Source: Ammonifex degensii KC4 (GTDB taxonomy: Bacteria > Bacillota > Desulfotomaculia > Desulfotomaculales > Ammonificaceae). Taken from it: 64,000 nucleotides of DNA. Shown here piece by piece: positions 1 through 64,000 of this stretch; positions within the stretch are counted from its first letter, which is position 1, and each line of letters begins with the position of its first letter. A program made the translations under genes and the position numbers. The notes under the pieces were generated by a model. The model was not told the DNA's origin, searched no databases, and saw only the letters and a program-made list of their open reading frames with translations. The stretch lies in the NCBI RefSeq assembly GCF_000024605.1, contig NC_013385.1, forward strand, positions 1,049,501 through 1,113,500, given 5' to 3'.

Positions 1-1
1 A

Positions 2-103
2 GTCTGGCTACACAAGTATGATATAGCGGTACTGGTGCTGACGGTTTTGGTTTTAGGGTGGTACTGGAGTCATAAAAGGAGGGGTAAGAGTTGGCGCGGA
101 TAG
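2..103 (+). CDS. C-terminal end of a membrane protein (partial)
   Basis: An open frame enters from the left edge and stops at 101-103, giving about 33 residues. It has one hydrophobic stretch of roughly 14 residues (IAVLVLTVLVLGWY) followed by a basic tail (HKRRGKSWRG), the pattern of a last transmembrane helix with an inside-positive C-terminus. It overlaps the start of the next gene by 13 bases, which fits an operon. The family cannot be named from this fragment. Confidence 0.45.
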   Translation, partial: VWLHKYDIAVLVLTVLVLGWYWSHKRRGKSWRG

Positions 104-450
104 TCATTATCGCCTGTAAAAAAGTTCGGGATGTTACCTGTATAAGCTGCATGAAGTGTTTCAAAGGTATAAGAGAAAGGGCTGGGGAGTTTTCCCGCTA
201 CCAGAACGAGCCTCTAGAGCTGGTGGCCTTGGGCGATTGCGGCGATTGTCCCGGCCTTGTCATGCCCAAGCTTGCGCTCATTAAAGACTTGGCCAAGGTG
301 CTCGATTCTGACTTCGACGTAGTCCACCTGGGAACCTGTGTAGTCAAGGCTACCAAGACAGCCCAGTGTCCCATTGACCTAGAAGCTACCGCCCGCCGGA
401 TAAAAGAGATTTTGGGCAAAGAGGTGGTAATTGGCACCCACCCCTGGTAA
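91..450 (+). CDS. CGGC domain-containing protein
   Basis: A small cytosolic protein of 119 residues resembling the CGGC-domain family, whose conserved cysteines are thought to bind metal; no reaction is established for it. Visible cysteines include C-x2-C in CISC near residue 17, CGDC near residue 50, and later cysteines in GTCVVK and AQCP. The start is TTG at 91, with an AGGAGG-type site about 8 bases upstream. The family call comes from recognising the pattern, not from a search. Confidence 0.65.
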   Translation: MARIVIIACKKVRDVTCISCMKCFKGIRERAGEFSRYQNEPLELVALGDCGDCPGLVMPKLALIKDLAKVLDSDFDVVHLGTCVVKATKTAQCPIDLEATARRIKEILGKEVVIGTHPW

Positions 451-470
451 AGCTAAAAAGGGGTGGAGGA

Positions 471-1649
471 TTGGGCTTGCGGGTAGGAATTTTTGCCGAC
501 AGTTATCTTCCGTACGTAAGCGGGGTAGTCCGGTCTATCGAGACCTTTCGCGAGGAACTGGAAAAGCGGGGGGTTATCTTTTTTCTTTTTGTTCCCTGGT
601 ACCCTGGCTGCCAAAAAGAGCCCAATATTTACCGCTTCTGGGCCTTACCTGCCCCCACCAACCCCGATTTTACCCTCCCTTTACCCTTTTCTCCCCGTCT
701 TGGTTCTACACTCCGCAGCCTGAAGCTTGACCTCATACATGTTCACGGTCCCTTCCTCATGGGAAGCTTGGGAGCCCGCTGGGCCCGTCGGCTCAACCTT
801 CCCCTGGTCTTCACCTACCACACCCTTTACGAGGCTTATGTCCATTACTTTCCTTTTCTCCGTTCTTGGGCGCGCACCCTTACCCGCCGCTACACCGTGG
901 GCTTCTGCAACCGTTGCGATCTGGTGCTGGCTCCTTCCCTGGCCATAAAGAAGTACCTCGAGCAAAACGGAGTAAAAGCGCCGGTGGAAGTCTTGCCCAC
1001 CGGAATAAAGCTCTCCTCCTTCCGAGGAGGGGATAGAGAAGCTTTCCGGCTGAACTTCAACCTTTCCCTCGAGGAGAAGGTGCTCGTCTATGTGGGGCGC
1101 CTGGGAGAAGAGAAAAACCTGCGCTTTCTTTTGCGTAGCTTCGCCCTGGTTAAAAAAGAGCTCGAAGCGACCCGGCTCGTCCTGGTAGGAGGAGGGCCGC
1201 AAAAAGAAGAGCTGGAAAAGCTGGCCAGATCCTTGGGAGTGGGCCAGGAGGTGATCTTTACTGGTCCCCTCCCGCCCGATAAGGTAAAAGACGCCTACGC
1301 GGCGGCCGATCTCTTCGTCATAGCTTCCCTTACCGAGACCCAGGGTTTGGTAGTAGGGGAGGCCAAGGCCGCCGGGCTTCCCGTGGTGGGAGTGGAGGCT
1401 AACGGTGTGAAAGAAATGGTACGGCACGGGCTAGACGGCTTTCTCACCCCTCCCGACGAAAAGGCTTTTGCCGCTGCCGTTATCCGCCTATTAAGCGACG
1501 AGGAGTTGTACCGAAAGTTCAAACAGGAGGCGCTCAAAGGTGCGGAGGAGCTTTCCTCCGAGCGCCAGGCTGAGCGGCTGCTGCAACTTTACCGGCAACT
1601 AGTAGCTGGAAGGGACAAGATGCATGAAAAGGACGGAAGTAAAGCCTAA
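471..1649 (+). CDS. Glycosyltransferase family 4 (GT-B fold)
   Basis: A cytosolic or membrane-associated glycosyltransferase of 392 residues, probably adding a sugar from a nucleotide donor to a lipid or glycan. The N-terminal half opens with GIFADSYLPYVSGV, the usual acceptor-side loop, and has HVHGPF near residue 87. The C-terminal half has YVGRLGEEKNL near residue 210 and an E-x7-E donor-site motif in the segment ETQGLVVGEA. Similar proteins make diglucosyl-diacylglycerol or mannosyl lipids, but the substrate here is unknown. The start is TTG at 471 behind GGGTGGAGG. It overlaps the downstream kinase gene by 26 bases. Confidence 0.8.
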   Translation: MGLRVGIFADSYLPYVSGVVRSIETFREELEKRGVIFFLFVPWYPGCQKEPNIYRFWALPAPTNPDFTLPLPFSPRLGSTLRSLKLDLIHVHGPFLMGSLGARWARRLNLPLVFTYHTLYEAYVHYFPFLRSWARTLTRRYTVGFCNRCDLVLAPSLAIKKYLEQNGVKAPVEVLPTGIKLSSFRGGDREAFRLNFNLSLEEKVLVYVGRLGEEKNLRFLLRSFALVKKELEATRLVLVGGGPQKEELEKLARSLGVGQEVIFTGPLPPDKVKDAYAAADLFVIASLTETQGLVVGEAKAAGLPVVGVEANGVKEMVRHGLDGFLTPPDEKAFAAAVIRLLSDEELYRKFKQEALKGAEELSSERQAERLLQLYRQLVAGRDKMHEKDGSKA

Positions 1650-2811
1650 GCTTCTGGAAGAGATCCGGCAAAAACTGGTGCGGCTAATTGAGGAAAACCA
1701 GAAGGAGATCATCGGGATTGCGGAGGCAGCTGAGGAAGAAATAAGTGTTCTTAGGAGAGAACTGGAGCAACTGCACGAAGAAGTAAAAAAGGTGATAGAT
1801 AAAGTAGATGCCCTGGCGGTGGAGGAACGCCGGGCGCGTCGGCGGCTGGCCGAGGTGAGCGCTGACTTCAGCCGCTACTCCGAGGCAGACATCAAGGAAG
1901 CCTATGAGCATGCGCAGCGGTTGCAGGTGGAGCTTTTAAACCTGCGGGCCAAAGAAGAACTCTTACGGACCCGCCGTGACGAACTGGAGCGAACTTTGAA
2001 GCGCCTGCTGGCCACCAAAGAGCGGGCCGAGAAGCTGGCCTCCCGCGTGAGTGTTATCCTGGAGTACCTGCGTAAAGATTTTCAGGAACTGGCCGATAAC
2101 TGGCAAGAGATGCTTTCCCGCCAAGAACTGGCCCTGAAGGTGCTGGAGGTTCAGGAAGAAGAGCGGCGGCGGGTGGCCAGGGAAATCCATGATGGCCCGG
2201 CCCAGGTCATGGCCAACGTGGTCTTGCGGGTGGAATACTGCCTCAAGCTCATGGAGAAGAGGCCGGAGGCTTTGGGTGAAGAACTGCGTGCCTTGCAGGA
2301 GCTGGTCCGGGAAGGCTTACAAGAAGTGCGCAAGATCATCTACGACCTTCGCCCGATGGCACTTGACGACCTGGGCCTGGTAGCAGCTCTCAAGCGGTAT
2401 TTAGAGGACTTTAAGGCGGCGCGCAAGCTCGAAACAGACTTTGTTCTTCTGGGTAGGGAGAGGCGCCTGCCTGCCACCCAAGAGGCGGCCATCTTCCGGA
2501 TCGTACAGGAGGCCTTGAGCAACGTAGCCAAGCACGCGGCGGCCAGCCGGGTGCTGGTGAAGCTAGAGTTTGGCCCCCGGCGGCTAAACCTGGTGGTGAA
2601 GGACGACGGTAGAGGATTTGTGCCGGAAAAGGTGCTGGGGGAGTCTCAGCGGCGCGGCTTCGGCCTCTGGAGCATGAAGGAGCGGGCCGAACTCCTGGGG
2701 GGCGAATTAGGAGTTTTTTCTAGCCCGGGGCAGGGGACGGTAATTACCCTTAGCGTTCCTCTAGCAGGGGAGGAAGGGGAAAGTGGAACGAATAAAGGTG
2801 CTGGTGGTTGA
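1624..2811 (+). CDS. degS: DegS-type sensor histidine kinase
   Basis: A cytosolic two-component kinase of 395 residues with no transmembrane segment. Residues about 5-180 are charged, heptad-rich coiled coil, as in the DegS sensor region. The HisKA_3 motif EIHDGPAQ, near residue 187, carries the phospho-accepting His. The HATPase domain follows, with an N-box (QEALSNVAKHA, near 295) and the G-box DDGRGF (near 328). The gene overlaps the glycosyltransferase upstream and the response regulator downstream, so the pair is co-transcribed. Its position directly ahead of the flp/Tad operon suggests control of surface attachment or pilus genes, which is inference. Confidence 0.85.
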   Translation: MKRTEVKPKLLEEIRQKLVRLIEENQKEIIGIAEAAEEEISVLRRELEQLHEEVKKVIDKVDALAVEERRARRRLAEVSADFSRYSEADIKEAYEHAQRLQVELLNLRAKEELLRTRRDELERTLKRLLATKERAEKLASRVSVILEYLRKDFQELADNWQEMLSRQELALKVLEVQEEERRRVAREIHDGPAQVMANVVLRVEYCLKLMEKRPEALGEELRALQELVREGLQEVRKIIYDLRPMALDDLGLVAALKRYLEDFKAARKLETDFVLLGRERRLPATQEAAIFRIVQEALSNVAKHAAASRVLVKLEFGPRRLNLVVKDDGRGFVPEKVLGESQRRGFGLWSMKERAELLGGELGVFSSPGQGTVITLSVPLAGEEGESGTNKGAGG

Positions 2812-3424
2812 CGACCACGCGCTGGTGCGGGAGGGCATAAAAAAACTTCTTATGGAGGATGAACGGCTGGAGGTGGTGGGGGAAGCCGGAAACGGCCGGG
2901 AGGCAGTGGAGTTGGTAAAGAAGCGACCGGTGGATGTGGTGCTTTTAGATATAAGCATGCCGGATATGGGAGGGGTGGAAGCCTGCCGGGAGATAAAGCG
3001 CTTGCGTCCTTCAGTCGCGGTGGTGGCTTTAACCGTCCACGATCAGGAGGAATATTGCTTGGCCATGCTGGAGGCAGGGGCAGCAGGCTATGTATTGAAA
3101 GAGTCTTCTGCTGACCAGTTGATTGAAGCCATAGTGCGGGCGGCCAGGGGAGAGGAGTACCTTTCTCCCCGCCTGGCCGGAAAGATGGTGAAGTGGTTTA
3201 GCCGCGCCGAGAGCAAGCGAGGACTTTGCGGCCTTACCCCTAGAGAAAAGGAAATCCTGCGCCTCTTAGCTTCTGGTCTCAGCAACCGCGAGATAGCTCG
3301 CAGGCTTTACCTCAGCGAAAAGACGGTAAAGAACCACCTCACCTCCATCTTCCAGAAGATCGGCGTAAGCGACCGCACGCAGGCTGCCCTCTGGGCAGTG
3401 AAGCACGGCTTTTCCGAACTTTAA
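2783..3424 (+). CDS. degU: DegU/NarL-type response regulator
   Basis: A DNA-binding response regulator of 213 residues, the likely partner of the overlapping histidine kinase. The receiver domain (about 1-125) has the acidic pair (VDDH), a phospho-accepting Asp near 56 in VVLLDISMPD, and the switch Lys in VLKES. A LuxR-type helix-turn-helix occupies about 145-205 (LTPREKEILRLLASGLSNREIA and SEKTVKNHLTSIFQKIG). The start is GTG at 2783, inside the kinase gene. A short GC hairpin (3430-3443) lies just after the stop. Confidence 0.88.
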   Translation: MERIKVLVVDDHALVREGIKKLLMEDERLEVVGEAGNGREAVELVKKRPVDVVLLDISMPDMGGVEACREIKRLRPSVAVVALTVHDQEEYCLAMLEAGAAGYVLKESSADQLIEAIVRAARGEEYLSPRLAGKMVKWFSRAESKRGLCGLTPREKEILRLLASGLSNREIARRLYLSEKTVKNHLTSIFQKIGVSDRTQAALWAVKHGFSEL

Positions 3425-3535
3425 AATTCGGGACTCCGGTCCCAGGAAAAAGAGGACTCCTGCCAGAAGACAGGAAGCTGGAGCTCACGCTATGCTGAAA
3501 GTGAAAGTCCTGATTTTAAGCGGGGGTGAATTAAG

Positions 3536-3709
3536 ATGCTGGCTTTCTGGCGGGAGCTCTGGCGGGACGAAGAGGGACAGGGAATGGCGGAGTACGGATT
3601 GATTCTGGCGCTCATAGCCATCGTGGTCATCATTGCTTTGACAGCCTTGGGAACTAGCATAAGAGACAAATTCCAAAAAGTGTCCGATGAACTCAATAAA
3701 ACTCAATAA
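3536..3709 (+). CDS. flp: Flp/Fap-type class IVb pilin
   Basis: A 57-residue major pilin subunit. After a short charged leader (MLAFWRELWRDEEG) comes QGMAEYGLILALIAIVVIIA, with Glu at +5 and Tyr at +6 if the leader peptidase cuts after Gly14; this is the hallmark of Flp pilins. A single hydrophobic helix and a short polar tail follow. The spacer between the regulator gene and this start holds two small hairpins (3430-3443 and about 3459-3475). A stable terminator-like hairpin follows the gene, which would make the pilin transcript more abundant than the assembly genes. A GGGGGTGA site precedes the ATG. Confidence 0.88.
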   Translation: MLAFWRELWRDEEGQGMAEYGLILALIAIVVIIALTALGTSIRDKFQKVSDELNKTQ

Positions 3710-3731
3710 ATAACCTCCTACCCCTGCAAGT

Positions 3732-3767
3732 CCCTGCCCGGTCCTGGTGGCCGGGTAGGGTTTCTTT
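3732..3767 (+). terminator. Intrinsic terminator or attenuator after flp
   Basis: A ten-pair stem (CCCTGCCCGG with CCGGGTAGGG, one G-U pair) around a nine-base loop, followed by TTTCTTT. It lies between the pilin gene and the assembly genes, so it probably reduces but does not block downstream transcription. Confidence 0.7.
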
Positions 3768-3785
3768 AAAGGCTCTCGGCGGGGC

Positions 3786-4274
3786 GTGAGGACCATGGCT
3801 TACTGGCACCTGCTGGTGTTAGCGGTGGCGGCCGGCACCATCTACTTGGATCTCCGGTGGCGGCGCATACCCAACTGGCTCCTTTTACCGGCTCTCCTGC
3901 TGGCCCTGGCTCTGCGGGGCTGGGAAGGGGGCTGGCCTGCTGTCTGGGCAGGACTTCAGGGATGGCTGGTGGGAATCGGCCTTCTTCTTTTGCCCTACCT
4001 GCGCCGGGGAGTAGGGGGAGGGGACGTGAAGCTTCTGGGCGTTCTGGGGGCCTGCGGCGGCCCGCTTTTCGCCCTGCATACCTTCCTTCTGGGTGCCGTT
4101 CTGGGGGGCTTGGTTTCCCTCTACTTGCTGGTGCGGAGTAGCCTCCTGCGCCCCGCCTTGCGGGTAGTTTGGTGGGAGTTCTTCTTGCCAGGAAGCTTAC
4201 CTTTAAGTTCTGGTCTCTTCTTCCCCTACGGTGTTTGCTTTGCCCTGGGAGGGGTGCTGGCCCTATGGTGGTAA
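3786..4274 (+). CDS. cpaA: Prepilin peptidase, CpaA/TadV type (A24)
   Basis: A polytopic membrane aspartic peptidase that removes the leader from Flp and TadE-type prepilins. At 162 residues it is the short form without the N-methyltransferase domain. The two catalytic Asp regions are visible: IYLDLRWRRIPN near residue 20, and GGGDVKLLG near residue 78, the GxGD motif. About five to six hydrophobic segments are present. The start may be GTG 3786 or ATG 3795, both in frame; GTGAGG just upstream slightly favours neither strongly. The end overlaps tadE by 10 bases. Confidence 0.85.
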   Translation: MRTMAYWHLLVLAVAAGTIYLDLRWRRIPNWLLLPALLLALALRGWEGGWPAVWAGLQGWLVGIGLLLLPYLRRGVGGGDVKLLGVLGACGGPLFALHTFLLGAVLGGLVSLYLLVRSSLLRPALRVVWWEFFLPGSLPLSSGLFFPYGVCFALGGVLALWW

Positions 4275-4651
4275 GGGAAGAAAAGGGGCAGGCAGCAGTG
4301 GAGTTGGCCCTGACCCTTCCACTCCTTTTGCTTATCCTTTTCGCTTTGGTGGAGTTCGGCCGGGTGTTCTTTGCCTACCTGGTGATCACCAACGCGGCCC
4401 GCGAAGGAGCGCGCCTGGCGGCGGTGGGAGGGAGCGATGTGGCCATAGTGGACCGGGTTAAAGATGCGGCAGCGGGGCTGGAGCAGGGCAAATTGCAGGT
4501 GGAAGTTTCCCCTTCTGCCCCCGACCGGGTTTCCGGCACGACGGCCGTGGTCAAGGTGAGTTACCCGGTGAATCTCCTTTTGCCTCTGCCCCCGGGCGTT
4601 CTTCCCAACCCCGTGGTCCTCAAGGCACAGGCCTCCATGCGGGTGGAGTGA
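4265..4651 (+). CDS. tadE: TadE-like pseudopilin
   Basis: A minor pilin of about 128 residues in the Tad pilus. The N-terminus MVVREEKG then QAAVELALTLPLLLLILFAL is a class IVb prepilin leader and helix, with Glu at +5 after the predicted cut behind Gly8, followed by FGRVFFAYLVITNAAREGAR, typical of TadE. A longer reading from 4169 exists, but ATG 4265 sits behind GGGAGGGG and overlaps the peptidase stop, so it is preferred. It should be cleaved by the peptidase encoded just upstream. Confidence 0.85.
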   Translation: MVVREEKGQAAVELALTLPLLLLILFALVEFGRVFFAYLVITNAAREGARLAAVGGSDVAIVDRVKDAAAGLEQGKLQVEVSPSAPDRVSGTTAVVKVSYPVNLLLPLPPGVLPNPVVLKAQASMRVE

Positions 4652-4658
4652 GGCCGGT

Positions 4659-5555
4659 ATGTGGTGGAAAAGCGAACGGGGAACGGTGGCGGTGCTGGTA
4701 GCTGCTGCCCTTACCTTCTTGCTGGGCCTGGCCGCGCTGGTCGTCGATGGGGGAGGTCTTTTGCTGGCCCGCGAGCGTTTGGTCAACGCTGTGGATGCGG
4801 CAGCGCTGGCCGGAGTGCAGTTCTTGCCCGGCGACCCTTCCGGAGCAGTGCAAACGGCCCTGGACTACGCTCGGCTAAACGGTGCCGATCCTGCTCAGGT
4901 CACGGCAGAGGTGGAACCGGACGGAAGAACGCTGGCAGTCCGGGCAGATCGATCGGTTCCCTTTTTTCTAGCCCGCGTTCTGGGCCTGGAGAAGGGGGAA
5001 GTCAAGGCGCAGGCTAAAGCGCGGGTGGGAGCACCAGAAGCCGTCTTCGGAGTGGTCCCTCTGGGCATTCCCGATCAGTCCCTGGTCTTCGGCAAGCTGT
5101 ATGTCCTTAAGGTGGGCGGAGGAGCAGGGCAGCAGGGTAACTTCGGGGCGCTGGCCCTGGGTGGCCATGGGGCTAACGTATACGAGAAAAACTTGGCCTA
5201 CGGCTACCAGGGCTGGCTCAAGATTGGAGACGTGGTGGAGACGGAACCTGGCAATATGTCAGGGCCCACGGTTTACGGGATCGAAGCCCGCATCAGGGGG
5301 CACGAGAACTGCACCTGGGACCGGCATGATCCCGGCTGCCCCCGGCTGGTAGTGGTGCCTGTCTATCGCTCTGTGGCGCTCAAGGGCAGGGACGAAGTGG
5401 AGATTGTGGGTTTTGCTGCCTTTTTCATAGAAGGAGTGGCAGGGAGAGGAAACGAGTGCTACGTCACCGGCTATTTTTTAGAACATCTCACCCAGGCAGC
5501 GCGGGGGATGGACGGCAGGGATTATGGTTTGCGTACCGCCAAGCTGATCGAGTGA
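4659..5555 (+). CDS. tadG: TadG-like Flp pilus protein
   Basis: A membrane-anchored, mostly extracytoplasmic protein of 298 residues. The N-terminus ERGTVAVLVAAALTFLLGLAALV is a single helix, followed by VDGGGLLLARERLVNAVDAAALAG, the signature of the Tad domain family. The C-terminal 200 residues are less typical and include cysteines (ENCTWDRHDPGCP and NECYV) that could form disulfides or bind metal. It begins eight bases after tadE ends and is part of the operon. Confidence 0.78.
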   Translation: MWWKSERGTVAVLVAAALTFLLGLAALVVDGGGLLLARERLVNAVDAAALAGVQFLPGDPSGAVQTALDYARLNGADPAQVTAEVEPDGRTLAVRADRSVPFFLARVLGLEKGEVKAQAKARVGAPEAVFGVVPLGIPDQSLVFGKLYVLKVGGGAGQQGNFGALALGGHGANVYEKNLAYGYQGWLKIGDVVETEPGNMSGPTVYGIEARIRGHENCTWDRHDPGCPRLVVVPVYRSVALKGRDEVEIVGFAAFFIEGVAGRGNECYVTGYFLEHLTQAARGMDGRDYGLRTAKLIE

Positions 5556-5567
5556 GGAGGTCTTAGA

Positions 5568-6269
5568 ATGCGGGCCAAGCTCTTTCTCCTGCTTTCTCTT
5601 CTCTGCGCGGTGGGGGCGGCGGTAGGTACCTACTTTTACCTGGAGCGCCTCAAGGCTACCTACCGGCAAAAGGCACATTACGTATCGGTGGTGGTGGCCG
5701 CCCAGGATATACCTGTCCGTACCTCGCTTACCCCTTCGCTTCTCAAGCTGCAGGACCTTCCTTCTTCCTGCGTCCATCCCCTGGCGGTGCGCCGAATAGA
5801 AGACGCGGTGGGACGGGTGACCACGGTACCCCTGGTACGGGGGGAAGTCCTTTTGCAAAGCAAGCTGGCATCAAGCAAGGACGAAAAACAGGAGCTGGCT
5901 TTAAGCTTGCAACCGGGAGAGAGGGCGGTCACGCTGGCGGTGAATGCGGTAAGCGGCGTAGGGGGAGTGCTTAAACCCGGGGATCGGGTGGACGTGGTGG
6001 CTACCTTCGACTTGGAATCGCAGGGCACCAAGACCACTTACACTGCTCTGGTAGCCAGCAACGTCCGTGTTTTGGCGTTAGGTTCTAGCGGCGAGAAAAA
6101 GCCGTACGATACCGTAACCCTGGCCGTCACCCCTCGCCAGGGAGCGCTCATCACCCTGGCAACGGAGCGGGGGTCGGTGAGGCTTTTCTTGCGTGGACCC
6201 AAAGAGCAAGAGGCAACTCAGCTCCTGCCGGTTAAGCTACCGGACTTGCTGGAAGCAGGGAAGCCCTAA
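5568..6269 (+). CDS. cpaB: CpaB/RcpC-type Flp pilus assembly protein with SAF domain
   Basis: A membrane-anchored assembly protein of 233 residues with an N-terminal helix (LFLLLSLLCAVGAAVGTYFYL). A SAF domain follows (VVVAAQDIPVRTSLTPSLLKL near 45-70) and then an RcpC/CpaB-type beta-rich domain (LALSLQPGERAVTLAVNAVSG and PGDRVDVVATF). In diderms CpaB works at the secretin; here, with no secretin gene in the operon, it probably acts between membrane and wall, which is inference. RBS GAGGAGG precedes ATG 5568. Confidence 0.82.
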   Translation: MRAKLFLLLSLLCAVGAAVGTYFYLERLKATYRQKAHYVSVVVAAQDIPVRTSLTPSLLKLQDLPSSCVHPLAVRRIEDAVGRVTTVPLVRGEVLLQSKLASSKDEKQELALSLQPGERAVTLAVNAVSGVGGVLKPGDRVDVVATFDLESQGTKTTYTALVASNVRVLALGSSGEKKPYDTVTLAVTPRQGALITLATERGSVRLFLRGPKEQEATQLLPVKLPDLLEAGKP

Positions 6270-6282
6270 GGAGGGGGTAAAG

Positions 6283-7458
6283 TTGGCTAAGATACGTGTC
6301 TTGATAGCCGATGATGCGCCGCGCACGCGTGAGGAGATAAAGCGGCTGCTGGCCTTTGAGGAAGACATAGTGGTAGTGGGTGAGGCAGGGGACGGGGAGG
6401 AGGCTCTGCGGTTAGTAGAAGAACTGGCCCCCGATGTGGTACTCATGGACATAAACATGCCCGGGCTTGACGGCATTGCCGCTACCGAGGCCATAAGCGA
6501 GCGTTCTCCCCAAACAGGGGTAGTAATCATCTCTATTCAGGGAGAGCAGGAATATCTCCGGCGGGCCATGGCAGCAGGAGCTAGCGATTACCTCATCAAG
6601 CCCTTCACTGCCCAAGAGATGGTGGATGCGGTGCGCCGCGTCTGGGAGAAGAACCGGCGCCGGCAGGCCATGACGGCCGTGCGTACCGGGGAGGGTAAGG
6701 GGGAGGTCGGCCGGGTAGTGGTCTTTTTCGGCAGTAAAGGAGGTGTGGGGAGGACCACCCTGGCCTGCAACTTAGCCGTACTTTTGGCCCGCCGGGGAAA
6801 GCGGGTGAGTTTGGTCGATTTCGATTTGGCAAGTGGCGACGTGGCACTATTCTTCAACCTGGACAAAGGGCAGGGAGTGGCGGAACTGGCGCTTGAGCCT
6901 TCCTTGAATCCTGAGACGATAGAGGGTTATCTGCTGAACCACGTTACCGGGGTAAGAATCCTGCGGGCCGGGGGGTTCTCGGAAGAAACCTTGCCCCGCC
7001 TCGGACTAGGAGCAGAGATCTTGACCTCCCTTAAGGTAAAAACGCAGTACGTGCTGGTGGACACTCCTCCTTTCTTCTGCTCTTTGACTGAAGAGGCGCT
7101 GCTTGCTGCCGACGAAATCGTAGTGGTGGGAAGGAACGATCTCCCCGGGCTCAAACAGCTTAAGACCGATCTTAATTTCTTGAGAGAAAAGGGGTATACC
7201 GGGCGGATCTGGACGGTGCTGAACCAGGTAGGAGAAGAGGGCGTGGACCGGGCGGGGCTGGAGAAAGCACTGGGGGCGAAACTGGCAGCCGTTTTGCCGG
7301 CGGAATGGCGGGCTTGCCGGCAGGCAGTAAACAAGGGCAATCCCCTGGTCTTAGAGGCTAAGGGTACGCGCCTGGCACAGGCGCTGGAAAGCTTTGCCGG
7401 GCAGCTTTCCGGCGAAGAGACCAGCCGAGGATTCTGGCGTAAAGTGCTAAGACGCTAA
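6283..7458 (+). CDS. cpaE: CpaE-like protein: receiver domain fused to MinD-type ATPase
   Basis: A 391-residue pilus positioning or assembly ATPase. Residues about 1-120 are a receiver domain that keeps all phosphorylation residues: the Asp pair (IADDAP), the phospho-site in VVLMDINMPG near 55 and the switch Lys in YLIKPF. Residues about 145-380 are a ParA/MinD-like ATPase with a deviant Walker A (FGSKGGVGRTTLA) and VDFDLASGD. In many proteobacterial CpaE proteins the receiver is degenerate; here it looks active. Start TTG 6283 sits behind AAGGAGGGGG; the longer frame from 6193 lies inside cpaB and is not preferred. Confidence 0.85.
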   Translation: MAKIRVLIADDAPRTREEIKRLLAFEEDIVVVGEAGDGEEALRLVEELAPDVVLMDINMPGLDGIAATEAISERSPQTGVVIISIQGEQEYLRRAMAAGASDYLIKPFTAQEMVDAVRRVWEKNRRRQAMTAVRTGEGKGEVGRVVVFFGSKGGVGRTTLACNLAVLLARRGKRVSLVDFDLASGDVALFFNLDKGQGVAELALEPSLNPETIEGYLLNHVTGVRILRAGGFSEETLPRLGLGAEILTSLKVKTQYVLVDTPPFFCSLTEEALLAADEIVVVGRNDLPGLKQLKTDLNFLREKGYTGRIWTVLNQVGEEGVDRAGLEKALGAKLAAVLPAEWRACRQAVNKGNPLVLEAKGTRLAQALESFAGQLSGEETSRGFWRKVLRR

Positions 7459-7479
7459 GTTTCTTGAGGGGGGAAGCGG

Positions 7480-8814
<1,335 letters not shown>

Positions 8815-8817
8815 GGG

Positions 8818-9774
8818 GTGGCCTCGGTGAGCATGGTTATATCCTTTAGCTTGTTTGCCTCCCTCCTTTTCCTGATCCTGGCCTGGAAAGAGCAGCGGGA
8901 GGAATTAAGAAGGGCCATCTGGCAGCGCCTGAGCGAGTCTAAAGGCGGTGGAGCGAGAGTTTTTTCCTGGCGGGAGCGGCTACAAGGGGGGCTTAAGGCC
9001 CTTTTGGAGGCCTCCAGTCTTACCTCCCGGTTGCGGGCGCGGCTGGAGAGAGAGCTATCTCAGGCCGATCTGCCCCTCAGAGGGGAGGAGTTTCTCCTTA
9101 TGCAGTTGGTGTTTTTCTTCGGCGGGGGTTGGCTCGGTTACGCCGGGATCCACAGCTTCCTGGGGGCGATAGCAGGAGCGGCTCTCGGCGGGCTTGTCCC
9201 TTTCCTTTACTTGCGCCACCTCCGCCGGCAGCGCTTGGCCCGCTTCCAATCCCAGCTGCCCGACGCTTTGAGCCTCATGGCCAACACCATGCGAGCTGGT
9301 TTTGGCATGCTTCAGGCCATGGACGTAGTGCGGCGGGAAATGCCCCCTCCTATAAGCCAGGAGTTCGGCCGAACACTGGCGGAGCTCGGCCTGGGGATGG
9401 GGGTGGAGGAAGCACTAGAACGTCTTTCCCACCGTGTACCCAGCGACGACCTGGACCTAGCAGTGACGGCGGTGATCATTCAACGCCAGGTGGGAGGAAA
9501 CTTGGCCGAAATTTTAGATAACATTGCCACCACCATAAGGGAGCGGGTGAGGCTCAAAGGAGAGATTCGGGCTCTCACCGCGCAGGGACGCATATCTGCC
9601 CTGATAATCGGCCTTCTTCCTTTGGCCCTCGCTCTTATCCTTTCTCTGATCAACCCCAGCTACTTGCTTACATTGATCTACGAACCCCTGGGGCGCATCA
9701 TGCTCGGTCTTGGGGCTGCCGGAGAGATCGTGGGTGTTTTGCTCTTGCGCAAAATAACGGAGGTGGAGTTCTAA
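8818..9774 (+). CDS. tadB: TadB-like inner-membrane platform protein
   Basis: One of the two polytopic platform proteins of the Tad system (318 residues), with a type II secretion F domain: PDALSLMANTMRAGFGMLQAMDVV near 150-175 and LAVTAVIIQRQVGGNLAEILDNIA near 220-245. Hydrophobic segments are seen at the N-terminus, near 95-125 and at the C-terminus. Three in-frame starts are possible (GTG 8818, GTG 8827, ATG 8833); TAAGGGG upstream fits GTG 8827 by spacing. The gene begins three bases after tadA ends. Confidence 0.88.
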   Translation: MASVSMVISFSLFASLLFLILAWKEQREELRRAIWQRLSESKGGGARVFSWRERLQGGLKALLEASSLTSRLRARLERELSQADLPLRGEEFLLMQLVFFFGGGWLGYAGIHSFLGAIAGAALGGLVPFLYLRHLRRQRLARFQSQLPDALSLMANTMRAGFGMLQAMDVVRREMPPPISQEFGRTLAELGLGMGVEEALERLSHRVPSDDLDLAVTAVIIQRQVGGNLAEILDNIATTIRERVRLKGEIRALTAQGRISALIIGLLPLALALILSLINPSYLLTLIYEPLGRIMLGLGAAGEIVGVLLLRKITEVEF

Positions 9775-10692
9775 ATGGGCGCGTGGCTTGGCCTTCTTTG
9801 GGGTTTAAGTCTAGCCTTTCTGGGTCTTTCCTTCTGGAGCCACCGGCGGGAAAAAGAGACCAGTCTTTGTCGGCGGCTTGCCGATCCCGATGTCGAAGCG
9901 ATCTGGCGGGAACAGGAGTTGAGGGAGCCTCTGTCCCGACGCATTTTCAAGCCCTGGCTGACGAAGCTGGGTAGGTTAGGTGGGCGCTTTTTGCCTGGAG
10001 GTAGCCGGAAGGAAATGTGGGCGAATCTGTTGGCCATGGCCGGGCACCCCTGGGGATTAGGGGTGAACGAGTTCCTGGCGCTCAAGGTGCTGGCGGCCTT
10101 GACCGGCGGAATGGCTTTTGTACTCTTTTTCTGGCACCTTACGCCCTTCGCTGCTCCTCTGTGGGGGGTGGTAGGGTGGCTCTTGGGCTTTCTTTTCCCC
10201 GATTTTCTGCTTCGGAGCCGCATCCGCCGACGTCAGCGGGAGGTGAGACGGCAGCTGCCAGAGGTGATCGACCTGCTTACCGTGAGTGTGGAGGCAGGAT
10301 TAGGGTTTGAGGGGGCGCTCACGCGGGTGGTGGAGAAGATGGACGGTCCCCTGCCCCAGGAGATCTGCCGGGCCCTGCAAGAGATAAGGGTGGGGAGGCC
10401 GCGGCGGGAGGCGCTGCGGGAGATGGCCCAGAGGATAGGAGTGGAAGAGCTCCTCTCCTTTGTAGGGGCAGTGATCATGGCCGAGCAAATGGGCGTTTCC
10501 TTGGCTAGAGTGCTACGCCTGCAGTCCCAGGAGATACGCCGCCGGCGCCGGCAGCAGGCGCAGGAAGCTGCCTTCAAAGCACCTGTGAAGATGCTTCTTC
10601 CTCTGGTACTTTGCATTTTTCCGGCCACTTTCGTAGTGTTGCTCGGCCCGGCGGTGCTGCGGATAATGCGTTTCTTCGGCAAGAGCTTTTGA
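9775..10692 (+). CDS. tadC: TadC-like inner-membrane platform protein
   Basis: The second platform protein (305 residues), paralogous to TadB, with a T2SS F domain: LPEVIDLLTVSVEAGLGFEGALTRV near 165-190 and LLSFVGAVIMAEQMGVSLARVLR near 225-245. Membrane segments lie at about 5-22, 105-145 and 265-290. The ATG directly abuts the tadB stop, so the two are probably translationally coupled. It closes the pilus operon. Confidence 0.88.
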   Translation: MGAWLGLLWGLSLAFLGLSFWSHRREKETSLCRRLADPDVEAIWREQELREPLSRRIFKPWLTKLGRLGGRFLPGGSRKEMWANLLAMAGHPWGLGVNEFLALKVLAALTGGMAFVLFFWHLTPFAAPLWGVVGWLLGFLFPDFLLRSRIRRRQREVRRQLPEVIDLLTVSVEAGLGFEGALTRVVEKMDGPLPQEICRALQEIRVGRPRREALREMAQRIGVEELLSFVGAVIMAEQMGVSLARVLRLQSQEIRRRRRQQAQEAAFKAPVKMLLPLVLCIFPATFVVLLGPAVLRIMRFFGKSF

Positions 10693-10696
10693 GGCT

Positions 10697-11050
10697 ATGG
10701 GACAGAAGGTTTTAAACCTTACCCGCAACTACTTCTTGGTAACCAGACTTTACAAGGCGCGCACTTTTAGCCAGCGCTTACGTGGACTCATCGGTAGAGC
10801 CCCGCTTAAGCCCGGTGAGGGCTTGCTCATCGAACCCTGCCGGGCGGTCCACACCTGCTTCCTCTCCTGTCCCATAGATGTCCTTTTCTATGATAGCGAG
10901 AAAAGGGTGGTAGCCCTTTTCCCCTCCCTTTTACCCTGGCGCTTCACCCCTTTCATAGAGCAAGCCCAAGGGGTTCTGGAGCTGCCCGCCGGGACCCTTA
11001 AAATTTCCGGTACCCAGATCGGAGACGAGCTCGGTTTTGAGCAGGATTGA
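10697..11050 (+). CDS. DUF192 protein
   Basis: A small protein of 117 residues with the DUF192 pattern: TRLYKARTFSQRLRGLIGR near 15-35, a central GEGLLIEPCRAVHTCFLSCPIDVLFYD and the end VLELPAGTLKISGTQIGDEL. The biochemical role is unknown. Genes of this family often sit at the end of Tad operons in Gram-positive bacteria. Unlike many secreted members, this one shows no signal peptide. It starts four bases after tadC. Confidence 0.78.
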   Translation: MGQKVLNLTRNYFLVTRLYKARTFSQRLRGLIGRAPLKPGEGLLIEPCRAVHTCFLSCPIDVLFYDSEKRVVALFPSLLPWRFTPFIEQAQGVLELPAGTLKISGTQIGDELGFEQD

Positions 11051-11108
11051 GGGGAGGAATGCCTAAGAAATAATACCTGTAAGGAGTTTCAAGCTCAAGT
11101 TTGCAGGG

Positions 11109-11642
11109 GTGAAACGAGTGCCTACCAGGGTACTGGAGGTCATTAAAAAGCGCTGTTCCGTGCGGCAGTACAAAGAAGATCCCGTACCGCGCGAACTCAT
11201 CGAGCAAATCTTGGAGGCGGCGCGCTGGGCTCCCTCGGCAGGGAACTTGCAGCCCTGGTTCTTTTACGTGATAACCGATGCCGGGAGGCGTCGCTGCCTG
11301 GCGGCGGCCGCGTGGGGACAAAAGTTTGTGGGCGAAGCGCCGGTACTGATTGTAGTCTGTGCCGAGCCCCAGCGCTCCGCTCAGCATTACGGGGAAAGGG
11401 GCAGATCCCTTTACTGTATTCAGGACACGGCGGCGGCCATACAAAACCTCTTGCTGGCTGCCACGGCCTATGGCCTGGGGACTTGCTGGGTAGGGGCTTT
11501 TGACGAAAACCAGGTGCGCCACTGCTTGGGTATACCTCCCGAGCGGCGGCCGGTAGCCATAGTAACCTTAGGCTATCCCCAGTCCTGGCCGGAGAAGCGC
11601 ACCTCGCGCCGTCCCCTAGACGAAATAGTAAAGTTCATGTGA
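11109..11642 (+). CDS. Nitroreductase-family FMN oxidoreductase
   Basis: A 177-residue NAD(P)H- and FMN-dependent oxidoreductase of the nitroreductase fold. Near the N-terminus, KKRCSVRQYKEDPVP holds the FMN phosphate-binding Arg pair, followed by ARWAPSAGNLQPW. AIQNLLLAATAYGLGTCWVG near 115-135 is the second family block. The substrate cannot be told. Start GTG 11109 lacks a good site; GTG 11118, preceded by AGGGGTG, is a credible alternative. It may form an operon with the alcohol dehydrogenase 18 bases downstream. Confidence 0.85.
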   Translation: MKRVPTRVLEVIKKRCSVRQYKEDPVPRELIEQILEAARWAPSAGNLQPWFFYVITDAGRRRCLAAAAWGQKFVGEAPVLIVVCAEPQRSAQHYGERGRSLYCIQDTAAAIQNLLLAATAYGLGTCWVGAFDENQVRHCLGIPPERRPVAIVTLGYPQSWPEKRTSRRPLDEIVKFM

Positions 11643-11660
11643 GAAGGGGAGACAGGAGCA

Positions 11661-12809
11661 ATGCTTTTCGATCTTTACCTACCCGGGCGGGTTCTCTTTG
11701 GTCCTGGCAGTACCTACCGCCTGGGGGAAGAGGCACGACGCTACGGGAATAAAGTGCTTTTGGTGACGGGGCGCCGCAGTTTAAAAGAGTCGGGTAATTT
11801 CGAGCGGGTGACCATGCCCTTCGTGACGGCCAAGCTGGAGTTTGCTCTTTACGACCGGGTTCCTCCCGAACCCACCCTGGAAGCGGTGGAGGAACTGCGC
11901 CGTTACCTGCGGGAGGAAAAGTGCGATGTGGTGGTGGCCGTGGGGGGTGGGAGCGTCCTGGATACGGTAAAGGCAGCAACTGGTCTTTTTTACGAAGAAG
12001 GAACGGTAAAAGAATATTTTTACGGGCGAGAGATCACCAAGCCCAAGTTCCCCTGGATAGCAGTGCCGACCACTGCCGGCAGCGGCTCCGAAGCTACTAC
12101 CATCGCCGTGCTCAAAGACCCGGAAGTACCTAAAAAGCAAAGCTTGCGCCATCCTTTCTGGCTGCCCGACGTGGCCGTGGTAGATCCCATACTCACCATG
12201 TCCCTCCCGCGGGAGCTCACCGCCCGCGCTGGGCTTGATGCCCTCACCCATGCGGTGGAGGCTTACACCTGCCGCTTTACTAACCCCTTCAGCGATGCGG
12301 TGAGCCGGGAGGCAGTGCGGCTGATCGTGCAGAACATCTATACTGCCTATACCGTTCCCCGCAACCGGGATGCCCGGGAAAAAATGATGCAGGGTAGCTT
12401 CTTGGCCGGGATGGCCATCCAAAGCGCAGGAGTAGGGGCAGTGCATGCGCTGGCTCATGTTCTGGGAGCGCGTTACGATCTGCCACACGGGCTGGCCTGC
12501 GGGATGCTCCTGCCCCACGTCATGGCCTTCAACCTCCCGCTGGTGGAAGACAAGTACGCCCAGCTGGCGGTGACGGCGGGTATAGTACCTCCTGCCACGC
12601 CCGCCCCCCAGGCGGCCGAGCGCTTCGTCGGCTATGTCCGGCTGCTTACTACCAAGCTGGGCCTGCCCACACGGCTGCGGGAGGTAGGAGTGAAGGAGGA
12701 AGATCTACCCTCCATAGCAGAAGAAGCTTTGACGGCCAGCTCCATGGCCCGGAACCCCCGCCGGGCCTCGCGGGAAGACCTGCTTAACCTTTTGCGCGAA
12801 GCCTTTTAA
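11661..12809 (+). CDS. Iron-containing alcohol dehydrogenase
   Basis: A 382-residue group III, NAD(P)-dependent alcohol or aldehyde oxidoreductase. The cofactor motif VVAVGGGSVLDTVKA is near residue 95, PTTAGSGSEAT near 137, and the metal ligands lie in AGLDALTHAVEAY near 192 and in VHALAHVLGARYDLPHG near 255-275. Length and motifs are normal for the family. The physiological alcohol is unknown; butanol- or 1,3-propanediol-type enzymes have the same architecture. ATG 11661 follows GGGGAGACAGG. The stop overlaps the convergent DUF763 gene by four bases. Confidence 0.9.
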   Translation: MLFDLYLPGRVLFGPGSTYRLGEEARRYGNKVLLVTGRRSLKESGNFERVTMPFVTAKLEFALYDRVPPEPTLEAVEELRRYLREEKCDVVVAVGGGSVLDTVKAATGLFYEEGTVKEYFYGREITKPKFPWIAVPTTAGSGSEATTIAVLKDPEVPKKQSLRHPFWLPDVAVVDPILTMSLPRELTARAGLDALTHAVEAYTCRFTNPFSDAVSREAVRLIVQNIYTAYTVPRNRDAREKMMQGSFLAGMAIQSAGVGAVHALAHVLGARYDLPHGLACGMLLPHVMAFNLPLVEDKYAQLAVTAGIVPPATPAPQAAERFVGYVRLLTTKLGLPTRLREVGVKEEDLPSIAEEALTASSMARNPRRASREDLLNLLREAF

Positions 12810-13900
12810 GGAAGGTCGGGGAAGATGTGGGCCAGGCGTCTTAAAGCCTCCCGTTTATCGTTTATTCCCAGCTTGGCCCTTTCCACCGCCCGGGAAAGCA
12901 CCTGAATGCTGTGAACCATGGTCACCCGGTCCACCGGGTAAGGATGCCCGTCTTTCCCTCCATGGGCGAAGGCGAAGCGGGCCGGATCGCAGTAGCTTAG
13001 AGGGGTGCCATAGACGAGTTCGGCTATGAGGCTTAAAGCCCGCAGCCCTTGTGCTCCTATACCGGGCGTTTCCAAGAGTGAGAGAAAGTCGGCCGGGAGC
13101 CTTTCATAAGTGTGGAGGAAAACCGTTTTCAGGCGCCGGGGGTTAAGATCGGAAAGCCAGAGCTGGTGTCGGCGCGGCAGATCGAGAACCTTCTCTTTAA
13201 GCCCAGAAAGCCACTTCACCAGCTTCTCTGGCTGCTCCCGAGCAATTTCAGGCAGTAGATCGCGGGCGGTACGGCTTTCCCGGGCTACCAGGTTCAGGAC
13301 GAATTCCTCCCGTCGCTCGCTGCATATGGCCGCATGCGGTTCCTCGGCAAAATCGGGACAGGCGAAGGAAAGCCAGTGGTACCGGCGCGCCTCCCGGCGC
13401 TCGGTATTCATCCCCTGCTGAACCACCGCCCACTCACCGGAAGAGGTGAAGAAAAAGGTGTGGTGGTAAAGCTCGTAACCGTCCTGAAGAGCGCTCTGGT
13501 CTATTTTGGCTGCCAGACGGGAGGCGCGAACCAGTTTTTCCGGGTCGACCTTGAGAGAGTAGCGCTCGGCATGGCGGCAAATCTCCTCCGGGGTCTTGAA
13601 GCCCGCGGTTCCTTTTCCCCCGCAGACGAAAAGTCCTAGCTCCCCTTCCCGGTGCCGCAAGGCTTCTTTAAGTGCCCCGCAAACGGTGGTAGTCACGCCC
13701 GAGGAATGCCAGTCAAAGCCCAGCACGCAGCCCAGGGACTGGAACCAGAAGGGATCGCTCAAGCGCCGCAAAACCCCTTCGGCTCCCTCTTCCAGAACCA
13801 AGAGTTCCACAATGGCGCGGGCGAGCTCCACCATTTTTTCGAAGAGCCAGGGTGGGCAGCGGCCGTGGTGCAAGGGCAGGTTGGTAATGCCGGTGCGCAA
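12806..13900 (-). CDS. DUF763 domain protein
   Basis: A 364-residue cytosolic protein matching the DUF763 family, which is found mainly in archaea and thermophilic bacteria and has no established function. The N-terminus MRTGITNLPLHHGRCPPWLF is typical, as are DPFWFQSLGCVLGFDWHSSGV near 50-70 and the C-terminal TPGIGAQGLRALSLIAELVYG with SYCDPARFAFAHGGKDGHPYP. The GIGAQGLRAL segment resembles a helix-hairpin-helix turn, hinting at nucleic-acid contact (inference). The start is TTG at 13900 behind AGGAGGGGAAGG. It is divergent from sigI. Confidence 0.82.
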   Translation of the reverse strand: MRTGITNLPLHHGRCPPWLFEKMVELARAIVELLVLEEGAEGVLRRLSDPFWFQSLGCVLGFDWHSSGVTTTVCGALKEALRHREGELGLFVCGGKGTAGFKTPEEICRHAERYSLKVDPEKLVRASRLAAKIDQSALQDGYELYHHTFFFTSSGEWAVVQQGMNTERREARRYHWLSFACPDFAEEPHAAICSERREEFVLNLVARESRTARDLLPEIAREQPEKLVKWLSGLKEKVLDLPRRHQLWLSDLNPRRLKTVFLHTYERLPADFLSLLETPGIGAQGLRALSLIAELVYGTPLSYCDPARFAFAHGGKDGHPYPVDRVTMVHSIQVLSRAVERAKLGINDKREALRRLAHIFPDLP

Positions 13901-13952
13901 AGCCTTCCCCTCCTTTTCCCTAAGATTTTAACACCGGATACGCCGGGCGTTC

Positions 13953-13981
13953 ACCCTCAGAAACTGCTGCCGGGTTACGAA
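13953..13981 (+). promoter_or_regulatory. Possible SigI-type autoregulatory promoter
   Basis: ACCCTC (13953-13958) and CGAA (13978-13981), 19 bases apart, lie 26 bases ahead of the sigI start. SigI-dependent promoters in Firmicutes have a C-rich -35 box and a CGAA -10 box and are autoregulated. One mismatch in the -35 box keeps this tentative. Confidence 0.35.
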
Positions 13982-14007
13982 AATCTTTAAGTGAGGGATC
14001 GGAACCG

Positions 14008-14691
14008 GTGAAGCTCGATCAGCTCCTAGGTCGGGCCCGTGCCGGAGATGGGGAGGCGCGCGAGGAATTGCTGCGCCTTTTAAGGCCTTTTGTTCTGCGC
14101 GTGGCTTCCCACTTCTTCAAACGGCCGGTGACCTGGAGCGACGAGGCGGCCAGTGTAGCCTTTTTGGCCCTGAACGAGGCCATAGACCAGCACGACGAAA
14201 AGAGGGGGTCCCCTTTCCTGGTCTTTGCCCGGTGGGTGATAAGATCCCGGCTTATCGACTTTTGCCGCCAAGAAAACTCCTCCTGGGCTTCGCTGGAAGA
14301 GGCTGATTCACAGGGAAAGGATGGAGGAGAAGCAGAACTTGCTTGGGAGCGCAGAGAAGAAATAGAACGCTACGCTGCTCTGCTTTCCGAGTTCGGGCTT
14401 AAGTTTTCCGACCTGGTCAAGGCCTCGCCCAAGCACCGGGATACCCGGGAAAGGTTTATAAAGGCGGCTAAAGCGCTGGCCAGTGAGAAAGCGCTTTTCG
14501 ATCAACTGATGAAGACCAAGCGCCTGCCCCTCAATGAGCTAGCTTTGCTCACTGGCATACCGCGAAAAACCTTGGAAAGAGGGCGCCGCTACCTTCTGGC
14601 CCTGAGTCTAATTTTCGGCTACCCAGAGGAGTTTCCTTATCTTTACTCCTATCTTCACGGGATCCTTTCCGAGAGGCGGGAAGAAAAGTGA
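14008..14691 (+). CDS. sigI: RNA polymerase sigma factor SigI
   Basis: An alternative sigma-70 family factor of 227 residues. Region 2 is clear: ARAGDGEAREELLRLLRPFVLRVAS, then DEAASVAFLALNEAIDQHDEKRGSPFLVFARWVIRSRLIDFCR at about 50-90, the SigI-specific arrangement. The C-terminal SigI domain includes KALFDQLMKTKRLPLNELALLTGIPRKTLERGRRYLLALSL. In Bacillus and Clostridium, SigI responds to heat or extracellular polysaccharide. Start GTG 14008; its stop overlaps rsgI by four bases. Confidence 0.9.
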   Translation: MKLDQLLGRARAGDGEAREELLRLLRPFVLRVASHFFKRPVTWSDEAASVAFLALNEAIDQHDEKRGSPFLVFARWVIRSRLIDFCRQENSSWASLEEADSQGKDGGEAELAWERREEIERYAALLSEFGLKFSDLVKASPKHRDTRERFIKAAKALASEKALFDQLMKTKRLPLNELALLTGIPRKTLERGRRYLLALSLIFGYPEEFPYLYSYLHGILSERREEK

Positions 14692-15722
14692 AAGAAGGAA
14701 AGGGCCTGGTTTTGTCGGAAGAAAAGGGCAGAGCAATAGTACTTACCCCCGAGGGGGAATTTCTAGAGGTGTCGTCTAGCGGAAAAGGGGTGGGAGAAGA
14801 AACCATTTTTCGCCGCCCTGGCTGGAAAAGGAGGTTATACGCCGCCCTGGCCCTGGCCGCAACTTTTCTGCTGGTGGCCAGTTTCTCCCTCTACTACTGG
14901 TGCTTTCCGGCACCGGCGGCTTACGTTTCTCTGGACCTCAATCCCAGCCTGGAGCTAGGTGTCAATCGGGAGGGAAAGGTCGTTGCCCTGCACCCTTACG
15001 ATGATGAGGGACATAAACTGTTGGCGGATGCTAACATTAAAGGTTTGCCCTTAAAGCAGGCGCTCGGCGTTTTGTTCGATCGGGCTTGCTCCTTCGGTTT
15101 CCTGAGTTCCAACTCAGAGGGAGTGGTCTTAGTAGCGGTGGTTCAGGCCGAACCGGTGCTCGCTCCCCAGGGAGTTGCCTCTTGGGTGGAAGAAGAGCTG
15201 GCCCGGGACCAGGTGGAAGCCAAGGTGGTGGTGCTTAACCTCCCTCCGGCTTTCGGCAAGGAGGCCCGCCGGGCAAATCTTTCTCCCGGCCGCTATGCTC
15301 TCTTCAAAGGGGTAGCTTCCCAGAAGGGGAAAGGACCGAGTATGGCGGAAATAAGGCACATGAAACTGGGGCAGCTGGAGGAGCAGTACGGGATGGGGGT
15401 GGAAGAGCTGCTCCGGGGAGAGGGAAGGGAAGTAGTGGTGAGGAAAATGAGGCAGGAAAAAGGTTCTGGGAGGGCGAAAAAAGAGGAAGCAGGGATAAAA
15501 GGAGAAGAGGACAGCCATCCTTTGAAAGGCAAGAACGAATTCAAAAGGAGGAAAACTTCTTTAGATGATACCGCTACGCGACACCACCCTTTCGAGGCAC
15601 TTCCCAATAGTGACGGTGGCCATAATAGCGGCCAACCTTCTCATCTTCCTTTACGAGGTGAGTCTAAGCCACCGGGAGCTGGACTTACTGGTGAGGGCCT
15701 TCGGAGTGGTTCCCGCCCGTGA
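14688..15722 (+). CDS. rsgI: RsgI-like anti-sigma factor
   Basis: A single-pass membrane anti-sigma factor for SigI. Residues 1-45 form the RsgI N-terminal domain (GLVLSEEKGRAIVLTPEGEFLEV). A transmembrane helix follows near 50-73 (LYAALALAATFLLVASFSLYYW). The conserved periplasmic block YVSLDLNPSLELGVNREGKVV is near 84-104. The end is lysine- and glutamate-rich and carries no CBM or PA14 sensor domain. The frame continues 158 bases into the rhomboid gene, so the last ~52 residues are an out-of-frame reading of that gene; a lost stop or an indel in the purine-rich stretch near 15470-15550 is likely. Confidence 0.82.
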   Translation: MKEGKGLVLSEEKGRAIVLTPEGEFLEVSSSGKGVGEETIFRRPGWKRRLYAALALAATFLLVASFSLYYWCFPAPAAYVSLDLNPSLELGVNREGKVVALHPYDDEGHKLLADANIKGLPLKQALGVLFDRACSFGFLSSNSEGVVLVAVVQAEPVLAPQGVASWVEEELARDQVEAKVVVLNLPPAFGKEARRANLSPGRYALFKGVASQKGKGPSMAEIRHMKLGQLEEQYGMGVEELLRGEGREVVVRKMRQEKGSGRAKKEEAGIKGEEDSHPLKGKNEFKRRKTSLDDTATRHHPFEALPNSDGGHNSGQPSHLPLRGESKPPGAGLTGEGLRSGSRP

Positions 15723-16227
15723 ACTTGCTCACCTAGCGCTTGCTCCCTTTTCTTTTACAACTTACCTTCCTTTCCTGACCTCTATGTTTTTGCACGGGGG
15801 CTGGGTTCACGTTCTGGGGAACATGCTTTACCTGTGGGTTTTTGGAGACAATGTGGAAGACATTATGGGGCGTTTTCGTTTTCTCGTATTCTATCTCTTC
15901 ACTGGGTTTATAGGAAGCCTTCTGCACATATGGATGGATCCTGATTCTCATATTCCCACCGTTGGAGCCAGCGGTGCCATAGCGGGAGTGTTGGGGGCTT
16001 ATTTTGTAAGCTTTCCCCACTCGCGGGTGCTCACTTTAGTGCCCATATTCATCTTTCTCACCCTGGTCGAGTTGCCGGCCGTGCTGTTTCTCTTCCTCTG
16101 GTTCGGGCTGCAGCTTTTAAGCGGGGTGGCTTCTTTAGGGGTGCCGGGGGAGCCGGTAGCCTGGTGGGCTCACATAGGGGGCTTTGTTTCTGGCGCGGTG
16201 CTGGTGCACGTCTTCCGGCGGCGCTAA
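15565..16227 (+). CDS. Rhomboid-family intramembrane serine protease
   Basis: A 220-residue polytopic membrane protease. The active-site Ser is Ser136 in VGASGAIAG and the His is His203 in AWWAHIGGF; the oxyanion-region motif HGGWVHVLGNMLYL is at about 78-91. Six hydrophobic segments are present. A strong AAAAGGAGG site lies 14 bases before ATG 15565, inside the overlapping rsgI frame. Placement after sigI-rsgI is suggestive of a role in regulated proteolysis of RsgI, but that is inference only. A terminator follows. Confidence 0.9.
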   Translation: MIPLRDTTLSRHFPIVTVAIIAANLLIFLYEVSLSHRELDLLVRAFGVVPARELAHLALAPFSFTTYLPFLTSMFLHGGWVHVLGNMLYLWVFGDNVEDIMGRFRFLVFYLFTGFIGSLLHIWMDPDSHIPTVGASGAIAGVLGAYFVSFPHSRVLTLVPIFIFLTLVELPAVLFLFLWFGLQLLSGVASLGVPGEPVAWWAHIGGFVSGAVLVHVFRRR

Positions 16228-16233
16228 AAATTT

Positions 16234-16265
16234 AGGGCGGGCACCATACGCCCGCCCTTTTTCTT
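16234..16265 (+). terminator. Intrinsic terminator after rhomboid gene
   Basis: Perfect nine-pair stem AGGGCGGGC / GCCCGCCCT with a seven-base loop, followed by a T-rich run. It may also serve the convergent CBM gene on the other strand. Confidence 0.85.
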
Positions 16266-16272
16266 TGTAGTT

Positions 16273-16590
16273 TTAGTGACGGATGTCTGTAGCCCAGTTC
16301 CAGCCGCTGTTGTTGTCCCAGTTGTTGGCACTGTCTTTGAAGCAGAAGTTGATCTCACTCTGCCCGTTTACCGGGACGGAAGCCACAAAAGAGCCGTCGG
16401 GTTCCCGGCGCATTTCTACCGTGTTAATATTCTTCCAGCCGTCGTAGCCGTAGTGGCAGAAGACCCGGTCGGCCCCGCTCTTGGCTAAAAGCCCCTTGTA
16501 GCGGATGAGCACGTCCCTTCCCTTGAAAGCAGGAGAAGGGCAGACATCCACCCGGTCGTCGAGTATCTGCTTACCCTTGATTACAAACAT
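16273..16590 (-). CDS. Stand-alone carbohydrate-binding module protein (CBM25/53-like)
   Basis: A 105-residue protein that is almost entirely one starch-type carbohydrate-binding module. Seen in order: DVLIRYKGLLAKSGADRVF, HYGYDGWKN, a central MRREPDGSFVASVPV, and INFCFKDSANNWDNNSGWNW; the aromatic and WDNN residues are typical ligand contacts in CBM25/CBM53. There is no signal peptide, so it is predicted cytosolic, which could suggest binding of intracellular glycogen or starch-like glucan. ATG 16590 lies behind GGGGAG. Confidence 0.72.
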   Translation of the reverse strand: MFVIKGKQILDDRVDVCPSPAFKGRDVLIRYKGLLAKSGADRVFCHYGYDGWKNINTVEMRREPDGSFVASVPVNGQSEINFCFKDSANNWDNNSGWNWATDIRH

Positions 16591-16688
16591 TTTCTTTCAC
16601 TCCCCTTTGAGTCTTGAAATTCGGTAGCCGCTTTATAGTCTGTGTTCTTCCCTGCTGCTGGTATACGCTCCCAGAAAAATTCGTACAT

Positions 16689-17927
16689 TTACCGCTCATT
16701 CGACCGGTTCCTCCGCCTTCCCTTGAAGCCCCAGAGGCCCAGAAGCAAAATAGCTCCTCCTATTGCCAACGGAAGAAAACTTCTCCGTACGGAAAGCTGC
16801 GCCCCGGAGAGGGAGAAAATCAAAAGCTCGCCCGGCTGATTTACCCCTACGCCAGAAAGATAAAGCTTTTCTTTACCCACCCAGGCGTAAACCGGTTCAG
16901 CTTTGGTGGCAAAATCGGCTATTTTTTCTACTCGTCCTCCGCAAACAGCCAAAATCCTCCCCTTGACCCCGCCCGCTTCCTCCCGCCAGAAGACGGGGAC
17001 GAGCACTCTTTTTCTTGCCGGGTCAAGAAGAGGCGGTCCCGCCTCAAAAACAGCTCGGGGGAGAAGCCCGCACTTCTCCCGCAGGTCTTCTCCTTTCCCG
17101 TTGCACCACCGGGAAATCACCTGCCGGCCGGTAACTATGATCTCGCCAGTGTAAGGGTTGAGGATAGCCCCGTGGATGCGGTTCTCTGCCGGTATCTGAA
17201 GTGACTGCCAGGTAACTCCTCCGTCTTTAGAGTATTGCACACCCGCCCAGCCATCCATCGAGCCGCGCCAAGCCCAGATCTTCTTTGAGTCACCGGGGTC
17301 AAAGAAAAAGCCGTCCGCGGCGGGAATTTTTCCCGGCAAAGAACGCTCTTCCCAGGTTTTGCCACCATCCCGCGTTTCCCGGAAATGGTGTAGGGAAATC
17401 ATGGCCTTCCCTGGCGAAACCGGCAGGAGGTAAGCCCTTTCCGGATTCAGGATATCCGGAACCACCCGGTATGGGGGACAGGAATTTGTGGCTTCCGTGC
17501 CCGGGACTTCGCGCCAGGTGGCTCCGGCGTCAGAAGTAGCGTAAAGAGCGAATCGGTTCCCGCCCCGCTTTTGCGCCCAAACAAACACCGCACCTTCCGT
17601 GCCACTTTGCACTCCAACGGTTTGAAGACCGGCAAAAATAGTGTTGACCGAAGCAAGAGTCTCAACGGGAATAAACTCCGCACCGAGGTGTGAGCTTCGG
17701 TAGAGACGGCAGGCAAAGCTGGCGCAGCCCTTATTCGGCTCAATAACCCGATAGGCAAGCGCTCCTGCAGAATCAATGTGAAAGGGATAAGTCTCCGGTG
17801 GGAGAGGGTAAGAACGCGGCATGGGAGCGTTTTTCGCTGAAGCACCCGCTGTTATCGTCAAAAAAACAACCATGATGAAAAGAAAAAGAGTACTTTTTGG
17901 AACTGAGCGCACGAAACTGTGCGCCAT
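16689..17927 (-). CDS. Exported BNR-repeat (sialidase-like) beta-propeller protein
   Basis: A 412-residue surface protein if started at ATG 17927, which has GGAGGTG about ten bases upstream; a longer frame from 18077 is less likely. A signal peptide is clear (TLFLFIMVVFLTITAGASA). The body has Asp-box-like repeats (TSDAGATWREV, TRDGGKTWEE, YSKDGGVTWQSL) typical of six- or seven-bladed propellers. The C-terminus is a membrane anchor (LAIGGAILLLGLWGFKGRRR). No sialidase catalytic triad is evident, so a binding or recognition role is more likely than hydrolysis. Confidence 0.75.
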   Translation of the reverse strand: MAHSFVRSVPKSTLFLFIMVVFLTITAGASAKNAPMPRSYPLPPETYPFHIDSAGALAYRVIEPNKGCASFACRLYRSSHLGAEFIPVETLASVNTIFAGLQTVGVQSGTEGAVFVWAQKRGGNRFALYATSDAGATWREVPGTEATNSCPPYRVVPDILNPERAYLLPVSPGKAMISLHHFRETRDGGKTWEERSLPGKIPAADGFFFDPGDSKKIWAWRGSMDGWAGVQYSKDGGVTWQSLQIPAENRIHGAILNPYTGEIIVTGRQVISRWCNGKGEDLREKCGLLPRAVFEAGPPLLDPARKRVLVPVFWREEAGGVKGRILAVCGGRVEKIADFATKAEPVYAWVGKEKLYLSGVGVNQPGELLIFSLSGAQLSVRRSFLPLAIGGAILLLGLWGFKGRRRNRSNER

Positions 17928-18146
17928 TCTTTTTGCACCTCCAAGACGAGAGAGAAAAAATGTGCCCGAGAGGCGGTACTCCGGGGCGCGCTTAGCTAAT
18001 AATAGAAGGGACGGGCCAGTTTCCCAAACTGACCCGGTAAACCCGGATCGAAGAAGGACGGGTGTGTTCGTCAGCAAGTGGCTGGACAGGAGCTGCCAGA
18101 CCCTTTTCTTCGCGAAGCTGTTCCGGAGTTGCCGCTAGATCTTCGA

Positions 18147-18782
18147 TCACCTTACCCCCTGGAGATTTAGGAACTTCCCCGCTTTCTCACGAATCCTTTC
18201 GAGTTCTGCCGCTCTGGCCTCCTCGGGGGTATTAAAACCGTAACCGGCATCTCTTATGATGTTGACTGGCGCCATGGAAGCTTCGACAATGACCCAACGG
18301 CCGTCCTCTAAGGCCAGAACATAAAGCCGGTAGTTGACTCCATTGTAAAACCAGCGACTCTCCTTCTTGAGCTGATAATCGATAGCGACGTAGTAGGTTA
18401 CCACCTGCGGCCAGACAGCCTTGTAAACGTCTAACCAGGTGATAGCTGCGGCCAGCTTTTCCGGCAGGGGCTTAACTCCCACAAGCTTGGCCCTCACTAC
18501 ATCCCGCATCACATCGGCTTCAGGTTGATTCCTCTTAATATTCGCGATGATCTTTTGGCATTCAGGAGCTGCTTCATGTTTTGCCCGGCACGCAAGGTAA
18601 GCTCCTTCATCGTGGCTTTGCTGGGCAGCTATATCGGCGGCGATCACCGCTTCCGGTGGTTTCGTTTGAGCGTCGGTAGTAGCTTTACCTGCCGCAAACT
18701 CTACTAACGCTGGCATGGCCAGCAGTACCACTGCCAGCACCGCCACCATGACTGCCCGCCACCGGGCACCGAGTCTCCTCAT
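18147..18782 (-). CDS. Exported protein of unknown function
   Basis: A 211-residue protein with a signal peptide (AVMVAVLAVVLLAMPALVEFAAG). The rest is soluble, with two cysteines (YLACRAKHEAAPECQ) that could form a disulfide, and a segment WFYNGVNYRLYVLALEDGRWVIVEASM that reads like a small beta domain. No family was recognised. The start follows AAGGAGGT. Its signal-peptide DNA and its whole promoter/leader are related to the block at 27563-27884 on the other strand, where they precede an unrelated amidase-like protein. Confidence 0.6.
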   Translation of the reverse strand: MRRLGARWRAVMVAVLAVVLLAMPALVEFAAGKATTDAQTKPPEAVIAADIAAQQSHDEGAYLACRAKHEAAPECQKIIANIKRNQPEADVMRDVVRAKLVGVKPLPEKLAAAITWLDVYKAVWPQVVTYYVAIDYQLKKESRWFYNGVNYRLYVLALEDGRWVIVEASMAPVNIIRDAGYGFNTPEEARAAELERIREKAGKFLNLQGVR

Positions 18783-19066
18783 GGCACGGATACCTCCTTA
18801 AAAAATTTTTTCCATTAACCTTCCGCCGTGAAGAGCCACCCCAAAGCTTTCCATCACCTCCCCCGACTCAAAGCTTCCTGCTCCGGCCGCACGTAACTTT
18901 AACTTAGCACCCCTGTTATCCCTGCGCTAAAATTCCATGTCTTCCTTTCACAGGAGTGTAACATGGCACAGCTGTGCCGTCAAGCCCCAAAAGTGGTGTT
19001 TTTCTACTACCTTTGGTGGTATAAACCTCACCCTGCCGGCAGTTCGCGTCGCTTGAAAGAGAGACT
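18781..19066 (-). repeat. Inverted duplicate (copy 1) of promoter-leader block
   Basis: Read on the minus strand, about 215 bases from 19066 to 18850 match 27563-27775 on the plus strand with only about five differences. Similarity then falls, returns over the ribosome-binding site, and continues at roughly 78% through the signal-peptide codons. The two copies are about 8.8 kb apart in opposite orientation. The block contains a sigma-A type promoter, a ~170-base leader and an AAGGAGG site. Confidence 0.85.
18955..18983 (-). promoter_or_regulatory. Sigma-A promoter with palindromic spacer
   Basis: On the minus strand: TTGACG, 17 bases, TACACT. The spacer holds a perfect 14-base palindrome, GGCACAGCTGTGCC (18965-18978), abutting the -35 box, which looks like an operator. 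It drives the exported protein gene at 18147-18782. Confidence 0.75.
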
Positions 19067-19085
19067 GAAGAGGGGTTGGCGAGGT

Positions 19086-19218
19086 TTACCGCAGGAGCTT
19101 AGCGCGTAATTCCGCTACGCTTTTAACTCCGAGCTTCTGGAATATTTTCTGGCAGTGCTTTTCAAAGCTTACTGTAATTTAGCTTGCAAGCAGTTCGCGC
19201 AGGTTGCTGACACCGAGC
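19086..19218 (-). pseudogene. LuxR-type helix-turn-helix remnant
   Basis: On the minus strand the DNA reads LGVSNLRELLAS, stop, then ITVSFEKHCQKIFQKLGVKS and VAELRAKLLR, stop. Both pieces look like LuxR/NarL helix-turn-helix C-termini. The upstream part is cut off by the left end of the IS at 19219. It is plausibly the 3' end of the regulator whose GAF-like part lies at 21213-21975 on the same strand, which would mean that IS and vapBC DNA now separate the parts. Confidence 0.5.
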
Positions 19219-20486
19219 TGTATTGAGCCAGGGTTTCGTTCACAGCGAGGCTTTCATTTTTGGGTGGGTAATCCTACGGGAGAGTAGAGAGTTTGTAGGC
19301 ATCGAAGATGTGCGGAGCCAGGTGATCCAGGACTACCACCGGCATAGCCCCTATAGCCGGATGGTAGTGGGAAAGCGAGGTCGCTATTTCCATAGGAGTT
19401 TTCCCGTTCAGTTCCCGGCCCAGATGTGGACGCTGGTAGTTGTAGTAAAGGATCCACCTCTGGGCAGAGATAAGGAAATCCTTCTGGCTTCTGATACCTG
19501 CCAGGTAGGGGATGTAGAACTCTTCATCGTCGGTGCGGTGTGATCTTTCTACATAGCCGTTGGCTTCTTTTCTGCCTGCGGGTATGTTAAGCAGCTGGCA
19601 GTCAAGGCGAGAGAAGATAAGGGACATGAGTTTACGCTTTCTCGAGTTAGGAGGGCCACCGAACTCCGAGCCATTATCGGTCTGGATAAAGATTGTTTGA
19701 TTAAGGCCGAAGGTTTTAAGCCAGTTTGCCAGGAGCACAAGGAAAGCGATTCCGTTGGCGAAAGAGAGGGAGTAGGCGAAGGCTATGAACCGGACCCTTG
19801 TTCGGACATCGATAGCGGTGAACTTGGTAACGGGGCAGGCGGTTTTTCAGAATAGAGGAGTAGGCTGCGGCTGGGAAGGTTGTCTTATCGGCTATGTGCT
19901 TTACATCGACCTGCCAGAAGGAGAAGGGGGCGAAGGCCTGCACGTCGGTCCAGTATTTTCGGGAGCCTGTTTTGCTTTGGCGTTTGCGGCAGCGGATGTG
20001 GTGGCGTTTGAGGATATTTCGTATGGTGTAGGGGGAGAGCTTAATTTTAAGGCTTTGGTACAGGAGGGAGGCGAGGCGTTTAGGGCCCAGGTTAGTTTCC
20101 TGAGCGAGTTTTACGACTAGGGCTTCGAGTTCTTGAGGGGTACGGTTGGGCATTCTTTTTTTGGGGCCGCGAGGGAGGATACAACCGGACAAGTTTCCGC
20201 CGGATTCGTTTAGGCGTTTGCGCAGTTTATAGATCCAGCGGACGGAGCAGCCCATTATGCGGGCTACCTCTTTAGGGCTACAGGTGGTGAGGAGGGAGGC
20301 CACGGTTTGGGCGATTGCCTGGGGGTTTCCGCTCCTCTTAAGTTGCTGGTATAATGTCATCGGGTGGGGTTCCTCCTTTCTTTAAGGTACACTTGCCAGA
20401 AGTGTAGAAGGGAGGGGATCCCCACCCTCTTTAATACGCTCTTCAACTTCAAAAACCTCTGTGAACGAAACTCTGGCCCTTCTACA
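19219..20486 (-). mobile_element. IS481-like insertion sequence, copy A
   Basis: About 1268 bases with TGT...ACA termini. The left end (TGTATTGAGCCAGGGTTTCG) and the right end (complement begins TGTAGAAGGGCCAGAGTTTC) form imperfect terminal inverted repeats. It contains one transposase, frameshifted, on the minus strand. Two further derivatives with the same ends occur at 25519-25715 and 29011-30504. No clear target duplication is visible. Confidence 0.8.
19274..20360 (-). pseudogene. IS481-family DDE transposase, frameshifted
   Basis: The N-terminal frame (20360 down to about 19850) carries a helix-turn-helix (TCSPKEVARIMGCSVRWIYKL) and the first catalytic Asp region (FWQVDVKHIAD). The rest is in another frame: FTAIDVRTRVRFIAFAYSLS, then TDNGSEFGG with the second Asp and YVERSHRTDDEEFY with the Glu. 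A one-base indel near 19830-19860 separates the frames, so the enzyme is probably inactive unless frameshifting occurs. Confidence 0.8.
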
Positions 20487-20572
20487 TACGGTAGCTATGG
20501 AATGCTTTACTTTCTCTCATTCTTACTTTACAATTTCTTTTAGAGTCAATCTTCTGTGTGGGAGGTAAAGTG

Positions 20573-20824
20573 ATGTTCGCCAAGCTTTCGAAAAAGGGCC
20601 AGATTACCCTCCCGGCTGAGGTAAGAAGACTCCTGAAGCTTCGTCCCGGAGCACGCGTCCGATTCGTAGTCGAGAAGGATGCTGCTCGGATTCTTCCGGC
20701 CGAAGGGGGAATCGAGTCGCTCAAGGGTGTCGTCAAGGTGGATACACCGCAGGATTTCAAAGCTGCCCGTCACAAGGCAATGGAGGAACGCAGCCGTGAA
20801 AAAGCCCCGCGTGCTCGACGCTAA
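20573..20824 (+). CDS. vapB: VapB-type antitoxin, AbrB/MazE family
   Basis: An 83-residue antitoxin and autorepressor. The N-terminal swapped-hairpin DNA-binding domain is clear: FAKLSKKGQITLPAEVRRLLKL then RPGARVRFVVEKD. The basic C-terminal tail (FKAARHKAMEERSREKAPRARR) would bind and block the toxin. ATG 20573 is chosen because GGGAGGT lies 7-13 bases upstream. Its end overlaps the toxin gene by 29 bases, normal for these pairs. Confidence 0.82.
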   Translation: MFAKLSKKGQITLPAEVRRLLKLRPGARVRFVVEKDAARILPAEGGIESLKGVVKVDTPQDFKAARHKAMEERSREKAPRARR

Positions 20825-21206
20825 CATTATCCTCCGTTTTCTGACCAGCGATGCTCCGGAGCAGGCTGACCGATGCGCCAAGTTACTGAAGCGCGTGGAG
20901 GCTGGCACCGAAGAGGTCTGGCTGCCGGAGTTAGTTCTGGCAGATATTGTATGGACCCTCGAGAAGTTTTACCGCCAACCCAAGGAGCGGATCCGAGAAC
21001 TTCTCACCTTGATTCTAAACCTGCGCGGCTTGCGTCACGCCAATAAGAAAGTCGCCAAGGAGGCACTTCGGCTTTATGTAGAGAAAAACGTTGACTGGAC
21101 CGACGCCTTTGTTGCCGCCCAGATGTTTTCTCATAAGCAGTGTGAGATTTATTCGTACGACAGAGACTTCGATAGAATAGAAGGTATTATCCGGTTGGAA
21201 CCTTGA
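20796..21206 (+). CDS. vapC: VapC-type PIN-domain toxin
   Basis: A 136-residue PIN-domain ribonuclease toxin. The acidic metal site is visible: first Asp in VLDANIILRFLTSD, Glu in VWLPELVLADIVWTLE, then WTDAFVAAQM and YSYDRDFDRIEG near the end. Start GTG 20796, inside the antitoxin gene, follows GGAGG. All expected acidic residues are present, so the toxin may be active. The pair sits between IS copy A and regulator debris. Confidence 0.85.
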   Translation: MKKPRVLDANIILRFLTSDAPEQADRCAKLLKRVEAGTEEVWLPELVLADIVWTLEKFYRQPKERIRELLTLILNLRGLRHANKKVAKEALRLYVEKNVDWTDAFVAAQMFSHKQCEIYSYDRDFDRIEGIIRLEP

Positions 21207-21212
21207 AAGACT

Positions 21213-21975
21213 TTAGTGGCGTAGATTGTTACTGCTCGTGGTTTTATAACAGTCCAGCAGCAGAAACTCTCTCCGTATCGGATGAATCAAGGTTTGCGAA
21301 GGCACCGCAGCCAAACCCAGTTTCTTCTCCGCGTGCATGGAAATGATCCGCCTGGCGAAGGTGACCAGCAGTGCACCGACACCGAGGCGCGGTGCAACCT
21401 CATCCGGTGGCAGGATGTGCCAGGCCGCGCGAGACTCGGCGGGACTCCAGACGATGGTAACCTGGCAGTAGCCATTAGGTAGGGAACCGGATGTAGATTT
21501 TAAAGCAACACCTTGGCGGGAAGCTAAATGAAACACTGCCTAAGCACCGAGTGGTTTTGTAGGTACCAGGCAGTGCCTCAGGTAAATAAGCTTTCAAAGA
21601 ATCTACAGAAGAAGCTTACTTGCCTTTTGGGAGAGGAACAGGACACCGTATTTTCCGTGGCAGCCAAAACTTCCAGCGCAGCAAAGATCTTGAGCGCCAT
21701 GAGTTCCGGATCGCAGAGGATGTAGATGTAATGCCTTTGCGGGCCGATGCAGCAGACGGGGCTGATCAACTGTTCGACCAAGGAGAGGAGAGCAGCATTG
21801 GCTTTGGGACGGGAGGCAAGCCGGGCCGGGGGTAGGATTTTGCGCAGCCGGGCAAGTTCCGGCGGTACCCCAAGGGAACAGCAGCGGGCATAAGAGGCTT
21901 CAAGCTCCGCAGCGGTGCAGAGGTAGGAGCAGTAGTTTTTCGCCACCAGCGCCGGCTCCTCGGGGAAGGACGGCA
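21213..21975 (-). pseudogene. GAF-type regulator fragment, multiply broken
   Basis: Minus-strand frames carry pieces of a sensor regulator related to the plus-strand fragment at 27126-27590. From upstream to downstream: a block from FPEEPALVAKNYC through LVEQLISPVCC to CDPELMALKIFAALEVLAAT, then after a lesion near 21655 a second frame with ISMHAEKKLGLAAV near 21300. The plus-strand relative has CDPELVALKIFAAPEVLAAT and ISLHAEKELRLAAA. The protein is no longer continuous. Confidence 0.55.
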
Positions 21976-22091
21976 TCTTGGACCATAATGTCTTGCAAGA
22001 AGGTCTCGAAGGAGTGGTTCCCAATATACCTCTGGATCCTGCTAATCGCTTCCAGGATGTCTTCCAAGTAGACTTTAAAATCCCGCGGCAT
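21963..22091 (-). pseudogene. HepT-like toxin, N-terminal fragment
   Basis: MPRDFKVYLEDILEAISRIQ through SFETFLQDIMVQDAVLP is the first ~43 residues of a HepT/DUF86 protein, which is normally about 110-140 residues. The match ends just where the family would continue (QDAVIRNLEIIG-type), and the DNA runs straight into the GAF-regulator fragment. It therefore looks like a deletion junction. It overlaps the mntA remnant by 17 bases. Confidence 0.65.
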
Positions 22092-22330
22092 ACTCCACCT
22101 CGGCGAAGATGTGGGGCTTGAGCCGGGGCTTCACTGCCTCGGCAATCACGAGGTCCACTTTTCTCCCGAATAACTCTTCCAGGAAAAACTTGAGCCCGAA
22201 GTAGTTGTCAAAAGTCTTTTCGGAAAACTCCACCAACAGGTCCAAATCGCTCCCTTCTTCTGCGGTGTCCCTAACTACGGACCAAAGACTCCTATGCGGC
22301 GGACGCCGTAACTTTTAATGATGTCCGCAG
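22075..22330 (-). pseudogene. MntA-like nucleotidyltransferase antitoxin, frameshifted
   Basis: The minus strand reads IKSYGVRRIGVFG, then a one-base loss, then VVRDTAEEGSDLDLLVEFSE and FGRKVDLVIAEAVKP to a stop at 22075. GSDLDLLVEF is the nucleotidyltransferase metal motif and VDLV the third acidic position. There is no start codon before the homology ends near 22340, where a sequence shared with the IS200/IS605 left end begins. Together with hepT it is a dead MntA/HepT module. Confidence 0.7.
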
Positions 22331-22341
22331 ATCTTTACGCT

Positions 22342-22421
22342 TTGTGCGCGTCAAGAGTTAGTAGGTGAACTCGGAGAGGGGCGAGGTCTCCTCCTTCATG
22401 AACCTCCTCCGTCACCTACTG
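22342..22421. repeat. Short inverted repeat resembling an IS200/IS605 end
   Basis: TGCGCGTCAAGAGTTAGTAG (from 22350) closely matches 47702-47720, at the left edge of the IS200/IS605 element (two differences). AGTAGGTGA (about 22360) pairs perfectly with TCACCTACT (about 22413). It may be a minimal remnant of such an element that cut off the mntA 5' end. Boundaries are approximate. Confidence 0.35.
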
Positions 22422-22443
22422 AAATTGTACGCTCTCAAAGCTC

Positions 22444-23034
22444 CTATCCTTCCCTTTCGTTAAGTCCGAGGAAAAGTAGATTCTTGAGGGTTTGTAGAAG
22501 GCTTTCGTAATGATACTGTTGCTCGAACAGGAAGGCATTGAGAGCAGCCACTGCCACGGCGCCGAACACCCCCATGGCCGCCGTGTTGACCTCCAGGTCT
22601 TTGCGGATTATCCCCTCTGCCTGGCCCCGCTGTAAGAGGTCCTTGATAATTCCGATATATCCTGAACGTAGCCTTTCTATCTGCTTCTCCCACCTGGTTC
22701 CCAGGCCCCACACCTCACTGAGAAGAAGCTTGCAGTAGTCCCGATACTCTTCAAAGAAGCTAAGTTGGGCTCCGATCAAAGCCTCGAGTTTGCCGGAAGT
22801 ATCCTTACGGCGCGCTATTTCCCGTTTAACAGTCGCTTCCAGCCGCTCGATGCCTTCTTCGATGAGCGAAAGGAAAAGTTCTTTCTTGCTCCGGTAGTTA
22901 TAGTAGAGGGTGCCCTTGGCAATACCAGCACGTTTTGCTATTTCCTCCATGGTTGCCTTAGCAAAGCCTTTTTCAGAAAATACAGCTACAGCAGCCTCAA
23001 AAATGGGTAAACGCTTGGTTGAAGTGCGCTCCAT
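22444..23034 (-). CDS. TetR-family transcriptional regulator
   Basis: A 196-residue repressor. The N-terminal helix-turn-helix is canonical: RLPIFEAAVAVFSEKGFAKATMEEIAKRAGIAKGTLYYNYRSKKELF, split here only for description at residues 8-55. The ligand domain fills the rest. ATG 23034 is chosen over an upstream in-frame ATG because GGAGGAGGG lies just before it. The gene overlaps the end of the MFS gene by 38 bases and probably represses this efflux operon. Confidence 0.88.
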   Translation of the reverse strand: MERTSTKRLPIFEAAVAVFSEKGFAKATMEEIAKRAGIAKGTLYYNYRSKKELFLSLIEEGIERLEATVKREIARRKDTSGKLEALIGAQLSFFEEYRDYCKLLLSEVWGLGTRWEKQIERLRSGYIGIIKDLLQRGQAEGIIRKDLEVNTAAMGVFGAVAVAALNAFLFEQQYHYESLLQTLKNLLFLGLNEREG

Positions 23035-24590
23035 TCGTTCCCTCCTCCTGCTTCGTTTTGCCCGGACCGACCTTCCGAAAGCAACATAACACGATAACAC
23101 CTAAAGCCGCAAGAACGCCAAAAATCACTGCTAGGACGAAAGCGTCGTCCAAGGCATATACGAAAGCTTGTAACTGGAGCTGAGCCGCAATTAAAGCCCA
23201 GACCACAGAAGAATCGTGCGGCCCGATAGAGGTCCAGGAAAGCTGCGTTAAAAGTTCAAGAAGCATTGGGTAGTTGTAGGTAAACTTTTCCGCCAAGTGG
23301 ACGAAGTGGGTCTCCTGGTGCGTCTGAGCCACCGTCGACATCAAGGCGATCCCGAAGGAACTCCCCACCTGGCGTAACATGTTAAGGATGCTGGTCGCCT
23401 GGTTATTCAGTTCCGGTGGAACCACGTCCAGGGTAGCGGTCATCACCGGCATAATCCCTAGACCCATGCCGAAGCCCAGCAAAATGAGGTTTGGCGTCAG
23501 GAAAGAAATCGGGGTATCCAGACCAAGGCGGGTTAAACCAAGAGTACCCCAGATGACCAAAGAAGTTCCGGTAAGAGCAAGTGGTCCCGGTCCCACCCGG
23601 CCAGTAAGGAACCCGGCGATCGGAAGGGCTACCATTGCCGCCAGCGCCTCGGGAAGCAAAATTATGCCCGTCGCCAGTGGTCCGTAACCCTGAACGTCCT
23701 GAAGGAAAATGGGCAACAGAAAAAGGCTTCCCATGATGGCCATGATCGCCAAGGTTATCGCTAGAGCTCCGGCGGTGTAGACCGGGTGGCAGAAAAGCTT
23801 TGTCTCCATCAATGGGTCCTGACGACCTACCTCCCACAAGGGGAAAAGGACGAAGGAAAAGCCGGCGTAAACCAGCAGCAACACAATATACGGTGCATCC
23901 CAGCCATCGGAAGGTGCCTTGCTTAAGGCCAACAAAAAACCGCTTAAAGCTGGTGCTAACAATAAAAAACCGACGTAGTCTATCTTGCGGGGATGAAGGG
24001 CAAACTCGGGCATCGCCAAAAAGGTCAGAAGGATGGCCAGCAAACCTATGGGAAGGTTCCAGCAAACCTATGGGAAGGTTGAGGTAGAAAATCAAGCGCC
24101 AGGTAGCATGCTCGACCAGATAACCGCCGAGAATAGGGCCAACTGCGGGAGCAACAAGGAGGGGTATCCCCATAATTCCCATAGCCATATCCCGCTCGGG
24201 AGGAGGAAAAGTTCGATAAACGATACTGATTCCAAGCGGCATGATCATTCCGCCGCCCAATCCCTGAAGTACCCGAAAAAAGACGAGAGTATCGAAACTC
24301 CACGCCAGCCCGCAGAGAAAGGAACCGATGGTAAACAGACCCATGCTGATTAAGAAAAGACGTCTCATCCCGTAGGTGTCGGCTAGAAAGGCCGTAAGAG
24401 GTATGACAACTCCCATAGCCATGAGATAAGCCGTACTTATCCAATGAATATCATCAACGCCGACGCCAAATTCGGCCATAAGATGAGGTATGGCCACGTT
24501 TACTACGGTAATGTCAAGGAGATCAAGGGCCAGCCCGGTGACGATGGCAGCAAGAATCAGCCATTTTCTCCGCTGCGCAAGCTCCTCCAT
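22997..24590 (-). pseudogene. MFS drug efflux transporter (DHA2/EmrB-type), broken by tandem duplication
   Basis: A 14-helix major facilitator. The first half (24590 to about 24080) has LDITVVNVAIPHLMAEFG, the DHA2 motif near helix 1, and FLADTYGMRRLFL. The second half (24043 to 22997) continues from AILLTFLAMPEF to the C-terminus. The halves are in different frames because a 22-base unit at 24037-24058 is repeated exactly at 24059-24080. Removing one copy would restore NLPIGLLAILLTFL. Either product alone would probably be non-functional. Confidence 0.85.
24037..24080. repeat. 22-bp perfect tandem duplication inside MFS gene
   Basis: Positions 24037-24058 and 24059-24080 are identical (each begins CCAGCAAACC and ends GGAAGGTT). 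As 22 is not a multiple of three, it shifts the reading frame of the transporter. Confidence 0.95.
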
Positions 24591-25456
24591 ACAGCCCTCC
24601 AGTCCCGCCAGTAGATTCTGTCTCCCGGCCCGTTAAGTCGGTAGTAAAGCACCCCGGAAAGGAGCACAATTACTCCGGCCACGGCAATGCCACCCGGAAT
24701 AAAACGCCCAAGCGCCAAAGTAAGTACTCCCAAAAACAAAATTGTAACCACTTTTTCCAGGCAGGGATGCCGAGCATAAAACACCGTATACTCTTTACCA
24801 GCCGTCGTTCTACACTTCAAGAGGTAGCGTCCTTCGGCAGTATAAGCGGCAACATAGATGGCTAGGCGCTGAAGGTAGACGAGCAAACAGGGAAAGAGAA
24901 GCGGCCAACCCCCTGCTACGGCAGCATAACCTGCCGCAAACCTCACCATAGAGCCACAAGCTGCCACTCCAGCATTGATTAATGGAATCCTTTTGACACT
25001 ATCGTACAGGAGCTGGATTGTGGGCAGGAGCAAAGCGAAGATTAATGCCCGGGGTTGATAGCCAAACAGGAGACCAGCCCCGATAAGCATGCGAGCGGTG
25101 GAAAAGATAGGTAACCATCTTACAGGAAAGTATTCGGCTGCCGAAACCCGCTCCTTTTTTCGCGGGTGCAGGCGATCGGTAGCCACATCGCGGTAATCGT
25201 TAAGCCAGTATTTGGCCTGGTTGACCATGAGTTCAAGACAAAACCATGCAACAATTATATCAGCTATTGGAAGTTTTTGGCTCAGCACGATAGCGTAAAC
25301 GACGCCGCCCCAGAAATAGATGGAGCCGCCCATTATGGCTCCTGGGCGGGGCAGCAAAAGATACAAAACTAGCTTCGCGAAATCTGTGGTACGCAGGCGG
25401 ATGATGTTTCCCTCCCAGCGAATTTTCTGACCATCAAGTACAATTTTTGTACCCAT
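24557..25456 (-). CDS. UbiA-family prenyltransferase
   Basis: A 299-residue polytopic membrane prenyltransferase. The first Asp-rich motif is present as NDYRDVATD near residue 86; a second candidate is YDSVKR near 152. About seven to eight hydrophobic segments follow. Substrate unknown; homologues prenylate quinone or tetrapyrrole rings or geranylgeranylglyceryl phosphate. It overlaps the MFS start by 34 bases, giving a minus-strand operon prenyltransferase-MFS-TetR. That pairing could mean export of, or resistance to, a prenylated or lipophilic compound (inference). Confidence 0.78.
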   Translation of the reverse strand: MGTKIVLDGQKIRWEGNIIRLRTTDFAKLVLYLLLPRPGAIMGGSIYFWGGVVYAIVLSQKLPIADIIVAWFCLELMVNQAKYWLNDYRDVATDRLHPRKKERVSAAEYFPVRWLPIFSTARMLIGAGLLFGYQPRALIFALLLPTIQLLYDSVKRIPLINAGVAACGSMVRFAAGYAAVAGGWPLLFPCLLVYLQRLAIYVAAYTAEGRYLLKCRTTAGKEYTVFYARHPCLEKVVTILFLGVLTLALGRFIPGGIAVAGVIVLLSGVLYYRLNGPGDRIYWRDWRAVWRSLRSGENG

Positions 25457-25518
25457 GAGTCTAAAAATAAGCTTAGCCAGCCCTAAAGCGGGTTGTCAAC
25501 CCCGAATTTTTCTGGGAG

Positions 25519-25715
25519 TGTAGAAGGGCCAGAGTTTCGTTCACAGAGGTTTTTGAAGCGGAAACCCCAAGGCAATCGTCCAAACCGTGGCCTCCCTCCT
25601 CGCCACCTATAGCCCTAAAGAAGTAGCCCACACAATGGGCTGCTCCATGCTTTCCCGTGGGATTACTCACCTAAAAATAAAAGCCTCGGTGTAAACGAAA
25701 CCCTGGCTTAATACA
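25519..25715 (+). mobile_element. 197-bp internally deleted IS481-like element, copy B
   Basis: It starts TGTAGAAGGGCCAGAGTTTC and ends with the complement of the other IS end (..CCCTGGCTTAATACA). Between them is only the first part of the transposase gene, on the plus strand (related to NPQAIAQTVASLLTTCSPKE and MGCS), then a short unrelated piece. This is MITE-like: it could be moved only by a transposase supplied elsewhere. Confidence 0.8.
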
Positions 25716-25728
25716 GCTCTCTGGTTTT

Positions 25729-25778
25729 AAATACCCTAAAATTGGGGTATTTACCCTGGAACACAGTCAGGTTATACT
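25729..25778 (+). promoter_or_regulatory. Promoter with flanking palindrome, third leader cassette
   Basis: TTTACC (25750-25755), 17 bases, TATACT (25773-25778). A perfect inverted repeat with arms AAATACCC (25729-25736) and GGGTATTT (25745-25752) overlaps the -35 box, as an operator would. About 15 bases downstream lies GGCAGGAAGTTTTG, then GGGGAGGTGAT, shared with the leaders at 18.9 kb and 27.7 kb. Confidence 0.6.
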
Positions 25779-25953
25779 CCAGCAAAAGATGGCGGCAGGA
25801 AGTTTTGGTCAATGGGGAGGTGATAGATAGTTAGAGGCAAAATCCGGAGAAAGGCCTTTCGCAGCAGAAAGGTAAGCTTCGGCAGCGAATTCCGGCGAGA
25901 GAAGCTATTGATGTTGGTGTCTCGGGAGGATTTCAGAGTGACCCCGACCGACT

Positions 25954-26328
25954 TAAGCTGATGTTTCAAAGAGCGCCCGAGACTTAGCGCGCAAACTTTA
26001 TTGCGGTGATAACGACTATGACACGACACTAAACGCTTTTTACTACTATACCACCAACTTTCCTGGCTACCACTTTGATATTGATGACGATCCAGAGCCA
26101 CTCGGCAACGGGTATAACGACGAGACGGAAGTAGTTTCCTTAAAGTGCTATGAAATCAAACCGAGTCAATCGTACTATTTCGAGTCATATTTTGAGGTCA
26201 AGAAAAAGCCGCCGGCCGGCAGTCCGACAAGAATCGCTTACTCTTCTCAAGAGAGCTATAGGCACTGGAGCGGGGAATACGACACCATGCTCTACTGCAC
26301 GCACATTAGGTTGAATTACCCGTGGTAG
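25954..26328 (+). pseudogene. C-terminal fragment of an exported protein
   Basis: An open frame without start codon reads ADVSKSARDLARKLYCGDND through GYHFDIDDDPEPLGNGYNDE and KCYEIKPSQSYYFESYFEVK to SGEYDTMLYCTHIRLNYPW and a stop. Stops precede it in frame at 25939 and 25951. It is tyrosine- and aspartate-rich, as is the amidase-like protein at 27.9 kb. It probably lost its N-terminus after the leader at 25.8 kb. No family recognised. Confidence 0.5.
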
Positions 26329-26360
26329 AACCAACTAACCTAAACTTAGGAGGGATGCAG

Positions 26361-27074
26361 ATGCGTTTCAAATCGGTTTTAATAGTGGCTGCCGTTGCTC
26401 TGCTGGTGGTGGCCGGCGCCGTCGGGGTAACCGCGACTCAGATCGTCAGGGCAGGCGGGGACCCGGGCATAGCAGAGTACCAGAAGATTGACGCCAACAA
26501 AGACGGATACATTAGCAAGAAAGAGCTTTTCGCCCATAGAGAAAAGGTGGTGAGCGAAAAACATAAAGCAGCGCTCGAGGCGGCAAAGCGCGGCGGAAAA
26601 AAGGAGAACTTCGTCACCATAACCTTTAACCGGCCCTTGTCCCTGGAAGAATTCGCGCGGTTCGTAAATGAGACCGGCTTGAAGGTGCGCTTTTATGAGG
26701 CGCGGGTAATAGACCATCAGGGATTAAGGGGAACTATGTTTTTTTCAGTACAAAACGGGAAGCTCCTTCCCGACGAAACAGACTTTTCCCTCATGTTATC
26801 GGACTCGGACTACCCAAACAAAAAGAAGAAGTTCCTCGGTATAATCGATGTGATAGGATACTTGGATGTAGAGAAGTTTACTCAGGTCCAGAGTGACCCC
26901 CGCGTTTTCCTGGTTGACAATTCTTGCGATGAGCTCTTTGTTCACAACCCGAAACACAAATACATGCCCAGCCTCTATTGGAAACTCGAGGACTTTGGCC
27001 TGACCAAGGGTCCGAAGTACGAGTTCAGCGACGGGCCAAAAGGAGAGGAACTTAAGAAGATCTTGGAGGAATAA
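26361..27074 (+). CDS. Exported protein with an EF-hand-like calcium loop
   Basis: A 237-residue protein with a signal peptide (SVLIVAAVALLVVAGAVGV). Just after it, IDANKDGYISKKELF is a canonical EF-hand or dockerin-like calcium loop (D-x-N-x-D-x-Y-x-S-x3-E). The remaining 180 residues have no recognised domain. ATG 26361 is preferred to 26355 and to the longer frame from 26322 because TTAGGAGGG is correctly spaced only for 26361. A strong terminator follows. Confidence 0.65.
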   Translation: MRFKSVLIVAAVALLVVAGAVGVTATQIVRAGGDPGIAEYQKIDANKDGYISKKELFAHREKVVSEKHKAALEAAKRGGKKENFVTITFNRPLSLEEFARFVNETGLKVRFYEARVIDHQGLRGTMFFSVQNGKLLPDETDFSLMLSDSDYPNKKKKFLGIIDVIGYLDVEKFTQVQSDPRVFLVDNSCDELFVHNPKHKYMPSLYWKLEDFGLTKGPKYEFSDGPKGEELKKILEE

Positions 27075-27098
27075 GCTGCTACAGAGGATTATCAAGGA

Positions 27099-27133
27099 GG
27101 GGCCCGGGCAACAACCGGGCCCCTTACCTCTTT
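27099..27133 (+). terminator. Intrinsic terminator
   Basis: Nine-pair stem GGGGCCCGG / CCGGGCCCC with a seven-base loop, then TTACCTCTTTT. It ends the EF-hand gene transcript. Confidence 0.8.
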
Positions 27134-27590
27134 TGCGGCACCGCCATCCTTCCTGCCAAACCGCCACATCTTCTGCGACCCGGAACTGGTGGCGCTCAAG
27201 ATCTTTGCCGCGCCGGAAGTTTTGGCTGCCACTGAAAGAAAGGGCGTCAAGCCCGGCACCGTTTTCACCGAAGAAAGCTGCGGCACCAACGCCTTAGCCC
27301 TGGCGAAAGAGCACCAGCGCCTCGTTGCCATCCGCGGCGAGCAGCACTACTGCCGGCTCTTTGAAAACTGGTGGTGCGTCGCCAGCCCGGTGAGGGACCC
27401 GGCCGACAGAACCGTCGGCTACCTCGACATCTCGCTGCACGCCGAGAAGGAACTGCGCCTGGCCGCGGCGCACCTGCAAACGCTGGTTAACTTGATAGAA
27501 AAGGAGCTTTACCTCAGGGAACTTGAGCGAAAACTTCGGCAAGCCGGTGTTCGATTGGCCTCTTCGGTCTCTCTTTCAAGCGACGCGAAC
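27126..27590 (+). pseudogene. GAF-type regulator fragment
   Basis: Open without a start from about 27126. It reads HIFCDPELVALKIFAAPEVL, then GTVFTEESCGTNALALAKEH, EQHYCRLFENWWCVASPVRD and GYLDISLHAEKELRLAAAHL. This is the GAF sensory domain found in AcoR/NtrC-like regulators (EESCGTNA, HYC and SPVRD are typical). Neither the N-terminus nor a DNA-binding domain is present. It is related to the minus-strand debris at 21213-21975 and, like the LuxR remnant at 19.1 kb, lies immediately upstream of a copy of the duplicated promoter block. Confidence 0.65.
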
Positions 27591-27884
27591 TGCCGGCAGG
27601 GTGAGGTTTATACCACCAAAGGTAGTAGAAAAACACCACTTTTGGGGCTTGACGGCACAGCCGTGCTATGTTACACTCCTGTGAAAGGAAGACATGGAAT
27701 TTTAGCGCAGGGATAACAGGGGTGCTAAGTTAAAGTTACGCTGTGGCCGGAGCAGGAAGTTTTGAGTCGGGGGAGGTGATGGATGATAAGGCTGGGCTTT
27801 GAGGTGGTTTTCTTTACCGGGGAAGGTTAATGGAAAAAATTCTTTAAGGAGGTATCCATGCTATGGCGAGACTTGGCACCCGGT
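27563..27884 (+). repeat. Inverted duplicate (copy 2) of promoter-leader block
   Basis: The plus-strand counterpart of 18781-19066. Promoter, leader, AAGGAGGT site and the first signal-peptide codons are all recognisable. Between about 27776 and 27830 the two copies differ strongly. The first in-frame codons here are ATGGCGAGACTTGGC then a TGA where the other copy has TGG. Confidence 0.85.
27649..27677 (+). promoter_or_regulatory. Sigma-A promoter (copy 2)
   Basis: TTGACG, 17 bases, TACACT, identical boxes and spacing to the copy at 18955-18983. The spacer palindrome is degraded here (two substitutions, GGCACAGCCGTGCT). Confidence 0.75.
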
Positions 27885-28427
27885 GACGGGCGGTCTTGGT
27901 GGCGGTGCTGACGGTGGTGCTACATGCAAAGCGGCTTGTACAATCGTTCAGGAGCTGTGAACTATGCCTATGCGTATGTCTTTAATTACAACCCCGCTTA
28001 CCATAAATTCAGCGCCGACTGCACCAACTTTGTTTCCCAGTGCCTCAAGGCAGGCGGGATACCGATGGTTAATGCCTGGTGGCGGCCCTGGTGGGATAAA
28101 GACGACTGGTACTACTACCGCCATGGTAGTGATGCTTACGACAGCAACAACGACGACGACTGGTCCTGGAGCTGGGTGAAGGTGCAGACCCTTTATTACC
28201 ACATCAAGGCTCGGTTGGGGACCCAGGTTTCTTCGCCGAGCCAGTTGCAATTAGGTGACATTGTGCAGGTTGATTTTGATGGTGACGGTACATTGGATCA
28301 TTCGATGATCGTAACAAAGATTGACGGTAATGGAAACAGGTATGTGATGTATTATACCGTTGATCGGAAGGACAGGCTTCTACATGAGATTAACGGCACC
28401 AAATACTACCTCCATATTACGTATTAA
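27863..28427 (+). pseudogene. Amidase_6-like exported protein with broken signal peptide
   Basis: The frame from ATG 27924 (167 residues) is an intact putative amidase domain: YNRSGAVNYAYAYVFNYNPA, then FSADCTNFVSQCLKAGGIPM with the likely catalytic Cys, LGDIVQVDFDGDGTLDHSMI with a candidate His, and a Tyr-rich end. Such domains act outside the cell, yet no signal peptide precedes it. The expected signal peptide is visible upstream, aligned to that of the 18.1-kb protein, but has TGA in place of the Trp at codon 8 and is out of frame with the domain. Probably dead or trapped in the cytosol. Confidence 0.7.
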
Positions 28428-28436
28428 AAAGACCTG

Positions 28437-28459
28437 CCCCAGGTACAGAGTACCTGGGG
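28437..28459 (+). terminator. Strong hairpin after amidase gene
   Basis: Perfect ten-pair stem CCCCAGGTAC / GTACCTGGGG with a three-base loop. Only a weak T-rich tail follows, so it may be a terminator or an RNA-stabilising structure. Confidence 0.5.
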
Positions 28460-28508
28460 TGGATGTTCTCCTAAATAGTCCTCTCGAAAATTTTGGAGGG
28501 AAACAACC

Positions 28509-28998
28509 TTGAGGAAACGCGTCGTTTTCTGGATGTTTTTAGTTACTGTTTTGATGATAATTATATCCGGGTGCCAGAAATACGATTCTGTACGAACTTT
28601 GGAAGTCAAAGAAGCTAAAGTTAGGGGCTACTTTTCTAACGATCCTAATTCTCCTATTCGATATGACCAATATAAGGGCGAAAAGCCTGACCCAGAAAAG
28701 CATCGCCTTGTGACATATACGGTAACCGTAAGAAATACCGAAAAAAAAGAAGAAAAATTTTGTTGTATGTGAACCTATTTTGGATCCCGTCCTCAGGAAA
28801 TTTATCATAAACGAAGGGTTAGGAATACCCATGCCTATCTCTCCAGGGCAAGAAGTTACTTTGGACAAAGTCCACTACCTTACTGAAGGTAACCCTGCCG
28901 AGGTGGAAAGACTTGCCTACCAGAGCAAGGTACGGATCGTCTGGGAAGAAGGTGGCAAGAAGTGGGAGAAAATCGTCAGTGTTACTCCGGAGAGGTAA
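28509..28998 (+). pseudogene. Small lipoprotein, frameshifted in an A8 run
   Basis: The first frame (TTG 28509, behind TTTGGAGGG) gives a lipoprotein signal with lipobox IISGC and about 85 residues, ending FCCM. The second frame continues through KNFVVCEPILDPVLRKFIIN and GIPMPISPGQEVTLDKVHYL to VTPER at 28998. The frames meet at eight A residues (28741-28748); seven would restore one protein of about 163 residues. The function is unknown; the second part resembles a beta-sandwich seen in small exported proteins. Confidence 0.65.
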
Positions 28999-29010
28999 TT
29001 TCGGCGACAT

Positions 29011-30504
29011 TGTATTGAGCCAGGGGTTTCGTTCACAGCGTAGTATAGTTTAGATTAAGGCCGAAGGTTTTAGAAAAATGGGGGAGCGCGAGGGGGCTGT
29101 AATCCCCCTCAATGAATTGAGGGGATCGTCGAAAGCCCCTCGCAGTACGGTGGTATAATGGCACAAAGGTCCAGGGAAAGGAGGTGAACCGTGAGTGCCC
29201 CTCGTCACCATCAGAGCCCAGGTTCACGCCGACCCCGAGACCCTGGCCGTCCTTAAAGACGCCATGTTTTGCGCCACCAAGGTCTACAACGGCCTCCTCT
29301 GGCACCTGCGGAAAGAATACGAAGAGACCGGGAAGGTAGATATTTCCCGCAAAAATCTCAACTGCATCTTGAAAGGGCTTCCCCGGGCGAAGGGCTACTA
29401 CTCGATGTCCGTGCAGCTCACGCGGGACGAGGTGCGGGAAGCGTATAAGTCCTTCTTTGCCCTCAAGAAAAAGGGCCTCACGCAGCACGAGGCTCCAGGA
29501 TTTCGCCGGAAAGGTTATCTCTCCCCGCTCAAGTACGTCCAGAGCGGCTTCAAGGTGGAAGGAGATAAGGTCACGGTTTCTCTGGGCACCGGCCGGGAAG
29601 ACGGGGTGAGGGAAGTTTCCTTCCGCATTTCCCACCGTCCCGGCGTGGAGTACGAGCGGGTGCGGGAGCTCTCCATCACCTACGACAAGGTGTCCGGGCG
29701 AATCGAAGCCCGCCTGGTGGTGGAGGTGAAGGCGAACCCGTGTCCCGGCAGACTGAGGGTTGCCCTGGACCTGGGGGAGACCGTCCTCATGGCGGCCGCC
29801 TTCGAGGACGGGACCGTGATGCTCTACTCCGGCAGGTTTATCAAGTCGGTGAGGCGGTACTGGCAGAAGGTGCGGGCGAACCTCAAGCCAAACTCCCGCA
29901 GGTGGAGGGAGGTAGCCCACCGGGAAAAGCTTCAGGTGGAGCACCTGCTCCACGTGGCCACGTCCCACTTCATAGAGGAGTGCGTGAAGCGGGGTGTGGG
30001 AGAGATAGCCATCGGGGCGATCACGGGCATCCGCGAGAATATCGACTACGGAGAGCGGCTCAACCAGAGGCTGCACGCCTGGCCGTACCGGAAGCTCATC
30101 AACATGCTCAAGTACAAGGGTGCTCTGGCGGGAATTGTGGTTCGGGACGATGTGGACGAGAGGGACACCTCTGCGCGCTGTCACGCCTGCGGGCGTGTAC
30201 TGCCTTCCAACCGGAAGCACAGGGGTTTATACACGTGTTCCTGCGGCTGGAGGGCGCAGGCGGACGTGAACGGCTCTTTGAACATCTTCGAGAGGGCGTA
30301 CGAGGTATCTCCCGTCAAGGGGAGTAGTGGCCGTGTGGCGCGGCCTGTGGTCCTGTCGCTCCACCTGGGGTGGCACGGAGTCCACGAACCGAAGCGCAAG
30401 GAAAAGACCTTGCGCGCATCCCTTTAAAGGGATGCCCCTCAATTCATAGAGAGGAGGACGTCACGCCAGAAAACCTCTGTGAACGAAACTCTGGCCCTTC
30501 TACA
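29011..30504 (+). mobile_element. IS481-like remnant (copy C) carrying a nested IS200/IS605-type tnpB unit
   Basis: Both outer ends match IS copy A (left TGTATTGAGCCAGG, right ..CTCTGGCCCTTCTACA). Just inside the left end a piece of transposase DNA survives (GATTAAGGCCGAAGGTTTTA, matching 19701-19720). The rest of the transposase is replaced by a tnpB gene flanked by short hairpins: CCCCTCAATGAATTGAGGGG near 29106 and CCCCTCAATTCAT near 30435. Confidence 0.75.
29195..30427 (+). CDS. tnpB: TnpB-like RNA-guided nuclease (IS200/IS605 OrfB)
   Basis: A 410-residue TnpB-family protein. The split RuvC domain shows the first Asp in RVALDLGETV near 190, the middle segment IAIGAITGIREN near 270, and the last Asp in QADVNGSLNIF near 360. 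The zinc ribbon is CHACGRVLP...CSCGW between them. The start GTG 29195 follows AAAGGAGGTG. No tnpA partner adjoins it. The RuvC-II Glu is not obvious at its usual place (GAI rather than an E-D type motif), though REN could supply it, so activity is uncertain. Confidence 0.82.
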   Translation: MPLVTIRAQVHADPETLAVLKDAMFCATKVYNGLLWHLRKEYEETGKVDISRKNLNCILKGLPRAKGYYSMSVQLTRDEVREAYKSFFALKKKGLTQHEAPGFRRKGYLSPLKYVQSGFKVEGDKVTVSLGTGREDGVREVSFRISHRPGVEYERVRELSITYDKVSGRIEARLVVEVKANPCPGRLRVALDLGETVLMAAAFEDGTVMLYSGRFIKSVRRYWQKVRANLKPNSRRWREVAHREKLQVEHLLHVATSHFIEECVKRGVGEIAIGAITGIRENIDYGERLNQRLHAWPYRKLINMLKYKGALAGIVVRDDVDERDTSARCHACGRVLPSNRKHRGLYTCSCGWRAQADVNGSLNIFERAYEVSPVKGSSGRVARPVVLSLHLGWHGVHEPKRKEKTLRASL

Positions 30505-30523
30505 TCCCGGGCTTGATTACCCC

Positions 30524-30552
30524 TTGCCAAAAGGGGAGGAGGTGGCTATAAT
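30524..30552 (+). promoter_or_regulatory. Promoter of the tRNA-Gln/tRNA-Glu unit
   Basis: TTGCCA, 17 bases, TATAAT, ending 13 bases before tRNA-Gln. It starts 20 bases downstream of the right end of the IS remnant. Confidence 0.8.
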
Positions 30553-30565
30553 TAAAAGTGGTCGC

Positions 30566-30639
30566 TGCGGGATGGTGTAACGGTAGCACGCATGACTCTG
30601 GATCATGTAGTCCTGGTTCGAATCCAGGTCCCGCAGCCA
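30566..30639 (+). tRNA. tRNA-Gln (CTG)
   Basis: A 74-base cloverleaf with encoded CCA. Acceptor arms TGCGGGA / TCCCGCA, anticodon CTG in the loop of GACTCTGGATC, and T-loop GGTTCGAATCC. Confidence 0.92.
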
Positions 30640-30644
30640 AAAGT

Positions 30645-30720
30645 GGCGCCATCGTCTAGGGGTTTAGGATACCACCCTCTCAAGGTGGAGGCACGGGTTC
30701 GAATCCCGTTGGCGCTACCA
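30645..30720 (+). tRNA. tRNA-Glu (CTC)
   Basis: A 76-base cloverleaf with encoded CCA. Acceptor GGCGCCA pairs with TGGCGCT, anticodon CTC sits in the loop CTCTCAA between CCACC and GGTGG, and the T-loop is GGTTCGAATCC. It is five bases after tRNA-Gln. Confidence 0.92.
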
Positions 30721-30729
30721 TTAGCACCC

Positions 30730-30766
30730 AAACTCCTCCCGACCAAGCGGGAGGAGTTTTGTTTTG
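30730..30766 (+). terminator. Intrinsic terminator of the tRNA unit
   Basis: Twelve-pair stem AAACTCCTCCCG / CGGGAGGAGTTT with a six-base loop, followed by TGTTTTG. A group II intron begins right at its downstream edge. Confidence 0.88.
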
Positions 30767-32651
30767 TGTGCCCGGCATGGGCGTTGTCTATAGGGTGAAA
30801 GTCCCGAACGACGAAGGTGGCGGTAGTCGTTAGCTTAAGGCAAGGGTGTCCGCCGCGAGGCGGAATCCGAAGGAAGCCGGCGGCAAACCTCCGGCCCGAG
30901 GACCACGAACCCCAGGCGAGGCTAGCGGCAGCTGGATGAGCTTGCAAAACAAAGCGAAGTCCTGGCCACCGAAGGCTGCCGAGAGTAGATGGGGCGGGTA
31001 GATGGAGGGAAAGACAGCGCCCTTACCCGGGGAGGCCTGCCGGACAAGCCGGGTTATCCGGCAACCTGTACCGAGAGGTGCGGCTGAACCGGCAGGAGTC
31101 AGCAGACGCCATAGTACTCCCTTTTAAGATGTCAAAGGGGGGAAGGGCCGAACATGAGGAGCGGGGAGCCCATGGAAGGTTCGCGGAGGGAGCAACGACA
31201 GCCGAAAATCCCGGCAGGGAGCTGCCCACAGGAGGAAGCGGTGAATCCGCGGGGAACTGTGGGAGTGCCGAGCACCCTCCCGGCACCGATGGAGCAACTC
31301 GGCGGAGACCCACGGTACTGCCTGATGGAACAGGTAGTCGAGCGGGCCAACATGACGAAGGCCCTGCGCCGAGTGGAGCGGAACGGAGGCGCAGCCGGAG
31401 TGGATGGGATGGAGCCAGAAGCCCTACGCTCCTACCTGAAAGAACACTGGCCGCGCATCAAGGAAGAACTGCTCGCGGGGACCTACCGGCCCATGCCGGT
31501 GCGCCGGGTCGAAATCCCGAAACCCGGTGGCGGCGTGCGGCTGTTGGGCATCCCCACGGTGCTGGACCGCCTGATCCAGCAGGCCCTGCTTCAGGTACTG
31601 ACACCCATCTTTGACCCCGGGTTTTCCCCACACAGCTACGGTTTCCGCCCGGGGCGCAGCGCCCACCAGGCGGTGGAGCAAGCCCGCAGGTACGTGGCCC
31701 AGGGCTACCGGCACGTGGTGGACCTCGACCTGGCACAATTCTTCGACCGCGTCAACCATGACCTCCTGATGGCCAGGGTGGCGCGGAAGGTGAAGGACAA
31801 GCGGGTACTCAAGTTAATACGGGCCTACCTTCAGGCCGGAGTCATGATTAATGGCTGCTGCGTACGCACGGAGGAGGGCACCCCGCAGGGAGGGCCGCTG
31901 AGCCCGCTTCTGGCCAATATCATTCTGGACGACCTGGACAAAGAACTGGAGCGGCGCGGCCACAAGTTCGTAAGGTACGCCGATGACAGCAACGTTTACG
32001 TAAGAAGCTGCCGCGCCGGCCAGCGGGTGTTCGAGAGCCTGAAGCGCTTCCTGGAGCAACGGCTCAAGCTACGGATAAACGAGGAAAAGAGCGCCGTGGA
32101 CTACGCCTGGCGGCGCGGAATCCTCGGCTTTTCCTTCACCTGGGAAAAGGAGCCGCGCATCCGGCTGGCACCCCAGACGGTGAAGCGGTTCAAGCAGCGC
32201 ATCCGCTGGCTCACCAAGCGCAGCCGCAGTGTGAATATGGCCGAGCGTCTGGCGCGCCTCAACGAATACCTCAAGGGATGGATGGGCTACTTTCGGCTGA
32301 TAGAGACCCCCAGCACACTGCAGGCCCTGGACGAGTGGATACGGCGGCGACTGCGCATGTGTCTGTTGAAGCAATGGAAGCGGCCCCGCACCAGACGACG
32401 CAACCTGGTGGCCCTGGGCATTCCTGAGGACTGGGCGCGCCACATTAGCGGTTCGCGCAAAGGCTGCTGGCGGCTGGCGAACACGCCCCAGGTGAACAAA
32501 GCCCTTGGCCTTGCCTACTGGCGCAGCCAAGGGCTGGTTAGCTTGGTCGACCGGTACCGTGAACTTCGTAGTGCCTCATGAACCGCCGTATACCGAACGG
32601 TACGTACGGTGGTGTGAGAGGACGGGGGTTAGCCGCCCCCTCCTACTCGAT
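30766..32651 (+). mobile_element. Group II intron, bacterial class C type
   Basis: About 1.9 kb. The 5' end GTGTGCCCGG fits the group II GUGYG consensus. The 3' part after the maturase has a domain V-like hairpin (ACCGAACGGTACGTACGGT region near 32592) and a domain VI ending in CTACTCGAT (32644-32651). The insertion directly behind an intrinsic terminator is the usual target of class C introns. End positions rest on consensus and may be off by a few bases. Confidence 0.85.
31154..32581 (+). CDS. ltrA: Group II intron reverse transcriptase/maturase
   Basis: A 475-residue intron-encoded protein. Reverse transcriptase blocks include GVDGMEPEALRSYL, IPKPGGGVRLLGIPTVLDRL, HSYGFRPGRSAHQA, VVDLDLAQFFDRVNHD, GTPQGGPLSPLLANI and the catalytic RYADDSNVY near 275. 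A maturase X domain follows (LNEYLKGWMGYFRLIE). There is no C-terminal HNH endonuclease, as usual in class C introns. It supports splicing and reinsertion of the surrounding intron. Confidence 0.93.
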   Translation: MRSGEPMEGSRREQRQPKIPAGSCPQEEAVNPRGTVGVPSTLPAPMEQLGGDPRYCLMEQVVERANMTKALRRVERNGGAAGVDGMEPEALRSYLKEHWPRIKEELLAGTYRPMPVRRVEIPKPGGGVRLLGIPTVLDRLIQQALLQVLTPIFDPGFSPHSYGFRPGRSAHQAVEQARRYVAQGYRHVVDLDLAQFFDRVNHDLLMARVARKVKDKRVLKLIRAYLQAGVMINGCCVRTEEGTPQGGPLSPLLANIILDDLDKELERRGHKFVRYADDSNVYVRSCRAGQRVFESLKRFLEQRLKLRINEEKSAVDYAWRRGILGFSFTWEKEPRIRLAPQTVKRFKQRIRWLTKRSRSVNMAERLARLNEYLKGWMGYFRLIETPSTLQALDEWIRRRLRMCLLKQWKRPRTRRRNLVALGIPEDWARHISGSRKGCWRLANTPQVNKALGLAYWRSQGLVSLVDRYRELRSAS

Positions 32652-32690
32652 TAACTTCCTTTTTTAAGCCCGAAGCTTCTCCGGATCGTA

Positions 32691-32719
32691 TTGCCTCTTA
32701 AAGTCGGTCATGATATACT
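32691..32719 (+). promoter_or_regulatory. Promoter of metK
   Basis: TTGCCT, 17 bases, TATACT, about 65 bases ahead of the metK start. No SAM riboswitch structure could be recognised in the short leader. Confidence 0.7.
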
Positions 32720-32786
32720 AAAAACCGCTGTTTGCCGCTTTTGTGCGCAGAAAAAATCAAGTTTCGGGGATGGGAGTTGATAGAGC

Positions 32787-33968
32787 ATGGCGAAGCGCCT
32801 TTTTACCTCGGAATCGGTTACGGAAGGGCATCCCGACAAGATGGCCGACCAGATATCCGATGCTATCCTAGACGCCATCCTGGCCCAGGATCCAGAAGCG
32901 CGGGTGGCCTGTGAAACCCTTGTAACTACTGGCCTAGCCTTTGTAGCCGGGGAGATAACCACCAAGTGTTACGTGGACATCCCGGCGGTGGTGCGCGAGA
33001 CCATCCGGGAGATAGGCTACACCCGAGCCAAGTTTGGCTTCGACTACGAGACCTGTGCAGTTATCACCAGCATCCAGGAGCAGTCTCCCGACATTGCCAT
33101 AGGGGTAAGTCAGGCCCTAGAGTACCGGACAGGGGTCGAGAGAGATCCCTTCAGTGCCATAGGAGCAGGCGACCAGGGAATAATGTTCGGCTACGCCACT
33201 AACGAGACGCCGGAGCTCATGCCTCTCCCCATCGTGCTGGCCCATAAGCTGGCACGGCAGCTGGCGATGGTGCGCAAGTCGGGGGAACTTCCTTACCTGC
33301 GTCCTGACGGCAAAACCCAGGTGACGGTGGAGTACGAAGGGGATCGTCCGGTGCGGGTGCATACCGTGCTGGTTTCAGCTCAGCACCACCCCGACATCGA
33401 TCTTCCTACCTTGAGAGAAGATCTGATGATGAAAGTTATTAAGCCGGTGATACCGCCGGAGCTAATGGACGGGGAGACCCGCTTTCTGGTCAACCCCACG
33501 GGGCGCTTCGTCATCGGCGGGCCACAAGCCGACACCGGGCTTACCGGCCGCAAGATCATCGTGGATACCTACGGAGGAATGGCGCGGCACGGTGGAGGCT
33601 GTTTCTCGGGCAAGGATCCCACCAAAGTGGACCGCTCGGGAAGCTACGCGGCCCGTTATGTGGCCAAGAACATCGTGGCTGCCGGTCTGGCCGATCGCTG
33701 TGAAGTGCAGGTGGCTTACGCCATCGGTGTAGCCAGGCCGGTTTCGATAAGCGTAGACACCTTTGGAACGGGTAAAGTCCCTGAGGAGCGGCTGGTGGAG
33801 CTTATTTACAAGCATTTTGACCTGCGCCCGGCGGCCATCATCGCGCACCTGGACTTGCGGCGTCCCATCTACCGGCAGACGGCGGCCTACGGGCATTTCG
33901 GCCGTACCGATATCGATCTTCCCTGGGAGCGGACGGATAAGGCCGAGGACCTGCGCCGCGATGCCTAA
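32787..33968 (+). CDS. metK: S-adenosylmethionine synthetase
   Basis: A 393-residue cytosolic enzyme making SAM from ATP and methionine. Motifs: [17 protein letters not shown] near 12-28, [16 protein letters not shown] near 127, and the P-loop-like [22 protein letters not shown] near 263. The length is normal. ATG 32787 is preceded by GGGAG. The downstream thioesterase gene overlaps its last eight bases. Confidence 0.97.
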
Positions 33969-34371
33969 AGGGCTTTCACCAGAAGACAACTGGTGCTTTG
34001 CCTGCGGGCCTGCCAACCCCATAGGGCTTAAGCTCTCCTTTTACGAGGAAGGGGAGAAGGTAAAGGCCAGGTTCCGGGTAAAGCCGGAGCACCAGGGGTG
34101 GCCCGGCCTCGTCCATGGTGGGCTGCTGGCCACTTTATGCGATGAAGCTATGGCGCAGTGGCTCTGGCGGCGGGGGTTCGTCGCTTTCACTGGGGAGCTC
34201 AAGGTGCGCTTCCGTAGGGGAGTGGCAGTGGGAGAAGAAGTATTGGTAGAGGCCTGGCTCAAAGAGAGAAAAGGGCCTCTTTTTCTTTTGGCGGCTCAGG
34301 TTCTCAACGCCGCCGGCCTACCGGCGGTGACGGCGGAAGGAAAGTTCATCCTCAAAGGCCATAATCCATGA
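33961..34371 (+). CDS. PaaI-type hotdog-fold thioesterase
   Basis: A 136-residue acyl-CoA thioesterase of the hotdog fold. Seen: [18 protein letters not shown] at the N-terminus, then [21 protein letters not shown] near 43-63, the H-G-G helix turn carrying the active-site Asp/Glu, and [24 protein letters not shown] 33961 overlaps the metK stop and is preferred to an in-frame start inside metK. The substrate is unknown. Confidence 0.82.
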
Positions 34372-34423
34372 AATTCTTTTTACTCCTTTCCCGGCATATA
34401 TTTGCCGGGGGAGGGAGATAGCT

Positions 34424-36304
34424 TTGGGGTTCTGGCAGCGCTTGCAGGAGTACCGGGATAGGGAAGCGAGTCTCCGGTGGGAAGGCACTTTCCGGGATTA
34501 CCTGGAGCTGGTGCGCCGTAAGCCCTGGATCTGCCAGCTGGCCCACAGCCGCATTTACCAGATGATCCTCTCGGCGGGAGTAGAGGAGGTAAACGGACGC
34601 CGGCGCTACCTTTTCTTTACCCGCGAGCTTTTCGGTCTGGAAGAGGTCATTGAGAAGCTGGTGGAGGAGTACCTCCGCCCGGCGGCCGAGGGGCTTGACG
34701 TGCGGAGGCGGATACTCCTCTTGGTTGGCCCGGTGGGGGGAGGAAAGTCCACCCTGGTAAACCTGCTGAAGCAGGGGCTGGAGGAATATTCCCGCACGGA
34801 AGAAGGGGCGGTTTACGCCATAAAGGGCTGCCCCATGCACGAGGAGCCCCTGCACCTCATTCCCCCCTCCCTGCGGCCGGAGTTCGAGCGCGAATACGGC
34901 ATCCGCATAGAAGGGGATCTCTGCCCCCTCTGCCGCCTGCGCTTGGAAACGGAGTTCGGCGGGCGCATAGAAGAGGTACCAGTGGAGCGCATCTTCTTCT
35001 CGGAGGAGAAGCGAATAGGAATAGGGACCTTTGCCCCCTCTGATCCCAAATCCCAGGACATAGCGGAGCTCACGGGCAGCGTCGATTTCTCCACCATAAC
35101 CCGGTATGGAGCGGAGTCTGACCCCCGGGCCTACTGCTTCGACGGGGAACTCAACGTGGCCAACCGAGGAATAATGGAGTTCATGGAAATGCTCAAGTGC
35201 GACGAGCGTTTCCTTTGGAACCTCATTTTTCTTGCCCAGGAAGGAAACTTTAAGGCAGGGCGCTTTGCCCTCATTTACGCCGACGAGATGATAATCGGGC
35301 ATTCCAACGAGACCGAGTACAAAGCTTTTATCGCCAACCGGCGCAACGAAGCCCTCCTTTCCCGCATGATCGTCCTGCGCGTTCCTTATAACCTGCGGGT
35401 CTCCGAGGAAATCAAAATCTACGAAAAGCTCTTGCGGCAGAGCAACCTCAAGGGAGTGCACGTGGCTCCCCACGCTTTGCGAGCTGCTGCCATGTTCTCC
35501 GTGCTCTCCCGGCTAAAAGAGTCGCACCGGCAGGGAGTGGATTTGGTGAAGAAGATGAGGCTCTACGACGGGGAAGAGGTGGAAGGTTTCACTCCAGCGG
35601 ACGTGGAGGAACTCCGGGCCGAGCATCCGGATGAGGGCATGAGCGGCGTGGACCCCCGGTACGTCATCAACCGCCTCTGCGTTGCTCTTACGGCCAGCGA
35701 GGGAAAGTGTCTCACCGCCCTAGAGGTCCTGCGCTCCCTCAAGGAAGGTTTGGACCAGCATCCGTCGATAACTCCCGAAGACAAGGAACGCATCTTATCA
35801 CTTATTTCTCTGGTGCGGCGCGAATACGACGAGCTGGTAAAGAAAGACGTACAGAAGGCTTTGCTGGCCTCCTTCGAGACGGCGGCCCAGGCCATCTTTG
35901 AACGCTATCTGGATAACCTTAAAGCTTACTGCCGGGGAATCAAGCGGCGGGATCCTCTTTCCGGTAAAGAAATCTTGCCGGAGGAGGATTTCATGTGCTC
36001 GCTTGAACTGCAGATAGGAATAGGGGAGACGGCCAAAAGAAGCTTCCGGGAAGAGATTTTCTTCCGTCTTTCCGCCTATGCCCGGCAAGGTAAAAGCTTC
36101 AGTTACCGCGACCACGAGGGCCTGCGCGAGGCGGTGGAGAGAAAGCTTCTGGCCGATCTGCGCGAAATGCTGCGACTCGCCCTCTCTTCTCCTGAACAGG
36201 GACGCTTGGAGGAGGTTAAAGAGCGGCTGATGAGGCTTTACGGTTACTGCCCCTGGTGCGCCAAGGAAGCGATTCACTATGTAGGAAGCATGCTGTGCAG
36301 CTGA
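34424..36304 (+). CDS. prkA: PrkA serine protein kinase / AAA+ ATPase
   Basis: A 626-residue cytosolic PrkA protein. The N-terminal AAA+ domain has the Walker A GPVGGGKSTLVNLL near 102 and GCPMHEEPLHLIP. The C-terminal kinase-like domain spans roughly 420-626. In Bacillus it acts in sporulation; in enterics YeaG works with YeaH under nutrient stress. The next gene encodes the YeaH/YhbH partner. Start TTG 34424 lies behind GGGGGAGGG; this site is partly inside a hairpin (CCCGGCA / TGCCGGG at about 34390-34410). Confidence 0.93.
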   Translation: MGFWQRLQEYRDREASLRWEGTFRDYLELVRRKPWICQLAHSRIYQMILSAGVEEVNGRRRYLFFTRELFGLEEVIEKLVEEYLRPAAEGLDVRRRILLLVGPVGGGKSTLVNLLKQGLEEYSRTEEGAVYAIKGCPMHEEPLHLIPPSLRPEFEREYGIRIEGDLCPLCRLRLETEFGGRIEEVPVERIFFSEEKRIGIGTFAPSDPKSQDIAELTGSVDFSTITRYGAESDPRAYCFDGELNVANRGIMEFMEMLKCDERFLWNLIFLAQEGNFKAGRFALIYADEMIIGHSNETEYKAFIANRRNEALLSRMIVLRVPYNLRVSEEIKIYEKLLRQSNLKGVHVAPHALRAAAMFSVLSRLKESHRQGVDLVKKMRLYDGEEVEGFTPADVEELRAEHPDEGMSGVDPRYVINRLCVALTASEGKCLTALEVLRSLKEGLDQHPSITPEDKERILSLISLVRREYDELVKKDVQKALLASFETAAQAIFERYLDNLKAYCRGIKRRDPLSGKEILPEEDFMCSLELQIGIGETAKRSFREEIFFRLSAYARQGKSFSYRDHEGLREAVERKLLADLREMLRLALSSPEQGRLEEVKERLMRLYGYCPWCAKEAIHYVGSMLCS

Positions 36305-36311
36305 GGAGGAA

Positions 36312-37433
36312 ATGAGATTGAATTTCCAAATTTTTAGAGAAGACTGGGGGCTTTTCCGGAAGGGAGAGGAGGATGCGCGCCGCCACCAGGAGAAGCTGAA
36401 GGAGATCATTCGCCAACGATTGCCCGAACTCATCACCGAAGAAAGCCTTATTCTGGCCGACGACCGCCGGAAGGTGCGTATCCCCTTACGCCTGGTAGAG
36501 GAGTTCCGCTTCCGCTTTGCTTCCCACCAGGAGATGCTGGTAGGCCAGGCTGGCAGCCAGCCGGGGACGGACGAGACCATAGTCTTTCCCGGAATAGGAC
36601 GGGGAGGAGGGGCAGGGACGGAGCCCGGCATCGACTATTATGAGGCGGAGGTATCGGTGGAGGAGATAGCCGAGGTAGTCTTCGAGGAGCTGGCCCTGCC
36701 TCATTACAAACCAAAGAACACGGCTAACCGGGGGATAGCCGAGGAGTGGGCCGATCTGCGCCGCCAGGGTATAAGGGCTTGTCTTGACCGGCGGCGTACC
36801 CTCTTGAATGCCCTCAAGCGCCATGCTAAAGAGGGAAGAAAAGGGGAGTTCAGGCTCTGCCCTTCCGACCTGCGCTTCCGGGTATGGCGTAGCATCGAGT
36901 CGCCAGAGGCCAGAGCGGTGGTCCTGGCCATGCTCGACACTTCTGGCTCCATGGGCCCACTGGAGAAATACTTAGCCCGCAGCTTTTTCTTCTGGATGGT
37001 CCGGTTCCTGGAGGCTAACTACGCCAACGTGGAGGTCGTCTACCTAGCCCACCACACGGAGGCCAGGGAGACCACTGCTTCCGAGTTTTTCCGGAAAGGG
37101 GAGAGCGGGGGGACGCGCTGCTCCTCGGTCTACGAACTGGCGCTCGATATAATCGAGACCCGCTACCCTCCTACGGAATACAACATCTACGCCTTTCACT
37201 TTTCCGACGGCGACAATTTACCGGCTGACAACGAGCGGTGTATGGAACTCATCGGGCGGCTTTTGGAGGTGGCCAACCTGGTAGGTTACGGTGAGATCGA
37301 GGGACCTTACTTTTACACCAGCACTTTAAAGACCGTTTACCAGAGCATTGCGCATCCCCGCCTGGTAGTCGTCACTCTACGCGAAAGAAAGGATGTTTAC
37401 CGGGCACTCAAGGCCTTCTTTGCCCGCTTTTAA
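36312..37433 (+). CDS. yhbH: YhbH/YeaH family protein (DUF444)
   Basis: A 373-residue protein with the DUF444 layout: a basic N-terminal part (FPGIGRGGGAGTEPGIDYYE near 93-112) and a von Willebrand A-like C-terminal half with VVLAMLDTSGSMGPLEKYLAR near 205, the MIDAS DxSxS metal motif. It is the usual partner of PrkA. It starts seven bases after prkA. The third gene often found with them, spoVR, is absent here. Confidence 0.92.
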   Translation: MRLNFQIFREDWGLFRKGEEDARRHQEKLKEIIRQRLPELITEESLILADDRRKVRIPLRLVEEFRFRFASHQEMLVGQAGSQPGTDETIVFPGIGRGGGAGTEPGIDYYEAEVSVEEIAEVVFEELALPHYKPKNTANRGIAEEWADLRRQGIRACLDRRRTLLNALKRHAKEGRKGEFRLCPSDLRFRVWRSIESPEARAVVLAMLDTSGSMGPLEKYLARSFFFWMVRFLEANYANVEVVYLAHHTEARETTASEFFRKGESGGTRCSSVYELALDIIETRYPPTEYNIYAFHFSDGDNLPADNERCMELIGRLLEVANLVGYGEIEGPYFYTSTLKTVYQSIAHPRLVVVTLRERKDVYRALKAFFARF

Positions 37434-38449
37434 GCGGGGCGCAGTATCCGCGGGCTTGCATCTCGAAGGCTTGAGCAGCCGGTCAGTATCATGGCCTGTC
37501 TAAGCTCCTCCGTCATCTGTTCTAAGACGAGTTTCACTCCTTCTGCTCCGCCGCCGAAAGCACCTATTACAATAGGACGCCCCACTAGTACAGCCCGTGC
37601 TCCCAAGGCCAGGAGCTTCAAGGCGTCTACCCCCGAGCGCACCCCGCCGTCGGCCAGCACCACGATACGGTCGCCTACTGCCCGAACGATTTCAGGCAGC
37701 ACCTCGGCTACACCGGGGGTGTGGTCCAGGATGCGACCTCCGTGATTGGACACCACTATGGCGGCTGCTCCGGCTTCCACGGCCAGCTCCGCCTCGTCCA
37801 CGGTCATAATGCCCTTGAGGATAAAGGGCAGGCGGGTGGAGCGGATGAGCTCCTTGAGTTCATCCAGGGTCTTCGGCTCCACCGGATGTCCCTTGAGGGC
37901 CATGGTTATGAGCCCTGCGCCGTCTATGTCCACTCCTACCGCCGGCGCCCCGGCTTTTTCGGCCCGGCGAATCCGCTCGACAATGGCTTCCTGCGCCCGG
38001 GGCTTGATGATGGGGATCCCCCATCCCCCTTCGGCGGAGATAGCTTCAATACCGGAATCATACATCGTGGGGTCGGCGCCGTCACCCGAGAAGCCGAGCG
38101 AACCGGCCATTTTACTCCCCGTGATCACCGCCCCGATAAATTCGCGCTCGCTTAAAGCCCCTCCCATGTTATAGGTGGTACCGGTTATGGGAGCGGACAG
38201 GATAGGAGTTTGGAGCTTGAGGCCGAAAAGCTCCAAAGAAGTGTCGGGATTTTTGGCGCTGTGGATGGTGCGTAGGTTGAGGCGGTAGCGGGCCAGAGCT
38301 TCCACGTTGGCGCGGAAGCTGGCGCCAGTTCCCACTCCTCCCATGCCGGGGACTTCACCGGCACAGGCCCGGCCGTCACAGACCGGACAAACGCGGCAGT
38401 ACCCCTTAAGTTTTTCCCGGGCTGTTTTCCTTACTTCCGCCAGGTTCAA
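37430..38449 (-). CDS. FMN-dependent alpha-hydroxy-acid dehydrogenase family protein
   Basis: A 339-residue TIM-barrel flavoprotein. FMN and substrate motifs: ILSAPITGTTYN near 88, KAGAPAVGVDIDGAG near 168, FILKGIMTVDEAELAVEAGA near 210, VVSNHGGRILDHTPG near 235 (active-site His) and VLADGGVRSGVDALKLLALGA near 265. The N-terminus carries a cysteine group (YCRVCPVCDGRACAG) not seen in classical lactate oxidases, perhaps a metal site. Strictly anaerobic relatives use other electron acceptors. It is convergent with yhbH. Confidence 0.82.
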   Translation of the reverse strand: MNLAEVRKTAREKLKGYCRVCPVCDGRACAGEVPGMGGVGTGASFRANVEALARYRLNLRTIHSAKNPDTSLELFGLKLQTPILSAPITGTTYNMGGALSEREFIGAVITGSKMAGSLGFSGDGADPTMYDSGIEAISAEGGWGIPIIKPRAQEAIVERIRRAEKAGAPAVGVDIDGAGLITMALKGHPVEPKTLDELKELIRSTRLPFILKGIMTVDEAELAVEAGAAAIVVSNHGGRILDHTPGVAEVLPEIVRAVGDRIVVLADGGVRSGVDALKLLALGARAVLVGRPIVIGAFGGGAEGVKLVLEQMTEELRQAMILTGCSSLRDASPRILRPA

Positions 38450-38540
38450 GGTTTCCAGACCCTCCTTTGGGACTTCAAGATTTTGCCCGTAGTGAAACTT
38501 AGAATTTCGCCTACCTTGCCGAGAAATCCTTCTTTGGCAG

Positions 38541-38583
38541 TCAAAAAGCAGGCCCGATGAGCTTGGTACCCACCGGGCCTGCT
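38541..38583 (-). terminator. Intrinsic terminator of hsp20
   Basis: Ten-pair stem AGCAGGCCCG / CGGGCCTGCT around a 17-base loop; on the minus strand it is followed by TTTTTGAC. Confidence 0.8.
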
Positions 38584-38604
38584 GTAAGCCGAAGGAGAAT
38601 CTCT

Positions 38605-39060
38605 TTATTCGGGCCTTATCTCCACCTGGTTGGGGCCGGGTCCCTTGGCCTTGGGGACCACGATTTCCAGCACCCCATCCTTGAAGGTGGCCTTGGCCTT
38701 ATCCCGCTCTACCGGCACGGGCAAGGGGATGGTACGGGAAAAGCTACCGTATGCCCGCTCGCTCCGGTAGTAGTTCTTGCCTTTAACCTCTTCCTCCCGC
38801 TTAACCTCTCCGGTTATGGTGATCTCTTCATCGCTTACCAAGATGCGCACATTTTCCTTGCTCACGCCGGGAAGGTCGGCCCGTACCACGATGTTATCTT
38901 CCTCTTCCAGCACGTCCACCGCCGGAAACCACGGGGCGAGTCGCCGCCTCTCTTCCCGGAAGGGACGAGCCAGGCGGCTCAAAAGACGGTCGATCGACTC
39001 TTCCAACTCCTGAAGCTCACGCCACGGATCCCAGGGTACCAGACGGGCCATGTTCAGCAC
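38605..39060 (-). CDS. Hsp20-family small heat-shock protein
   Basis: A 151-residue ATP-independent holdase chaperone. The alpha-crystallin domain spans about 45-145: WFPAVDVLEEEDNIVVRADL, GVSKENVRILVSDEEITITG, then RTIPLPVPVERDKAKATFKDGVLEI with the usual GVL motif. The N-terminal arm (WDPWRELQELEESIDRLLSR) is typical. A sigma-A promoter lies just upstream; no CIRCE element is seen. Confidence 0.93.
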   Translation of the reverse strand: MLNMARLVPWDPWRELQELEESIDRLLSRLARPFREERRRLAPWFPAVDVLEEEDNIVVRADLPGVSKENVRILVSDEEITITGEVKREEEVKGKNYYRSERAYGSFSRTIPLPVPVERDKAKATFKDGVLEIVVPKAKGPGPNQVEIRPE

Positions 39061-39100
39061 CTCCCTTGAAGATCCGAGTTTTTAAAGAGCTTACAAAAAT

Positions 39101-39130
39101 AGTATACCATGATCTGGAACCTGTATACAA
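39101..39130 (-). promoter_or_regulatory. Promoter of hsp20
   Basis: On the minus strand TTGTAT, 18 bases, TATACT, about 40 bases ahead of the start codon. Confidence 0.65.
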
Positions 39131-39152
39131 GACAGGCTTCCGGGGACAAACA

Positions 39153-39185
39153 AAGGCACCGCGCCATTTTTTGACACGGTGCCTT
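39153..39185 (-). terminator. Hairpin after qmoC
   Basis: Nine-pair stem AAGGCACCG / CGGTGCCTT with a 15-base loop just after qmoC. The T-tract is weak on this strand, so it is a probable rather than certain terminator. Confidence 0.55.
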
Positions 39186-39208
39186 CACGATTCGCGTAGC
39201 TGCCTTCT

Positions 39209-40357
39209 TTAGGCGCTTTGCGCCTCGGCTCCGGTCACCGCCTGGGGCTGCTGCATGGCTCGGGCACGCTCACGCAAGCGGATGAAGTAGAGCGCGAAGG
39301 GACGGTAGGCCAGGTGCGACCACTTGGCGAACGGCACTTCCAGCCCTAGCAAGGGTACGGTGAAGGCCAGGTGGAAGGCGAAGGCGTAGTAGGCGGGTAG
39401 GGCCATATCGGCTTCCATGAAGATTCTGAGCAACAGTCCGGTGAAGATGGTGGGCCAGAGGAGCAACAGGAACATCCAGTCGGTGGAGTGGGAGAACTGG
39501 TGGATGGGTTCTTTTTTCCTGAGCCGCCCGATTATGGCTTCGGTGGTGGCGTAAAGCATGGCGAAGGTAGCATAAGTCCAGAGGAGCTTGGCCGGGTGCC
39601 ACCAGGCAGGCGGTTCGTTGGTGAGCGACCAGCGCGTGATTATGTCGACGTTTACTAGCATGAAGGCGATGAAGTAACCCGACATCAAGAGCCAGTGCTT
39701 GATCCAGCGGCTCTTATCGGTGCACATCCGTAGCCGGAGCTGAGTGAAGAAGTGCAGGAGTAGAGTCTTGAGTTCCTCAAGGTAAACGCTGGCAGGAAGG
39801 GAGATCTTCTCCGGGCCCAAGATGAATTTGTACATGCGGTAGACGTTAGAAAGCAGTAGTACCGCCAGCAGAGTACCGAAGATGTAGCCCACCGGGTGCA
39901 CGATGTGGGCGGGAGCGAAGGTCTCGAGCTGCACGTGCTCGGTGACCACAGGCCCGTGGAAGGTATATACCACCCACAGGGTTATAAAGAAAAGCAGGCC
40001 CACCGCGAAGAGCTTGAAGAGGTTGGAAGTATAGAGCAGGCGGCCTATTCCGGTCCAGTCGTATTTGGTGGTGAGGTAGCGGCGCAGGGCCATCATGACC
40101 TCGCCCGGGTTGGCCTGCCGGGGACAGAGGCGCTGGCAGTCGCCGCAGTAATAACACAGCCACGGCTCGATGGAGTGCTTGATCTTTTCCTCCATTCCCA
40201 GCTGAACGTACCGCATGAAGCGGCGGGGGAACTGGTAGTCTTCGGTAGATAGCGGGCAGACCACGGTGCAGTTGCCGCAGTGGAAGCACTGAGTGGCCGA
40301 TTGGCCGCCGAACTTCTTGAGCTTCCGGTAAAAGTTCGGATTTACCTTTACCGCCAC
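39209..40357 (-). CDS. qmoC: QmoC, membrane subunit of quinone-interacting oxidoreductase
   Basis: A 382-residue fusion of a HdrC-like iron-sulfur domain and a cytochrome-b-like membrane domain. Two [4Fe-4S] motifs, CFHCGNCTVVCP near 22 and CYYCGDCQRLCP near 68, are followed by about six transmembrane segments (LLYTSNLFKLFAVGLLFFI and others) with candidate heme histidines. It links the menaquinone pool to QmoA/B and so to APS reductase. It starts 82 bases after qmoB, with a hairpin between them. Confidence 0.93.
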   Translation of the reverse strand: MAVKVNPNFYRKLKKFGGQSATQCFHCGNCTVVCPLSTEDYQFPRRFMRYVQLGMEEKIKHSIEPWLCYYCGDCQRLCPRQANPGEVMMALRRYLTTKYDWTGIGRLLYTSNLFKLFAVGLLFFITLWVVYTFHGPVVTEHVQLETFAPAHIVHPVGYIFGTLLAVLLLSNVYRMYKFILGPEKISLPASVYLEELKTLLLHFFTQLRLRMCTDKSRWIKHWLLMSGYFIAFMLVNVDIITRWSLTNEPPAWWHPAKLLWTYATFAMLYATTEAIIGRLRKKEPIHQFSHSTDWMFLLLLWPTIFTGLLLRIFMEADMALPAYYAFAFHLAFTVPLLGLEVPFAKWSHLAYRPFALYFIRLRERARAMQQPQAVTGAEAQSA

Positions 40358-40394
40358 ACACTTTCCCTCCCGTTATCGCGATAATTTTGGGGTG

Positions 40395-40428
40395 GGATGC
40401 CCGCCGGGGAAAAGCCCGGCAGGCATCC
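40395..40428 (-). other. Intercistronic hairpin between qmoB and qmoC
   Basis: Strong stem GGATGCC-C-GCCGGG with CCCGGC-A-GGCATCC and a six-base loop, one mismatch. On the minus strand no T-tract follows, so it looks like an RNA processing or stability element rather than a full terminator. Confidence 0.55.
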
Positions 40429-40438
40429 TCCTTCGCCC

Positions 40439-42673
40439 TTAGAATCCCTTGTAGGGGTTGGGTCCGACTTCCTCCAGCCGCTTGGCGAAGTCTTCGATGA
40501 TCTCCGGCAGGCGGTGGTAGTCCATGATCTCCACCTGAACCATGCGTACCCGGTCCGACTCCAGGGCCAGGCGGTCGAGCGTCTCCTTGATCTTGGAGAG
40601 GCGGTAGTTGCAAAGCTCGCTTCCCTTGACGAAGTGACACTGGTAGTCCTCGCCGTGCTTGCAACCCAGAAGCAGCACGCCGTCTATACCCTTGGCCAGG
40701 GCGTCGGCGATCCAGATGAGGTTCATGGAGCCCAGGCACCTGAGCGGTATCACCCGGATCCAGGGGCTCAGGTTAAGCCGCTTGATACCCGCCATATCGA
40801 GGGCCGGGTAGGCGTCGTTCTCGCAGGCGAAGATCACGATCCTGGGCTTCTCTTCGTCCTCCTCCGGTACCTCGATCGCCTTGACCATGTTGCCGATCAT
40901 ATTGACGTTGTAGTTCTTGAAGGAGATGGCACGCTGCGGGCAGGCGCCCATGCAGGTGGCGCAGCGGCGGCAGCGAGTCGGGTTGGGCAGCGGGTTGGCC
41001 TTCTCGTCCTCGTTAAGCGCACCGAAGGGGCACTCTACCGTGCAGCGCTTGCACTGGGTGCACTGGGTCAGGTTGAACTCGGGGTAAGAAGTGTCCAAAG
41101 AACGCGGGTGCACGGCCATGCCCTGCGCGGTGAGCTCTAGGCACTGGATGGCCTTAAGCGCCGCGCCGGTGGCATCGATAATGGTGGTGCGCATGTCCAT
41201 GGGAGCCCGTACCGTACCAGCGGCGTAAATACCCGTGCGCCTGGTCTCGTAGGGGAAGCAGATAAAGTGCGAGTCGGGGAAGCCGTACTTGAGGGTCGGG
41301 AGCTCGGGCCCCTGCCGGTACTCCAGGTTTAAGAGGTCGCACCTGAAGTAAATGTCGGGGCGCACCAGCGGTCCCTCTTCCTTCTTGCCCTTTTCTTCCT
41401 CTTCCTCCGCACCCACTACGATCATTTCACCAAGCGCGGTGGTGGGAACCATGCCGGTGGCCAGCACCACCAGGTCCACATCTTCCACGATCACGTCCTC
41501 GTTCGCCAGGACGTCCTTAGCCCGGATTACTAGCCGGTTGTTGCTCCCTTCTTCTATCTGCGTATTGTCACTGCGGAAAAAGATGACTCCCTCTTCCTGC
41601 ACTCGCTTGTAAAGGTATTCGTGCTGGCCTGGCGCCCGAAGGTCACGGTAGAAGATGTAAACGGCCGTATCTGGGTCTTTCTCCTTGAAGTAGAGGGCTT
41701 GCCGCAAAGAGTCGACACAGCAACTGGCGGAGCAGTAGGGGAGGTGCTCCGGATCTCGGGAGCCAGCGCAGAGGATAAAGGCCACGCTTTTGGCCTCTTT
41801 ACCGTCGGAGGGACGAACGATCTTACCCTGCCGGGCCATCTCTTCCAGCATATCGGTGGTGATGACGTTGGGGAAGCGACCAAAGCCCAGATGCTCCAGC
41901 TTGCTGGCATCGTAAGGAACGGCTCCGGTAGCCAGGACGATGGCTCCCACCCGCTCGGTGACGGTGCCGTTCTTGGTGCTGATGGTGGCGTCGAAAAGCC
42001 CGGGGGCACCGCTTATCTTTTCCACCTTAGCGGAAGTGTAGACCTTGATGTTGGGGTTTGCTTCTACAGCTTTGATCCGCTCCTTGATGTCGGGCTCTTC
42101 CAACCGGTTGTAAGGTGGCTTGAGGGTCACCTGCTTGTAAAGCCTAGCGGCCCAGCCACCCAGCTCTTCGTTCTTCTCCACCAGAACGACCGGATAGTTG
42201 GCCTTGGCCGCCTCCAGGGCTGCCGTGATCCCAGCCAGGCCTCCGCCTATGACCAGAATGGTCTTAGAAATATCTTCTACCTTGTAAGGCTCTGGTACTT
42301 GGGCATCCTTGGCCTTGACGATGCCCATGCGCAGCTGGTCCTCGGCCAGCATCTGAGTGTCCTCGTCTCCCGGCGGATGACACCAGATCCCTTGCTCCCG
42401 CAGGTTAACCCTTTCCACGATGACGTTGGGTCCGAAGTCGAAAACTTCGGTGTTAACCCGCGGGGAACAGCCAGCTATCACTACCCCATCCACACCCTCT
42501 TTTTCTATGTCCTCCTGGATGAGCTGGCGACCTTCGGCGGAGCAGAGGGCGGAATGGGTTTTGACGATTTCTATCTTGTACTCTTTGGTAGCCACTTTGG
42601 CCAGGGCTTCCAGGTTTAAGCCTTCGCCCAGGCCGCAGCCGGAACACAGGTAAACGGCTACTTTCTTCGCCAC
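40439..42673 (-). CDS. qmoB: QmoB, HdrA-like flavoprotein with MvhD-type domain
   Basis: A 744-residue subunit. The N-terminal region has cysteines (LCSGCGLGEG; SALCSAEGR). An FAD/NAD-binding fold follows (ILVIGGGLAGITAALEAAKA near 138), then two [4Fe-4S] ferredoxin motifs (CTQCKRCTVECPFGAL; CRRCATCMGACPQRAI), and a C-terminal MvhD-like domain (VLLLGCKHGEDYQCHFVKGS). The domain order matches QmoB. It starts six bases after qmoA ends. Confidence 0.95.
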   Translation of the reverse strand: MAKKVAVYLCSGCGLGEGLNLEALAKVATKEYKIEIVKTHSALCSAEGRQLIQEDIEKEGVDGVVIAGCSPRVNTEVFDFGPNVIVERVNLREQGIWCHPPGDEDTQMLAEDQLRMGIVKAKDAQVPEPYKVEDISKTILVIGGGLAGITAALEAAKANYPVVLVEKNEELGGWAARLYKQVTLKPPYNRLEEPDIKERIKAVEANPNIKVYTSAKVEKISGAPGLFDATISTKNGTVTERVGAIVLATGAVPYDASKLEHLGFGRFPNVITTDMLEEMARQGKIVRPSDGKEAKSVAFILCAGSRDPEHLPYCSASCCVDSLRQALYFKEKDPDTAVYIFYRDLRAPGQHEYLYKRVQEEGVIFFRSDNTQIEEGSNNRLVIRAKDVLANEDVIVEDVDLVVLATGMVPTTALGEMIVVGAEEEEEKGKKEEGPLVRPDIYFRCDLLNLEYRQGPELPTLKYGFPDSHFICFPYETRRTGIYAAGTVRAPMDMRTTIIDATGAALKAIQCLELTAQGMAVHPRSLDTSYPEFNLTQCTQCKRCTVECPFGALNEDEKANPLPNPTRCRRCATCMGACPQRAISFKNYNVNMIGNMVKAIEVPEEDEEKPRIVIFACENDAYPALDMAGIKRLNLSPWIRVIPLRCLGSMNLIWIADALAKGIDGVLLLGCKHGEDYQCHFVKGSELCNYRLSKIKETLDRLALESDRVRMVQVEIMDYHRLPEIIEDFAKRLEEVGPNPYKGF

Positions 42674-42679
42674 GGTACC

Positions 42680-43930
42680 TTACCTCCCCCTTATGGACTG
42701 AAGCGCCCGCAGGGCAGCCGCAGTAGCTTCTTGCACGGCAGCCGCCACCTCTACCGGCCTGGTTACGCAGCCGGCGCCGTAAATACCCGGAGTCTCGTTG
42801 AGGATAAAGCCATCTTTGTCCAGTGCCACCCGAGCCGGCGGCGGATTGATCTTAGTTGTGGGCATCATACCGGTGGCCAGCACCACCAGGTCGAAAGTTT
42901 CACTCATGAGCTTCCCTTCGTTCTGATCCTCCACCTTGAGGGTGAGGTCCTTGGTGGCGGGATCTTCAATGATTTCGCCTACCTTGCCCTTGATGAAGGT
43001 GATTTTGGCTTCGTTTTTGGCCCGGTTGAAGAAGTCTTCGTAGCGGCCCAGCGCCCGGATGTCGATGAAGAAGAAGTAGACTTGCGCTTCCGGATCTCGC
43101 TCTTTGACGTAAAGGGCCTGCTTGAGCGAGGCCAAACAGCATACGGTAGAACAGTAGGGGAGATGGTTTTCGTCACGCGAGCCGGCACACTGCACGAAGG
43201 CTATTTTCTTAGCCGGCTTGCCGTCAGAGGGGCGCAAGATCTGTCCACCCGTAGGACCGTCCTTGCTGGCCAGGCGCTCCATCATCACGTTGGTGATCAC
43301 ATTGGGGTAGCGGCCGGCCCCGTACTTTTCGAGTTTGGTGATGTCGTAGGGATCCCAGCCGGTGGCCCAGATTACGGCTCCTACTTGCAGGGTGAGAGTT
43401 TCGGGCTGCATGTTGAGGTCTATGGCCTTTACCGGGCATACCTCCACACACTTGCTGCAGGAGGTGCCCTGGCAAGCCTGCATATCTATAACGTACTTGT
43501 AGGGAAAAGCAAATATGTGGGGAAGATAGATGGCCTTGGTCTTATCCAGGTTGTAGTTGAACTCGTTGGGTCTTTCTGCCGGGCATACCTCTACACACTT
43601 GCCGCAGGCCGTACAGGCAGCTGTTACATAGCGCGGGTTTACTTTTACCTTGACCTCGAAGTTCCCCTCTTCGCCCTTGATTTCTTCTACCTGGGCCAGG
43701 GTATAAACGTGAATACGAGGATTGTTCTTGATACGCTTGAAGTTGATCTCCAAGCCGCAGTTGGGGGGGCAGAGCTTGGGGAAGTACTGGTTAAGTTGAG
43801 TTACCCTTCCGCCCAAGTAAGGGCGCTTTTCCACCAAATAGACCTCTCCCTGGCTGGCTTCGGCCACTTCGACGGCTGCGGTGATGCCGCTTATGCCGCC
43901 ACCTACTACCAGCACGTTCTGGCTACCCAC
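42680..43930 (-). CDS. qmoA: QmoA, HdrA-like flavoprotein
   Basis: A 416-residue FAD protein of the Qmo complex. It has an N-terminal dinucleotide fold (VLVVGGGISGITAAVEVAEA), ACTACGKCVEVCPAERP near 110 and GTSCSKCVEVCPVKAIDL near 155 as iron-sulfur motifs, and a second nucleotide region (VVLATGMMPTT). GTG 43930 is the likely start. A terminator separates it from aprA, so it may have its own promoter in the ~150 bases upstream. Confidence 0.95.
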   Translation of the reverse strand: MGSQNVLVVGGGISGITAAVEVAEASQGEVYLVEKRPYLGGRVTQLNQYFPKLCPPNCGLEINFKRIKNNPRIHVYTLAQVEEIKGEEGNFEVKVKVNPRYVTAACTACGKCVEVCPAERPNEFNYNLDKTKAIYLPHIFAFPYKYVIDMQACQGTSCSKCVEVCPVKAIDLNMQPETLTLQVGAVIWATGWDPYDITKLEKYGAGRYPNVITNVMMERLASKDGPTGGQILRPSDGKPAKKIAFVQCAGSRDENHLPYCSTVCCLASLKQALYVKERDPEAQVYFFFIDIRALGRYEDFFNRAKNEAKITFIKGKVGEIIEDPATKDLTLKVEDQNEGKLMSETFDLVVLATGMMPTTKINPPPARVALDKDGFILNETPGIYGAGCVTRPVEVAAAVQEATAAALRALQSIRGR

Positions 43931-44080
43931 GCCTTATCACCGTCCCTCTCAGCATTACTTTTCCTCCTCTGTAAAAGCGATATCGAATACTTTCGTTTAA
44001 TTAAACTTCGACGAAGGAAGGGGTTTCTCCTGCTGTACAAGCGCAAAAAGTGATAGTGGGATTTAGTGCAATATCGGTGC

Positions 44081-44115
44081 AAGAAAAAGGAAAGTGGCGG
44101 GCGAGCCGCCACTTT
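44081..44115 (-). terminator. Terminator or attenuator after aprA
   Basis: Ten-pair stem AAAGTGGCGG / CCGCCACTTT with a five-base loop; on the minus strand it is followed by CCTTTTTCTTG. It separates aprBA from qmoABC. Confidence 0.75.
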
Positions 44116-44139
44116 CCCTGCCCGCCACTTGAGACCCTT

Positions 44140-46047
44140 TTAAGGAATGATGTTGTGGACGGGGCGCTTGAAGATTGACCACTCGCCGGTGTTGGGATCC
44201 CAGCGCATGTTGACGAAGCACTTCCAGTTCTGCTCGTCCATCTTGGGGAAGTCGGCACGGAAGTAGTAGCCGGGCCACCGCGTCTCCTCGCGGAAGAGCA
44301 TCGCCCGCACGTGCGCCTCCGCCTGCATGGTGCGCTGCACGTTCTCGCACCTCCGCATGAGTTCGTGCAGGTCGCGGGCGATCATCTTCTCGCCGTCCTC
44401 CTTCAGCCACTGGAGGAGCTGCAGCGCCCGCTCGAGCTTGTACTTGTTGGTGGTGAAGTTGGAACCCCAGCCGCCAGCGTACTCGTCCATGATCTTCTGC
44501 AGGCGGAAGAGGTACTGCCGCGGCAGGATGTAATTCGGGTTGACCTCCGGTGTGGTGGCGTAGTCCTTGTACTGCTCGTAGATCTCAAAGGGCCGGAGCA
44601 ACCACTTCTTGAACTCTTCCACCTTGGCCATGTCCACGTTGGGCTGGGTGTTGTTCTCCAGGATGAACTTGATAGCCGACTTAGCAGCGATACGACCCTC
44701 AGTGAAGGAACCGGAGGAGAACTTGTGCGGGGAAGCACCAGAAGCGTCGCCAGCCGCGAAGAGGCCCTTCACCGTGGTCATGTTGCAGTAGCCCCAGCAG
44801 TAGTCCTTCTTGGACTCCTCGGTCTGGATGTCCTCCGGACCGGAGACCCAGGCACCGGAAGCGCCAGAGTGGGAGCCGATGAAGTAGGGCTCAGCGGCAG
44901 CGATCTCCGAGGGGCTCTGCTCCGGACGGATGTTCATGGCCGCCCACAGGTTGGCCTGGGCGATGGTCATGTCGAGGAAGTCCTCCCACGCCTCGCTCTC
45001 CAGCTGCTTCATCTTCTTCTTGAAGGCCTTCTCGTCATCCTTGTAGGCAGCGGCGAGGTTGGCGATGGCCTCCTCCGTCCGCATCAGGAGCGGATCCTTG
45101 CCTTCCAGCACCTCCAGCATGCCCTGGTAGTTGCGGAGGTTAGCCGGCAAGGGCTTAGCCGAAGCGTAGGGCTCCCACGGCTCGAGCTCCTTCTTGCGGG
45201 TGACCGTATACTCCTCGCCCATGGTGTTGGTGGCGCGGGACTTGAAGAGCAGGAACCAGGCGCCTACCGGGCCGTACGCATCCTTGAAGCGCACGGGGAT
45301 GAAGCGCACTTCCTGGCAGGTCTGCTCCGCGCCCGCACGGGCGGTGAAGTAGAAGCTCGCGCCGGAGTTGAACGGCGGGTACCAGGAACGGCCGAAACCT
45401 TCGCCCTGGGAGCGCGGCCGGAAGACGTGCACCGCACCACCCATGTTGCAGACTACGGCTTTGGCCTTGAAGACGTAGATCTTGGGCTCGCGCACGCTGA
45501 AGCCCACCGCGCCCGCGATACGGTCGCCGTCGAGCAGCGGCTCCATGATGAACACGCGTTCGTAAAGCTCGCCCTTGTCCCCGAGCTCCTTGAGCGCGTT
45601 CTTGGCTGCTTCGGCCACGATGATCTTGTAGGACTCGCCGCTGATCATTACCTGCCAGGCACCGGAACGGATGGGCTTGCCTTCTTCGTCACGCCAAATG
45701 GGGAGGCCCCACTTCTCGAAGAGGTGTACAGTGGAGTCGACGTGCCGCCCGATGTTGTAGACCACATCCTCACGGCAGATGCCCATGAGGTCGTTGCGGA
45801 CGTAGCGGACGAACTCCTCCGGCGTCCGCTCGCCACCCCTCATGTTGAGGTAGAGGTTGATGGCGGACAGACCCATGGCCACGGCGCCGCTCCGGTCGAG
45901 GGCCGCCTTGTCTACTACCGTCACCTTGAGACCGTACTTCTTGGCCCAGTGGCAGGCTTCTACCGTGGCACCGCAACCGGCCATGCCGCCGCCCAGGATC
46001 AAGAGGTCGGTGGTAACTTCTACCGTTTCAAAGTTCGGTACCGGCAT
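44140..46047 (-). CDS. aprA: Adenylylsulfate reductase, alpha subunit
   Basis: A 635-residue FAD enzyme that reduces APS to sulfite and AMP in dissimilatory sulfate reduction. The FAD fold begins DLLILGGGMAGCGATVEA (Gly19-Gly26), then VVDKAALDRSGAVAMGLSAI. Further family blocks are FYFTARAGAEQTCQEVRF, IGSHSGASGAWVSGPED and LFAAGDASGASPHKFSSGSF. The length is normal for bacterial AprA. It is encoded 20 bases after aprB and works with it as a heterodimer. Confidence 0.97.
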   Translation of the reverse strand: MPVPNFETVEVTTDLLILGGGMAGCGATVEACHWAKKYGLKVTVVDKAALDRSGAVAMGLSAINLYLNMRGGERTPEEFVRYVRNDLMGICREDVVYNIGRHVDSTVHLFEKWGLPIWRDEEGKPIRSGAWQVMISGESYKIIVAEAAKNALKELGDKGELYERVFIMEPLLDGDRIAGAVGFSVREPKIYVFKAKAVVCNMGGAVHVFRPRSQGEGFGRSWYPPFNSGASFYFTARAGAEQTCQEVRFIPVRFKDAYGPVGAWFLLFKSRATNTMGEEYTVTRKKELEPWEPYASAKPLPANLRNYQGMLEVLEGKDPLLMRTEEAIANLAAAYKDDEKAFKKKMKQLESEAWEDFLDMTIAQANLWAAMNIRPEQSPSEIAAAEPYFIGSHSGASGAWVSGPEDIQTEESKKDYCWGYCNMTTVKGLFAAGDASGASPHKFSSGSFTEGRIAAKSAIKFILENNTQPNVDMAKVEEFKKWLLRPFEIYEQYKDYATTPEVNPNYILPRQYLFRLQKIMDEYAGGWGSNFTTNKYKLERALQLLQWLKEDGEKMIARDLHELMRRCENVQRTMQAEAHVRAMLFREETRWPGYYFRADFPKMDEQNWKCFVNMRWDPNTGEWSIFKRPVHNIIP

Positions 46048-46067
46048 TCTTCCTGACCTCCTTTGCG

Positions 46068-46511
46068 TTACTTCTTAAGGGTGGGAATCTCTACACCCGT
46101 GGAATCGGGCTCAGTGAAGAGGTAGATGCTGTTGATGTCGTCGGCTTTGCCGGGCCCGAACCCGCCGTCGGGCTGAGCAGAGCCTTCCGGTGTGGTGCGG
46201 ATGGGGAATTTGAAGCGCTTGATTTCACCATCGCGGAACTGGATGGTCCACATGATGTCCTGCGAACCGCGGAGAGGTACGCACTTGGAGCCCATGGGCA
46301 CAAAGTCCGCATAACCCCTCAGGTCGATGGCCTGTTGCGGGCAGATCTTACCGCAGCACAGGCACTCCCAGCACATCTGAGGATCGCGCTGGTAGGCCTT
46401 CATGCGCTCCTTATCGAGTACCATAAGGTCGTTGGGGCAGATGTACATGCAGGCCGTCTTATCCTGACCTTTGCAGCCATCGCACTTTTCGGCGATTACA
46501 TAGGCGGGCAT
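46068..46511 (-). CDS. aprB: Adenylylsulfate reductase, beta subunit
   Basis: A 147-residue iron-sulfur subunit that passes electrons to the AprA flavin. The two [4Fe-4S] sites are CDGCKGQDKTACMYICP near 10 and CWECLCCGKICP near 47. The C-terminal tail that wraps AprA is present (DDINSIYLFTEPDSTGVEIP). A consensus promoter lies about 140 bases upstream, leaving a long untranslated leader. Confidence 0.97.
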   Translation of the reverse strand: MPAYVIAEKCDGCKGQDKTACMYICPNDLMVLDKERMKAYQRDPQMCWECLCCGKICPQQAIDLRGYADFVPMGSKCVPLRGSQDIMWTIQFRDGEIKRFKFPIRTTPEGSAQPDGGFGPGKADDINSIYLFTEPDSTGVEIPTLKK

Positions 46512-46651
46512 AACTCAACCTCCTTTTCAATGGTGATCGCTGGGCTTTGATGGTAACTTTATTCAACTCACTAGGGTGCTTCCTCACGCCTTCTCTTTTA
46601 TCACCTCCCCAACGCGAGGTGTCCCACGGGCCGGACTTTGTGTTTGTGGTT

Positions 46652-46680
46652 ATTTTAACAAGGGGAGCTAAAAGAGTCAA
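46652..46680 (-). promoter_or_regulatory. Promoter of aprBA
   Basis: On the minus strand TTGACT, 17 bases, TAAAAT, close to consensus. The leader to aprB is about 135 bases; no known riboswitch was recognised in it. Confidence 0.75.
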
Positions 46681-46737
46681 GCGGTCAAAATAAGAGCTTG
46701 ATCAAGGTTTTTGAAGCTTTCGAGGCAATTCTCTAAG

Positions 46738-47601
46738 TTAGCGAATTATTTTGTGCAAATTTCGCTGAATAGCCTGCAAACGCTTTACCCGTTCGGCGAT
46801 GGGCGGGTGGGTGCTGAAGAGGGAAGCCAAGGCTTCGCCGCTCAGCGGGTTAACGATGAAGAGGTGGGAGGTGGCAGGGCTTACATGCATGGGTATCTGC
46901 TGCGAGGCTTTTTCTAGCTTCAAGAGGGCGCTTATCAGCCCGTCTGCCCGGCCGGCGATATGCGCGCCGGTAGCATCGGCCTGAAACTCGGCAGCACGGG
47001 ATATGGCCAGCTGGATAATAAGGGCGGCGAAGGGCGCTACCAAGGCCAGCACCAGGGCGGCAACAGGGTGATAGCCTCCTTCTTCGTTGTCCCGGTAGCC
47101 GCCAAAGATAAAGCCCCAGCGTACCACGTCGGCGATGAAGGTTATAGCACCGGCCAAGGCTGCGGCGATGGTAGCTATCAAAGTGTCCCGGTTCTTTATG
47201 TGGGCCAGCTCGTGTGCCAGTACCCCTTCGATCTCCGCCTCGTTAAGATAATGAAGCAAGCCCTCCGTCACCGCTACCGCGGCATGCTGCGGGTTGCGCC
47301 CGGTAGCAAAGGCATTGGGCTGGGGAGAAGGGGTGAGGTAAACTCTGGGCATGGGAAGGCCGGCCCGCCGGCAGAGCCTTTCGATGATGGCGTAAAGCTC
47401 CGGGGCTTCAGACGGGCTTAAGGGACGGGAGCCGGTCATGGCTATGGCTATCTTGTCGCTGTAGTAGTAACTCAGGAAGTTTATCCCCAGCGCGATGAGG
47501 AAGAAGATTAAGGCCCCGCTCGTACCTCCTATAAACCTTCCTATGAGCACCAGAATGGCCGTGAGGAAAGCCATGAGCATTACCATGCGCACGCGATACA
47601 T
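46738..47601 (-). CDS. htpX: HtpX-like membrane zinc metalloprotease
   Basis: A 287-residue M48 peptidase of membrane quality control. Two hydrophobic segments occupy residues 5-48; the zinc motif HELAH is at 130-134 in VLAHELAHIKNRDT, with the third ligand Glu in AISRAAEFQADATGAHIAG. A third hydrophobic hairpin lies near 140-200. All catalytic residues are present. It is transcribed away from the aprBA promoter region. Confidence 0.93.
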   Translation of the reverse strand: MYRVRMVMLMAFLTAILVLIGRFIGGTSGALIFFLIALGINFLSYYYSDKIAIAMTGSRPLSPSEAPELYAIIERLCRRAGLPMPRVYLTPSPQPNAFATGRNPQHAAVAVTEGLLHYLNEAEIEGVLAHELAHIKNRDTLIATIAAALAGAITFIADVVRWGFIFGGYRDNEEGGYHPVAALVLALVAPFAALIIQLAISRAAEFQADATGAHIAGRADGLISALLKLEKASQQIPMHVSPATSHLFIVNPLSGEALASLFSTHPPIAERVKRLQAIQRNLHKIIR

Positions 47602-47952
47602 TGCTGCCTATCCCTCCGGAAGGGTATTTTTCCAAGCTCGCCCTCGCTAGATTATCATAACATAGACGCTCGATAGCGGCAAGGCGAGGAGGAGTCCGGG
47701 TGCGCGTCAAGAGTCAGTGGGTGGTGGCTCGCCGCTCGCCGAGGCCCGTAGCGACTAGGAAAGGGCCGGTAACGCCACACGGCGAAGGTGAGGCCAAGCA
47801 AACCAGCGGCGCGGAATGCGCAACAAGGCAAGAGAAGCTGAAAAGCTTTACGAGGGGCCGCCGGGAAAGCCCACTCTTTTAAGGGTGGGATGAAAGGCGG
47901 CCTTAACGTTAAGTAAGTCGCGGGTTTCTAATAGCTGTGGTATGATGTAGAC

Positions 47953-48354
47953 ATGAACGGCAAACGGTGGAAGCGATCAAAGACAGCGGTATACAACATG
48001 GGCTACCACCTTATCTGGTGCCCCAAGTACCGCCGCAAGGTCCTGGTGGGTGAAGTGGCGGAACGACTAAAAGAGTTGCTGCTTCGAAAGGCCGGAGAGA
48101 TCGGAGTGGAAGTTGTGCAGATGGAGGTCATACCAGACCACGTACACCTGTTCGTGAAAACCGTTCCTACTAACAGTCCCCACTTCATCGTGCAGCAGTT
48201 AAAAGGCTGCACTTCCCGGGTGCTGAGGGAAGAGTTTCCCTTCTTGAAAAGCCGCCTTCCCTCTCTGTGGACGAGGTCGTACTACTGCGAATCGGTGGGG
48301 CACATATCGGAAGAGACCATCCGAAAGTACATCGAGGATCAGAAGGGGAAGTGA
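47953..48354 (+). CDS. tnpA: TnpA, Y1 HUH transposase of IS200/IS605
   Basis: A 133-residue single-strand transposase. The HUH metal motif is His63-Val-His65 in IPDHVHLFVKT and the catalytic Tyr is Tyr126 in IRKYIEDQKG. The N-terminus (YNMGYHLIWCPKYRRKVL) is typical. All catalytic residues are intact, so it may be active. It starts at ATG 47953 and ends three bases before tnpB. Confidence 0.93.
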   Translation: MNGKRWKRSKTAVYNMGYHLIWCPKYRRKVLVGEVAERLKELLLRKAGEIGVEVVQMEVIPDHVHLFVKTVPTNSPHFIVQQLKGCTSRVLREEFPFLKSRLPSLWTRSYYCESVGHISEETIRKYIEDQKGK

Positions 48355-48357
48355 GGC

Positions 48358-49583
48358 GTGACCAAAGCCGAGCGGATAAGGAACACCATCCGGGAGACGA
48401 AGGAACGGCGGAAGGCCCTGGTCCCCGTCGTCTACCAGCTCAAGCTCCAGAACCTCTCCCGGAAGAAGGAAGAGACCCTCGAGAGGGCCTTCCTGGAGGC
48501 CAAGTGGCTCTACAATTGGCTGGTGGCGGACCCCGCGAGGCTCGACCTCCCCGCCAACGGCATAAGCGAAGTAGAGGTCAAAGTGGGGGGGTCTTCGAGA
48601 AGAGGGAGCTCACCGTCCTCGGCTCCCAGGTCAAGCAGGAAATAGCCGACAGGACGAGAGACAACCTCCGGGCGCTGGCCCGGCTGAAGGAAAACGGCCA
48701 CAAAACGGGAGGGCTCAAGTTCAAGAAGTTTGTGAACTCCATCCCCCTCAAGCAGTACGGCGTGACCTACAGCCTGGACTTCACCCGGAACAGGGTGAGG
48801 ATACAGAAGCTGGGAAGCTTCCGCGTCCTGGGGCTTCACCAGATACCTCCCGACGCGGAGATAGCGAGCGCCGTGCTGGTGCGGAAGCCCAGCGGGTACT
48901 ACCTCCACGTGACCTGCTACCTCCCAAGGGAGTACTTCTGCTATCCCTACAGGCTGCGGGAAGCCGTAGGGGGAGACTTCGGCGTCAAGACGAAGGTGAC
49001 CCTGTCCAGCGGAATAAAAATAGACTTCGGGGTGCATGAGACGCCCAGGCTCAAGCAGCTGCAGAGGGAGCTCGCCAGGACAAAGAAAGGTTCCAGAAAC
49101 AGGGAGAAAATCCGGTGCCTCCTGAGAAGGGAATACGAGAGAATCGGCAACAGGCGCAAGGACGCCCAGAACAAAGTCCTGGCCTTCCTCAGGCTCTACG
49201 GGAAGGTGGTGTTCCAGGACGACCGTGTCAAGGGCTGGGCGGCGCTCTTCGGCAGGCAAGTCCACTCCTCGGGGATAGGCGGACTTAAGTCGAGGTTGAG
49301 GGACAGCCTCGGGGCGCCCGTCCCCGTGGAGAGGTTCGAGCCTACCAGCCAGGAGTGCTACGCCTGCGGGAAGAAACACGACCTTTCCCTTTCGGACAGG
49401 GTCATCAGGTGCGGGTGTGGCTGGAGCTGCGACAGGGACCTCAACGCTGCCCTGGTCATCTTGAGGAAAGGGCTTGGCCTGGGCCCTGACCAGGCCGTAG
49501 GGTCAGGCCCCTGCCCGAACTCAAGCCCCTGGAGAGGAAAGCCGCTGCGCGGATACTGGGGAGCAATCCCTATATCCGCGTAA
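48358..49583 (+). pseudogene. tnpB: TnpB, frameshifted in a G7 run
   Basis: The first frame (GTG 48358) encodes about 78 residues (IRNTIRETKERRKALVPVVY; EAKWLYNWLVADPARLDLP) up to KVGG; the rest of TnpB is in another frame from VFEKRELTVLGSQVKQEIAD to the stop at 49583. They meet at seven G residues (48585-48591); eight would join them. The second part has RuvC Asp in VGGDFGVKTKV, the QDDRVKGWAALFG segment, the zinc ribbon CYACGKKHD...CGCGW and DRDLNAALVIL. It needs slippage to be made. Confidence 0.85.
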
Positions 49584-49744
49584 GCTTCCTTCTGTGAAAG
49601 GGGAAGCCCACCTCCTTTAGAGGTGGGAGGAGGTCACGGCGTGGAGGCAGGTTCGAAAGGAGTCGCGCAGTGCCAAACCAGCAGGAAATTAGAGGCGGTT
49701 GCGCGAACTTCCAAAAGGAGTTTCATCAAACTAGGAGGGAAAAG

Positions 49745-51142
49745 ATGGGTAGGGCAAAAAGAACGCTTCTTCCTTTAGGATTTTTTCTCCTGGCGCTCTT
49801 TCTCTTTTCTGGCTACGCCCAGGCCCAGCTGGTGAAATACGAGGAGCGCTGGGTAGGAGGAAAGAAGGTGCACCTTATAAAAGTGGATATCTCCGATCCC
49901 CGGGTCCGAGTCTTTCCCGTGCTGGCTCAGAATAAGACGGGGCGGGCAGAAAGCCTGGCTTCCATGGCCTGTAGAGTAGGGGCGGTGGCAGCGGTCAACG
50001 GCACCTTTTTTAACGCCTACTCCGACCTTACCTCCTGGGGAGCACTCATAGATGCCGGACAGGTCTACCGCCTGGGCTCCGGCTCAGGCGCCTTAAGCTT
50101 GGGTCCTGGCGGACTTGCAGAAGTGGCCCGGCTTAACTCCCGTGTGGAAGGCCGGATCGACGAAAAAGACGACTGGCAGCACTGGTGGTACGCCTGGGAT
50201 GTCAACTGCAATATAGACGACCCGGAGGCAATAGTAATTTTTACCCCCCGGTTTGGTCAAAACATGCGTTCTCCTACGGCTAAAACGGTGGTGGTGGAAA
50301 ACGGAGTGGTGACGCGGATGGGTAGTGGGCCCTGCCCCGTTCCGGATAACGGCTACGTTATCGGGTTTGGTCCGGCAGCAGCAGCCAAGTTTGCCAACCG
50401 CTTCTATCCCGGTGCCAAAGTGGAGTGGTGGGTGGTGTTCGAAGCTAAAGACGGAGCTCCGCTACAGTGGTCAGGAAGAACGGTGATCCAGGGAGGCCCC
50501 CTGCTCCTGAAGGACGGTGCCATCGTCCTGGATAGCCATCTTGACGAGCTTTACCGCGAGCCCAAGTTTTCCCGTTACGGCTCCTGGAGTTTTATCGGGA
50601 CTGATTTCGAAGGTTGCCTGGTACTGGGTTCGGTCCTAGGAGTAGATTCTCTCTGGAACATGGCCCGGGTCTTGCAGCAAGCCGGCATTAGAAACGCGGT
50701 GTGTTTGGACGGCAATGCTTCTTGCGGCCTTTGGTACCGCGGGAGCTACCTCGTTACTCCGGGAAGGGCGCTCTCCAATTGCGTAGCAGTTACGCTGGAA
50801 GATCCCTGGGTGGAAGTTTATTTCCGAGGAACTAGGCTTTCCTTCGACGCCAGGCCGTTCGTTTGGGGAGGGCGGACGCTGGTACCCATGCGTTCCTTAG
50901 CCGACCTTTTAGGCTGGCAGGTGGACTGGGACGGCCACAAGGCCATTTTCCGGTCAGGTTTGCACGAAATAGCACTCTTTCCCGGTTCACCGGAAGCCCT
51001 GGTGGATGGAAAGAAATGCTTCCTTGATGTTCCGGCTACTATCTTGTCTCCTGGACGCATGTTCGTTCCCCTGCGCTTCGCCGCCGAGAATTTAGGATTG
51101 AAGGTGAACTGGCTGGAAGAAGGAAAGGTAGAACTTTATTAA
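49745..51142 (+). CDS. Exported phosphodiester glycosidase with copper-amine-oxidase-like stalk domain
   Basis: About 465 residues with a signal peptide (LLPLGFFLLALFLFSGYAQA). The central NAGPA-type domain has HLIKVDISDPRVRVFPVLAQ, AVNGTFFNAYSDLTSWG, GRTVIQGGPLLLKDG and AGIRNAVCLDGNASCGLWY, as in phosphodiester glycosidases that act on GlcNAc-phosphodiesters. The C-terminal ~110 residues form a stalk domain (VYFRGTRLSFDARPFVWGGRTLVPMRSLADLLGW), usually a cell-wall-binding or spacer module. ATG 49745 follows TAGGAGGG. The likely role is cell-wall or teichoic-acid turnover. Confidence 0.82.
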   Translation: MGRAKRTLLPLGFFLLALFLFSGYAQAQLVKYEERWVGGKKVHLIKVDISDPRVRVFPVLAQNKTGRAESLASMACRVGAVAAVNGTFFNAYSDLTSWGALIDAGQVYRLGSGSGALSLGPGGLAEVARLNSRVEGRIDEKDDWQHWWYAWDVNCNIDDPEAIVIFTPRFGQNMRSPTAKTVVVENGVVTRMGSGPCPVPDNGYVIGFGPAAAAKFANRFYPGAKVEWWVVFEAKDGAPLQWSGRTVIQGGPLLLKDGAIVLDSHLDELYREPKFSRYGSWSFIGTDFEGCLVLGSVLGVDSLWNMARVLQQAGIRNAVCLDGNASCGLWYRGSYLVTPGRALSNCVAVTLEDPWVEVYFRGTRLSFDARPFVWGGRTLVPMRSLADLLGWQVDWDGHKAIFRSGLHEIALFPGSPEALVDGKKCFLDVPATILSPGRMFVPLRFAAENLGLKVNWLEEGKVELY

Positions 51143-51442
51143 CTTTCCCGTCTCCCGGGTTTTGCCTCCCATTTCATGATCTTGAGCTTCGCCGGCTCTA
51201 CCCACAAGCTTTTCCCCGGCCCCGCTACTCTGCCTTTGACGTTTCGGACGGCAACCTGAACTTTCCTCGGCTGAAGGGTGAACGCCGGAAAAGGCTGAGA
51301 TTGCGCGCCGGACAGCAGGAAGTTTTTTTCGGCGCCGCTGCGCTAACAGGACGATTACTTTCACGGAAGAAGCTTCATTGAGAACGCATCCGGCATAATA
51401 ATGGTTTTTAAGGAAACATTTCTCAGTCGAGGGGTAAGATCT

Positions 51443-51739
51443 ATGTTTAACCGGTACCGGGAAGGGAATAATCTGCCCAGGGGAATATACGAGGGTGTAC
51501 TTGATGCTATTGGCATATTTGCTTTTCTGTTCGGTGAGAGGCTGGGGCAGGAAGAGAGACTTCCAACACCTGCTGAACTGCGCGATTACCTGGATTATGC
51601 GGGAGTGTCCTTTGGAATAGATCTCCTTCTCTATGCTCCTCCGCACCGCCCCGTAAACGCCTACCTGTCGACGGCTATCAATGCTTTCCTGACCGGGCTT
51701 GTGGTCGGGGTCATGCATCGCTACCGGGAGAAGAAGTAG
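51443..51739 (+). CDS. Small protein of unknown function
   Basis: A 98-residue protein from ATG 51443 (behind GAGGGGTAAG); a longer in-frame reading starts at 51401. Two moderately hydrophobic stretches (GVLDAIGIFAFLFGERL and STAINAFLTGLVVGVMHRY) could be amphipathic or membrane helices. No family recognised. The ~300 bases upstream (51143-51442) hold no gene I can support, only a GCAGGAAGTTTT stretch near 51309 like the leaders described elsewhere in this window. Confidence 0.5.
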   Translation: MFNRYREGNNLPRGIYEGVLDAIGIFAFLFGERLGQEERLPTPAELRDYLDYAGVSFGIDLLLYAPPHRPVNAYLSTAINAFLTGLVVGVMHRYREKK

Positions 51740-51768
51740 TTGACATATGTCCATAACAAAGGTATGCT
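51740..51768 (+). promoter_or_regulatory. Promoter of the NifX-like/ferredoxin-ParA operon
   Basis: TTGACA, 17 bases, TATGCT, about 33 bases before the next start codon. It overlaps the stop of the preceding small gene. Confidence 0.75.
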
Positions 51769-51801
51769 TAAGCTAAACCCAAGTTTGGAAGGAGGAACAA
51801 A

Positions 51802-52221
51802 ATGAAGGTAGCCGTATCGGCGACCGGGCAGGGGACAGAAGCTCTGGTAGATCCTCGCTTTGGGCGTTGCCCCTATTTCGTCATTTACGACACCGACAGC
51901 GGTAGCTACTACGCCGTGCCTAACCCGGCGCAAGCCGCGGGAGGCGGGGCCGGCATTCAGGCGGCCCAGACCATAGTCGCGCAAGGAGTCAGTGCGGTGA
52001 TTACCGGCAACCTAGGCCCCAACGCCTTTCAGGTCCTCGCGGCGGCAGGCATTAAGTGCTATGTAGGAGCGGGGGGCACGGTGCAAGAAGCAATAGAGGC
52101 TTTCCGCCAGGGGAAGCTCTCTTTGGCCAGTAGTGCTACCGCGCCTCCCCACGCCGGCGGTGGCTGGGGTGGAGGACGTGGCGGATGCGGTGGCGGTGGA
52201 CAAGGTCGTGGGAGGTGGTAA
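51802..52221 (+). CDS. NifX/NifB-C family (dinitrogenase Fe-Mo cofactor biosynthesis-like) protein
   Basis: A 139-residue protein of the DiNase family: MKVAVSATGQGTEALVDPRFGRCPYFVIYD at the start, AQTIVAQGVSAVITGNLGPN near 55-75 and KCYVGAGGTVQEAIEAFRQG near 86. The end is glycine-rich with one Cys (GGGWGGGRGGCGGGGQ). Such free-standing members are thought to carry iron-sulfur or Fe-Mo clusters; here no nitrogenase genes are adjacent. AAGGAGGAA precedes ATG 51802. Confidence 0.85.
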   Translation: MKVAVSATGQGTEALVDPRFGRCPYFVIYDTDSGSYYAVPNPAQAAGGGAGIQAAQTIVAQGVSAVITGNLGPNAFQVLAAAGIKCYVGAGGTVQEAIEAFRQGKLSLASSATAPPHAGGGWGGGRGGCGGGGQGRGRW

Positions 52222-52225
52222 ACCC

Positions 52226-52609
52226 ATGAAGGTGCTGTTAGCGGTTGAAGGTGAGCGGGTGGCGGCGCACTTCGGTCATGCGCCTTCCTTCCTGATAGCT
52301 GAAATCGAAGATGGGAGGGTGAAGCACAGGGAACTCGTTCCCAATCCAGGGCACCGGCCGGGCTTCCTACCTGCCTACTTTTCCCAGATGGGGATAACCC
52401 ACGTGATAGCCGGAGGTATGGGGCCCCGGGCGCAGGAACTCTTCCAGGCCCACGGTATTACCACCATTCTGGGAGTTCAGGGCTCGGTAGAGGAGGTACT
52501 CCGGGCGTTTTGTGATAACCGGCTTGTACCCGGTCCTTCCCTTTGTGACCACGGGCAGGAAGGTACCCACGGCAGCTGCGGCGGGCGCTGTGGGGGTCAC
52601 TCCTCGTGA
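52226..52609 (+). CDS. NifX-like protein, second copy
   Basis: A 127-residue paralogue of the gene just upstream: MKVLLAVEGERVAAHFGHAP, then THVIAGGMGPRAQELFQAHG and VQGSVEEVLRAFCDN. The C-terminus is Cys/His-rich (CDHGQEGTHGSCGGRCGGHSS), a likely metal-binding tail. ATG 52226, behind GGGAGGTGG, is preferred to a longer frame. It overlaps the following ATPase gene by four bases. Confidence 0.82.
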   Translation: MKVLLAVEGERVAAHFGHAPSFLIAEIEDGRVKHRELVPNPGHRPGFLPAYFSQMGITHVIAGGMGPRAQELFQAHGITTILGVQGSVEEVLRAFCDNRLVPGPSLCDHGQEGTHGSCGGRCGGHSS

Positions 52610-53442
52610 TCGTGGCAGTAGCCAGCGGGAAGGGTGGGGTAGGAAAGACCACGGTAGCCGTCAACTTGGCCCTGGCAGCAGAAGAAGAAGTTATTTTGCT
52701 TGACAGCGACGTGGAGGAGCCTAATGCCCACCTCTTACTCCGGCCGGAGATCGAGAAAGAAACACCGGTACCTTTGTTGGTACCGGTTTTTCACCGCGAG
52801 CGGTGCACCGGTTGCGGCAAGTGCATCGAGGTGTGTGCCTACCACGCCTTAGCCCTTATCGGGCGTGAACTTTTGATATTTGACAAGATGTGTCACGCCT
52901 GCGGCGGCTGCATTTACTTCTGCCCGGAAAAAGCCTTGACCGAGGGAGAGCGCGTGATAGGGATACTACAGGAGGGCCGGGCCGGCAAAGTCCGTTTCGT
53001 CCAGGGAAGGATGTCGGTAGGAGAGGCTTTGGCCGTTCCTGTGATAAAGAAGCTGCGCGAGAAGCAAGGAGCACATACCATCATCGATTGCCCGCCGGGA
53101 ACCTCCTGCCCTGTCATCCAGGCGGTAAAAGGAGCCGATTTCTGCTTGGTGGTTACCGAGCCCACTCCTTTCGGGCAACACGACCTCCGTCTCTTGATAG
53201 AAATGCTTAGAGTATTGAAGGTTCCCGCCGGGGTAATCATCAACCGGGCCGACCTGGGGGACGAAGAAGTGGAGGAGTACTGCCGGCAAGAGGGTATTCC
53301 TGTCTTACTCAAGATTCCCTTTGATTTGGAAATAGCTCGTTCTTTTGCTGCCGGCGTACCCTTCGTTGCCCGCTTGCCCCGGTGGCGCCAAGCCTTCTCC
53401 GACCTCTGGCAGAGGCTCAAGAGAAAAGGGGTGAGGGCTTGA
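52606..53442 (+). CDS. Ferredoxin-domain P-loop ATPase (MinD/Mrp superfamily)
   Basis: A 278-residue P-loop ATPase with a built-in ferredoxin domain. Deviant Walker A: SGKGGVGKTTVAVNLALA; switch region DSDVEEPNAHLLL. Between them and the later core are two [4Fe-4S] motifs, CTGCGKCIEVCAYHAL near 66 and CHACGGCIYFCPEKAL near 95. Then IIDCPPGTSCPVIQAVKGAD and TEPTPFGQHDLRLLIE. Pairs of such genes occur with NifX-like proteins in anaerobes and may act in Fe-S cluster delivery (family inference). Confidence 0.87.
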   Translation: MIVAVASGKGGVGKTTVAVNLALAAEEEVILLDSDVEEPNAHLLLRPEIEKETPVPLLVPVFHRERCTGCGKCIEVCAYHALALIGRELLIFDKMCHACGGCIYFCPEKALTEGERVIGILQEGRAGKVRFVQGRMSVGEALAVPVIKKLREKQGAHTIIDCPPGTSCPVIQAVKGADFCLVVTEPTPFGQHDLRLLIEMLRVLKVPAGVIINRADLGDEEVEEYCRQEGIPVLLKIPFDLEIARSFAAGVPFVARLPRWRQAFSDLWQRLKRKGVRA

Positions 53443-54281
53443 AGGAAATCGTAGTGCTGAGCGGTAAGGGGGGAACGGGCAAGACCACATTGACCGGGGT
53501 GTTTGCCACTCTGGGCCAGAGGGCGGTCTTGGCCGACGCCGATGTCGACGCTTCTAACCTCCACATCCTTCTCAACCCGGTGAAAGAATACGAAGAACCT
53601 TTCTACGGCTCCCAGCAACCGGTGGTGGACCAAAATAAGTGTACCCGCTGCGGGGTCTGCACCCAGCTTTGCCGTTTCGACGCCATTGATCACGGGGAAG
53701 TGGACGAACTCAACTGTGAAGGCTGTGGCGTTTGCTTTCATGGCTGCCCGGAAAAGGCCATAACCATGGAACCGGTTTTAAGCGGCCACCTCTACCGGGG
53801 GAGCACCCCTTACGGACCTTTCGTCTGGGCAGAGCTCGGCATTGCCCAGGAGGCTTCCGGCAAACTGGTGGCTCGGGTGAAAGAAGTGGCACGGGAGATA
53901 GCCCGGCAGGAGGACAGGCTCCTGGTGGTGGACGGCCCGCCGGGCATAGGCTGCCCGGTAATAGCCTCAGTTTCTGGGGCCAGCTTGGTACTAGCGGTGA
54001 CCGAGCCTACGGCTGCCGGGAAGCACGATCTGGGGAGACTCCTGTCCCTTACCCGCCACTTCGGGGTACCGCTGGCTGTGTGCCTCAACAAAGCCACCTT
54101 AGACGAAGAAATGGCCGATAAAATCGAGGAGTTTTGCCGCGAAGAAGGCGTGAAGTTTCTGGGCCGGATTCCTTTTGCCCGCGAGGTGGTGAAGGCTCTG
54201 ATTCACCGCCAGCCGGTAACCGAAGGGCCGGTGGCCGAAGCTATGCAAGAGGTCTGGAGACGTGCTTTAAGCCTGCTATGA
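53439..54281 (+). CDS. Ferredoxin-domain P-loop ATPase, paralogue
   Basis: About 280 residues, the partner of the upstream ATPase: LSGKGGTGKTTLTGVFATLG, DADVDASNLHILL, two [4Fe-4S] motifs CTRCGVCTQLCRFDAI and CEGCGVCFHGCPEKAI, and VVDGPPGIGCPVIASVSGAS. Start TTG 53439 overlaps the previous stop, implying translational coupling. The two ATPases probably form a heterodimer. A terminator follows. Confidence 0.87.
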   Translation: MKEIVVLSGKGGTGKTTLTGVFATLGQRAVLADADVDASNLHILLNPVKEYEEPFYGSQQPVVDQNKCTRCGVCTQLCRFDAIDHGEVDELNCEGCGVCFHGCPEKAITMEPVLSGHLYRGSTPYGPFVWAELGIAQEASGKLVARVKEVAREIARQEDRLLVVDGPPGIGCPVIASVSGASLVLAVTEPTAAGKHDLGRLLSLTRHFGVPLAVCLNKATLDEEMADKIEEFCREEGVKFLGRIPFAREVVKALIHRQPVTEGPVAEAMQEVWRRALSLL

Positions 54282-54287
54282 AGTTTA

Positions 54288-54322
54288 AAAGGGGGGGCTG
54301 TCGAGTGCAGCCCCCCTTTTTT
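54288..54322. terminator. Bidirectional intrinsic terminator
   Basis: Stem AAAGGGGGGGCTG / CAGCCCCCCTTTT (about 12 pairs, seven-base loop) with TTTTTT on the plus side and AAAA on the other, between two convergent genes. Confidence 0.85.
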
Positions 54323-54325
54323 AAG

Positions 54326-54616
54326 TTATCCTTGCTGCTGTTGCTGCCTTTCCAGTTCCTGCAGGCGCTGCTCTAGAATCTGCAGCTGCTGGCGCAGGAA
54401 GTTAGCTTCCTGCCTCAGGAATTCTGCCTCTGCCGGCGTGCCAGTCCAGGGAGTAGGAGGAATTTGTCCTGTTCCCCAGCCGGGCATGGCCCACCAGCGG
54501 CGCGGGAGCCAGGGGAAGAAGCGGCAGCGCCAGCCTCCCCACCAGCCCCAGCCGCGGCCCCAGCCGGCTCCCCAGCCGCCGCCCCAGCGGCGTCCGAAAC
54601 CGAAGCCCCACGGCAT
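54326..54616 (-). CDS. DUF5320-like Gly/Trp/Arg-rich protein with coiled coil
   Basis: A 96-residue protein. The first half is extremely Gly/Trp-rich (MPWGFGFGRRWGGGWGAGWG then WWGGWRCRFFPWLPRRWWAM). The second half is a coiled coil (AEAEFLRQEANFLRQQLQIL then EQRLQELERQQQQQG). This architecture matches DUF5320 proteins, which often neighbour NifX-like and Mrp genes in anaerobes. It is convergent with that cluster. GGAGGGG precedes ATG 54616. Confidence 0.72.
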   Translation of the reverse strand: MPWGFGFGRRWGGGWGAGWGRGWGWWGGWRCRFFPWLPRRWWAMPGWGTGQIPPTPWTGTPAEAEFLRQEANFLRQQLQILEQRLQELERQQQQQG

Positions 54617-54761
54617 ACTTTCCCCTCCTTCCCGGGTAAGGAATAGAGCATATGCTCATTATTATTATAACCTGGGGCTAATTTTCTGGCAACCCGCTGC
54701 GTGAAGAAATTCTTTTCTGTAAAATGGGAAAGGAAAAAGTGCGCTTCAGGAGAACTGGAGG

Positions 54762-56885
54762 ATGGACTGGCTTAAGGAACTCAATCCGGAGCAAAGGGCA
54801 GCGGTAGAGCACGGGGAAGGGCCTCTTCTGGTCTTGGCCGGGGCTGGCAGCGGCAAGACGAGAGTCCTCACCTACCGCATTGCTTATCTCATTACCTACC
54901 GGGGTGTTCCGCCGGAGGCCATCTTGGCTCTTACTTTCACCAATAAGGCGGCGGAAGAGATGCGGGCGCGCGTCACCAGTCTCTTACCCCGAGAGGCGGA
55001 AGATCTGTGGGTGATGACCTTTCATGCCGCCTGCGCCCGGCTTTTGCGCCAGGAGATCCACCATCTAGGGCGCGATCGCGACTTTGCCATCTACGATGAG
55101 GACGACCGCCGGGCTTTGATGAGAGAGTGCTTGCGCGAGCTTGACTTGGACGAGCAGCGTTTTCCTCCTGCTGGAATCATCGGGGCCATATCCTGGGCCA
55201 AGAACTGGCTGGTCACACCGGAGATAATGGCGGAAAGGGCCCGGAGTATCTACGAGGAGAAGGTGGCCAAGATCTTCGCCCTCTACCAGCAGAAGTTGCG
55301 GCAGTACAATGCTCTTGACTTTGACGACCTGCTGGTCGAGGCGGTGCGCCTTTTCCGCGAGCACCCGGAAGTGCTGGCCCGCTGGCAGCGGCGCTTCCGG
55401 TACATCTTGGTGGACGAGTACCAGGACACCAACCACGCCCAGTACGTCTGGCTGAACCTTTTGGCCCAGGGACACCGCAATATTACCGTGGTGGGTGACC
55501 CCGACCAGGCCATTTACGGCTGGCGGGGCGCGGATATCCGCAATATTCTTTCCTTCGAGCGCGACTACCCTGAGGCGCGGGTGATCAAGCTAGAGAAAAA
55601 TTACCGTTCTACTGCTCCCATCCTGGCCTTGGCCGACGAGATCATCAAGTACAACCAGCTCCGCAAGGAGAAGGTTCTGCGTCCGGTGAAACCAGGAGGC
55701 GAGCTCCCGGTGGTTTACGTGGCGACGGACGAAGTTGGGGAAGCTAACTTCGTGGCCGAGACCATAAAGCGGCTCCGGGCAAGCCACGGTTATTCCTGGC
55801 GGGACTTTGCCGTCCTTTACCGCACCAATGCCCAGTCGCGCGTTTTAGAGGAAGTTTTTCTGGTAGCGGGCATACCCTACTTCATCGTGGGCGGGGTGCA
55901 GTTTTACGCCCGCAAGGAGATAAAGGACGTTCTGGCCTACCTGCGGCTGGTGGTCAACCCCGCCGACGCTTTAAGCCTTAAGCGGGTGATCAATGTACCC
56001 CCGCGGGGGATAGGCGAAGGGTATTACAACCGGTTGTTGAACTTCGCCTCTTCGCAGGGGCTATCGCCGGCCCTGGCCCTGCTTCAAGCAGAGGATATTC
56101 CCGGTCTGCCGCGCAGGGTAAAGGCAGCCATGCGGGAACTGGGGGAGTTACTTACCGAGCTGCGTAGCCGGGCGATGGGTCCGGTCAAGCCCTTGGTAGA
56201 AGAGATTTTGTCCCGTACCGGTTATCGGACTCATCTCCTTAAGGAAGGAACGCCGGAGGCCTTAGCCCGCCTAGAGAACTTGCAGGAACTCATCTCGGTG
56301 GCCTGGGAGTTCGATATGGAGGTCGGAGGAAATCTCTCGGACTTCCTGGCCTCGATAGCCCTCTTTTCCGAGGTGGACAAGTACGACCCAGAGACCGACG
56401 CCGTGGTCCTCATGACGCTGCATAGCGCCAAGGGGTTGGAGTTCCCGGTGGTCTTTCTGGTAGGTATGGAGGAGGGGCTTTTTCCCCACGCCCGCTGCCT
56501 GGGAGATAGGGCAGCACTGGAAGAGGAGAGAAGGCTTTGTTACGTGGGGATAACCCGCGCCAAAGAGCGCCTGTATCTCGTCCGCAGCCAGGAAAGGCGT
56601 CTTTACGGAGAGGCGAGGGCCAACCCTCCCTCCCGGTTCCTGCGGGAAATACCCGCCGAGCTTTACGAGCTTTATTCACCGCCACCGGTGCCTGCCTGTT
56701 CTGAGCGGGCGGCGGAAGATTTGGAGCCGGGGGATCGGGTGCGGCACCGCAAGTGGGGTGAGGGCACGGTGGTAGAGGTGAAGGGCGAGGGGGAAGAAAG
56801 GCAGGTTACGGTGAACTTTCCCTCAGTGGGGATTAAAACCTTACTTTTAGCCTACGCTCCTTTAGAGAGGTTGGCAGAGGAATGA
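54762..56885 (+). CDS. pcrA: ATP-dependent DNA helicase PcrA/UvrD
   Basis: A 707-residue superfamily 1 3'-5' helicase for repair and replication-conflict removal. Motifs: LNPEQRAAVEHGEGPLLVLAGAGSGKT (Q motif and Walker A), TFTNKAAEEM, VDEYQDTNHAQY (motif II), VGDPDQAIYGWRGAD, LEKNYRST, VVLMTLHSAKGLEF and YVGITRAKERLYL. A C-terminal tail ends in a Tudor-like domain (GDRVRHRKWGEGTVVEVKG). The stop overlaps amj by four bases. Confidence 0.96.
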   Translation: MDWLKELNPEQRAAVEHGEGPLLVLAGAGSGKTRVLTYRIAYLITYRGVPPEAILALTFTNKAAEEMRARVTSLLPREAEDLWVMTFHAACARLLRQEIHHLGRDRDFAIYDEDDRRALMRECLRELDLDEQRFPPAGIIGAISWAKNWLVTPEIMAERARSIYEEKVAKIFALYQQKLRQYNALDFDDLLVEAVRLFREHPEVLARWQRRFRYILVDEYQDTNHAQYVWLNLLAQGHRNITVVGDPDQAIYGWRGADIRNILSFERDYPEARVIKLEKNYRSTAPILALADEIIKYNQLRKEKVLRPVKPGGELPVVYVATDEVGEANFVAETIKRLRASHGYSWRDFAVLYRTNAQSRVLEEVFLVAGIPYFIVGGVQFYARKEIKDVLAYLRLVVNPADALSLKRVINVPPRGIGEGYYNRLLNFASSQGLSPALALLQAEDIPGLPRRVKAAMRELGELLTELRSRAMGPVKPLVEEILSRTGYRTHLLKEGTPEALARLENLQELISVAWEFDMEVGGNLSDFLASIALFSEVDKYDPETDAVVLMTLHSAKGLEFPVVFLVGMEEGLFPHARCLGDRAALEEERRLCYVGITRAKERLYLVRSQERRLYGEARANPPSRFLREIPAELYELYSPPPVPACSERAAEDLEPGDRVRHRKWGEGTVVEVKGEGEERQVTVNFPSVGIKTLLLAYAPLERLAEE

Positions 56886-57754
56886 CGACAAGCTTTGTCC
56901 TGGTGCTTTTCCTCACTGTACTCATCCACCTCATCAACACCCTGATTTACAGCGCCCGGTGGGCGGGGGTGAAGACGGGGCGGCTGGCTACCGCTTACTC
57001 CCTCTTCAACATCATTTTTCTCATTGCCAGCACGGCCAACACCATCCAGGCTCCTCTTCTCTCTTCGCTGGTGGAGCATACCATTAACCGAGGGCTGGCT
57101 ACCCTGGGTAGCCACCTGCCCGACGATATCCTGCTACAGATGCCCGCCTACCGGCAGGAGCTGGGTATCCTGGAGTATAAGATAAGGTTGGTCATCCTGG
57201 CGGCTACGGTGGGAACCGTGATCGGTGGTCTTTTACTTCCTCCTTTCGTTCGCCTCTTTGCCCGCACCATCCTACTCTTTGAGGAGGTAGGCTCAGTTCC
57301 CCGCCTTTTCCTCCTGGTCTTGACGCCCCGGCGTTTCTGGGGGGCGCTAAAGGCCATGCGCCCTGCCTCTCCCAGCTCCTTGCGCCGGGTGATAGGGCAG
57401 AAACTAGGGCTGCCCAAGGGCTTTCTCCTGCTCAACGTCTTCATAAGCGGCATTTATACCACCGGGGTACTCTCGGCCCTTTACGCTGGTGCCCTCTTTC
57501 CCCACTACCGCACTACCGCTACCCTTCTCTCCCCTATAGTGAACGGCCTGGCCACCGTCCTTTTGGCCACAGTAGTGGACCCTACCGCCGCAGTGATCAC
57601 CGACCAGGCCCTGCAGGGTAGGCGGGAGGAGAAGGACGTGCGGCAGATGGTAGCCTACTTAGCCCTCACCCGTTTCCTGGGCACCATTCTGGCCCAACTT
57701 CTTTTCGTTCCTGCAGCCTGGCTCATAAGGGGAGTAGCCCAGCTCTTGGTGTAA
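56882..57754 (+). CDS. amj: Lipid II flippase, Amj family
   Basis: A 290-residue polytopic membrane protein of the Amj (DUF2837) type, an alternate to MurJ for moving lipid II across the membrane in cell-wall synthesis. The signature N-terminus is present: FLTVLIHLINTLIYSARWAG then TGRLATAYSLFNIIFLIAST. About eight hydrophobic segments follow, ending in FLGTILAQLLFVPAAWLI. The start overlaps the pcrA stop. Confidence 0.82.
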   Translation: MTTSFVLVLFLTVLIHLINTLIYSARWAGVKTGRLATAYSLFNIIFLIASTANTIQAPLLSSLVEHTINRGLATLGSHLPDDILLQMPAYRQELGILEYKIRLVILAATVGTVIGGLLLPPFVRLFARTILLFEEVGSVPRLFLLVLTPRRFWGALKAMRPASPSSLRRVIGQKLGLPKGFLLLNVFISGIYTTGVLSALYAGALFPHYRTTATLLSPIVNGLATVLLATVVDPTAAVITDQALQGRREEKDVRQMVAYLALTRFLGTILAQLLFVPAAWLIRGVAQLLV

Positions 57755-59827
<2,073 letters not shown>

Positions 59828-59828
59828 C

Positions 59829-59858
59829 TTGTTCCGGAGCCAAGCCATCTGATATAAT
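59829..59858 (+). promoter_or_regulatory. Promoter of gatCAB
   Basis: TTGTTC, 18 bases, TATAAT, with the -10 box 28 bases before the gatC start and directly after the ligA stop. Confidence 0.7.
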
Positions 59859-59885
59859 CTCCTTCAAGTTTGGGGGTGAAAAACC

Positions 59886-60167
59886 GTGCTTTCCCGGTCG
59901 GAAGTGGAACACGTAGCTGCCCTGGCCCGCCTGGAGCTCAGTGAGGAGGAAAAAGAGCTTTTTGCCCGGCAACTGGGGAAAATTATCGAATACGTGAACA
60001 CCTTGCAGGAGCTTCCCACCGACGACGTGCCTCCCTTGGTGCACGTGGTACCCCTTAAGAACGTGTGGCGGGAGGACAAGGTGGAAGAGCACCTGGAGGT
60101 GGAGAAAGTGCTCTCCCGGGCGCCTGACCGGGAAGAGCGTTTCTTCCGGGTTTCCCGGGTAGTCTAG
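59886..60167 (+). CDS. gatC: Aspartyl/glutamyl-tRNA amidotransferase subunit C
   Basis: A 93-residue subunit that stabilises the GatCAB complex. Typical pattern: SRSEVEHVAALARLELSEEE, LGKIIEYVNTLQELPTDDVP and the C-terminal APDREERFFRVSRVV. GTG 59886 follows GGGGGTG. It is the first gene of the operon that makes Gln-tRNA or Asn-tRNA from misacylated tRNA. Confidence 0.95.
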   Translation: MLSRSEVEHVAALARLELSEEEKELFARQLGKIIEYVNTLQELPTDDVPPLVHVVPLKNVWREDKVEEHLEVEKVLSRAPDREERFFRVSRVV

Positions 60168-60192
60168 GTTATTTGGCGGAGGAGGTTGAGGA

Positions 60193-61662
60193 GTGGGGGA
60201 CATATGCTTTCTGCCGGCTCACATTCTGCGTGAGCGCTTCTGCCGCAAGGAGATTTCGGCCAAAGAAATAGTTACTGCTTTCTTGGAGCGGATAAAGCAG
60301 GTGGAGCCCAAGGTCAAGGCTTTCCTAACCCTTTGCGAGGAGGAAGCTTTGAACCAGGCCGAGCAACTCGACCGAGCCTTGGCTTATGGGGAAGAAATGG
60401 GGCCCCTGGCAGGAGTGCCGGTGGCCCTGAAGGACAACCTCTGTCTTTCCGGTTTTCCCACTACCTGCGCCTCCAAGATCCTGGCCAACTTTTACCCTCC
60501 TTACGACGCTACGGTGGTCAGGCGGCTCAAAGAGGCAGGGGCCATCATCGTGGGTAAGACCAACCTGGACGAGTTCGCCATGGGCTCTTCTACGGAAAAC
60601 TCAGCCTTTCATCCCACCGCCAATCCCTGGGACCTTTCCCGCGTGCCGGGAGGTTCAAGTGGCGGGTCGGCGGCGGCCGTAGCAGCTGGAGAAGTTCCGG
60701 TGGCGCTGGGATCGGACACTGGGGGCTCTATTCGCCAACCGGCCGCCTTCTGCGGCGTGGTGGGGCTCAAGCCTACGTACGGCCGGGTGTCCCGCTATGG
60801 GTTGGTGGCCTTTGCTTCTTCGCTTGACCAGATAGGCCCTATTACCCGGTGCGTTGAGGACTGCGCTTTGGTCCTTCAAGTCATTGCCGGGCATGATCCC
60901 CGCGATGCCACCTCCATCCCGGGCGAAGTACCGGATTATCGGTCAAGCCTTATTTCAGATCTCAAGGGGATGAAGGTAGGGATTCCCCGTGAATATCTGG
61001 GGGAAGGTATTGCACCGGAAGTCAGGGCGGTGGTAGAGGAGGTAGCGGCCAAACTGGCGGACCTGGGAGCCCAGGTAGACTACACTTCCCTTCCCCACAC
61101 CAAGTATGCCCTGCCCGCTTACTATCTGGTGGCCCCCGCCGAGGCTTCTTCCAACTTAGCCCGTTACGACGGGGTGCGCTATGGCCTGCGGGTTCCGGCA
61201 AAAGAGGCCAAGGACTCCATGGCGCTTACCCGCAAGGAGGGTTTTGGTCCAGAGGTCAAGCGGCGCATCATGCTGGGAACCTACGCCCTCTCGGCGGGCT
61301 ACTACGAAGCCTACTACCTGAAGGCGCTCAAAGTACGGACTCTCATCAAGCGCGACTTCGACGAAGCTTTTGCCCACTTCGATTGCCTCCTTACCCCGAC
61401 CACTCCTACGCCGGCTTTCCGGATGGGAGAGAAGCTTGCTGATCCCTTAACCATGTACTTTTCCGATATATGCACCTTGGCTGTTAACCTGGCGGGCCTG
61501 CCAGCTATCTCGGTGCCGGCGGGGAAAGTTGGTCATTTACCGGTAGGGGTACAGTTCATCGCTCCGCCCCTGAAGGAGGACAAGCTCTTCCGGGTAGCCT
61601 ATGCTCTGGAACAGGTGGTGGGCTTTCCTTCCTGGCGCCCCCCGCTGGAGGTGAAAGAGTGA
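60193..61662 (+). CDS. gatA: Aspartyl/glutamyl-tRNA amidotransferase subunit A
   Basis: A 489-residue amidase that supplies ammonia from glutamine. Amidase signature: [20 protein letters not shown] with the catalytic Lys near 79, [20 protein letters not shown] near 150, and [20 protein letters not shown] with cis-Ser and nucleophilic Ser near 175. GTG 60193 follows GGAGG. Its stop overlaps gatB by four bases. Confidence 0.97.
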
Positions 61663-63098
61663 ACTACGAAGCGGTAATCGGGCTGGAGATACACGTAGAG
61701 CTGAAGACGGAGAGCAAGATCTTCTGCGGCTGCCGGGCAGCCTTCGGAGCCGAGCCCAACACCCACGTGTGCCCGGTATGTCTGGGACTACCCGGCACCT
61801 TACCGGTGCTTAACCGGCGAGCGGTGGAGTACGCCATAATGGCCGCACTGGCCCTTAACTGCGAGATAACCCCTTACTGCAAGTTCGACCGGAAGAACTA
61901 CTTCTACCCGGATCTTCCCAAAAACTACCAGATATCTCAGTTCGACCTGCCGCTGGCCCGTAACGGCTACCTGGAGATCGACACCCCTTCCGGCCCCAAG
62001 CGGGTGGGGATCGTCCGGCTGCATCTAGAGGAGGACGCCGGCAAGCTGGTGCATGTGCAGTACGGAGACAGCTCCTACGCACTGGTAGATTACAACCGGG
62101 CAGGAGTGCCGCTTATAGAGATCGTCTCTGCGCCCGATCTTCGCTCTCCTGAGGAGGCACGGGCTTACGCCGAGAAGCTGAGGCAGATAATGCTTTATCT
62201 AGGCATTTCCGACTGTAAGATGGAGGAAGGCTCGCTTAGAGTAGACGCCAACGTCTCGGTGCGCCCCGCCGGCAGCGACATCTTGGGGGTAAAGACGGAG
62301 ATCAAGAACGTGAACTCTTTCCGCTCTCTGGCCCGGGCTTTGACCTACGAGATCGAGCGGCACATAGCCTGCCTTGAGCGGGGAGAGGAGATAGTGCAGG
62401 AGACCCGGGCCTGGGACGAAGAGAGGGGCATAACCTTTTCCATGCGCAGCAAGGAGGAGGCGCACGACTACCGCTACTTCCCCGAGCCCGACCTTCCTCC
62501 CCTGGTGATCGATGCAGAGTGGGTGGAGTCCTTGCGGAAGGCGCTGCCGGAGCTGCCGGACGCCAAGCGCCGCCGTTTCATCGAAGAGTACGGCCTGCCG
62601 GAGAACGCCGCCACCGTCCTCACGGCCACTCCGGAAGTAGCCGATTACTTCGAGGAAACCTTGAAGTTTTATCCCCAGCCGCGCCAGGTAGCGAACTGGG
62701 TAATGGGAGAGTTGGCCCGCTGTCTTAACGCCGCCGGTATTCCCATAACCGCCTCGCCGGTAAAGCCCCAGGCTTTAGCCCAGCTCCTCAAGCTTATAGA
62801 TGCGGGGACCATAAGCGGCAAGATAGCCAAGGATGTCTTCGAGGAAATGTTTGCTACCGGCAAGGATGCGGAGAGCATCGTTAAAGAGAAGGGACTTACG
62901 CAGATTACCGACGAGGAAGTCATCCGCCAGGTGGTGCGGGAAGTGATCGCGGCCAACCCCAAGGTGGTAGCGGACTATAAGGGAGGAAAGGAAAAGGCTC
63001 TTTCCTTCCTGGTGGGCCAGGTGATGAAAGCCACGCGGGGCAGGGCCAACCCGGGTCTGGTGAATCAGCTGCTCAAAGAGGAGCTCAGCCGGGAGTGA
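61659..63098 (+). CDS. gatB: Aspartyl/glutamyl-tRNA amidotransferase subunit B
   Basis: A 479-residue kinase-like subunit that binds tRNA and activates the carboxylate. Seen: [20 protein letters not shown] at the N-terminus, [43 protein letters not shown], and a C-terminal YqeY-like domain ending [20 protein letters not shown]. The length and zinc-site cysteines (CGCRAAF..CPVC) are normal. Confidence 0.97.
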
Positions 63099-63110
63099 GG
63101 TGAGCTGAAG

Positions 63111-63305
63111 TTGGAGTGCCGCAAAGAGCGCAACCTTAAAATGTGCATCTGTTCCTATCCCTATTGCGAGAAGAAGGGGCTTTGCTGCGAATGTGTGGCC
63201 TACCACCGGGCGCGGGGAGAGATTCCGGGCTGCTTCTTCCCGCCCGAAGTGGAAAAGACTTATGATCGTTCCATCGAGGCTTTCATAAAGGCCTATAAGC
63301 GATAG
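63111..63305 (+). CDS. Small Cys-rich DUF6485-like protein
   Basis: A 64-residue cytosolic protein with seven to eight cysteines: [20 protein letters not shown] then [22 protein letters not shown]. It matches DUF6485-type proteins, common in anaerobic Firmicutes and methanogens, probably metal-binding. The start is TTG 63111 after GAGGTGA. Function unknown. Confidence 0.7.
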
Positions 63306-63333
63306 ACGAGTAAGGGTTGGGGGTGGCATTGAT

Positions 63334-64000
63334 TTGCGGGAAGAGCTCAAAGGACGGAACATAAGGATAGTGGACACCACCTTGCGGGATGGGGAGCAGA
63401 CGGCGGGCGTGGTCTTCTCCAACTTGGAGAAGCTACGCATCGCCAAGATGCTGGACGAGATAGGGGTGCACCAGATAGAAGCGGGCATCCCGGTCATGGG
63501 AGGGGACGAGGCCGAAGCCATCAAACAGATCTGCCGGGCGGGGCTTAAGGCCAGCATCATGGGCTGGAACCGGCCGGTCATCAAGGACCTGGAAGCTTCT
63601 TTAGCTTGCGGCGTGGACGCAGTAGCAATTTCTATTTCCACCTCGGATATCCACATCGAGCACAAGCTGCGGGCTACGCGAGAGTGGGTTGTCGAGAAAA
63701 TGGTAGAGGCGGTGCACTTCGCCAAAAAGCATGGACTTTACGTTTCGGTAAACGCCGAGGACGCTTCCCGCAGCGACATGGAGTTTCTCATCGCTTTTGC
63801 CCGAGCGGCCAAAGAGGCAGGGGCCGACCGGCTGCGCTACTGCGACACCGTGGGGGTGCTCGATCCCTTCACCACTTACGAGAACATTAAGAGACTCGTA
63901 AGCGAAGTAGGGCTTCCCATCGAGATGCACACTCACAACGACTTCGGCATGGCCACCGCCAACGCCCTGGCTGGAGTGCTGGCCGGCGCCGACTGGATAG
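63334..64000 (+). CDS. Homocitrate synthase-like (NifV / LeuA family), partial
   Basis: The first 222 residues of a DRE-TIM metallolyase; the gene runs off the right edge. The N-terminus has RIVDTTLRDGEQTAGVVFSN, the family's metal-binding and catalytic Arg-Asp motif, later DAVAISISTSDIHIEHKLRA, AEDASRSDMEFL and IEMHTHNDFGMATANALAG, with the HxH metal site. The pattern is closer to NifV-type homocitrate synthases than to isopropylmalate synthases. Start TTG 63334, behind GGGGGTGG. Confidence 0.82.
   Translation, partial: MREELKGRNIRIVDTTLRDGEQTAGVVFSNLEKLRIAKMLDEIGVHQIEAGIPVMGGDEAEAIKQICRAGLKASIMGWNRPVIKDLEASLACGVDAVAISISTSDIHIEHKLRATREWVVEKMVEAVHFAKKHGLYVSVNAEDASRSDMEFLIAFARAAKEAGADRLRYCDTVGVLDPFTTYENIKRLVSEVGLPIEMHTHNDFGMATANALAGVLAGADWI

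Follow-up and report, generated by a model that had tools for sequence, protein, structure and literature searches.

A truncated operator-promoter-leader copy in Ammonifex degensii, probably one member of a dispersed regulator-linked cassette type

We analyzed a 64,000-nucleotide stretch of the Ammonifex degensii KC4 genome (here called the window), in which leaders at 18.85 kb (n18) and 27.75 kb (am27) are joined by a third copy beginning at position 25729. This third copy probably belongs, in truncated and partly dead form, to a dispersed type of cassette, in which a regulator gene is followed by an operator, a promoter, a leader and an exported-protein gene. It is homologous to its relatives through operator, promoter and leader, it shares their gene order and spacing, and it is decayed. 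When genomes of related bacteria were compared, the same kind of predicted unit was found to recur beside a shared regulator family. Coordinates are collected in Table 1.

Table 1. Features of the three cassettes and their surroundings (window positions)
Feature	Position	Strand	Remark
Exported-looking 211-aa gene, 18.85-kb cassette	18147..18782	-	no Pfam family
Leader core, 18.85-kb cassette	18850..18891	-	
Operator-promoter, 18.85-kb cassette	18918..19003	-	R3
GerE-type HTH tail just upstream of 18.85-kb operator	19086..19178	-	frame read by eye
Second regulator fragment (N-terminal part)	21647..21988	-	
IS deletion derivative	25519..25719	.	matched at both ends by the IS copy at 19215-20486
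Palindromic operator-like dyad, TAC..GTA type, putative regulator site	25728..25753	+	sequence
Homologue of G006 C3 (locus L050): operator, promoter and leader	25729..25900	+	alignment; R3 model
Promoter TTTACC-17-TATACT	25750..25778	+	-35 overlapped by palindrome
Leader stretch common to 27.75-kb and 18.85-kb leaders	25795..25839	+	local alignment
Remnant of gene A (exported protein), head missing, 123 codons	25957..26325	+	without usable start
Intact gene B, exported-looking 237-aa protein	26361..27074	+	ATG at 26361
DhaR-like/GerE regulator fragment (sensor part), upstream of 27.75-kb leader	27147..27554	+	
Operator-promoter, 27.75-kb cassette	27629..27714	+	degraded right arm; operator model R3, alignment
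Leader core, 27.75-kb cassette	27735..27783	+	
Amidase_6 domain remnant, 27.75-kb cassette region	27924..28427	+	full-length relative in G020 (L009)

The third copy opens with a perfect 8+8 bp palindrome, AAATACCC-N8-GGGTATTT, at 25729-25752, which matched once in the window (none expected from 100 shuffles). A sequence-only reading of this DNA had described a palindrome overlapping the promoter, and we confirmed it, with one additional pair on the outside at 25728/25753. The promoter itself agrees with the consensus at 9 of 12 positions, and sites of this kind are not rare, since 4 were found in the window with 2.3 expected. Measured by eye, the distance from the end of the dyad to the -10 was 23 nt in the third copy, in G006_C3a and in three loci of the same-genus genome G001, and 24 nt in G006_C1. 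Comparison inside the window was of limited reach: the common leader stretch aligned with 27752-27793 over ∼45 nt (local score 43; shuffles 18.5 ± 2.4, with 0 of 1,000 reaching it), and beyond it the likeness to the two other leaders was at shuffle level in plain alignment. A search of the whole genome with the 621-bp region returned only the region itself and a 34-nt match in the 27.75-kb leader (E = 0.026), and no copy was found at the DNA level in the same-genus genome. An exact two-part leader pattern occurred twice in the own genome and in none of the other 112 genomes of the order; such counts first suggested a genome-private repeat, a reading that was overturned by the covariance models R1 to R3.

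Model R1, built from the three window leader cores and run on 113 genomes of the order, gave a match at E ≤ 1 in 101 of them, many at 15 to 26 bits and mostly by chance. Among the 19 R1 loci that were read and aligned, only L050, in G006 (from a different genus of the same family), and L046, in G047 (from a different family), held up; L064 showed the GGGGCAGGAAGTTTTG string only. The alignment of the third copy with L050 (G006_C3a) runs for ∼170 nt, from the palindrome to the end of the leader, with a score of 94 (shuffles 23.5 ± 3.6, 0 of 300 as high, Z = 19). Model R2, made from the -10 and leader of the third copy, two G006 loci and G047, with am27 and n18 left out, recovered am27 at E = 1.3e-5 together with two further loci in G001. 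Model R3 came from four non-window loci in G006 and G001 only; on the window, 25729-25822 was the best of its five matches (E = 1.5e-9), and the other four were the promoters and leaders of the 27.75- and 18.85-kb cassettes (E = 0.002 to 0.15). Outside its own loci, R3 matched G047 (E = 4.7e-10) and the 2.9-kb locus on C16 of G001 (E = 1.4e-6), followed by weak matches. The models and the G006 alignment thus make the third copy a true relative of the 18.85- and 27.75-kb leaders, as had been proposed. The family that the sequence-only reading envisaged is real, but it is not local, with members in G001, G006 and G047. The leaders of G003, G005_C1, G005_C9, G005_C1b, G041 and G002 showed no significant likeness to the third copy (Z = -0.8 to 2.1), so that conservation of the leader is limited to a sub-group.

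The 18.85- and 27.75-kb leaders form an inverted duplication (374 nt, 88.8%). Their promoters align with the operator type of the third copy, the right arm being mostly lost in both, and both operator-promoter regions match the same operator model; the different operators that had been assigned to the copies thus give way to one operator type throughout. Tandem R3 matches at 27629-27779 and 18855-19003 point to an apparent second, partial -10/leader unit behind the first promoter. The cargo of the window cassettes consists of the 211-aa gene, the Amidase_6 remnant and the A-B pair. Elsewhere, translations read by eye revealed a gene beginning with a signal-like stretch behind the promoter at two loci of G006 (one of them frameshifted) and at three of G005, in G047, G041 and G002, and at the 6.0- and 8.0-kb loci of G001; an ABC transporter lies behind the promoter at 2.9 kb in G001, and the G037 region is partly N. 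Pfam assigned two of the cassette genes to Reprolysin_5 metallopeptidases, one of them followed by a SurA-like protein, and one to a papain-like C70/C39 peptidase. A lipoprotein gene at 28509-28998 of the window is frameshifted; judged by eye, a similar gene adjoins Amidase_6 in G020 (L009), and a two-repeat, 314-aa form lies in G129 (L127 10894-11838) near a matrixin-like peptidase and A-B.

The neighborhood of the third copy is full of IS pieces and broken genes. Its operator begins ten bases past the IS end at 25719, and on our best reading this IS end removed the regulator side, i.e., whatever lay upstream of the operator. One IS end, 31 nt long, is identical in three copies (20452-20482, 25523-25553 and 30470-30500), marking past insertions around the broken region. 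The window also holds an OrfB_IS605/TnpB-like gene at 29195-30427 and a group II intron at 30849-32651, with a reverse transcriptase-like open reading frame (ORF) at 31154-32581, directly behind two tRNA genes. Within 20558-21206 and 21900-22245 we noted a MazE-like antitoxin gene (PF04014) with a PIN-like neighbor and, by eye, a pair of pieces resembling a HEPN/MNT toxin-antitoxin system.

Gene A is a beheaded frame without a usable start, as the sequence-only reading had recognized, although it has 123 sense codons, bounded by TAA at 25954 and TAG at 26326, and not 124. It is not a normal ORF, because the earliest in-frame ATG, GTG or TTG is found only at 26287. A full-length gene, which the same reading had proposed to seek in related genomes, does exist: the best relative, found in Fonticella tunisiensis (L005), has 213 aa and begins with a signal-like segment. 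By eye, the window frames upstream of A showed no similarity to the N terminus of this protein. On our best reading, the missing head of A was removed by a deletion. Gene B keeps an open frame whose N terminus is signal-like. With the regulator side lost and A dead, the promoter would serve at most gene B, either constitutively or under a regulator acting in trans, as the regulator copy at C1:2042833, outside the window, would need to do; B may still be using it. The copy could also be dead altogether, with its promoter and operator unused and gene B either transcribed in some other way or silent, and the broken genes, the IS pieces all around and the loss of A would agree with this. We nevertheless regard complete death as somewhat unlikely, given that neither the palindrome nor the -35, the -10 or the spacing is damaged and that B has kept an open, signal-like frame.

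Alignment of A against 398 genomes of the phylum gave a match in 5, own genome counted. A relative of A is also carried by a Bacillota metagenome-assembled genome (L006), and the order A then B is kept in L005, L006, L038 (G129) and L039 (G252); the match in the fifth genome of the search, G411, was weak, with no B beside A by eye. In L041 (G120), A and B form a single frame of 399 aa (1360-2559). Recurrence of the neighborhood in several genomes and the fusion in G120 suggest a joint function of the two proteins. The state seen in the window, A beheaded and B open, is shared by L038 and L039, making three genomes. No protein A turned up in searches of plasmids, phages and viral contigs, and at cut-off neither A nor B belongs to a Pfam or NCBIfam family, one weak EF-hand-like match being recorded for B. 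The AlphaFold model of A was uninformative (pLDDT 38); that of B had alpha/beta order (pLDDT 59) and no significant Foldseek match. Since L005, L006, L038 and L039 had no R3 match, this promoter is not a general companion of the A-B pair.

The regulator side is best seen in G006, where the L050 locus lies directly behind a gene for a regulator with a DhaR-like sensor and a LuxR/GerE helix-turn-helix (HTH). Members of this family are ∼290 aa long, with the sensor N-terminal and the GerE HTH C-terminal. The sensor part matched DhaR (PDB 4lrx) at E = 7e-7, and three copies matched NCBIfam PRK11388 at E = 5e-14 to 3e-18, with 51.6 to 65.5 bits falling short of the 551-bit equivalog cut-off; the HTH matched PF00196 at E = 1.3e-15 and 1.2e-14 in two copies. 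DhaR has a GAF-type sensor region, and Pfam reported no GAF domain in the regulator. The G006 C3 copy has a frameshift inside its HTH. In the order, 9 of the 113 genomes contain regulator copies with at least 45% identity, and in G047 the leader is present with no close regulator copy. Within the window there is no whole regulator gene, only fragments, none of which adjoins the third copy, where the IS remnant abuts the operator. Elsewhere in the genome we found a partial copy (C1:1184582) and the one at C1:2042833, the sole long copy. The sequence TACCCCTTTTTTGGGTA lies upstream of the long regulator of the own genome (L105 263-279) and of its G001 counterpart (L100, reverse strand), where it is possibly an autoregulatory site.

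We read the DNA behind 15 regulator copies, of which 12 had an intact 3' end. A strict TAC..GTA dyad stood no more than 150 nt past the stop in 7 of these 12 loci. When the 12 were taken together with the third copy, am27 and n18, 8 of 15 regions had a strict dyad, compared with a mean of 0.30 and a maximum of 3 in 400 rounds of shuffling; since these loci also supplied the rule, only the third copy serves as a semi-independent test, with a ∼2% chance per region. Taken singly and uncorrected, the palindrome scores were weak, 1 to 77 of 100 shuffles being equally good. A permutation of arm pairing (27 of 30, with 0 of 10,000 as high) is not independent, because most of the sites had been chosen as palindromes. 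Five of the 12 loci had no strict dyad: G001_C23 and G000_2042, where there is no cassette downstream and TACCCCTTTTTTGGGTA instead lies upstream of the regulator, and G041, G002 and G037, which have imperfect dyad sites only.

In the cassette that we propose, the gene of a DhaR-like/GerE one-component regulator would be followed by a TAC..GTA dyad, sometimes by two, then by a promoter whose -35 overlaps the dyad, and then by a leader with a strong Shine-Dalgarno-like segment and one or more exported-protein genes, several of them encoding hydrolases. A small molecule sensed by the regulator would lead it to bind the dyad and, most likely, to activate transcription. If transcription starts 7 nt past the -10, the dyad would be centered at about -44.5; LuxR-type proteins are class II activators, which a center near -44.5 fits. 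We infer that the regulator binds the dyad and that it activates rather than represses. The overlap with the -35 would also suit a repressor, or a protein other than the GerE-type regulator, and in the relatives the -35 (TTTACA) is so near the consensus that an activator may be unnecessary. We consider this unlikely, however, since the dyads stand directly behind the regulator gene and at a set distance from the promoter, and since their position suits class II activation.

The leader 3' of the promoter is conserved as well, and two GCAGGAAG-like segments are found in the leaders of G006 and the third copy, as might be expected if the conserved element were a structured, riboswitch-like regulatory RNA. 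We hold this to be very improbable. No Rfam family reached its gathering score in the leaders, which had sub-threshold matches only; the folding of the third copy and n18 was no better than that of shuffles, and that of am27 differed weakly (z = -1.66); and compensatory double changes were few (0 of 6, 4 of 24 and 3 of 25 pairs in three alignments of 3 sequences each). A conserved or covarying fold in these leaders is thus not supported. Behind the regulators of G003 and G005, three loci (L098, L102 and L104) share by eye a different long leader, GGTGGNATNCCTCCGGTCAANCG ... GGTGATTTTCAAGT and similar, which looks like a conserved structured RNA and had no Rfam match. The last alternative, already named in the sequence-only reading, is that the common stretch is merely a strong Shine-Dalgarno segment in a generic ribosome-binding context, or chance, and it is hardly credible, because the likeness, which in window-only comparisons is limited to ∼45 nt containing GGGGAGGTGAT with a genome-wide E of only 0.026, runs through operator, promoter and leader in R1 to R3 and in the G006 alignment, and because R3 recovers the site without any window sequence.

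Taking the third copy, then, as a truncated member of a dispersed cassette type, we put forward a broader proposal only tentatively, as itself rather doubtful: these cassettes might constitute an undescribed dispersed expression platform in a group of Bacillota, with DhaR-like/GerE regulators and with TAC..GTA operators whose inner palindromic arms are locus specific, so that copies are maybe insulated from paralogues; the exported hydrolases under this control would be interchangeable, with frequent gain, beheading and loss. None of the libraries searched (including Rfam, Pfam and NCBIfam) names the regulator family, its operator or its exported targets, and the titles and abstract openings returned by a literature search contained no description of this cassette. 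If the cassette reading is correct, it would provide an uncharacterized regulator family together with DNA sites readable from sequence alone; it would place a number of so far unnamed exported proteins, among them A, B and the 211-aa protein, in a single type of regulated unit; and it would offer paralogous regulator-operator pairs within one genome for studying how such pairs are kept apart.

Among known systems, cis-regulatory leader RNAs of Rfam likewise have a conserved 5' leader between promoter and gene, and the present leaders differ from them in having no family match and no supported covariation. DhaR, the regulator of the dihydroxyacetone kinase operon, is alike in its N-terminal sensor region; here, the protein is ∼290 aa long, a GerE HTH replaces the remainder of the 643-position DhaR model, and the match is far below the equivalog cut-off. 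Compared with the LuxR/GerE "solo" regulators, which have a palindromic box near -42, the sensor here is DhaR-like rather than an autoinducer-binding or receiver domain, the targets are exported proteins, and binding to the dyad is putative. Common to both are the C-terminal GerE HTH, a palindrome overlapping the -35 and a regulator adjoining its presumed target, and the combination of a GerE HTH with a palindromic box near -40 is already familiar among regulators.
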